From Flavobacteriaceae bacterium (GTDB taxonomy: Bacteria; Bacteroidota; Bacteroidia; UKL13-3): a stretch of DNA of 34,595 nt. The position numbers and the translations under genes were made by a program. This document shows, in pieces, positions 1 through 34,595 of this stretch. Position 1 is the first letter of the stretch. Each line of letters opens with the position of its first letter. The notes beneath the pieces were generated by a model. That model ran no database searches and was not told the DNA's origin. It was given only the letters and a program-made list of their open reading frames with translations. The DNA lies in assembly GCA_025363675.1 (NCBI GenBank), contig JANYDJ010000159.1, positions 1 to 34,595 of the forward strand, read 5' to 3'.

Positions 1-120
1 AACTTCTATATAATCTTCTTTTACCTCAACATGCCCAAGTTCATGCGATAACACAATTTCAAAATGTGCCAATAATTCCTTTGGAAAAATCAAGGCCAAT
101 GTCTCTTTCTCTAGTCCCAT
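1..120 (-). CDS. Probable transposase N-terminal fragment (ISAon1-like), cut by window edge
   Basis: On the minus strand an ATG at 120 opens a frame that stays open to base 1 (40 residues), so only the N-terminus is visible. The start, MGLEKETLALIFPKELLAHF, followed by EIV and an acidic stretch ending KEDYIEV, resembles the short N-terminal domain that precedes ISAon1-type Bacteroidota transposases (pattern L-x-LPxxLLxxFEIV...EExxEV). This is recalled from the family, not searched. The piece also contains HELGH, which on its own would suggest a zinc-peptidase HExxH motif; the surrounding pattern fits the transposase reading better, but the peptidase remains an alternative. The frame is closed upstream of the ATG by a stop around position 191. 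The element itself lies to the left of the window. Confidence 0.4.
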   Translation of the reverse strand, partial: MGLEKETLALIFPKELLAHFEIVLSHELGHVEVKEDYIEV

Positions 121-235
121 TTTTTGGAAGCGAAAATTAAGGCTTTTTTTATTCTCTCCCGTTAAAATTAATGTGATCCCATATAGTAATCATTATCTAT
201 TTATAAAATAATATATTTACAAAACGGACAAGCCC

Positions 236-275
236 ATAAATGCTTGCATTTATCCCCTCTCAAACTGGAGTGGGG
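236..275. repeat. Two adjacent hairpins upstream of sucD
   Basis: ATAAATGC-TT-GCATTTAT (236-253) is a perfect 8-bp-arm palindrome. It is followed directly by CCCCTCTC...GAGTGGGG (254-275), arms matching at 7 of 8 bases. The pair lies between the transposase-like fragment and sucD. It could be a terminator, a 5'-leader structure of sucD, or an insertion-sequence end; the sequence does not decide. Confidence 0.35.
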
Positions 276-380
276 TGATGAGCGTAGTATCGTGTAGGCG
301 AAGTAAATATTTTGCTTTGCCAAAATCCTTTAAACGCCTTAAATTGCAGCACTTTTATAACAACCCAAACAAAACAGAAA

Positions 381-1262
381 ATGAGCGTATTAGTAAATAA
401 AAATTCCAAAGTAATTGTTCAAGGATTCACCGGAGGCGAAGGAACTTTCCATGCCACACAAATGATTGAGTATGGCACCCAAGTAGTGGGTGGCGTAACA
501 CCTGGCAAGGGCGGGACCACACATTTGGACAAACCTGTATTCAACACCGTGGCCGATGCAGTAACTCAAACAGGTGCAAATGTTTCTATCATATTTGTGC
601 CCCCAGCTTTTGCTGCCGATGCTATAATGGAAGCGGCCGAAGCAGGTATTAAAGTAATAGTTTGTATTACAGAAGGTATCCCTACCCAAGATATGATAAC
701 TGCAAAAAATTATTTAACAGGAAAAGATTGCAGACTAATCGGACCTAACTGCCCTGGAGTAATTACACCCGAAGAAGCAAAAGTTGGTATTATGCCTGGT
801 TTTGTATTTAAGAAAGGCAACATAGGTATTGTTTCAAAATCGGGAACATTAACTTATGAAGCAGCTGACCAAATAGTAAAACAAGGTATGGGAATTAGTA
901 CTGCTATAGGAATTGGTGGAGACCCCGTGATAGGAACCACTACCAAAGAAGCTGTGCAAATGCTAATGGAAGACCCAGAAACAGAAGGCATAGTAATGAT
1001 AGGCGAGATTGGCGGAACTATGGAAGCCGATGCAGCACGCTGGATAAAAGCCCACGGAACAAAACCTGTTGTAGGTTTTATTGCCGGGCAAACAGCTCCT
1101 GCGGGTCGCAGAATGGGACATGCTGGAGCCATAGTAGGCGGGGCAGATGATACTGCTGCTGCCAAAATGAAAATAATGGCCGAGTGTGGAATTAATGTAG
1201 TGGAATCGCCCGCCAATATTGGCGTAATGATGACCAAAGCACTTGCAACTATTTCAGCATAA
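381..1262 (+). CDS. sucD: Succinate-CoA ligase [ADP-forming] subunit alpha
   Basis: Alpha subunit of succinyl-CoA synthetase, the TCA-cycle enzyme converting succinyl-CoA to succinate with substrate-level phosphorylation; it pairs with a beta subunit (SucC) not present here. The 293-residue length matches the family. The N-terminal CoA-binding Rossmann domain shows [13 protein letters not shown] and GGVTPGKGG (about residues 15-45). The C-terminal ligase domain carries the phosphohistidine in [10 protein letters not shown] (His247). The ORF track starts at 312, but the 23 extra residues are unlike the family; the ATG at 381 ([15 protein letters not shown]) is the natural start. An enoyl-CoA hydratase follows after 37 bases on the same strand and may be co-transcribed. 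Confidence 0.95.
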
Positions 1263-1299
1263 TATACGTTTCTAATTATAATAACAATCCTAATATATA

Positions 1300-2085
1300 A
1301 TGTACAATAATCTATTAACAGAAGTAAGTGAAGGCATACTTACAATCACCATTAACCGTGAATCGAAACTTAATGCCTTAACCATAGAAACTATCCGCGA
1401 AATATATGATGCTATTAAAACTGCCGAGTCGAATGATGAAGTAGCTGGTATTATACTAACTGGTGCTGGCCCAAAAGCCTTTGTTGCTGGTGCAGATATT
1501 TCAGAATTTGCTAACTTTACTGTAGAGCAAGGAACTAAAATGGCACAAAATGGACATAAGGTTTTTAATGCCATTGAAAACTGTTCAAAGCCTGTTGTTG
1601 CTGCGGTTAATGGATTTGCTTTAGGAGGTGGTTGCGAACTAGCGATGGCTTGCCATATAAGAGTTGCTGCTGAGAATGCCAAGTTTGGTCAGCCTGAAGT
1701 TAACTTAGGAATTATACCCGGCTATGCGGGTACACAACGCTTGGCTCAATTGGTAGGCAAAGGCAAAGCATTAGAATTATTGATGACTGCCGATGTAATA
1801 GGTGCTGCCGAAGCCAAAGAGTTAGGTTTGGTAAACCATGTGGTTCCTGCCGATCAACTTCTCGCTAAATGCAATGAAATATTGGACAAAATAAAAAGCA
1901 AATCGCCCATGGCTATTGCCAAAGTGATTGACTGCGTAAATACCCAATACCATAAAGACAAACCTGGTTTTGATAGAGAAGTAGAACTTTTCGGACAATG
2001 TTTTTCTACTGATGATTTTAAAGAAGGTACCACTGCATTTATGGAAAAACGCAAACCTTCTTTTGGTAAATTGCTGTCAGTGTAA
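1300..2085 (+). CDS. Enoyl-CoA hydratase/isomerase family protein (crotonase-like)
   Basis: Crotonase-fold protein of 261 residues, the usual length for a short-chain enoyl-CoA hydratase, which adds water across the 2,3 double bond of enoyl-CoA in fatty-acid or butyrate metabolism. The oxyanion-hole motifs are visible (KAFVAGADISEF around residues 59-70; ALGGGCELAMAC around 107-118). Both glutamates of true hydratases are present: Glu113 in GGCEL and Glu133 in GQPEVNLGIIPG. The C-terminal helices (DFKEGTTAFMEKRKPSF) match crotonase or 3-hydroxybutyryl-CoA dehydratase. It lies 37 bases after sucD, so co-transcription is likely. The exact chain-length preference cannot be read from the sequence. 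Confidence 0.9.
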   Translation: MYNNLLTEVSEGILTITINRESKLNALTIETIREIYDAIKTAESNDEVAGIILTGAGPKAFVAGADISEFANFTVEQGTKMAQNGHKVFNAIENCSKPVVAAVNGFALGGGCELAMACHIRVAAENAKFGQPEVNLGIIPGYAGTQRLAQLVGKGKALELLMTADVIGAAEAKELGLVNHVVPADQLLAKCNEILDKIKSKSPMAIAKVIDCVNTQYHKDKPGFDREVELFGQCFSTDDFKEGTTAFMEKRKPSFGKLLSV

Positions 2086-2091
2086 GCTAAT

Positions 2092-2172
2092 GTCAGTCTG
2101 AGTTTATCGAAGACGGTGTTTTGAAAGTATACTCTTCTTTATTTGCCTACCCTTCGATAAACTCAGGGTGAC
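2092..2172. repeat. REP-like inverted repeat (CTTCGATAAACTCAG family)
   Basis: Left arm GTCAGTCTGAGTTTATCGAAG (2092-2112) and right arm CTTCGATAAACTCAGGGTGAC (2152-2172) are inverted copies matching at 19 of 21 bases around a 39-base centre. This resembles the dispersed cttcgaYaaRctcagggtgaca palindromes common between genes in Bacteroidota and other phyla. Lying between the hydratase stop and lpxK, it could act as a transcription attenuator or terminator. Confidence 0.7.
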
Positions 2173-2197
2173 AAATAAAACTTAGGATGACAAACCC

Positions 2198-3214
2198 ATG
2201 AAGCTGCGAATACTATTATATCCTTTTTCTATTATATATTATATAATAACTGCTACCCGCAATAGGTTATTTGATTGGGGAATACTGAAGCAGAAACAAT
2301 ATGATATTCCTATTATAGGTGTTGGTAATTTGAGTACCGGTGGGACAGGAAAAACTCCGCATGTAGCTTATATAGCTCAACTTTTGCAGAAACAGAATTT
2401 AAAAGTAGCTGTGCTGAGTCGGGGTTATGGACGCAAAACGAGAGGATATATATTGGCCAATACCAACCATACTGCTTATGATATAGGTGATGAACCATTT
2501 GAATTATATCATAAGAATTTAATGGTAGCCGTTTGCGAAAACAGAAGAGAAGGAATCGAGAAATTACAGGAAACTGTTCAGCCAAATATTATATTATTGG
2601 ATGATAATTTTCAGCACCGATATGTGAAACCAAGTTTACAAATACTACTGACAAGTTATAATGATTTCTTTTACGATGATTATATATTACCTGCTGGTAA
2701 TTTGCGTGAAAGTAGAAATGGTGTTAACAGGGCAGATATTATTATAGTGAGCAAATGCCCAGCAAATTTATCGGAAGAATCTAAATCGAAAATCCAATCA
2801 AAAATATATAATTATTCAAAAGCAACTGTATTTTTCAGTTCATATAAGTACGATGAATTATATAGTTTGAATAATACTTCTGCTAACAATATAAAAGATG
2901 TGATATTATTAACCGGCTTGGCCAATACCGATTATTTAAAATCGTATATTGAACAACATTATAATATTGTTGAGCATCTAAATTATCCCGATCATTATAT
3001 ATACAAAACTGAGGATATAACAGAATGGCAGCAGAAATATAAAAATGATTTTGAGGGTGGGGCTGTTATTATAACTACTGTTAAGGATGCAGCAAGATTG
3101 GATGCTTTGGATTCAATTGACAAGCTGCCAATAATGGTTTTGCCTGTTGAGGTAGATTTTGGGGTGGGTAATGATAACTTTGAACAGTTGCTATTGGGTA
3201 ATCGCTCTTCGTAG
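2198..3214 (+). CDS. lpxK: Tetraacyldisaccharide 4'-kinase
   Basis: LpxK phosphorylates the 4' position of the tetraacyldisaccharide-1-phosphate lipid A precursor at the inner face of the cytoplasmic membrane. The 338-residue protein has an N-terminal hydrophobic helix (LLYPFSIIYYIITATRNRLFDWG), a Walker A motif GVGNLSTGGTGKTPH (residues 41-55), the conserved SRGYGRKTRG, and the LDDNFQHRYV motif (usually DDGFQHR; here Asn replaces Gly). PAGNLRE and the ADIIIVSKCP segment are also typical. The C-terminal kinase lobe has DHYIYKTEDI and TTVKDAARL. The start ATG lies just downstream of the REP-like repeat; the gene is probably transcribed on its own. Confidence 0.92.
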   Translation: MKLRILLYPFSIIYYIITATRNRLFDWGILKQKQYDIPIIGVGNLSTGGTGKTPHVAYIAQLLQKQNLKVAVLSRGYGRKTRGYILANTNHTAYDIGDEPFELYHKNLMVAVCENRREGIEKLQETVQPNIILLDDNFQHRYVKPSLQILLTSYNDFFYDDYILPAGNLRESRNGVNRADIIIVSKCPANLSEESKSKIQSKIYNYSKATVFFSSYKYDELYSLNNTSANNIKDVILLTGLANTDYLKSYIEQHYNIVEHLNYPDHYIYKTEDITEWQQKYKNDFEGGAVIITTVKDAARLDALDSIDKLPIMVLPVEVDFGVGNDNFEQLLLGNRSS

Positions 3215-3400
3215 ATTTAGGTATCCAAAAGAATATTTCACTATGTGGTGCAACCATTTCTCTCTTTTTAGGGGCATTTAACATATAACAGAAGAAAATT
3301 AAAATAATTTGGGGAGTATTAAATCCGTTTTATATTGCACACCTACTTATGCTCCTTATCCGACACTAATCTATCCATGTAATTAATTATATTTGCAATT

Positions 3401-3642
3401 ATGAAATATTACTTATTATTGTCATTGTTATATCTTTTTCCGCTAGCTATTTCTGGAAGAAAAAATTTGGAAAAATTTTTCAATTTTATAGCAATGGCGT
3501 ATTAGTAGGCATGTCTCTAACACTATGGATAACCAATAATCTAAATATATTTTGGGGAAGTCTATCTCTTGCTAGTTTTATATATAACATTTATACAATG
3601 AATAAATATATAAAAAAATACCCAGAAGCAAAACTTAGTTAG
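3401..3642 (+). pseudogene. Possible frameshifted small membrane protein
   Basis: The 479-base gap between lpxK and the HIT gene holds this ORF. From ATG 3401 one frame reads MKYYLLLSLLYLFPLAISGRKN and stops at 3505. A second frame, without a usable start codon, reads ILLIIVIVISFSASYFWKKK, continues through GVLVGMSLTLWITNNLNIFW, and ends with SLASFIYNIYTMNKYIKK and the stop at 3642. Joining the frames near the T5 or A6 runs (about 3436-3466) gives a roughly 80-residue, two-helix membrane protein. This may be a real frameshift, a sequencing indel, or chance. No family recognised. The rest of the gap (3215-3400) shows nothing I can support. Confidence 0.3.
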
Positions 3643-3655
3643 GTTTACTAAACAT

Positions 3656-3690
3656 AAAAGCAGCGTTCCCCAAAAAGGCACGCTGCTTTT
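3656..3690. terminator. Bidirectional rho-independent terminator
   Basis: Perfect 11-bp inverted repeat AAAAGCAGCGT / ACGCTGCTTTT with a 13-base loop. The A-run and T-run flanks let it work in both directions. It sits just downstream of the HIT gene stop (minus strand) and after the small ORF (plus strand), where it would end both transcripts. Confidence 0.8.
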
Positions 3691-3693
3691 ATA

Positions 3694-4086
3694 TTACAAA
3701 CATTCCCTAATCTTCCTCGCCACTTCAGCTAATTCCTCATGACTTGGATTCAACTTAGGTCGGGTAAAATTCAAATCATCAGCAGTATCAATAGGTACTA
3801 AATGCAGGTGTGTATGGGGTACTTCTAAACCAATTACCGCTACGCCTACTTTTTTACACGGTACTACTTTCTGTATAGCTTTGGCAATAGGTTTGGCAAA
3901 TAACATTAAAGCGGATATGGCACCATCGCCCATATCAAATATATAATCAACTTCTTGTTTTGGAACTACTAAAACGTGACCTTCACGCAAGGGCATAATA
4001 TCTAAAAATGCAAAAAACCGATCATCTTCAGCTATTTTGTGGCAGGGAATTTCACCTTGTATAATTTTAGTAAATATGGATGCCAT
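3694..4086 (-). CDS. HIT family nucleotide hydrolase
   Basis: Histidine-triad protein of 130 residues, similar to HinT/Hit-like purine nucleotide phosphoramidases, which hydrolyse AMP-lysine or AMP-NH2-type substrates. The catalytic triad motif is seen as VPHTHLHLVP (His91, His93, His95), preceded by the conserved IFTKIIQGEIPCHKI and FLDIMPLREGHVLVVPK segments. The reading frame begins with MASIFTK, the typical family start. It lies 8 bases after greA on the same strand, so the two are almost certainly co-transcribed from the greA promoter and terminated by the hairpin at 3656-3690. Confidence 0.92.
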   Translation of the reverse strand: MASIFTKIIQGEIPCHKIAEDDRFFAFLDIMPLREGHVLVVPKQEVDYIFDMGDGAISALMLFAKPIAKAIQKVVPCKKVGVAVIGLEVPHTHLHLVPIDTADDLNFTRPKLNPSHEELAEVARKIRECL

Positions 4087-4094
4087 ATATAATA

Positions 4095-4565
4095 TTATAT
4101 ACTAATTTCTAGTACTTCCATTTTAATCACTCCGGCTGGTACTGTAATGTCTATAACATCGCCCACCTTTTTACCCATAAGCCCAGTTGCTATTGGAGAT
4201 TTAACAGAGATGCGGCCTGTGCTTATATCAGCTTCTTTTTCTGATACCAATTGGTATTGTACGGTATTACCTGTTTTGTGATTTTTAACTTTCACTTTGC
4301 ATAGTACCATTACTTTACTGGTATCCATTTTATCTTCATCTAGCAAACGAGCATTACCCAATAGTTTTTCCATTTGCGATATCTTAGCTTCCATTAGCCC
4401 CTGGGCTTCTTTGGCTGCATCGTATTCTGCATTTTCACTTAGGTCACCTTTATCTCTGGCTTCTGCAATCTGGGCCGATATTTTGGGTCTTTCTACAGTT
4501 TTTAGCTGTGTTAATTCCTTTTTCAAATTCTCTAATCCTTCTTTTGTAAAATATTGTACTTCCAT
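4095..4565 (-). CDS. greA: Transcription elongation factor GreA
   Basis: GreA enters the RNA polymerase secondary channel and stimulates cleavage of backtracked transcripts. The 156-residue protein has the expected two parts: an N-terminal antiparallel coiled coil (residues 1-75) with the signature KGDLSENAEYDAAKEAQG, which carries the acidic tip residues, and a C-terminal FKBP-like domain (about 80-156) with the conserved PIATGLMGKKVGD segment. The family start MEVQYFTKEGLENLKKEL supports the chosen ATG. It is followed at 8 bases by the HIT gene. Confidence 0.96.
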   Translation of the reverse strand: MEVQYFTKEGLENLKKELTQLKTVERPKISAQIAEARDKGDLSENAEYDAAKEAQGLMEAKISQMEKLLGNARLLDEDKMDTSKVMVLCKVKVKNHKTGNTVQYQLVSEKEADISTGRISVKSPIATGLMGKKVGDVIDITVPAGVIKMEVLEISI

Positions 4566-4604
4566 AATATTTGGTATTTATTGTTGCTAGTGATATTTAA
4601 AAAC

Positions 4605-4638
4605 AAACGTCCCGACCCTAAAAAGAGTCGGAACGTTT
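4605..4638 (-). terminator. Rho-independent terminator of the PorV-like operon
   Basis: On the minus strand AAACGTTCCGAC pairs with GTCGGGACGTTT (one mismatch) around a short CTTTTTAG-type loop, followed by TGTTTTTAAA. It lies 40 bases after the stop of the PorV-like gene and before greA, so it closes the three-gene operon transcribed from about 13.5 kb. Confidence 0.75.
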
Positions 4639-4678
4639 ATGATATATAATGATATTTTTTTGCTCTCTATTTTCCTAA

Positions 4679-5776
4679 TCAATCATTGTCTTTACCGCCC
4701 AAATCAATCCTTACGCCAAAGGTGTGCATATTGCCAAATGGCTTGGTTTGCTTAAACGAATAATCAAGTGCAAAGCTAGATTTATTTTTTCCAAAAGGCA
4801 ACTCTAAAGTGAAACCTGCATGAAAACCAGTGTATGCAGTATTACGTGCATCGCTACTAAAAATCCCTTGCTGATATAACATTCCTGTGCGAAGCATAAA
4901 GAAGGTTTTATATGCATATTCCAAACCCATAGCCCCCGTATTGTCTTGATAAGAATGCGAGGTGAAATTTCCTGCCAAAGTAAGTCTGTTAAAATATACT
5001 TCAGTTCCTTTATCTAATCGAAAATCGTAGCTCATGCCAAAATTTACTATGGAAGGCATACCATCCTTTGCTGAGCGTTGTTGCAATGTGGAACTATACG
5101 ATTTGGATGGGTCTTGTGCACGAATACTCATTCCATCGCCTGCGTATGAAATATCAGGACCAATATTCTTAACGGAGATACCGAGTTTAAAATCATTTCC
5201 TTTTAGTCTTCTAATTTCCTCATTGGTGTGGGTAGCTGTTCGATATTGAACACCTGCATCGAGTGTCATTGTAGATCCTGCAACTTCGGCAGTTCCTTCG
5301 CTTAAAAAACGTACCAACATGCCTCCATATATTTTCTCTGAGAATTTTTTTGCATACGACATTGCCAAATTAGTAAATTGCACGTTAAAGGTTCCCAAAC
5401 CTTCGGGCTGTTGCTCGGTAGTACGTTGTATATCGCCCGAATTAATGTTCATAAGCGAAAGTCCGATTACTCCACCGTTTTTACCTATAACCTGCGACAA
5501 TCCAAAGTTATTTATACTAATGCCTGCCAAATAGCGGGTATGAGAAAAAACAAGCTCGGTTTGCTTGGTTTGTGCAAGCCCGGCTACATTTATCCATGTA
5601 GCTTCTATGCCCTGCACATTGGCTGTATTTACGTTAGCCCAGCCATTACTTCTAGCCCAAGGATTAATAAGTAATTGCTCCCCTCCGTTGGTACCTCTTC
5701 GGTCAGGATTTCCTGCAAATACTTGACCCGATATCACTAGGGCCAAAATTGCTGTTATATATTTCATATAGTTCAT
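4679..5776 (-). CDS. PorV/PorQ-like outer-membrane beta-barrel protein
   Basis: 365-residue protein with a clear signal peptide (MKYITAILALVISGQVFAG), then the pattern of PorV/PorQ-family outer-membrane proteins: an early NPWARSNGWANVNTANVQG segment, EATWINVAGLA, then alternating amphipathic strands and a C-terminal strand GVRIDLGG. PorV in Bacteroidota works with the type IX secretion system, shuttling cargo with C-terminal sorting domains to the surface attachment complex. Here it is the last gene of a three-gene operon with a TonB-dependent receptor and a giant secreted protein, so it may be a dedicated partner for that protein; that is inference. ATGs at 5776 and 5767 are both possible; the second gives the more usual signal peptide. 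Confidence 0.75.
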   Translation of the reverse strand: MNYMKYITAILALVISGQVFAGNPDRRGTNGGEQLLINPWARSNGWANVNTANVQGIEATWINVAGLAQTKQTELVFSHTRYLAGISINNFGLSQVIGKNGGVIGLSLMNINSGDIQRTTEQQPEGLGTFNVQFTNLAMSYAKKFSEKIYGGMLVRFLSEGTAEVAGSTMTLDAGVQYRTATHTNEEIRRLKGNDFKLGISVKNIGPDISYAGDGMSIRAQDPSKSYSSTLQQRSAKDGMPSIVNFGMSYDFRLDKGTEVYFNRLTLAGNFTSHSYQDNTGAMGLEYAYKTFFMLRTGMLYQQGIFSSDARNTAYTGFHAGFTLELPFGKNKSSFALDYSFKQTKPFGNMHTFGVRIDLGGKDND

Positions 5777-5799
5777 TTCTGTAATGTAGTTTTTATGTT

Positions 5800-8700
5800 T
5801 TAGAAAGTATCCAAATCAACAGGTCTCATAATACCATACCATTTAACAATTTTTTCTCCCAGTTCAAAAGCATTTACATGCACTATATATAATCCACTTG
5901 CTATTGGTACCTGTGCTTGGTTTTTCATATCCCAGTCTGCATAGGTTAGGTCATCATCTTTCTTTATTTGCCTTACCAAGGTTCCGCTCAATGAGTATAT
6001 ACTTATCACACATTTGGGTGGGAGATTAATAAACTTCACCCGCGTATCTAATTGCGAATTTTCATAATTAGATGCTCCGTAATAAGGATTGGGCACCACG
6101 TTTATTTTGTCCATGGCTGCTTTGCCAAGGTCGGTGGAATGATCGACCGCAATATCATTTGTATTAAATGTATAATAAGGATAGTCGTCTGGATTTACTT
6201 TTGAAGAGGTAACATATTTCGAATAAGGTTTTGAAACACGTACACGGTAACGCATTTCGCTGGGTATATTAAGTTTCCCCCCATCATAATTTATATTATA
6301 GCCACTAACCATGTATGGCATAGTAACCCATTGCACTTGCGATGCTACTTGACGCTTGGTGTTAGCATCATCAATTTTATTAGGTGTACTTAGTATTGCT
6401 TGATATGACAATCCCTCGTCGTAAATCGGTCCTGTATAAGAGCCATACTTTACAGGTGCACAAACATATACATGGTGCATGCCGCCCCATAGCGGACCAT
6501 TAAAATTCGCCACATCAGCTGTAGGATTCCACACCATATCAGCTCCATTGTATCCTTTAAGCCAAGAATTTTCACCCATAATAATATTTAACCTTTCGCC
6601 AGTTTCTATATTAATTGCGTATCCAGGGAACCACGAACGCCCTCTATCTGTTGGGTCATACTCGGGTATATAGTTACCCGTGCTGGGGTCTTTTATAATA
6701 TTCCCAGTCCACGAAGCATGGTCTCTTATGCTCCATTTTTTTCTGTTTCCCTCAGCCAATAAAGGGTCTTCGCTCATTTCTACCACCACACATTTAGTCC
6801 ATTTAGATTTGTCGGGCGTAAGTACCAAATCTATGCTTATTAAGTTTGCCATTGAGTTTTCGGTATTGCTTGATACGCTCGACCCCTCAAATGCAGGACC
6901 ATAGGTATCTTCTCCTGTGCTGGTACTCCTTGCGGCTCTTGAACATAACTTATAAGGGGCCATTCTACCGTCACATACTTTTTCATAATTTTCAAAAGGG
7001 TCTAGTCCTTCAAGAGGGCTTCCAAATCTCGCAAAATCATAGGTGTATTTCGATTTATCATTCAAACCTCCCTGAGCATCATATCCAAAGCTTTCAGCTT
7101 TGCCATTCACACCTGCACGTATCCAATTATAATAGCCTCCCCCGTCTTGGTCTTTTACACCGCTTAACCATTTGCGTGTAGGGTCGCTAAACTCAACTGA
7201 TGATTCTATAGAGCCATAATTTTTGTCTATGCTGTCAATACCTGGTTGGTTAGGCTGTTTCATAGCTATAGAGAAACCGTATTCTTTTATTATCTGCTCA
7301 TTGAATTTTTTTAAGGTGCTCAAGCAATTTGTAACTTTCCCTGTTGTCTTGTTGGTAAGCGTCCATATAGCACTATCACGCATTACATTGGGGCTTTTAG
7401 AATATTTTGAGGTATCCTTCATATTAAACTCGAATTCAGCTTTTGGCACTTTTAATGGGTCAATTACACTAACTCTAATTGGTCCGAAACCATTAGTATA
7501 TACTGGAAAATCCATTTTACCATCTCTCAATATTTGATCAATTGAAGCCTTGGTCAACTCAAGAGAGTTTCCTCCGTTTCCTTGTCCCTGCATTCGAGTT
7601 ATCATAGGTCCGCTACCATACAGTGCATTAATTTTGGAGCCGCTACTTGTTGGGTCTGGTTTATGCGGAATACCTGTATAACGTTTCACATTTAAACGAC
7701 CTGCAAGGTACTGCTCTGGGTTTTGATTCATAGGATCATTCGTTAAATTGGCATAGGCTATCACCATAAAATGATACTGTTTAAAATTAACCAAACGTTT
7801 ATCGCCTGTTGCAAATAAATCTTCTTTTACGCTAAATGAATGAACCACACCCGCATTATTTCCAATTACTTTCGATACAAGTAAGGGCGACCCAACCACA
7901 GGATCATATACCCTATTTATTAGTTGAGTAACATTATCATTGATATCCATTTGATTGATTATCCTTGCCTTTTCTGTATTGTCCAAATCACCTGTTGTTA
8001 CACTGGCATCTTTTAATTGATAAATTTGATACCCTTGATACTTATAAATAAAACTATCCAAAGGGTTTTTAGAAAAGGGGTTGCGAATCTTGCCCACATA
8101 ACTCTCTGTTTCAACAGTATTTGTATTTTCAAGTACTACAATCAGTTCGTTGTCATATTCTTTTATGCTCAAGTCTGGGGCTCTTGGGCCATCTATTAAT
8201 TTGAAATTATTATTGAAAAGTATCTGTGCTTTATCGTCGGCATTCTTAAGTTGGGTGAGTGAACCTGTTGCTCCCCCTATACTACTGCGAGCCCAAACTG
8301 CACCTACCGTCATCTCGTTGCGGGCACCTGTTTTTAAAGTTAAAGGCCCGACACTTTGCAAAAACCTACGATCACCAGGTTGATTGCCAGCTCCCTTTTC
8401 TGTCCATCCATTATTGGTTACTGGGTCGCCGTTAAACATAAAGTTATATGGGGTTGCACCTCCGCGACCGTTGCCACCATAGGTTACGTGCTGCCCATCT
8501 TGCCATAATGCTCGTAGGTAATTATAATAGTGTAAGGGTTTTGTAGGATTTCCTATCACACTAAAATCATTATTATAATACATAAACGCATATAAGGGCA
8601 ATTCGTCACCGTTTTCATTTTTTGGTCCTCTAAACAAGTCCAAACCAACTGTGGGAGGGTTTAAGCCATAACCTAAAATACCTTCGTCATTGTCGTCACC

Positions 8701-9642
8701 ATTATAGCAATATCCTAAATTCCTATTAGTATCACAACCCACATAGTCATCGGAATAGTTGCCCAAATCAGGGTCAATCCACTGGCCGAAATAACAGTCT
8801 TTAACTGGTTCGCCATAATTGGTTATTTCAGTGGAATAAAAAGTCATATTATTTATCTCATCATTGGTAGTGAAAGCAAAAGCTGTGGTTTTAAGCTCTA
8901 GCCCAATGGGTACTCCTTGTGTTTCAGAATGTATATTACCTATATCATTATATACAAACCACAATGCTTGGTCACCTTTTACATCTGGATAATCCCCTTG
9001 TCCTGGCTGGTATCCAAAGCCTCCGCCATTTTCTATATAGGGTGCCATGTGAAATTCTTCCCCATAGCCAATATTGCCATTTCCCGGCCAATCTAAAATG
9101 GCTTTGGTAGTATTTGCACTAAAGTTTTTAAGATACAGGTCAATCTCTTCGCGGGTTACTTTATATATTTTATCATAATACTCACAACGTTCTGGTGCAA
9201 TCTTGGCAGTTGAAGTTAGAGCGTCTACAGAATCTATCGCTCCTGCAAAAAAGTCTATTCCGTTTTGGCGATAAGTCATAGCGGCAAGTTTTAAGTTGTT
9301 ACCTGCATCTACTCCTCCTATCCATAACGAACCGGCAAATATCGAATGCTTGCGTATACCATTAGGGTCTGTTACTTTTGGAATTTCATATTTTGCACTT
9401 ATCAAGTTCCACCACATATCACCACCATTTAAAATAGTAGTACGCACATTGTTAATATCCAGATCTACCTGTGCTGTCGGGGCTTTACATCCATCAGCCA
9501 TAGTGCGGAACAGATTATTATCGATATGCGACGGTGGGGTGCCCATTATTTCGCGAGCGGTAGAAGTATTTACCACAATGGCTGTGAGTATAACAGCAAG
9601 CAACCAATTACTTTTTGCAGTATATATATTTGAGATTTTCAT
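5800..9642 (-). CDS. Giant secreted protein with C-terminal sorting-like domain
   Basis: 1280-residue protein with a signal peptide (hydrophobic WLLAVILTAIVVNTSTA), rich in Tyr, Gly, Asn and Asp, with no catalytic motif I recognise. An Asp-rich segment (DPDLGNYSDDYVGCDTNRN and later YNGDDNDEG) looks like a calcium-binding loop. The last ~110 residues (NVVPNPYYGASNYE, then FINLPPKCVISIYSLSGTLV, then VPIASGLYIVHV) form the beta-sandwich typical of type A sorting domains of the type IX secretion system, except that the chain continues to KWYGIMRPVDLDTF instead of ending in a short basic tail. It lies 35 bases after the receptor gene and 23 bases before the PorV-like gene. The likely role is a surface or extracellular structural protein; function unknown. 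Confidence 0.75.
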   Translation of the reverse strand: MKISNIYTAKSNWLLAVILTAIVVNTSTAREIMGTPPSHIDNNLFRTMADGCKAPTAQVDLDINNVRTTILNGGDMWWNLISAKYEIPKVTDPNGIRKHSIFAGSLWIGGVDAGNNLKLAAMTYRQNGIDFFAGAIDSVDALTSTAKIAPERCEYYDKIYKVTREEIDLYLKNFSANTTKAILDWPGNGNIGYGEEFHMAPYIENGGGFGYQPGQGDYPDVKGDQALWFVYNDIGNIHSETQGVPIGLELKTTAFAFTTNDEINNMTFYSTEITNYGEPVKDCYFGQWIDPDLGNYSDDYVGCDTNRNLGYCYNGDDNDEGILGYGLNPPTVGLDLFRGPKNENGDELPLYAFMYYNNDFSVIGNPTKPLHYYNYLRALWQDGQHVTYGGNGRGGATPYNFMFNGDPVTNNGWTEKGAGNQPGDRRFLQSVGPLTLKTGARNEMTVGAVWARSSIGGATGSLTQLKNADDKAQILFNNNFKLIDGPRAPDLSIKEYDNELIVVLENTNTVETESYVGKIRNPFSKNPLDSFIYKYQGYQIYQLKDASVTTGDLDNTEKARIINQMDINDNVTQLINRVYDPVVGSPLLVSKVIGNNAGVVHSFSVKEDLFATGDKRLVNFKQYHFMVIAYANLTNDPMNQNPEQYLAGRLNVKRYTGIPHKPDPTSSGSKINALYGSGPMITRMQGQGNGGNSLELTKASIDQILRDGKMDFPVYTNGFGPIRVSVIDPLKVPKAEFEFNMKDTSKYSKSPNVMRDSAIWTLTNKTTGKVTNCLSTLKKFNEQIIKEYGFSIAMKQPNQPGIDSIDKNYGSIESSVEFSDPTRKWLSGVKDQDGGGYYNWIRAGVNGKAESFGYDAQGGLNDKSKYTYDFARFGSPLEGLDPFENYEKVCDGRMAPYKLCSRAARSTSTGEDTYGPAFEGSSVSSNTENSMANLISIDLVLTPDKSKWTKCVVVEMSEDPLLAEGNRKKWSIRDHASWTGNIIKDPSTGNYIPEYDPTDRGRSWFPGYAINIETGERLNIIMGENSWLKGYNGADMVWNPTADVANFNGPLWGGMHHVYVCAPVKYGSYTGPIYDEGLSYQAILSTPNKIDDANTKRQVASQVQWVTMPYMVSGYNINYDGGKLNIPSEMRYRVRVSKPYSKYVTSSKVNPDDYPYYTFNTNDIAVDHSTDLGKAAMDKINVVPNPYYGASNYENSQLDTRVKFINLPPKCVISIYSLSGTLVRQIKKDDDLTYADWDMKNQAQVPIASGLYIVHVNAFELGEKIVKWYGIMRPVDLDTF

Positions 9643-9677
9643 AATCTTTATTCTTGGGTTTAGTGTTTTTTTTAAAA

Positions 9678-12600
9678 TTAGAAATTGTATTTAATACCTA
9701 TTCTAAACAATCGAGGTGTTAAATAATTGCCGGGGCTATTAACGCGAACATTATACATGTCAACAAATGCCTGAGATGAATTAGCACGGGTAAGTGCCTG
9801 GCGGCCTAAATCTGAAGTTAGGTAACCATCATCGCTGGCTGAGCCTGTATAGCGATAAACGCGTGTAATATTCTGCTTATTGAATAAATTATTTACCCAT
9901 AAGTATATATTAATGGCCTTAGGTGCTTTCTTTACCTCGCCTCTGCTTTTTATCAATATTGTTTTATCAATAGTTAGATCCATTAAATATCTCCATGGAT
10001 TGCGTGAGCCATTTACAGTACCTCTAATTTGTGAACGTTGTACCACACCAACCTGTCCTTCGTTTATAGGTTGTGAGTTTGAGGTATAAGGTGTGCCACT
10101 TTGGGCTTGGAAGGTTAAATTAATACCAGCATTTTGTAAAGGATATACTTTCACAGTATTCCCTTTACTGTCTTTGCTTTTATAATTAGGTCCATCATTT
10201 GGATTATAATGAAAATCGAAGATTCCTTTAATATTATGGCGGGTATCATAGTCCAATGGGAACAAAGTACGCAAATTGGGCTGGCCAGCATTAAGTAATG
10301 ATTGGCTAGAAGCGGCATTGGAACCTGTTCCATCTGCAAATTGTAACATATAATTGGCGGTAAGGTTAATATTTTTATTGGGCCCAGCGTCTCTTATTTC
10401 ATATTCAACCCTGAAACTTTTAACCGTTCCAAAATCGAGGTTGCCAAAAGTAGTATAACTAATTGGATAAGCTTGATTGTATTTGAAAAGCTGAACGAGA
10501 TCACGCATTTCGCTGTAAGAAGCAGTGAGGCTAAGGGCTGCATTGCTCGATATCTGTTGTTTAAATCCAAGCTCGTAGTCTGTTTTACGAATCGGTTTCA
10601 AAGCAGGGTTATTAATAACTTCTGTTGAACGTTGTCTTAAGAAATAATAATCATCCACAGTTGCAATCACGCCTTCTGGTGGACGTTGGGTTAACACATC
10701 ATAATTTACGAAAAACTGCGACTCATCGTTAATAGGAAACTTGAACCAGATACGTGGCATAAAATACAATTTGGGTCTGTATGCCTGAAAAGAATTAACG
10801 GTGAGTTTTTGGTTTGGATTATTATCTACCAAATAAGGTGCAATACGTCCTGATGAATTTCTACGGTCGGTTGCTAATACTGTGGGGTCATTAATTTGTA
10901 TGCCATTATCATCGTACCACTTGGTTTGATTATTATTTTGGTTGGTATTGCGATAGCCCAAAATGGTGGTTGGATTTTCAATGTCATTTACATATACCGA
11001 TGCATCATCAGCCATTTGAGAGTTTAACTGTGCTGACAATTTGCTGTTTTCTGCACGCACCTCCCTTACAGTTTTTGTAGGATATAATGAATAGGGGTCT
11101 TTTAGTACGCTTTGGTTTGCATCATAACGGTCGATGCGAAGTCCGACGCGGAAAATCAAATCTTTAAATGCAAACTTGTCTTGGATAAATGCTGATTGAT
11201 AAATGGGCTGGAAAGCTCCAATAGTACGATGTGTTGAATCATTAAAGAAATCAGCAAAACTGGGTTTGTTGCCTTTTAGTTTATTACCCAAATAATCGTA
11301 ACCAAAGTAATTAACATAGGCCGTTCCATTGTTTAATAATTCATCAGGACTAAAATAACTTAGCTTATAATGCTCAGGTCCGTACATCATCACATCTAAA
11401 TAAGAATTGGGACCAATAGGATTTCCATTATAATCTTTAGCCCCCACTTCCATTAAATGCTGGCGAAGGTTGCTTGTGAAAACACCCTCACGGCCTGGTG
11501 CTACTACTGAATTATATGATACGCTATCTTGGAAAACGCCATTTGCATCAAACGACAATAGAGGATTTGCCTTATCAAATTTAGGCTCTGATTGTGTAGC
11601 AAGCTGCCTCATAAGTGACCAAAGCTGGGCAGGGTTGGCCATACTCCAACCACGAGAAAAACGTTGCTCGTATATAATACCAAATTGTAAATCGTGTTTT
11701 TTATTAGGATCTCTTTTGCTTTGCAGGGTAATTTCACTCATGGCAAACAAGGTATATTTTTCTGTTTGCGATTTGCCATAACCCGACCCTTGGGTTCCTA
11801 CATTATTCCACATGGAGTAAACACTTGTAGGATTGTCGCCATTAAGAAGTGCCAAGTTAGCTCTAATCTGATCTAAGTTATATACATTCCTACCTAACTG
11901 CTGCTGGTATGCATAAAAGTTCTTGGTATAATTTGCCCTTATAGCATTGCGATTTTGAGCATCGGGAACAAAGTTTACTGCAGTATCATAATAGCCTGCT
12001 TGTTGGTAATAGGTACTAATTGATACTGTGGTATCATGTCCGTTAATTTGGGTTTTGAACTGATGTTTTGGGGCATTAATATTACCTCCAACTAATTCGT
12101 AATAGGGTGCACGCTTGGTGGTAAAACTGCCTATATACCCATAATCAAATACTTTATCTTTATGGGTTGCATCTAAGGTGAGGTTGTTGCCTTGCGTATA
12201 ATCAAATCTAATTTGGTAATAGGCATTGCTCACTATAGATTTACTTTCTTCTTCATCGCCTTTTTTCTTTTCAGCACTTTTTAAAGTATGGGTAAACTTA
12301 ACGTACCCTGTAGCAGTGCTTCCTGTTGAATGATTGTTTTGAGAATTATTGAACAAGGTATTGCCAAAATTATAATTAATGGCATCGCCATACGAATAGA
12401 AACCACCTAGATCTATTCTCACCTTTTTGGTGGGCTGAAATTTTAAAGCACCATTTAAATTGTAATTATAAGTAGGTGTGTTGCGGCGTGCTTGGTCATT
12501 AACCATATCATCTTTGGTAACAAAATCGGCGGCATTCATATAACCGGTATTGTTTTTTGATGGCAGCAAAGGTGTTTGTTCTATCTTTTTTAGCACATCA

Positions 12601-13490
12601 TCTTTTACATACCAATTACCTATCACGCTAGGGTTTGGGTCTTTCACATAGGTATAATTGCCTCCTAACGAGTAGCCTAAAACTACATGCTCCTTAGCCC
12701 CTTTGTTTTTATTTTTTATCCAGATAGGGCCTTGCAAAAAACCTTCAATTAAATTATAATTATACTTATCTGTTAGCTTTGAACTTACTATTTCAATTCC
12801 ACCATGTGTAACTCGCGAAGGGCCTTTGGTAGTAATATTAGTTACGCCTCCTGTAAAATCGCCGTACATTGCGGGAACACCTCCAACCAATACTTGCAAC
12901 TGCTCTATACTACCCCGTGGTACTGAATTTCCTACACGTATGCCGTCAATAAATACAGCATTACCATTGTTACGTGCTCCACCTATGTTTCCAACACCTC
13001 CGCCAAAACCTGTAGTTTTAGCGGCAAAGCCGGTTGCATCTCTGTTTCCTCCTATTCTTGAAAGGGCTTTTGCATCAAAAGTTGTAGCATTTGCTCCATC
13101 ATCTGTAATTATTTTTGTTTTAATTTTGGCCTTGGGTGCATGTATAATAACTCCCCCAATTTCCACAATTGCATCCATTACTTTATCGCCTTTGGCTATC
13201 TCACTTATTCTAACCTGCAGTGGCAAAGAATCTGTCTCGTATCCTTTCAAGTTATACACTACTAAATAATCTCCGGGTGTGAGGGGCTTAAAACTAAATC
13301 CTCCGCCAGAATTTGTATAGGTATTATCAGTATTATTACCATCCTTAAATAAGGAAATCTGCACGCCTGGCAGTGGTGCTTTAGTTTTACCATCGGTAAC
13401 GATGCCTCGCATCTCGCCATCTGAACTTTGAGCTTTGATTACGCCTGTAAATAAAAGGCAACCTAATGCTAGAATGAAAATCTTTTTCAT
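9678..13490 (-). CDS. TonB-dependent receptor with carboxypeptidase-regulatory-like domain
   Basis: Outer-membrane active-transport barrel of 1270 residues. The start is MKKIFILALGCLLFTGVIKAQ (ATG at 13490, cleavable signal); the ORF track's 31 extra upstream residues are not signal-like. After the signal comes a ~90-residue beta-sandwich, GIVTDGKTKAPLPGVQISLF to PLTPGDYLVVYNLKGYET, as in many Bacteroidota receptors, then a plug domain (NAVFIDGIRVGN, PAMYGDFTGGVTNITTKG) and a long barrel ending in the aromatic terminal strand RLFRIGIKYNF. There is no SusD partner; instead the next genes are the giant secreted protein and a PorV-like barrel. It may import a substrate processed by that protein or assist its assembly. 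Substrate unknown. Confidence 0.9.
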   Translation of the reverse strand: MKKIFILALGCLLFTGVIKAQSSDGEMRGIVTDGKTKAPLPGVQISLFKDGNNTDNTYTNSGGGFSFKPLTPGDYLVVYNLKGYETDSLPLQVRISEIAKGDKVMDAIVEIGGVIIHAPKAKIKTKIITDDGANATTFDAKALSRIGGNRDATGFAAKTTGFGGGVGNIGGARNNGNAVFIDGIRVGNSVPRGSIEQLQVLVGGVPAMYGDFTGGVTNITTKGPSRVTHGGIEIVSSKLTDKYNYNLIEGFLQGPIWIKNKNKGAKEHVVLGYSLGGNYTYVKDPNPSVIGNWYVKDDVLKKIEQTPLLPSKNNTGYMNAADFVTKDDMVNDQARRNTPTYNYNLNGALKFQPTKKVRIDLGGFYSYGDAINYNFGNTLFNNSQNNHSTGSTATGYVKFTHTLKSAEKKKGDEEESKSIVSNAYYQIRFDYTQGNNLTLDATHKDKVFDYGYIGSFTTKRAPYYELVGGNINAPKHQFKTQINGHDTTVSISTYYQQAGYYDTAVNFVPDAQNRNAIRANYTKNFYAYQQQLGRNVYNLDQIRANLALLNGDNPTSVYSMWNNVGTQGSGYGKSQTEKYTLFAMSEITLQSKRDPNKKHDLQFGIIYEQRFSRGWSMANPAQLWSLMRQLATQSEPKFDKANPLLSFDANGVFQDSVSYNSVVAPGREGVFTSNLRQHLMEVGAKDYNGNPIGPNSYLDVMMYGPEHYKLSYFSPDELLNNGTAYVNYFGYDYLGNKLKGNKPSFADFFNDSTHRTIGAFQPIYQSAFIQDKFAFKDLIFRVGLRIDRYDANQSVLKDPYSLYPTKTVREVRAENSKLSAQLNSQMADDASVYVNDIENPTTILGYRNTNQNNNQTKWYDDNGIQINDPTVLATDRRNSSGRIAPYLVDNNPNQKLTVNSFQAYRPKLYFMPRIWFKFPINDESQFFVNYDVLTQRPPEGVIATVDDYYFLRQRSTEVINNPALKPIRKTDYELGFKQQISSNAALSLTASYSEMRDLVQLFKYNQAYPISYTTFGNLDFGTVKSFRVEYEIRDAGPNKNINLTANYMLQFADGTGSNAASSQSLLNAGQPNLRTLFPLDYDTRHNIKGIFDFHYNPNDGPNYKSKDSKGNTVKVYPLQNAGINLTFQAQSGTPYTSNSQPINEGQVGVVQRSQIRGTVNGSRNPWRYLMDLTIDKTILIKSRGEVKKAPKAINIYLWVNNLFNKQNITRVYRYTGSASDDGYLTSDLGRQALTRANSSQAFVDMYNVRVNSPGNYLTPRLFRIGIKYNF

Positions 13491-13591
13491 GATCTTTTGT
13501 TTTTTCTTGTTTAATCCAATAATTGTGTCAACTGGTTCAGTATCAAAATTTATTGCCCTGCGACACAGTTTTTGGGGCAACAAATAAAAAG

Positions 13592-13673
13592 AATTTTTTA
13601 ACAGGTTGTAACTTCTTGGTGAAATTTCCCGTTTCGCTTCTCTTTCAAATGGTGTAACGCCCTGTTAAAAATT
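13592..13673. promoter_or_regulatory. Inverted repeat in the region upstream of the receptor operon
   Basis: AATTTTTTAACAGG (13592-13605) and CCTGTTAAAAATT (13661-13673) are inverted copies (one extra T) about 55 bases apart, 100-180 bases upstream of the receptor start codon. It could be a regulator-binding pair or a leader stem-loop. No operator family recognised. Confidence 0.3.
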
Positions 13674-13795
13674 ATGGTTGCACTTGTTTTTTTTAACCTT
13701 GGCTACAAATTGTCTAATAGCTTTTAGATATCAGTTTTTCAGCTATTTAAAATTGCATTTACTTTACAAACCCTCAGCATTTTGTCGAATTACAA

Positions 13796-13823
13796 ATCGG
13801 TACTCGATAATTTTACTACCGAT
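13796..13823. terminator. Weak stem-loop downstream of ligA
   Basis: ATCGGTA / TACCGAT arms (7 bp) with a 14-base loop, about 30 bases beyond the ligA stop codon. It may help end the ligA transcript, but the stem is short and there is no strong T-run on the minus strand. Confidence 0.25.
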
Positions 13824-13853
13824 ATTTTAATATTGTTGTGGAAAAATGATTGG

Positions 13854-16031
<2,178 letters not shown>

Positions 16032-16061
16032 TTATTCCCGATGGTTATGGGATGGAATTTT

Positions 16062-16502
16062 TTATTTTGTTAAGATAAAAGACACATTATAAACTTTCCT
16101 GCGTTTCTTTTGCTTATCTATTACTATTATATTAGCAAAATTTAGTGTTACAAATGGATGACTTGCCCACCGAGAAAAATCTTTGTAGCAAATCTTACTC
16201 CCTTTACAATTCCAAGATTTGTCACATAACCGTCGGCCCTCCAAAAACATATAATAAGATTCGATGACATATTTATCGCTATCGTTGCCTATCAACACAA
16301 TAGAATCGGCATTCAAAATTTCAGAAACAGACAAGGAAGCATAACTAATTTTTTTACCTAACCTAATTGTCGTCTTACCTGCAATAGAAATTGATAATTT
16401 CTCCCATGAAATATATTTGATTGTATCATCTTGGGTTTGGGCAAATGAAGAATAACCTATTATCAAAAAGAATATTACTAATAAACTTGAAAGCCTTTTC
16501 AT
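16062..16502 (-). CDS. Hypothetical secreted protein
   Basis: 146 residues with a signal peptide (MKRLSSLLVIFFLIIGYSSFAQ) and a mature part of about 125 residues with predicted beta strands (LSISIAGKTTIRLGKKISY, HPFVTLNFANIIVIDKQKKRR). Two cysteine-containing stretches (RRLCDKSWNCKG and KICYKDF) could form disulphides. I do not recognise a family. It lies between the MazF-like gene and ligA on the same strand, 18 bases after the toxin stop codon, so it may be read through from the toxin-antitoxin operon. Confidence 0.6.
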   Translation of the reverse strand: MKRLSSLLVIFFLIIGYSSFAQTQDDTIKYISWEKLSISIAGKTTIRLGKKISYASLSVSEILNADSIVLIGNDSDKYVIESYYMFLEGRRLCDKSWNCKGSKICYKDFSRWASHPFVTLNFANIIVIDKQKKRRKVYNVSFILTK

Positions 16503-16520
16503 ATATACTTTGTATTAAAA

Positions 16521-16841
16521 TTACACAATTTGTAAAAGCTTCTTCAAATTATTATTCAAATATTCCATGGTGCTAGTGTCTAGCTTTCCTAGTAATCCCA
16601 AAACCAAGTCTTTATCGAGTGTTGCGAGTTTAGATAAGCGGATTAAGGATTCCTTTTTAAGCCCATTCCCTGTATTGGGCTGCAGTATAATATCTGTTTC
16701 TTCTTTCCAATTAATTTGTGTAGTTATAAACGCAACTGTTACATCCAAATTATTTGCGATTAAGATTATTGCGGGACGATTTTTGATTCCAGAAAAATCA
16801 GTAAAAGGGAAGGAAACTAGAACAATGTCTCCCTTCTTCAT
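16521..16841 (-). CDS. MazF/PemK-family endoribonuclease toxin
   Basis: 106 residues with the MazF/PemK N-terminal pattern KKGDIVLVSFPFTDFSGIKNRPAIIL (residues 2-27). In this family that segment forms the SH3-like barrel and the RNA-binding loop. The later segment KKESLIRLSKLATLDKDLV corresponds to the family's dimer-interface and catalytic strand (xxSxxxxxxLxTLxK). MazF toxins cleave mRNA at short sequences. Its ATG overlaps the stop codon of the upstream antitoxin gene by 4 bases (16838-16841), the usual coupled arrangement. Confidence 0.85.
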   Translation of the reverse strand: MKKGDIVLVSFPFTDFSGIKNRPAIILIANNLDVTVAFITTQINWKEETDIILQPNTGNGLKKESLIRLSKLATLDKDLVLGLLGKLDTSTMEYLNNNLKKLLQIV

Positions 16842-17065
16842 TTGTATTTTACTTTTAAATCAGCAACAGTATAAAGGTCTTCTTCTTCGCTCAGAAATTT
16901 GTATGTTTTAGAATCACTAACTAATTTCTCAATTCCGTTTTGCAAAACGCTTTCATCATACTTTTTTAAAATATAATCAGCAAAATCGGCAATTTCACTA
17001 GCCTTGTCCTCAGGAAGTTTGGAGAGTGTTGCAATGGTTTTCTGTATTAATGCTTCGCGGGTCAT
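16838..17065 (-). CDS. Antitoxin of the MazF-like module
   Basis: 75-residue protein, MTREALIQKTIATLSKLPEDKA, then SEIADFADYILKKYDE: a helical N-terminus like DUF2281 or VapB-type small antitoxins, with an acidic C-terminal toxin-binding tail (FLSEEEDLYTVADLKVKYK). The ORF track begins at an upstream TTG (17080), but that TTG lies in the promoter; the ATG at 17065 is the credible start. Its stop overlaps the toxin start by 4 bases. The promoter region (17066-17128) is nearly identical to that of the other minus-strand antitoxin at 18425. Confidence 0.75.
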   Translation of the reverse strand: MTREALIQKTIATLSKLPEDKASEIADFADYILKKYDESVLQNGIEKLVSDSKTYKFLSEEEDLYTVADLKVKYK

Positions 17066-17128
17066 AGTGCAAATATACAAAATAAATCAATTTTATAAAT
17101 GTTAATTTTCTCCCAACAAAAGTCTTTA
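17061..17128. repeat. Antitoxin-promoter repeat, copy A
   Basis: GTCATAGTGCAAATATACAA through AAAGTCTTTA is repeated at 18421-18489 with only a few differences. It includes the start codon of one antitoxin, the box TATATTTG (17070-17077, minus strand, 4 bases before the ATG) and the spacer leading to recF-like sequence. Copy A is followed by a degraded recF 5' remnant instead of intact recF. Confidence 0.8.
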
Positions 17129-17145
17129 TATAACATCTCCCTCTC

Positions 17146-17182
17146 CTGCATAAATTTTAAAAAACTAGTATTGGATTTTAGT
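17146..17182 (+). pseudogene. Degraded recF 5' remnant (copy A)
   Basis: CTGCATAAATTTTAAAAAACTAG followed by TATTGGATTTTAG resembles the recF start (CCGCAATTTTAAAAACC...GTATTGGATTTTAG) with a 12-13 base deletion. By itself this AT-rich match is modest, but it lies at the expected distance after the well-conserved promoter repeat, as intact recF does at 18535. It is best read as an old remnant. Confidence 0.45.
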
Positions 17183-17207
17183 ACGGCATAAATTCTACGT
17201 TTTTTAG

Positions 17208-17215
17208 TATATTTG
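17208..17215 (+). promoter_or_regulatory. Putative -7 box of the RelE-type module
   Basis: TATATTTG fits the TAnnTTTG consensus and lies 18 bases before the antitoxin ATG at 17234. No convincing -33 element is seen. Confidence 0.35.
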
Positions 17216-17233
17216 CTGAATAAAAAAAGAACC

Positions 17234-17431
17234 ATGAAGGCAATAGTTATAAAACCCAAAAGCCCATCTGAAATAAAATTCCTATCAGAATTGCTAAAAA
17301 AACTGGGGATTGCAGCAAACTCAATGGATATTGATGAGATAGAAGATGAAGGTTTGGCTGTTCTGATGAAAAAAGCAGACAGAAATAAAAAAGTGAGCAG
17401 AGAAGAGATAATGAAAAAACTTAAATACTGA
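17234..17431 (+). CDS. Antitoxin of the RelE-like module (DUF2683-like)
   Basis: 65-residue protein MKAIVIKPKSPSEIKFLSEL, then LKKLGIAANSMDIDEIEDEG, matching the small Bacteroidota antitoxins with a short N-terminal beta strand, a helix-rich middle and an acidic centre. The end, NKKVSREEIMKKLKY, is typical of antitoxins that precede RelE-type toxins. The ATG at 17234 is chosen over the track's upstream start because it fits the family N-terminus. The RelE-like gene starts 1 base after its stop, so the two are translationally coupled. Confidence 0.75.
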   Translation: MKAIVIKPKSPSEIKFLSELLKKLGIAANSMDIDEIEDEGLAVLMKKADRNKKVSREEIMKKLKY

Positions 17432-17432
17432 C

Positions 17433-17699
17433 ATGCAGGTTGAATTTCTTGAGAAATTCCATAAAGACTTAAGCAAAATAAATTTGTCTCATGTAAAAGA
17501 GTCTGTGAGAAAAACGATATTAAAAGTTGAATCCGCAAATAGTCTTTCTGAATTAACTAATCTAAAAAAACTTTCGGGTCACAAACATGCTTATCGAATA
17601 AAGATAGGAGATTATAGGATTGGTCTGTTTATTGAAAATTCAATTGTTGAGTTTGCCCGAATCGTCAATAGAAAAGATATATACAATGTTTTCCCATAA
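17433..17699 (+). CDS. RelE/ParE-family toxin
   Basis: 88 residues with the standard layout: N-terminal helices (FLEKFHKDLSKINLSHVKES), then the beta-sheet core LKKLSGHKHAYRIKIGDYRIG, LFIENSIVEFARIVNRKDIY. RIKIGDYRIG is the signature of RelE/HigB-type mRNA interferases and of Bacteroidota type II toxin RelE/ParE entries. The module is on the plus strand, opposite to the other two toxin-antitoxin pairs in this interval. A recF-like fragment begins about 20 bases after its stop. Confidence 0.85.
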   Translation: MQVEFLEKFHKDLSKINLSHVKESVRKTILKVESANSLSELTNLKKLSGHKHAYRIKIGDYRIGLFIENSIVEFARIVNRKDIYNVFP

Positions 17700-17717
17700 A
17701 TGGAATAGTGCAGTACC

Positions 17718-17806
17718 CTGAATCCCGAATCCTGACCCCAATATGCACATCCTACACCTCAGCCTCCGCAATTTTAAAAACCATGCTGAATTTGTATTAG
17801 ATTTTA
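17718..17806 (+). pseudogene. Truncated recF 5' end (copy B)
   Basis: After the upstream block CCTGAATCCCGAATCCTGAC, an ATG at 17743 opens MHILHLSLRNFKNHAEFVLDF, which aligns with the RecF N-terminus MHLKNLTLRNFKNHAELVLDF at 16 of 21 residues, then diverges (MSCDLSWTRNQ, stop). Similarity extends about 25 bases upstream of the ATG (CCCGAATCCTGACCCCAA versus CCCGAATCCCGACCCCAA). It ends exactly at the stop codon of the PIN gene. Silent and conservative differences suggest it came from a related recF, not from a recent copy of this one. Confidence 0.8.
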
Positions 17807-18217
17807 TGAGTTGTGATTTGTCATGGACAAGAAATCAGTAATTTTAACTATTGCAGCCTTTTTATATTTCTTAATAACTAATAAATCTTCATCGCCAGTT
17901 AGCAAATAATCTGCTTTGCCATCTTCGCATAAAGCTAATAAGAAATTATCCTTTTTATCACGACAAATATTTGCTTTGGATTTAACAGTAATAAATTCAG
18001 CATGATTTTGAATATTGAGCAAAATACTATTCACATCATCATTGGTGAAATACTTTTTTAACCGAGGTCGTGAAACCACTTCCATAAACTCGTAAAGTAA
18101 TTCATCACTAAATATAATTTTAACTTTATTTGACTGAATAAGTTTGTCTAATTTGATATAAGTGTTGCTGATTAGAAAACTAATCCAAAGATTGGTATCT
18201 ATTACAATTCTGTCAAC
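17804..18217 (-). CDS. PIN-domain toxin (VapC-like), start codon missing or non-standard
   Basis: PIN-family ribonuclease of about 137 residues. The ORF track shows only the part after an internal ATG (MEVVSRPRLKKYF). The frame is open upstream and reads DRIVIDTNLWISFLISNTYI, then SDELLYEFMEVVSRP, containing the first catalytic Asp (IDTN). Later motifs are NICRDKKDNFLLALCEDG and ADYLLTGDEDLLVIK, with the other acidic residues. Homologues start M-x-R-I-V-I-D-T-N; here that position is GTT (18215-18217), and no ATG, GTG or TTG lies in frame between it and the upstream stop. So the toxin either starts unusually or has lost its start. The antitoxin stop codon is 2 bases upstream of the GTT. Confidence 0.75.
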   Translation of the reverse strand, partial: VDRIVIDTNLWISFLISNTYIKLDKLIQSNKVKIIFSDELLYEFMEVVSRPRLKKYFTNDDVNSILLNIQNHAEFITVKSKANICRDKKDNFLLALCEDGKADYLLTGDEDLLVIKKYKKAAIVKITDFLSMTNHNS

Positions 18218-18218
18218 C

Positions 18219-18425
18219 TTATTTGGTATAGCGTTTAGTTCTTACTGCCTCAACCTCTCTAGTTATTTCATCAAGAGACAAAGTGGCTTTTTTAGAACGC
18301 AGTTTTTTTACTGCCGCTATAAAAGGATTGGATTTATTCTCAGAAATAGAGATGAGCCTCAATTCTGCCAAATCCATTAACAATTTTTTTGCTTTGGGAT
18401 TTAATATTTCAACATTGAATGTCAT
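18219..18425 (-). CDS. Antitoxin of the PIN-type module
   Basis: 68 residues, MTFNVEILNPKAKKLLMDLA, then ELRLISISENKSNPF and a helical, charged tail (LSLDEITREVEAVRTKRYTK). The pattern is that of short Bacteroidota proteins that precede PIN-family toxins; I recognise the genomic pairing more than a named family. The ATG at 18425 is chosen over the track's TTG at 18440, which lies inside the promoter. The -7 box TATATTTG is 4 bases upstream of the ATG. Confidence 0.75.
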   Translation of the reverse strand: MTFNVEILNPKAKKLLMDLAELRLISISENKSNPFIAAVKKLRSKKATLSLDEITREVEAVRTKRYTK

Positions 18426-18489
18426 AGTGCAAATATACAAAATAAATCAATTTCATAAATGTTAATTTTCACTCAAACAAAAGTCTTTA
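18421..18489. repeat. Antitoxin-promoter repeat, copy C (next to intact recF)
   Basis: Second copy of the 17061-17128 segment. It holds the antitoxin start codon, the minus-strand box TATATTTG (18430-18437) and the shared spacer, and it leads into the intact recF upstream region. Confidence 0.8.
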
Positions 18490-18534
18490 CTTTGCAGACA
18501 CCCAGAATCCGAAATCCCGAATCCCGACCCCAAC

Positions 18535-19632
18535 ATGCACCTCAAAAACCTCACACTCCGCAATTTTAAAAACCATGCAGAACTTGTATTGGATTTTAGC
18601 GAGGGAGTAAACTGTATTACTGGGGCAAATGGCTCAGGCAAAACAAATATATTAGATGCTTTGCATTTTCTCAGTTTTACCAAAAGTTTTTTGATACATC
18701 AAGACCACCAATTGGTGCGAGATGATTGCGACTCTATGCTGCTGGATGGTGTGTATGATAACAATGGATTTGAACAAACAGTGCAGGTACTGCTAAAAAA
18801 GCCAGGTCGCAAAACATTTAAAGTAAATAATAATGCAGTGGGCAAATTGGGAAGCCACATAGGTATGTTGCCATTGGTATTGATAGCCCCACAAGATATA
18901 TGGTTACTGCAAGAAGGCAGCAGTGAACGCCGCCGCTTTATGGATATGGCTTTGTGCCAATTGGACAAGCAGTATTTGAGTAATTTGAATTTATATAATA
19001 AAGCAGTGGAGCAGCGTAACCGTTTGCTGAAGCAGACGGCAAGTGATGCTTTGCATACACTTGATGATGAACAATTAGAAAGTTTGAACAAGGTAATGAT
19101 TCCTGCAGCAGAATATATATATAATAAACGAACTGCTTTTATTAAAGAATTTGTTCCATTTGTAGTAGATAGTTATCATACTATAAGTGGAGGAACAGAG
19201 GTGGCGGGTATTATATATAACAGCAATTTGCAACAAGGGAAGCTGGGAACTTTATTGCAAAAATCAATTGAGAAAGACAAGATATTACAACGCACTTCGG
19301 TAGGAATACATAAAGATGATTTGGAATTTTCATTGAACAATTTTCCTATAAAAACACATGCATCGCAAGGCCAGCAGAAAACATTTATTATAGCTTTAAA
19401 AATGGCGGTATGTTATTATATACATTCGCAAACTAATATATATCCCATGCTTTTGCTCGACGATATATTTGAAAAGCTAGATAGCAATCGCAGCATGGCT
19501 TTTTTGCAAATGGCAGCCAATAATTATTCCGGGCAAGTAATCATTACTGATACGCATATAGAGCGATGCAAAGCGGCACTTCAATTAACAAACAAAGAAA
19601 TCTATTACATAACTTTGACCACCAATGGGTAA
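18535..19632 (+). CDS. recF: DNA replication and repair protein RecF
   Basis: RecF is an SMC-like ATPase that helps load RecA at gaps through RecFOR. The 365-residue length is normal. The N-terminal MHLKNLTLRNFKNH is the family start; Walker A is GANGSGKT (residues 30-37); the ABC-type signature is ASQGQQKTFIIALK; Walker B is MLLLDDIFEKLD; and the D-loop/H segment is QVIITDTHIE. The conserved APQDIWLLQEGSSERRRFMD is also present. The gene follows the toxin-antitoxin island, and its 5' end is partly repeated at 17718-17806 and 17146-17182. The next ORF begins around its stop codon. Confidence 0.96.
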   Translation: MHLKNLTLRNFKNHAELVLDFSEGVNCITGANGSGKTNILDALHFLSFTKSFLIHQDHQLVRDDCDSMLLDGVYDNNGFEQTVQVLLKKPGRKTFKVNNNAVGKLGSHIGMLPLVLIAPQDIWLLQEGSSERRRFMDMALCQLDKQYLSNLNLYNKAVEQRNRLLKQTASDALHTLDDEQLESLNKVMIPAAEYIYNKRTAFIKEFVPFVVDSYHTISGGTEVAGIIYNSNLQQGKLGTLLQKSIEKDKILQRTSVGIHKDDLEFSLNNFPIKTHASQGQQKTFIIALKMAVCYYIHSQTNIYPMLLLDDIFEKLDSNRSMAFLQMAANNYSGQVIITDTHIERCKAALQLTNKEIYYITLTTNG

Positions 19633-19672
19633 ACTGCACAATAATTTGGTGTTCATTACGTTTAGTCAAGTA

Positions 19673-21097
19673 ATGGAGCTTTGCTACTCTTCATCTAAAT
19701 TATGCTTTTGTTTATGGTGTTTAATCACCTTGCCATCGCATGCCCAGGTAGTAAGTTTTAAATACCTAATAGAACAAACACCTGTTACCAAAATGCCGGT
19801 ATATAAATATAGTGCGGGCAATATTGTTAAAATTCACATGTCGTTTGCCAAAGCTGAGACTGATAGTAACTTGCGAAACAGTATCTCCTCCATCAAAAAT
19901 GGCATTATTGACCGAATAGATTTGGTATATAGCCGCTATAAACTCAATGATAGTTTTGACCAAAAAAAACTAAATACCCAACGGTTAAAAAAACTATATA
20001 GTATACTCCCTGAAGTTTTTAACAATTCCACCGCACAATGGAATATTATAGAGCAGCAAAATTGCCCCGATGAAGATGCTAGTAAATTATTATATCATGG
20101 TTTTGTTTTTTACCTCACCCCCCCTACTGAAATTATTAAGAAATATTATATTATAGATAGCGTTAAAGATTTATTGGGGGCGACAAGTGAAATTGATTTT
20201 ATAGAAAAATCTATTAAACGTGGCACCGAAAAAGTGGATGAAAAATATATCCCTTTTCGCAAAAAAGTAGTTAAAAAGAAAATTCTAGACACTACCTACT
20301 CTGGCAAATATTATCCAAATTCAAATATATTATATAAAGTTGGGGTAATGTTTAAAACACCTGGCAGTAAAGAGCGAGAAGCGGAATATGATATTAAAAC
20401 AAGATATATAAAAGATACAATTTTGGTGAAGAACGATTATCATATTGGTAAATTTAATTTTGCAATGGCTGGGTTGAGAGACAGTTCGCTGGGGCGGATA
20501 TTTGATAGAAATAAAGAATGGGGAAATATAGCGGTGGTGCAAGATGTAACTGCGAGTATGTATTCTTTTACCACCCAATTATTTGTTTGGCGACGTATGC
20601 AAGTTGATCGAGGGAAAATTAATAAATTTGTTTTTTTTAACGATGGAGACAATCATCCCGACGGGCCAATAGGCAAAAGTGGCGGCATATATTGTATAGA
20701 AAGTGATTCGATAAATTTGGTTGAAAACTATGCCTATACTGCTATGAGCAGAGGGAACGGAGGTGCGGTGCCAGAAGGAGATATAGAAGCTCTGTTAAAA
20801 GCACAAGACCAATTTCGCTCCATTAATAGTATTATATTAATTGCCGATAATTTTGCAAATGTTAGGGATATGCAATTATTATCATTGGTAAAAAAACCTG
20901 TTCATATAATTGTATGCGGTGTTACCAATAACAAAGTATTATTCGACTATGTTAAGATTGCCCAAGCAACAAATGGTTCTATACATACCTCCGAAAAAGA
21001 CTACCCCTCTCTCGCCGACTCTCTAAAAAAAGGGCCTGTTGAAATTGGCAAACTTAACTATATGATGGTAAAAGGCAAACTTACCTTAGTTAAATAA
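19673..21097 (+). CDS. Secreted protein with von Willebrand factor A-like domain
   Basis: About 474 residues from the ATG at 19673, which places the hydrophobic LCFCLWCLITLPSHA at the usual signal position; the ORF track's start at 19625 would overlap recF by 8 bases. The first 260 residues are of unknown fold. The C-terminal half looks like a VWA domain: NIAVVQDVTASMYSF gives a DxTxSM version of the metal-binding DxSxS motif (Asp291), then KFVFFNDGD, GNGGAVPEGDIEALL, SIILIADNFANVRD and KPVHIIVCGV. Such domains bind ligands through a divalent metal. No partner is evident. It may share a transcript with recF. Confidence 0.65.
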   Translation: MELCYSSSKLCFCLWCLITLPSHAQVVSFKYLIEQTPVTKMPVYKYSAGNIVKIHMSFAKAETDSNLRNSISSIKNGIIDRIDLVYSRYKLNDSFDQKKLNTQRLKKLYSILPEVFNNSTAQWNIIEQQNCPDEDASKLLYHGFVFYLTPPTEIIKKYYIIDSVKDLLGATSEIDFIEKSIKRGTEKVDEKYIPFRKKVVKKKILDTTYSGKYYPNSNILYKVGVMFKTPGSKEREAEYDIKTRYIKDTILVKNDYHIGKFNFAMAGLRDSSLGRIFDRNKEWGNIAVVQDVTASMYSFTTQLFVWRRMQVDRGKINKFVFFNDGDNHPDGPIGKSGGIYCIESDSINLVENYAYTAMSRGNGGAVPEGDIEALLKAQDQFRSINSIILIADNFANVRDMQLLSLVKKPVHIIVCGVTNNKVLFDYVKIAQATNGSIHTSEKDYPSLADSLKKGPVEIGKLNYMMVKGKLTLVK

Positions 21098-21104
21098 TAA
21101 TATA

Positions 21105-22205
21105 CTAACACAATTCGTAATACTTGCCAGGTATAGACCTCACCAGTGATTTCATTTCCAGATCAAGTAGTGTAAAAGTAAACGTGTGCGATTGCATTTC
21201 GAGTAGTGAGGCTAACTGGTCTATATGAAGTTTCTTATGCTGCTCCAATAGCTGAACTATACAAAGTTCATGCGGGAGCAAGTCATCAAACAACTTGGTT
21301 TGTGCTTTTGCTTGGTCAAAACCTATCACCCATTTTAAATAGTTTGCTATATCATTTGCACCATCAATCATCATGGCATGCCCATTTTTAATGAGCGAGT
21401 TACAACCCAAAGAATGTTTTGCATCGTAAGGGCCCGGCAAGGCAAATACCGGTTTTTTATATTCGCTTGCATATTCAACCGTAATCATACTCCCACCTCC
21501 TTCACCACTTTCAACCACTATCAGGGCATCGCTCAATGCTGCTACTATTCTGTTGCGTTCAGGAAAATTATTCCTATCGGGTAACTCATCTTTGGGATAC
21601 TCGGTAAGTAGGCCACCATTTTCTATCATTTTTGCCGCAGTGCTTTTATGCAATGCAGGATAAATTGTCTTTAGTCCGTTTCCCAATACACCTATAGTGG
21701 GCAAACCTTGTTTAATAGCGGCTTTGTGGGCGGCAATATCAATCCCGTATGCCAAACCACTTATAATAGTGCATCCAAATGGTTTTAGTTCAGCTACCAA
21801 CTTTTCGGTAAATCGTCTGCCATAATCTGTTGCATCTCTAGTACCAACAATACCAACAGTAAAATTGCTATTTAAACAATCGGTACCTTTATAATATAAA
21901 AACAAAGGGCTTTGGTCGTGCTTTTTTAAACGTGATGGATAATGCTCATCGGTATAAAATATCATTTGTATTTGATGCTTCTCTGCAAATGCAAACTCTT
22001 CTGCTATCCAATCGAAATCAGCAAAATTCATAATGGCACTTGCTGTAATTTCTCCAATGTTTGGAACCCTCTCTAATTGCTTTTTGGTGGCTGCAAATAT
22101 CTCCTTAGCCGAACCAAAATAACTAAATAAGGTTTTGCCTAGTATAGTTCCAACATTGGGCACAGCTGTGAGAGCAAGTCTATAATATAATTCTTCGTCT
22201 ATCAT
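21105..22205 (-). CDS. dprA: DNA-processing protein DprA
   Basis: DprA loads RecA onto incoming single-stranded DNA in natural transformation. The 366-residue protein has an N-terminal helix-hairpin-helix/SAM-like region (LTAVPNVGTILGKTLF, VPNIGEITASAIM), then the Rossmann-like DprA core with GIVGTRDATDYGRR, IISGLAYGIDIAAHKAAI, GVLGNGLKTIYPALH and VVESGEGGGSMITVEYA, and a C-terminal winged-helix (LEQHKKLHIDQLASLLEMQSH). It converges with the preceding gene with only 7 bases between the stop codons. Confidence 0.95.
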   Translation of the reverse strand: MIDEELYYRLALTAVPNVGTILGKTLFSYFGSAKEIFAATKKQLERVPNIGEITASAIMNFADFDWIAEEFAFAEKHQIQMIFYTDEHYPSRLKKHDQSPLFLYYKGTDCLNSNFTVGIVGTRDATDYGRRFTEKLVAELKPFGCTIISGLAYGIDIAAHKAAIKQGLPTIGVLGNGLKTIYPALHKSTAAKMIENGGLLTEYPKDELPDRNNFPERNRIVAALSDALIVVESGEGGGSMITVEYASEYKKPVFALPGPYDAKHSLGCNSLIKNGHAMMIDGANDIANYLKWVIGFDQAKAQTKLFDDLLPHELCIVQLLEQHKKLHIDQLASLLEMQSHTFTFTLLDLEMKSLVRSIPGKYYELC

Positions 22206-22220
22206 AAATATTTAAGCCCG

Positions 22221-22228
22221 CAAAAATA
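22221..22228 (-). promoter_or_regulatory. Putative -7 box of dprA
   Basis: TATTTTTG on the minus strand matches TAnnTTTG and ends 15 bases before the dprA ATG. The -33 element is not clear. Confidence 0.35.
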
Positions 22229-22301
22229 AATTCAACAGCTAAGAACCTGCTGTGTTTTTAAACACAATTAATATACAACTTTATGCACCTTTTAGTAAAC
22301 A

Positions 22302-23300
22302 CTAGGCTTCCACGCCCTCATAATGGCCTGAAACTTCATCCAATATGTGCAACACAGCATCGCTGTCTCTCGCCTCCACTAAGCGATTGCGAAAGGGCTT
22401 AAAATTTTCCAGTCCTTTAAAATATGGACCATAGTGTCGTCGCATTTCCACAATTCCTTCCCAAGGGCCTTTCCACCTGATAGAAAATTCTAGATGTGTG
22501 CGGCAAGTTTCTACACGTTCAATAATACTTGGCGGATCGGGAATTATCCCTGTTTTTATATATGTTTTTATCTGATTAAATATCCATGGATTTCCAATAC
22601 TTGCTCTGCCCACCATAATACCATCAACCCCATAAGTGTTTTTATATTCAAGAGCTTTTTGTGGTGTATCGATATCCCCATTACCAAATATCGGGATTTT
22701 GATTCGCTGATTGTTTTTTATCTTCGCAATCAGTTCCCAATTTGCACTGCCTTTATACATCTGCACACGCGTACGCCCATGTATAGTAAGTGCTTGTATG
22801 CCTATATCCTGTAAGCGTTCGGCTACTTCTTCAATATTTTTCGTGCTGTCATCCCAGCCCAATCGGGTCTTTACAGTTACGGGCAAATGGGTGGCTTTCA
22901 CCATGGCCGATGTCATCTCTACCATTTTGGGTATATCACGAAGCAGGGCAGCTCCCGCTCCTTTACATGCTACATTTTTTACAGGGCAGCCATAGTTAAT
23001 GTCAACTAAATCTGGTTTGGCTTGCGTGGCAATTATGGCACATTCACGCATCGTGTCCACTTCCGATCCGAACAATTGTATCCCAATGGGCCGCTCATAT
23101 TCAAATATATCAAGTTTGTGCGTGCTCTTGGCAGCATTGCGTATCAAGCCTTCACTACTAATAAATTCGGTATACATCAAATCTGCTCCATGCTTTTTGC
23201 ACACATAGCGGAATGGGGGGTCGCTTACATCTTCCATAGGAGCTAGTAACAATGGGAATTCTCCCAATTCTATATTTGCAATTTTTACCAAAATTTTCAT
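22302..23300 (-). CDS. dusB: tRNA-dihydrouridine synthase
   Basis: FMN-dependent enzyme that reduces uridine to dihydrouridine in tRNA. The 332-residue protein has the TIM-barrel start LLLAPMEDVSDPPFRYVCKK, the substrate motif VDINYGCPVKNVACKGAGAALL with the catalytic cysteine (Cys112 in VACKG), then VKTRLGWDDS, LTIHGRTRVQMYKGSANW, the FMN-phosphate segment IFGNGDI and GVDGIMVGRASIGNPWIF. The C-terminal helical domain follows. DusB is the best subfamily fit from the N-terminus, but the subfamily is less certain than the enzyme class. TATTTTTG lies one base before the ATG, which is too close for a normal leader. Confidence 0.9.
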   Translation of the reverse strand: MKILVKIANIELGEFPLLLAPMEDVSDPPFRYVCKKHGADLMYTEFISSEGLIRNAAKSTHKLDIFEYERPIGIQLFGSEVDTMRECAIIATQAKPDLVDINYGCPVKNVACKGAGAALLRDIPKMVEMTSAMVKATHLPVTVKTRLGWDDSTKNIEEVAERLQDIGIQALTIHGRTRVQMYKGSANWELIAKIKNNQRIKIPIFGNGDIDTPQKALEYKNTYGVDGIMVGRASIGNPWIFNQIKTYIKTGIIPDPPSIIERVETCRTHLEFSIRWKGPWEGIVEMRRHYGPYFKGLENFKPFRNRLVEARDSDAVLHILDEVSGHYEGVEA

Positions 23301-23514
23301 GCAAAAATAAGCTACGATAGTATACCATAAAAGTATCTGCTTTAAATATACAACCTTATAAAAAGGGAACTAAGACCTGATAAATTAAAAGTCACAAAAT
23401 AAACAAAACTCACTGACTAAAAACATTTTACTATTTTATTTGAATTATATGCATCATATTTGCGTATTAGATTGTCTTACACTGTATAATCAAATCAAAA
23501 AAAACGACCATAAC

Positions 23515-24084
23515 ATGGTAAATGAAAAAGAAACCATAGCCCGCTGCCTCGACGGAGACAGGCAGGCACAAAAAGCTATTTACGAGCACTACTGTAGCCG
23601 AATGCTTGGCGTATGTTTTCGATATCTGAGGACTATTGAGGATGCCGAAGATGTTTTGCAAGACGCTTTTATCAAGGCTTTTTCTAATATCCATCAGTAC
23701 CGATACGATGGTTCATTTGAGGCTTGGTTACGCAAGTTGATGGTTAACACATCCTTAAACCATTTACATAAAAATCGCAGGTTAAAAGAGCAACTCGAAC
23801 TTGAATCGGTAGAATATTATATATCTGAAGATATAGAAACTGATGCCCAACTGCATGCCAAAGATATATTTGAAACCTTAAAAGCACTGCCCGATGGGTA
23901 TCGTACCGTGATAAATTTGTATTCTATTGAAGGCTATTCACATAAGGAGATTGGTGAAATGATGGGTATCAATGAAAGCACCTCGCGTTCGCAATATACA
24001 AGGGCACGTATGCTACTCGCCCGTCTATTAACGGCAAAAGGCAGAATCGCCACTTCTCACAATAATGGTAAAATTGTTTTTTGA
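23515..24084 (+). CDS. RNA polymerase sigma factor, ECF (sigma-70 family)
   Basis: 189 residues from ATG 23515 (MVNEKETIARCLDGDRQAQK); the track's 25 upstream residues do not fit the family. Region 2 contains YRYDGSFEAWLRKLMVNTSLNHL, with the preceding RTIEDAEDVLQDAFIKAFSN; region 4 contains LPDGYRTVINLYSIEGYSHK and the helix-turn-helix EIGEMMGINESTSRSQYTRARMLL. It heads a four-gene run: a small protein 8 bases later, an anti-sigma/beta-barrel protein, then a LVIVD lipoprotein. This layout points to autogenous regulation by the downstream membrane protein. Confidence 0.92.
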   Translation: MVNEKETIARCLDGDRQAQKAIYEHYCSRMLGVCFRYLRTIEDAEDVLQDAFIKAFSNIHQYRYDGSFEAWLRKLMVNTSLNHLHKNRRLKEQLELESVEYYISEDIETDAQLHAKDIFETLKALPDGYRTVINLYSIEGYSHKEIGEMMGINESTSRSQYTRARMLLARLLTAKGRIATSHNNGKIVF

Positions 24085-24092
24085 AACAGCTC

Positions 24093-24284
24093 ATGCAAAA
24101 TCAAACCACTGTAGAAGAACGTGACATATTTGACCAAATGCTAAAGCAATTGGGCGAAAACCTTGATGTTACCCCTAAAGGTATAGATTGGGATAAAATA
24201 AATTTGGAGCTTATACCTTTAATGAAAAAACAAAATACGCAACCTAAACGAACCAAAGACCATGCAAGCCAACAGGCCCGATAA
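24093..24284 (+). CDS. Small hypothetical protein in the ECF sigma operon
   Basis: 63 residues, MQNQTTVEERDIFDQMLKQL, then GENLDVTPKGIDWDKINLEL and a basic C-terminus (KKQNTQPKRTKDHASQQAR). No domain recognised. The ATG at 24093 is preferred to the track's TTG at 24081. It starts 8 bases after the sigma gene and its last 23 bases overlap the next gene's start, so all three are translationally coupled. A role in sigma or anti-sigma control is plausible from position only. Confidence 0.6.
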   Translation: MQNQTTVEERDIFDQMLKQLGENLDVTPKGIDWDKINLELIPLMKKQNTQPKRTKDHASQQAR

Positions 24285-25353
24285 TTTCGACAATACACTT
24301 CGCGATGCCTCAGGTCGCAATGAGTATAAACCCAGTAAGAAGGTGTGGAAGGGAATTGCTTCACATTTTGATAGGCTGGAAAGAAAACGTAGAATTTGGC
24401 AAGGGGGTGTTTTTAGTGCTTTTATTTTGATTTGTACCTTTACCGCTTTTTATTATAATAATACTTCCGACCTTTCTATAACCCACAATTTGGCGAATAT
24501 AAAAGGAAGGGAAATTTTTGATGATTTGCTCAAACCGCAAACACGTAATGATATTTCTGCACATACAACTACAAATTTTATATATAAAAGCAACCCTTCC
24601 ACATTATTGGACGTTAACAATAACATCTCAGATAAATTAAACACCAATTATAGTTTTGAACTCCTGCAATCGATGAAACATTTTGAAATGATTCAAACTC
24701 CCGTTCTGCAAAATACTATTGAACCTATATCATATAAACCCACAGCCAAACTTTTTCCCAAATTGCCCAAAAAGCACTGGCAGCTTGGATTTAGCTTGGG
24801 CTATCTTAACAATAATCCTATTAACTACAATACAGGCATCAACAATCTCGATATAAATCTCCTTCCTTTAAAAACGCTCCAAATTGGAAGTAGTATTAGT
24901 TATAAAATGTGTTCGAGGTGGGCTTTAAGTTCAGGAATAAATATATATAAAACCGGTATCTCTTATTATTATTTAGGATCAAATTCTACAATAGCGGAAA
25001 GAAAAAATGTAGATATTTATGCGAGCAGTTTTTATGTAGCTGAAATTCCTTTATCAATTAACTATTGCGGCTCCATAAAAAAGAGTTGGGGATTGGGATA
25101 TGCTATAGGCATTGGTGCTGCCGCACAATATAAACTTCCCTCGCACTCTAACGATGGTGGTTATCATATAATGAATTATGGTAGAAATATAAATGGGCTT
25201 GTATTATTAAATGGTAAGTTTACAAAGGATACTAAAAACCTGCAATTTTCTGCTGGTACAGTATTTAGACACCAAATTTTAAATACAACCCCCAACAGCA
25301 GTTATAAACTGTTGCAAACTACTTTTGAATTAGGAATTGGCTTTAAATTATAA
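24262..25353 (+). CDS. Anti-sigma-like membrane protein with outer-membrane beta-barrel-like domain
   Basis: 363 residues in two parts. The N-terminal cytoplasmic ~45 residues (DNFDNTLRDASGRNEYKPSKKVWKGI) match the short region of Bacteroidota anti-sigma factors (acidic start, P-x-x-x-VW-x-x-I), followed by one membrane helix at about 47-65 (GGVFSAFILICTFTAFYY). After a linker, about residues 170-363 resemble a small outer-membrane beta-barrel (WQLGFSLGYLNNNP, ALSSGINIYKTGISYYYL, IPLSINYCG, GFKL end). Such fusions are seen downstream of ECF sigma genes in the phylum. The gene overlaps the previous ORF by 23 bases. Whether the C-terminal part folds as a periplasmic sensor or a true barrel cannot be told. 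Confidence 0.65.
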   Translation: MQANRPDNFDNTLRDASGRNEYKPSKKVWKGIASHFDRLERKRRIWQGGVFSAFILICTFTAFYYNNTSDLSITHNLANIKGREIFDDLLKPQTRNDISAHTTTNFIYKSNPSTLLDVNNNISDKLNTNYSFELLQSMKHFEMIQTPVLQNTIEPISYKPTAKLFPKLPKKHWQLGFSLGYLNNNPINYNTGINNLDINLLPLKTLQIGSSISYKMCSRWALSSGINIYKTGISYYYLGSNSTIAERKNVDIYASSFYVAEIPLSINYCGSIKKSWGLGYAIGIGAAAQYKLPSHSNDGGYHIMNYGRNINGLVLLNGKFTKDTKNLQFSAGTVFRHQILNTTPNSSYKLLQTTFELGIGFKL

Positions 25354-25364
25354 CAAATATTATT

Positions 25365-26639
25365 ATGAAAAAATTTAGCATCTTATTACTCACTATTGCC
25401 ACCCTAAGTTTTTGGGGCTGCAATAAATCTTGTATGATCACTTCTACCTACAATGTATACACACCGGTATATAAAAGTTGGGACGAAATTCGAAATTCAT
25501 TTGGCAGTGAACAACCCCAACCCCTCAAAAATATTGGCAATATGGTAATATTGGGAGACCGCCTTTACTTGGTTGAGGTGGATAAAGGAATCCATGTAAT
25601 AGACAATGCCAATGTGGGGCAACCCGTTATGCTTGCTTTTATAAAAGTGCCTGGTTGTCGCCAGCTGAGTGTGAAAGGAAATATTTTATATACTGACAGC
25701 TATATTGATATGCTTACCATAGATGCAACTTCGCCTATGCAAGCCACGCTAGTAAAACGCGATAAAGACGTATACCCTTTCCATCAATATGAGGGTGGTT
25801 TTTCAGATGACGCTACCAAAGGAGCTATTATTAGTTGGGCAGAAACACAAACCACTGTTAAAGAAGATTGTTCTAGAGCTACGCAAAATCAACGTCTAAC
25901 ACAACGAAATCAAGCCGGCCAACCTCAAACGTTTATGACAACAACAAACTCAAACACTACTGCCAGTGCAAGTGGCAATACTGTTAAAACAGAGGGCCCG
26001 CAAGCAATTAGCAGCAGTTTTAGCCGCAGTGCTTCTATAGGTAATTATATATATTCTTTGGTTAACCATCAATTATATGTATTCCATCAAACAGCGGGGC
26101 TTAAATCTAAAATAACTTTAAACAACGCCAATGTAGAAACCATACAAGCTGCTAATGGAAACTTGTTTATGGGAAGTGAAACTGGTATGTCGATATATGA
26201 TTGCAGCAGCCCTGAAAATCCTAAACAAGCTGGTAATTTTGAACATGTTAAAAGTAAAGACCCTGTGGTGGTAGAAGGTAAAAATGCATTTGTTACTACA
26301 CGTATGGATAATGGATCAGGATTTAATGAATTAAATGTGGTAGATATTTCCAATATATATTTTCCACGATCGCTTGCTAGTCAAACACTAACAGGCCCCT
26401 ATGGATTGGCCGTGAACAGCGGTAGTATCTACGTATGCGACGGTAACGGCGGATTGCGTTTGTATAAATTCCAAAACAATCTGCTTAGCAAAACCAAAGA
26501 CATTTCTACAACACCTGCTTTTGATATTGTATATTATACCAATAGTATTTTGGTAAAGGGCAATGATGGATTATATTATTATAATGCCACCCAAAAAGAC
26601 AATCCCCAATTTGCAGGTAAATTATTATTTTCAAAATAA
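25365..26639 (+). CDS. LVIVD-repeat lipoprotein
   Basis: 424 residues beginning MKKFSILLLTIATLSFWGCN, a lipoprotein signal with Cys19 as the likely lipidated residue. The mature protein shows LVIVD-type beta-propeller blades: GNMVILGDRLYLVEVDKGIHVIDNANVGQP, KGNILYTDSYIDMLTIDATSP, GNLFMGSETGMSIYDCSSPENP, GKNAFVTTRMDNGSGFNELNVVDISN and GSIYVCDGNGGLRLYKF. A Thr/Ser/Asn-rich stretch (about residues 185-210) interrupts the blades. It ends the sigma-factor operon, closed by the hairpin at 26662, and may be a cell-envelope target or a sensor partner of that sigma system. Confidence 0.8.
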   Translation: MKKFSILLLTIATLSFWGCNKSCMITSTYNVYTPVYKSWDEIRNSFGSEQPQPLKNIGNMVILGDRLYLVEVDKGIHVIDNANVGQPVMLAFIKVPGCRQLSVKGNILYTDSYIDMLTIDATSPMQATLVKRDKDVYPFHQYEGGFSDDATKGAIISWAETQTTVKEDCSRATQNQRLTQRNQAGQPQTFMTTTNSNTTASASGNTVKTEGPQAISSSFSRSASIGNYIYSLVNHQLYVFHQTAGLKSKITLNNANVETIQAANGNLFMGSETGMSIYDCSSPENPKQAGNFEHVKSKDPVVVEGKNAFVTTRMDNGSGFNELNVVDISNIYFPRSLASQTLTGPYGLAVNSGSIYVCDGNGGLRLYKFQNNLLSKTKDISTTPAFDIVYYTNSILVKGNDGLYYYNATQKDNPQFAGKLLFSK

Positions 26640-26661
26640 TTATAATCAAAACAATTTATAT

Positions 26662-26696
26662 AAAAAGGCTTGCCAAAAAAATGGTGAGCCTTTTTT
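26662..26696 (+). terminator. Rho-independent terminator after the ECF operon
   Basis: AAAAAGGCT / AGCCTTTTT (9-bp arms) with extra pairing TTGCC/GGTGA, followed by a T-run, 22 bases after the lipoprotein stop. Confidence 0.75.
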
Positions 26697-26748
26697 ATTA
26701 ATTAAAATATGTTAGCAAATCTATATAATATGTTTAATAATGGCTGCT

Positions 26749-26756
26749 TAACTTTG
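26749..26756 (+). promoter_or_regulatory. Putative -7 box of gldC
   Basis: TAACTTTG matches TAnnTTTG and ends 7 bases before the gldC ATG, implying a very short leader. The -33 region is weak. Confidence 0.4.
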
Positions 26757-26763
26757 CAGTATT

Positions 26764-27150
26764 ATGGCTCATAAAATTTCTGAAATCAACTTCCAAATCC
26801 ATTTGGACGAAAAGAATATACCCAGTAAAATGGAGTGGCGTGCATCTGACGCATCCGACAACCAGTGGCAAGAGAACCAAGCAGTGATGCTATCCATTTG
26901 GGACTCGCACGAACAAAATGCATTGCGTATTGACTTATGGACTAAGGATATGAAAGTGGATGAAATGAACTATTTCTTTTTCCAAACTTTAATGACCATG
27001 GCTGATACCTACCAAACAGCTACTCAAAATGAAGAGCTGGCCAGAAAGATGAAAGGCTTTGCTGAATACTTTGCTGAAAAATCGGAAGTGATTAAGGGAA
27101 TTACTGGGCAAGACGGACATGACCACAGCCACGAGGGGCATAGCCACTAA
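26764..27150 (+). CDS. gldC: Gliding motility protein GldC
   Basis: 128 residues matching GldC of gliding/T9SS Bacteroidota: HKISEINFQIHLDEKNIPSK, MEWRASDASD, AVMLSIWDSHEQNALRIDLWTKDM, VDEMNYFFFQTLMTMADTY and GFAEYFAEKSEVIKGI. GldC supports gliding and secretion but is not a catalytic component as far as is known. The C-terminus is His-rich (GQDGHDHSHEGHSH), which could bind metal. It fits the PorV-like gene elsewhere in the window. It converges with glmS. Confidence 0.92.
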   Translation: MAHKISEINFQIHLDEKNIPSKMEWRASDASDNQWQENQAVMLSIWDSHEQNALRIDLWTKDMKVDEMNYFFFQTLMTMADTYQTATQNEELARKMKGFAEYFAEKSEVIKGITGQDGHDHSHEGHSH

Positions 27151-27191
27151 GTAAAATCTATTTGCTTAGTATTACGTTCTAGAAAATAATT

Positions 27192-29024
27192 TTATTCTAC
27201 TGTTACACTCTTAGCCAAATTCCTTGGCTGATCTACATTACACTCACGCATTACGGCTATATGGTATGATAGTAATTGCAATGGAATGGTGGCTATCAGT
27301 GGCATAAATGCTTCTTCGGTATCGGGTATTTCTATTACGTAATCTGCTATACCTTTTACCACTTTATCTCCTTCGGTTACTATCGCTATTATTTTTCCTT
27401 TACGGGCTTTTACTTCTTGTATATTGCTCACTACTTTTTCGTAATGATTGCGTTGCGTTGCTATTACTACCACAGGCATTTCTTCATCAATTAAAGCAAT
27501 AGGACCATGTTTCATTTCAGCTGCTGGATAGCCTTCGGCATGTATATAACTGATCTCTTTTAATTTCAATGCTCCTTCTAATGCAACAGGGAAACCCACG
27601 CCACGCCCTAAATACAAAAAGTTATGGGCATCTTTATATATAGCTGCTAACTCCTGAATATATTTATCTGACTTTAAGGTTTTCTCTACTTTATCAGGAA
27701 TTGTTTCTAGCTCTATCAAAAGCTCACGCAAACGTTTATCGCTTAAATGGCCATTCTTATGTCCGATTGAAAGGCTCATCAATATTAAAGCTGTTACCTG
27801 GGCAGTAAATGCTTTGGTAGATGCTACACCAATTTCTGGACCTGCATGGGTATATGCTCCTGCATCGGTGGCACGAGGACTACTAGAACCTACCACATTG
27901 CATATTCCAAAAATAGTAGCTCCTTTTTCTTTGGCTAGTTCAATAGCTGCAAGTGTATCTGCAGTTTCGCCCGACTGACTTATAGCTATTACAAAATCAT
28001 CTTCATTAATAACAGGATTTCTATATCGAAACTCCGATGCATATTCTACCTCAACAGGTATTCTTGCAAATTCTTCAAACAAATACTCTCCTACCAAACC
28101 CGCATGCCAACTGGTACCGCAGCCAACTATTATAATACGTTTAATGTTTTTGAGTTTGTTCTCGTACTGGTTTATTCCAGCCATTACTATCTCACTATTA
28201 TTATGTATGCGGCCCCTAAAACTATCATGAATAGACTTAGGCTGCTCGAATATTTCTTTTAACATGAAATGTTCGTAACCTCCTTTTTCCAAATTCTCTA
28301 AGTTTATTTCTAGCTCATGTATATAAGGAGTTTTGGTAACATTGTCTATTGTTTTTACGGTAAGTCCATCGGTGCTTATTACGGCAATTTCTCCATCGTT
28401 AAGATATATCACATTTCTGGTATACTCCACAATAGGTGTGGCATCGCTGGCCATAAAGTATTCGCCTTCGCCAACGCCAACCACCAGTGGGCTACCTTTA
28501 CGTGCACCAATCAAATATTCAGGATTGGTTTTAGATATAATAACGATGGCATAAGCCCCAACAACCTGCGATAAAGCCATACGAACTGACTCTTCAAAAC
28601 CCACACCGGTATTGTTTCTAATATCTTCTATCAAATGTATCAGCACTTCGGTATCGGTATCACTTTTAAAGGTGTGGCCACGTTTTACCAAGGCTTCTTT
28701 TAGCGATGCGTAATTTTCTATGATACCGTTATGTATAATAGCCATCTCGCCACTTTGGCTCTCGTGCGGATGTGCATTTCTATCATTGGGTTCACCATGT
28801 GTGGCCCAGCGGGTGTGGCCCATACCTATGTGGGCAGTTTTATCTATTCCTTCGCAAGCCTCATCGAGGTCGGCTACTTTGCCTGCCTTCTTATATACTT
28901 CAAGTGTGCCATCGAGCAAGGCAATGCCAGCACTGTCGTAGCCACGATACTCTAGGCGTTTAAGTCCTTTTATTAAAATGGGGTAAGCCTCTCTGGGGCC
29001 AATGTATGCAACAATTCCGCACAT
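27192..29024 (-). CDS. glmS: Glutamine-fructose-6-phosphate aminotransferase (isomerizing)
   Basis: GlmS makes glucosamine-6-phosphate from fructose-6-phosphate and glutamine, the first step toward UDP-GlcNAc for peptidoglycan and lipid A. The 610-residue length is normal. The start MCGIVAYIG places the catalytic Cys at residue 2; the glutaminase shows GHTRWATHGEPNDRNAHPH; the first SIS domain shows CGTSWHAGLVGEYLFEE and ISQSGETADTLAAIELAKEKG; the second contains GRGVGFPVALEGALKLKEIS and AEGYPAAEMKHGPIAL; and the C-terminus is NVDQPRNLAKSVTVE. A -7 box lies about 58 bases upstream. No glmS riboswitch-like structure is seen. Confidence 0.97.
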   Translation of the reverse strand: MCGIVAYIGPREAYPILIKGLKRLEYRGYDSAGIALLDGTLEVYKKAGKVADLDEACEGIDKTAHIGMGHTRWATHGEPNDRNAHPHESQSGEMAIIHNGIIENYASLKEALVKRGHTFKSDTDTEVLIHLIEDIRNNTGVGFEESVRMALSQVVGAYAIVIISKTNPEYLIGARKGSPLVVGVGEGEYFMASDATPIVEYTRNVIYLNDGEIAVISTDGLTVKTIDNVTKTPYIHELEINLENLEKGGYEHFMLKEIFEQPKSIHDSFRGRIHNNSEIVMAGINQYENKLKNIKRIIIVGCGTSWHAGLVGEYLFEEFARIPVEVEYASEFRYRNPVINEDDFVIAISQSGETADTLAAIELAKEKGATIFGICNVVGSSSPRATDAGAYTHAGPEIGVASTKAFTAQVTALILMSLSIGHKNGHLSDKRLRELLIELETIPDKVEKTLKSDKYIQELAAIYKDAHNFLYLGRGVGFPVALEGALKLKEISYIHAEGYPAAEMKHGPIALIDEEMPVVVIATQRNHYEKVVSNIQEVKARKGKIIAIVTEGDKVVKGIADYVIEIPDTEEAFMPLIATIPLQLLSYHIAVMRECNVDQPRNLAKSVTVE

Positions 29025-29082
29025 ATTTTTGTTGGGTTAAATGATATAATACTTAAATGAAAAATGGTTTTGTATAACCTTG

Positions 29083-29090
29083 CAAAATTA
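29083..29090 (-). promoter_or_regulatory. Putative -7 box of glmS
   Basis: TAATTTTG (minus strand) matches TAnnTTTG; it is 58 bases from the ATG, giving a normal leader. The -33 element is not distinct. Confidence 0.3.
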
Positions 29091-29141
29091 GGTTATAAAT
29101 GTATAACACGGTAAGGGTGTTATTCGCTGCATAATGTTTGT

Positions 29142-29278
29142 CGTCATTGCGAGAAACGATGCGTTGATTGTGTGGGTATGGGTGACGAAGCAATCTCATT
29201 GTGCGTATGCTCGGGAATTTCGAAGTGCTTGAGCATACACTCAAGGGGATTGCTTCGTCGTTCCTCCTCGCAATGACG
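29142..29278. repeat. Interrupted inverted-repeat element (CGTCATTGCGAG family)
   Basis: Outer arms CGTCATTGCGAG / CTCGCAATGACG, inner arms GACGAAGCAATC / GATTGCTTCGTC and GTATGCTC / GAGCATAC form a long imperfect palindrome, with about 24 extra bases in the left arm. This is a widespread dispersed repeat type in many bacterial genomes. It sits between the NfuA-like stop (29288) and the glmS promoter; the ORF track entry 29053-29304 is a shadow of it. Confidence 0.75.
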
Positions 29279-29287
29279 TGAGAAATG

Positions 29288-29860
29288 TTAAGCAGCCTCT
29301 GCAACTACCTCCTCGACCTCGGGTACCATACGTTTTAGCAGATTTTCAATTCCTGCTTTCAGTGTCATGGTGCTGCTGGGGCAGCCGCTACACGAGCCTT
29401 TCATTACCACGGTTACTATTCCATTTTCAAAACTTTTGAAACTGATGGCACCACCATCCATTTCTACTGCTGGCTTTACGTGGTTCTCTAAAAGTTCTTT
29501 TATTTTACGCACTGAGTCACTGTCGTTATCATCAAATACGGTTTCGGTTTTGGTTACTATGGGGCGGCCTTCTTCTAACCATGCTTTTATATACTCTTTA
29601 AGAATAGGTACCACATCGGTCCATTCTATTTCGGGCTTTTTGGTAACGGTTACAAAGTTGTTCATAATAAACACACCTGCCACTGAATTAAACTCGAACA
29701 ACTTAGCTGCAAGTGGCGATTTATCAATAGCACTTTGTCTATCGGGGAAATCGGCACTGTCTAACGGGAATATCATACGATTGGCGACAAACTTCATGGT
29801 CTCGGGGTTTGGGGTGGCTTCACTATAGATTGTAACTACACTTTTTTCTTGGGTTTCCAT
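29288..29860 (-). CDS. Nfu/NifU-like Fe-S cluster scaffold protein
   Basis: 190 residues combining the Nfu N-terminal domain (TPNPETMKFVANRMIFPLDSADFPDRQSA, about residues 16-100) and the NifU-type C-terminal domain (VRKIKELLENHVKPAVEMDGGAISF) with the cluster-binding CxxC pair SCSGCPSS (Cys157, Cys160). Such proteins carry and deliver [4Fe-4S] clusters to apoproteins in the cytoplasm. A strong Bacteroidota-type promoter lies just upstream. It appears to be a single gene; no suf genes are in view. Confidence 0.92.
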   Translation of the reverse strand: METQEKSVVTIYSEATPNPETMKFVANRMIFPLDSADFPDRQSAIDKSPLAAKLFEFNSVAGVFIMNNFVTVTKKPEIEWTDVVPILKEYIKAWLEEGRPIVTKTETVFDDNDSDSVRKIKELLENHVKPAVEMDGGAISFKSFENGIVTVVMKGSCSGCPSSTMTLKAGIENLLKRMVPEVEEVVAEAA

Positions 29861-29879
29861 CTTATTTAGAATTATTCTA

Positions 29880-29911
29880 CAAAATTACGAATGATATAAT
29901 GAGTAACCAAA
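29880..29911 (-). promoter_or_regulatory. Promoter of the NfuA-like gene
   Basis: On the minus strand TTTG (29908-29911), a 20-base spacer and TAATTTTG (29880-29887) match the Bacteroidota consensus TTTG-N19-21-TAnnTTTG. The -7 box lies 19 bases upstream of the ATG. This is the best promoter match in the window. Confidence 0.6.
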
Positions 29912-30000
29912 GAAATGTGAAATTGTTTTTGAGCAGTGCTGAATTATGAATTATGAATTGGCTGACGCATGATTAGCCTATGCCAAGCTCCCCTTAAAGT

Positions 30001-30250
30001 GTAGCTTGATTGGTGGTAAATGAAAGTAGTGTAGCTAATGCTGATAGTAGTGTAGCTAGTAGTGAAAGTGGTGTAGCTAATGCTGATAGTAGTGTAGCTA
30101 GTAGTGAAAGTGGTGTAGCCAATGCTGATAGTAGTGTAGCTAAGTGTGAATGTGGTGTAGCTACTAGTGAAAGTAATGTAGCTAATGCTGATAGTAGTAT
30201 AGCCAATGGTGAAAGTGATGTAGCTAATAGTGAAAGTGATGTAGCTAATC
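30001..30250. repeat. 21-bp tandem repeat (minisatellite) with 42-bp higher-order period
   Basis: Ten 21-bp units run from 30031 to 30240 with partial units at both ends. Two unit types, GTAGCTAATGCTGATAGTAGT and GTAGCTAGTAGTGAAAGTGGT, alternate at first, so the effective period is 42 bp, and units diverge toward the right end. Because 21 is a multiple of three, one frame on each strand is open (plus: VANADSS / VASSESG heptads; minus: LLSALAT-type heptads), but neither track ORF begins with ATG (both use TTG). I read it as a non-coding VNTR, with coding not excluded. The flanks (29912-30000 and 30251-30319) show nothing else. Confidence 0.85.
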
Positions 30251-30319
30251 GCTACTTTTATTATTTTTTAGTTTATGGATTGAGGGTTAGGTTTGCGGGA
30301 TTGGAGAAACGGAAAACTG

Positions 30320-30351
30320 CACAAAGCCAACCAGAAATGGTTGGCTTTGTG
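30320..30351. terminator. Perfect hairpin with GAAA loop, left of the cassette array
   Basis: CACAAAGCCAACCA (30320-30333) and TGGTTGGCTTTGTG (30338-30351) form a perfect 14-bp stem with a GAAA tetraloop. A short T-stretch on the minus side (CAGTTTTCC) would allow minus-strand termination; there is none on the plus side. It lies 25 bases left of the inferred array boundary at 30376/30377. Confidence 0.6.
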
Positions 30352-30419
30352 TGATAGAGTTGCTCCTATAACTAAGTTACCTGCAAGCGTAGCGGACGAC
30401 ACAGCAACGACCAACGACA

Positions 30420-31100
30420 ATGAAAAAAACAATATTCATACTTGGACTTTTAGGACTGACAATTTTTGGTGGACTTTACGCTAAACGAAAATTTTACGAC
30501 CCAAAACACCGACTTGACAACGCAAGAAATGAAGTAAAAAAACTTGCTGACCAAGACGAAATAAAAAATGGCGACCTAATATTTCAAACCTCACTTTCTG
30601 GACAAAGTAAAGCCATTCAACTTGCGACAAAATCAAAATATTCACACTGCGGACTTATCTACAAAGACGGCAATGACTTCTTTGTTTTTGAGGCGGTTCA
30701 ACCTGTTAAGCGGACACCACTTGACAAATGGATTGCCCGAGGAAAAGACGGTAAGTATGTAATCAAACGACTTAAAAACGCTGACCAAGTTTTAACTTCT
30801 GCGACACTTCAGAAAATGAAGCAAGTTGGCGACAACTTTAACGGCAAAGACTACGACCTAACTTTTGAGTGGTCGGACGACAAAATTTATTGCTCAGAAC
30901 TAATTTGGAAAATCTACCAACGGGCGACAGGAATTGAAATTGGTAAACTTGAAAAACTTAGCGACTTTGACTTGACAAACGAAGCTGTTAAACAAAAAAT
31001 GAAGGAACGTTACGGGGACAAAATCCCAACAGAAGAAATTGTAATTTCACCGGCAGCAATTTTTGACAGCGAACTTTTGACAACAATAAAATCAAACTAA
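30420..31100 (+). CDS. YiiX-like NlpC/P60-fold hydrolase (cassette 1)
   Basis: 226 residues with an N-terminal membrane helix or signal (TIFILGLLGLTIFGGLY). The core matches the YiiX/YebB permuted papain-like family: NGDLIFQTSLSGQSKAIQLA, SKYSHCGLIYK (His76), FFVFEAVQPVKRTPLDKW (Glu91), then DDKIYCSELIWKIYQ with the candidate nucleophile Cys158. Such enzymes are predicted amidases, peptidases or acyltransferases; the substrate is unknown. It starts 43 bases into the cassette. Essentially every Asp codon I read is GAC, in contrast to the GAT-rich chromosomal genes, which supports foreign origin. The next ORF overlaps its stop by one base. Confidence 0.75.
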   Translation: MKKTIFILGLLGLTIFGGLYAKRKFYDPKHRLDNARNEVKKLADQDEIKNGDLIFQTSLSGQSKAIQLATKSKYSHCGLIYKDGNDFFVFEAVQPVKRTPLDKWIARGKDGKYVIKRLKNADQVLTSATLQKMKQVGDNFNGKDYDLTFEWSDDKIYCSELIWKIYQRATGIEIGKLEKLSDFDLTNEAVKQKMKERYGDKIPTEEIVISPAAIFDSELLTTIKSN

Positions 31101-31474
31101 TGACAGAAGTAAAATCTAATAAATGGAGGAAATGGATTTTTCGTTTATCCATTACTTTCAATATAATTTTCGGTTTCGGTTTGTTTTTAAATTACATAAA
31201 CTCACCGACCTATAAACTTGGAGTTTTGACACAAGACGTAAATGCAGGGTTTCTCGCAGGTGACAGCACAATTTATAAAATCCCAAAAGGTATTACTGTT
31301 CGTGACGTTTCACCTCGTGGCATTGAAGCAATTGGACAATTTGAAAATAATCGCTTTGAATTAGTTTTCACAACCGACCGAGACGATTTAGTTAATTACA
31401 ATATTTCAAAGGACAATTTATTTCAGTTTGGTAATTATTATTCAGCAGACAAATCACCAGGGACAGCAAGATGA
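31100..31474 (+). CDS. Hypothetical membrane protein (cassette 1)
   Basis: 124 residues with an N-terminal basic stretch and membrane helix (WIFRLSITFNIIFGFGLFLNYI), then a mostly polar periplasmic or extracellular part (GVLTQDVNAGFLAGDSTIYK, IPKGITVRDVSPRGIEAIGQ, FENNRFELVFTTDRDDL). No family recognised. Its ATG overlaps the stop of the YiiX-like gene (TAATG), so the two are probably translated together and may work together. Its stop lies 28 bases before attC1. Confidence 0.6.
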   Translation: MTEVKSNKWRKWIFRLSITFNIIFGFGLFLNYINSPTYKLGVLTQDVNAGFLAGDSTIYKIPKGITVRDVSPRGIEAIGQFENNRFELVFTTDRDDLVNYNISKDNLFQFGNYYSADKSPGTAR

Positions 31475-31502
31475 AAACAGCAACGACAGAGAGAACGCCA
31501 GC

Positions 31503-31634
31503 AGGTAACAGCACCTACCCAAAAGGCGGGGTTTCGTGTTCCAAAGACAGCTTTGTGGTTAATCAAACATTAGTTTTTCAAATCAAGTTTTGTGGTAAAA
31601 GTCCCGCCCTTCGGGTAGCTGCAAAACGTTATGC
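31503..31634 (+). other. attC1 recombination site
   Basis: R'' AGGTAAC at 31503 and R' GTTATGC at 31628, 132 bases in all. Inner arms CTACCC / GGGTAG and GGCGGG / CCCGCC pair to make the attC-type hairpin. About half of its sequence is shared with attC3 at the same positions (for example GGCGGGGTTTCGTG, AATCCCGCCC-like and GTGGTAAAA blocks), and its length is identical. The track ORF 31471-31683 crosses it and is not a gene. Confidence 0.8.
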
Positions 31635-31709
31635 GTCATTGGAGAACGCGTGTAACGAACTTTATCGCAACGAACAGAGCTAAATAAAACAATTAAAAAA
31701 TAGAACATA

Positions 31710-32147
31710 ATGAGAACCTACGGAGCATCACAAAAACTTGTTGACATACTTTTGAAAAATGGTTTTGCCGACAACACAGAAAAAGACTATCCTCAACATT
31801 TTAAAAAAATGAATGAGAAAGGTTACGACCCTGATAAAATTAAAAGACAATTTGCAAGAAATTCGCATAAGGACTACATTATATTTGATTACATAAATAT
31901 TCATCCTATGTATAATGGTAGTTGCCACGGCAATGAGAGCAGAATAACTCTTACAGAACCTGAATTAAAATCAATGATTACGTTTTATAAATTAACCCCA
32001 CAAGATAGAAATGCTTGGAGAAAGTTGTATGATTGTATTCCAGAACTTCATTTGCATTACGAAAAAGTTTGTGAACAACCAAGAATATATAAAACTCCAC
32101 TTGACAAGAGGGTAAAAGAGATATTTGAAAACATAGTTCTTGATTAA
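31710..32147 (+). CDS. Hypothetical protein (cassette 2)
   Basis: 145 residues, MRTYGASQKLVDILLKNGFA, then HKDYIIFDYINIHPMYNGSC, with many charged residues and helical segments (LTEPELKSMITFYKLTPQ, LDKRVKEIFENIVLD). No signal peptide or membrane segment and no family recognised. It begins 81 bases into cassette 2 and is followed by the small acidic ORF 66 bases later. Confidence 0.6.
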   Translation: MRTYGASQKLVDILLKNGFADNTEKDYPQHFKKMNEKGYDPDKIKRQFARNSHKDYIIFDYINIHPMYNGSCHGNESRITLTEPELKSMITFYKLTPQDRNAWRKLYDCIPELHLHYEKVCEQPRIYKTPLDKRVKEIFENIVLD

Positions 32148-32213
32148 GAATATCTAAACAAGTAAGTATAAAAAAGTAAATAAATAATTAATTAATCTTT
32201 AAAAATTAAAACA

Positions 32214-32399
32214 ATGAAAGAGCAAGAATTAGACCCAAGAGACAAAGCGGATTTAGATAATCACGCAAATCAATTAAATCCTAACAACGATGAGTATGAT
32301 GGGGACGATGATGATGACCAAGACGATGACCACGACTATGACAATGATAATCATAGTAACCAGTTAAACCCTAACAATGACGAATATCGTGGTGGTTAA
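32214..32399 (+). CDS. Small acidic protein with duplicated NQLNPNNDEY motif (cassette 2)
   Basis: 61 residues. The sequence LDNHANQLNPNNDEYDGD is followed by a run of Asp (DDDDDQDDDHDYDNDN) and a second copy, NHSNQLNPNNDEYRGG. DN-x-x-NQLNPNN motifs occur in many very small bacterial proteins of unknown function. The acidic core could bind calcium or mimic nucleic acid; both are speculation. ATG at 32214 with an A-rich upstream region (AAAATTAAAACA). It ends 60 bases before attC2. Confidence 0.6.
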   Translation: MKEQELDPRDKADLDNHANQLNPNNDEYDGDDDDDQDDDHDYDNDNHSNQLNPNNDEYRGG

Positions 32400-32459
32400 A
32401 AAAATACCTGTAAACATACCTGAAACACTTGAAAACATTGACACGAAAGAACAACGAAC

Positions 32460-32555
32460 GCATAACATTAGCTTGCCGAAAATGCCGCCAGACAGCTCTC
32501 TGCTAATTTTAAAGTGTCTGCAAGGCGGCACTTCGGCAAGCCCTGACCGTTAGCG
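32460..32555 (+). other. attC2 recombination site
   Basis: R'' GCATAAC at 32460 and R' GTTAGCG at 32549, 96 bases. Strong inner pairing: GCTTGCCGAAAATGCCGCC against GGCGGCACTTCGGCAAGC, and AGACA against TGTCT around an apical loop. The sequence is unlike attC1 and attC3. Confidence 0.8.
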
Positions 32556-32630
32556 GTAATTGTAACGACCGACAGTGCAAACATTAAACGAAAGAGAAAA
32601 ACAAAATAGTAATCAATAAAAAACAACATT

Positions 32631-33032
32631 ATGGCATACAAGAAAAAAGTTTTCGTTAGCTATGACTACGACAATGACAAACATTACAAGAATTTGCTTT
32701 TGGCTTGGGACTCAAACAAACTGTTTGACTTCTCTATTCACGACCATTCAGCAGACGTTTCTATTAACAGCACAAACGCAACAGCGATTAAATCTGTTCT
32801 TTCACGTTACATAAATGAAGCGACCTATTTTTTAGTTATTGTTGGTGCAAAGACACACAAAAGTGCTTGGGTAAAATGGGAAATTGAAAAAGCAGTTGAA
32901 TTGAGAAAAAGAATAATTGCAGTAAAAACAGACAGAGAAAACACTTCTCCAGACGCACTAATGGGAATTGGAGCAAGTTGGGCAATGTCTTTCACTTATG
33001 ACGCAATTACAAAAGCAATCGACAACGCATAA
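32631..33032 (+). CDS. TIR-like (MTH538/ThsB-type) domain protein (cassette 3)
   Basis: 133 residues forming a single TIR-like domain: KKVFVSYDYDNDKHYKNLLL (first strand), HDHSADVSINS, IKSVLSRYINEATYFLVIVG, then AWVKWEIEKAVELRKRIIAV, in which Glu84 is a candidate catalytic glutamate. The pattern is that of PF08937-like (MTH538) TIR proteins, which include ThsB of Thoeris, a NAD-derived signal-producing anti-phage protein. It starts 81 bases into cassette 3, and the next ORF starts 3 bases after its stop, so they form an operon. Asp codons are mostly GAC. Function in defence is inference. Confidence 0.75.
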   Translation: MAYKKKVFVSYDYDNDKHYKNLLLAWDSNKLFDFSIHDHSADVSINSTNATAIKSVLSRYINEATYFLVIVGAKTHKSAWVKWEIEKAVELRKRIIAVKTDRENTSPDALMGIGASWAMSFTYDAITKAIDNA

Positions 33033-33035
33033 ATT

Positions 33036-34289
33036 ATGGCGACAACAAAAACTTGCTTTGTAATTATTGGTTTTGGACCAAAACCCGACCCCGAAACGGG
33101 ACGAATTGTTGATTTGGACAAAACTTTTGAAAATTTAATTAAGCCAGTTTTTGACGACCTTAAAATAGAGTGTTTTAGAGCAAAAGAAATTCGACATTCG
33201 GGCAATATTGACGAACAAATGTATGATTGGATTTATAAAGCCGATATTGTGGTAGCAGACATTTCAACCCACAATGCAAACGCTTTATATGAACTTGGAG
33301 TTAGACATGCTCTAAGACCAAACACAACTATTGTAATTTCGGAAGACCAAACAAAATATCCTTTTGATTTAGCACATACAGTAATTTCAACCTACGAACA
33401 TTTAGGAAAAGACATTGGTGTTAGTGAAGCAAATCGCTTTAAAAAGCAACTTAAAGAAACTGTTTTAGCCGTGTTAAAAAGTAAAGCGAAAGACAGTCCT
33501 GTTTATACTTATTTGCCGAAACTTCAACCACCAAAATTTAATGATGAAGACCTAAGAGAAATTATTGTAAAAGATAGTATTCAGCCTTCGTTTTCAGAAC
33601 TAATAAACGATGCTGAAAAGGCAAAAAGCAATAATGAATTTAAGGTTGCTGGTTTATTATATGAGGTATGTTTAAAGTTCGAGCCTAATAATGTTTTCCT
33701 ACGACAACGATTAGCACTTGTAACATATAAAGGATGTAAGCCGACAATTAAAAAGGCACTTTTTGAAGCAGAAAATATTTTAAAGGAATTAAAGCCAGAA
33801 GAAACAACGGACACAGAAACACTTGGACTATCAGGAGCAATAAACAAAAGACTTTTTGAAGAAACAAAAGACGAAAAGTATCTTGATAAAGCCATTTGGT
33901 TTTATTCAAAAGGTTATCACATTGCACAAGACTATTACAACGGAATTAACTATGCTTTTTTGCTTACAACAAAAGCAACACTTCAGACAGACAAGCTTGA
34001 GGCAATTTCATATTTCAAGCAAAGTCAAAGGACACGAGAAGAAATTGTAAAATTATGTAACGATTTAATCAAACAGAAAACATTCAAAGACCGTGGCGAC
34101 CAAGAATGGATTTATCAGTCTTTAGCACAAGCATATTTGGGGCTTGACAAACAAACCGAACTGAAAACAATAATCGGTAAAATCAATAAATTATCTAAAG
34201 GACAGTTTGACCTTGACACATTTTTAGAACACAACAAAAAACTTATTGACAACATTGAACTCATACGAAAGAAGAACAACTACCGCTAA
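33036..34289 (+). CDS. TRAFs-binding/TPR-like protein (cassette 3)
   Basis: 417 residues. The N-terminal ~150 residues (CFVIIGFGPKPDPETGRIVD, YKADIVVADISTHNANALYE, LGVRHALRPNTTIVISEDQ) match the nucleotide-binding-like N-terminal region found in proteins annotated as TRAFs-binding domain (DUF4071). The rest is helical, with TPR-like repeats (KVAGLLYEVCLKFEPNN, YLDKAIWFYSKGYHIAQDYY, QSLAQAYLGLDKQTELKTII). It follows the TIR gene by 3 bases. Its stop codon TAA lies inside the R'' box of attC3 (CGCTAAC), as often seen in integron cassettes. It may be the effector or regulator partner of the TIR protein. Confidence 0.75.
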   Translation: MATTKTCFVIIGFGPKPDPETGRIVDLDKTFENLIKPVFDDLKIECFRAKEIRHSGNIDEQMYDWIYKADIVVADISTHNANALYELGVRHALRPNTTIVISEDQTKYPFDLAHTVISTYEHLGKDIGVSEANRFKKQLKETVLAVLKSKAKDSPVYTYLPKLQPPKFNDEDLREIIVKDSIQPSFSELINDAEKAKSNNEFKVAGLLYEVCLKFEPNNVFLRQRLALVTYKGCKPTIKKALFEAENILKELKPEETTDTETLGLSGAINKRLFEETKDEKYLDKAIWFYSKGYHIAQDYYNGINYAFLLTTKATLQTDKLEAISYFKQSQRTREEIVKLCNDLIKQKTFKDRGDQEWIYQSLAQAYLGLDKQTELKTIIGKINKLSKGQFDLDTFLEHNKKLIDNIELIRKKNNYR

Positions 34290-34415
34290 CAGCACATTTG
34301 CAATAGGCGGGGTTTCGTGCTCCGCAGACACATTTGTGGTAGCCGAAAGTTTTGTGCTCCGCATCAAGTTCAGTGGTAAAAATCCCGCCCATCGCAAATC
34401 TGCAAACCGTTAGGT
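34284..34415 (+). other. attC3 recombination site
   Basis: R'' CGCTAAC at 34284 and R' GTTAGGT at 34409, 132 bases. ATTTGCAATAGGCGGG pairs with CCCGCCCATCGCAAAT (two mismatches). Shares long blocks with attC1 (GGCGGGGTTTCGTG, GTGGTAAAA) and the same length. Confidence 0.85.
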
Positions 34416-34595
34416 GCAAGCGTAGCGGACGACACAACAGACCTCGACAGGCAGACAATTTAACAGAAAAAGTAAACCATTTTGACGAGTGACCAAAGAC
34501 ATACAGACCATATCAAAATCGGACATCAAGTAAGCCGACACTCCTTGCCGACCCTTCTGTATTTTTTATTTTTCCCCACCGCACTTTTTTTTAAT
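34410..34595 (+). other. Start of cassette 4 (incomplete)
   Basis: Begins TTAGGTGCAAGCGTAGCGG, sharing GCAAGCGTAGCGGACGACACA with the start of cassette 1 (30383-30403). No ORF of useful length is present before the window ends: a GTG-started reading (VTKDIQTISKSDIK) stops after 14 residues. The right part ends in T-rich sequence. Confidence 0.6.

Follow-up and report, generated by a model that had tools for sequence, protein, structure and literature searches.

The window (the whole stretch of DNA that was analysed, 34,595 nucleotides) is contig C184 of a draft genome of an uncultured bacterium, 3.5 Mb in size and 87% complete. Among named relatives, a Bacteroidetes metagenome bin (L095) is the closest. 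On its minus strand, the genes for a TonB-dependent receptor (TBDR), a secreted protein of 1280 residues and a PorV-like outer-membrane barrel follow one another in this order. We use "BIG" as a working name for the secreted protein and "trio" for TBDR, BIG and PorV-like together. The features of the locus are as follows.

9678-13490, minus strand: TBDR gene, 1270 aa, with signal peptide, CarboxypepD_reg domain, plug and barrel
5800-9642, minus strand: BIG gene, ORF of 1280 aa, with signal peptide lacking a lipobox, a large N-terminal beta region, a variable middle, and a C-terminal T9SS-type domain with tail
7408-9507, minus strand: N-terminal beta region of BIG, residues 46-745, from Foldseek matches
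5803-6180, minus strand: C-terminal T9SS-type domain of BIG, residues ~1155-1280, from the PorZ family model and Foldseek
5803-5826, minus strand: 8-residue C-terminal extension of BIG, RPVDLDTF, beyond the canonical end of the C-terminal domain (CTD)
4679-5776, minus strand: PorV-like outer-membrane barrel gene, 365 aa, forming its own branch within the PorV/PorQ family
4603-4640, minus strand: intrinsic terminator at the operon end, 17-bp stem and T-run
4095-4565, minus strand: GreA, conserved neighbour past the terminator
3694-4086, minus strand: HIT-family protein, conserved neighbour after GreA

The intergenic gaps are exactly 35 and 23 bases, so that the tight spacing described in an earlier note on this DNA is correct, as are its coordinates and description of the genes. 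The clear terminator that it claimed is also present, reaching −24.7 kcal/mol from 4640 to 4603 (z = −7.6), a value equalled by none of the shuffles. GreA and then the HIT protein are located 3′ of this terminator, and LigA is upstream of the trio. A promoter scan of the locus yielded a site count not above that of shuffled sequence. All three trio proteins start with a signal-peptide-like stretch, and none of the three showed a lipobox when read directly. Elsewhere in the window, a 490-aa ORF lies immediately after recF (19625-21097, plus strand), which matched nothing in Pfam or NCBIfam.

Assignment of the three proteins

The TBDR matched the Pfam model PF13620 (CarboxypepD_reg) with an E-value of 1.8e-12 and the plug model PF07715 weakly, while its family profile matched, in the PDB, the plug regions of TBDRs such as Cir and PirA with E-values of 2e-13 to 2e-7. 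A conserved VxxYKxPLI-like stretch on the N-terminal side of the plug in the family consensus is a candidate TonB box. The receptor matched no NCBIfam model, and hence it was not named SusC.

The N-terminus of BIG, MKISNIYTAKSNWLLAVILTAIVVNTSTA-RE, was identified by direct reading as a Sec signal peptide without a lipobox. BIG belongs to no family of Pfam or NCBIfam, its 22 relatives gave weak matches to CTD-type models and nothing else, and a PDB sequence search with the single sequence and with the profile found no match. Identity of at least 90% was observed at 206 of the 1280 positions (43 aligned sequences), and the two halves were modeled by AF2 with pLDDT values of 88.7 and 85.6. For the C-terminal half, the top structural match in Foldseek was PorZ (5m11, E 3.2e-6), and the CTD of NucA (8glk_D) was matched with a probability of 1.00, from which the C-terminal domain was assigned to the beta-sandwich CTD fold. 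The PorZ family model aligned to residues 1175-1267 and gave no match outside the CTD; among the 22 family members, the curated PorZ model matched 17 and that of PorU matched 6. The score against the type A sorting model TIGR04183 was 17.9 bits, below the cut-off of 23, so that the domain could count as type A only in the sense of a divergent subtype. The type IX sorting-like domain read earlier is supported as a T9SS-type CTD by the fold match to PorZ and the NucA CTD, with more likeness to the CTD of PorZ than to ordinary type A cargo. The SprA translocon of the same genome (G000) was detected with 2447 bits. Judged from the sequence and the models, export of BIG by the T9SS is a well-supported prediction.

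In Foldseek, the N-terminal half of BIG was partly similar to sugar enzymes of the GH94/GH15 type, namely to their supersandwich domains (E 2.5e-6 to 1e-3, probability mostly 1.00, TM 0.15-0.27), which may be a hint at sugar handling and no more. Another contig of this genome (C277) encodes a 522-aa T9SS protein that consists of the N-terminal module of BIG (~39-42% identity) and an ordinary type A CTD (L079:1624-3192); such short forms of the N-terminal module were also found in other genomes of the class.

The PorV-like protein passed the NCBIfam model of the PorV/PorQ family (NF033709, 122 bits against a cut-off of 90) and fell below the equivalog cut-offs of PorV (NF033710, 62 of 250 bits), PorQ (49 of 220) and PorV2 (44 of 325). 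Its family profile matched F. johnsoniae PorV (6h3i_F) with an E-value of 9e-17. The true PorV (483 bits), PorQ (316) and PorV2 (432) were located on other contigs of the same genome, where a further PorV-family paralogue that fits none of these three was also seen (L083:5553-6557, contig C201). Judged by these scores, the PorV-like protein is the fifth PorV-family paralogue of the genome, and BIG has a private paralogue despite the presence of a general PorV. Family membership and a conserved pairing with BIG, as suggested earlier, were therefore verified, while its being the PorV of this genome was ruled out by the PorV found elsewhere. The BamG model NF053685, contained in the same library, was not matched at E-values up to 1; identity with BamG/BamH was rejected on this basis and because BamH is a lipoprotein (PMC12611786).

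Conservation, tail and duplication of the trio

Loci for comparison were picked solely by similarity to BIG, and their neighbours were inspected afterwards. In the family of the window, the PorV-like gene was found at 20 of 20 loci and the TBDR gene at 19, the remaining locus running off its contig. In other families of the class the trio was present at 16 of 20 loci, as far as the contigs reach; the other four are lone BIG copies, three of them in genomes that have a trio locus too. A full-length BIG stands alone at L048, L052, L053 and L055, where neither a TBDR nor a PorV-like gene adjoins it; most of these genomes also have a trio. The trio together with GreA and HIT is syntenic in the family of the window and in 16 further families of the class, and the testable rates over 80 named GTDB loci were 58/63 for the TBDR, 68/75 for PorV-like, and 59/69 for both GreA and HIT. 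In other classes of the phylum, the order TBDR-BIG-PorV was kept at 18 of 18 loci without GreA/HIT. A D-3-phosphoglycerate dehydrogenase-like gene, identified by eye, takes the place of GreA/HIT at four of the out-of-class main-lineage trios (L175, L178, L181 and L188). GWxTD-domain proteins adjoin the PorV-like genes of trios at L179:226-4871 and L190:4078-5457.

The main-lineage trio of Bacteroidia is usually present in a single copy, beside GreA/HIT in most sampled families. Of the 23 other families sampled in the class, 21 gave BIG matches, one through the N-terminal module only; overall, 56 of 58 genomes gave a match. When sampling was by species instead, the trio was absent from at least 20 complete genomes of the class. 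SprA was detected in all 31 BIG-bearing genomes tested and also in 10 of 11 tested class genomes without the trio, so that its co-occurrence is uninformative on T9SS dependence and was dropped as proof of it. Given that 16 other families of the class and all 18 out-of-class loci show this order, the grouping is far beyond chance, and the trio is a conserved, same-order unit across Bacteroidota. The co-localisation check posed in the earlier note was therefore positive within the family, in other families and outside the class. That three envelope genes became neighbours by chance is practically negligible as an explanation, as envelope genes can cluster but the synteny in most sampled class families and in other classes refutes it. 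The parts themselves (TBDR, T9SS cargo and PorV family) are of already known kinds. In the open-access literature we found no description of their conserved combination as a system, nor of a private PorV paralogue serving a PorZ-like CTD or of the fixed tail.

The unusual MRPVDLDTF end of BIG noticed earlier is indeed present and conserved. Exactly 13 residues follow a conserved Lys of the CTD in 113 of 114 non-redundant main-lineage trios, compared with 5 residues in 6 of 7 paralogous trios that lack the tail, which defines an extension of exactly 8 residues. Its pattern in Bacteroidia is R-P-x-D-L-D-x-F, with F or Y as the terminal residue in 104 of 111; the corresponding count in other classes is 15 of 17, where position −3 is mostly L and position −2 mostly D/N. 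As a control, only 2.2% of 982 ORFs end in [LIVM]xx[FY]. The tail has low pLDDT and is poorly ordered in the AF2 model. The fixed distance to the chain end and the terminal aromatic residue suggest a putative docking peptide in the main lineage. The tail is unlikely to be a barrel beta-signal, its conserved hydrophobic residues being at 0 and −3 instead of 0 and −2. Neither is it a general pairing signal, as trio paralogues without the tail exist and it is thus not required for pairing.

These paralogues were examined in an out-of-class genome (G119) that exhibited 21 PorV-family matches. As a control, the canonical PorV of this genome adjoins a C25 peptidase of the PorU type. Nine sets of TBDR, CTD protein and PorV were identified, namely two main-lineage sets with the tail and seven without it; in one set (L218) the CTD protein lies apart from the TBDR. 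Pairwise protein distances across the nine sets were correlated most strongly between TBDR and PorV (r 0.87, p 0.0001), followed by TBDR and CTD protein (r 0.70, p 0.001) and CTD protein and PorV (r 0.57, p 0.003), and were little altered when L218 was left out. Because the nine sets share a genome, these correlations go beyond what species history would give by itself, and on the sequence distances each set duplicates and diverges as a whole. Some tail-less sets have sugar-enzyme neighbours. In one (L220), the PorV gene is immediately followed by a GH9 cellulase gene, and a T9SS protein with CBM9 is encoded ahead; another (L225) adjoins a GH94 phosphorylase, and two more (L217 and L221) adjoin a GHL10 protein. 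The stretch L220:3-10854 looks like a polysaccharide-utilisation locus around a tail-less trio, within which no SusD was seen. Main-lineage trios lie beside GreA/HIT and not beside sugar enzymes, so that the glycan link comes from the paralogues of one genome.

A possible uptake complex and its alternatives

The earlier note had regarded the locus as a dedicated secretion or surface-assembly unit. A real conserved unit was found; however, that reading leaves aside both the TBDR and the carbohydrate-active enzymes that adjoin some paralogous trios, and these would suggest uptake by a complex whose lid is secreted. We place about half of our belief in the reading that the trio is a TonB-driven uptake complex, in which BIG is a surface lid delivered by the T9SS in place of SusD and held by its cognate barrel. 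BIG, having a signal peptide and no lipobox, would enter the periplasm by Sec and would then be exported by the T9SS through its C-terminal domain. The general PorV would not pass it on to the sortase for cleavage; its own PorV-family barrel would take it and may retain the CTD permanently as an anchor, a role proposed for PorQ in the case of PorZ. At the cell surface beside the TBDR, BIG would serve as a substrate-binding lid or partner, doing a SusD-like job, and the TBDR would import the ligand with TonB energy. We infer the physical complex, the retention of the CTD, the direction of uptake and the substrate. Counted in favour of the uptake complex were the operon and its synteny, the sorting-type CTD fold, the separate PorV paralogue, the fixed tail, the co-divergence, and the sugar-enzyme neighbours of some paralogous sets; counted against it were the GreA/HIT setting of the main lineage, the uninformative SprA, the N-terminal match with TM of at most 0.27, and the absence of the tail from paralogous sets.

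An unlikely alternative, yet the one that survives best, is that the single-copy main lineage serves not uptake but the upkeep of the outer membrane or the T9SS, in the manner of accessory complexes for attachment or assembly such as PorQ-PorU-PorZ or BamG-BamH. The usual single copy, the GreA/HIT synteny in most sampled class families, the strong conservation of BIG, and a CTD that is most PorZ-like are consistent with such a role. However, the complete class genomes that lack the trio, together with SprA in nearly all of those tested, imply that it is not needed for the T9SS or BAM in general, and the several paralogous sets of one genome, some beside sugar enzymes, as well as the missing BamG match of the PorV-like protein of the window, also argue against it. 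We consider it improbable that the TBDR acts in export, as Oar does in Myxococcus, so that BIG or another protein would be secreted or assembled at the surface with TonB energy, even though the receptor has CarboxypepD_reg and plug, as Oar does (PMC6434023), and its gene is directly upstream of that of a secreted protein. The T9SS-type CTD of BIG, its PorV-family partner, and SprA in the same genome make a second exporter unnecessary. CarboxypepD_reg is also present in importing TBDRs, which counts against this reading as well. A similarly low probability is given to BIG being a surface adhesin or coat protein held by the barrel, with an unrelated or regulatory role of the TBDR; type B CTDs provide established examples of an adhesin with a cognate barrel (PMC12618676), but in the trio the TBDR is as tightly conserved as the barrel, and the co-divergence of these two is the strongest of the pairs.

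Returning to the uptake complex, we tentatively speculate that it could represent a third architecture of TonB-driven import, in which the T9SS supplies the lid, a dedicated PorV-family barrel acts as shuttle and permanent anchor, and the main-lineage tail, aromatic-ended and of invariant length, locks the parts. This architecture would be ancient in the phylum and missing from many complete genomes of the class, a proposal that we regard as somewhat doubtful. If it is true, the T9SS supplies parts of nutrient importers besides exporting enzymes and adhesins, and many unassigned PorV-family genes of Bacteroidota would each encode a carrier and anchor dedicated to a single surface protein. It would also give a role to a strongly conserved protein family that lacks a Pfam or NCBIfam model, and turn the escape of some CTDs from the sortase into a testable question.

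Comparison with known systems

SusD is the lipoprotein partner of SusC. Like the trio, SusC/SusD is encoded by an operon in which a TonB-dependent barrel is joined by a large surface partner, and it is amplified in some genomes, with some copies beside glycoside hydrolase genes; unlike it, the partner in the trio is a T9SS-type non-lipoprotein with its own PorV-like barrel, and the trio TBDR matches no NCBIfam model. PorU and PorZ are T9SS proteins whose CTDs remain uncleaved and barrel-bound, the CTD of PorZ being on PorQ, and cognate PorV-like barrels were proposed in a review to protect such uncleaved CTDs (PMC10202324). The trio resembles PorZ-PorQ and PorU-PorV in that the CTD of a surface protein is thought to be docked on a PorV-family barrel, and the CTD of BIG is most like that of PorZ; it differs in consisting of separate paralogues, as the genome has its own PorQ and PorV, and in adding a TBDR. 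For type B CTD cargo, cognate shuttle pairs with PorP/SprF are established, whereas a single PorV is described as the rule for type A CTDs (PMC12618676). A dedicated barrel gene adjoins the cargo gene in both the type B systems and the trio (PMC12618676), but BIG has a CTD of the type A/PorZ kind and a barrel from the PorV family. BamG/BamH of the Bacteroidota BAM likewise combines a barrel, which is FadL-like, with a large surface protein (PMC12611786). It differs in that BamH is a lipoprotein and that the PorV-like protein of the trio has no match to NF053685. Unlike the trio TBDR, Oar has no known PorV partner, and Myxococcus xanthus is not known to have a T9SS. The two receptors nevertheless share CarboxypepD_reg and plug as well as a tie to a secreted protein, Oar being required for the secretion of PopC (PMC6434023).
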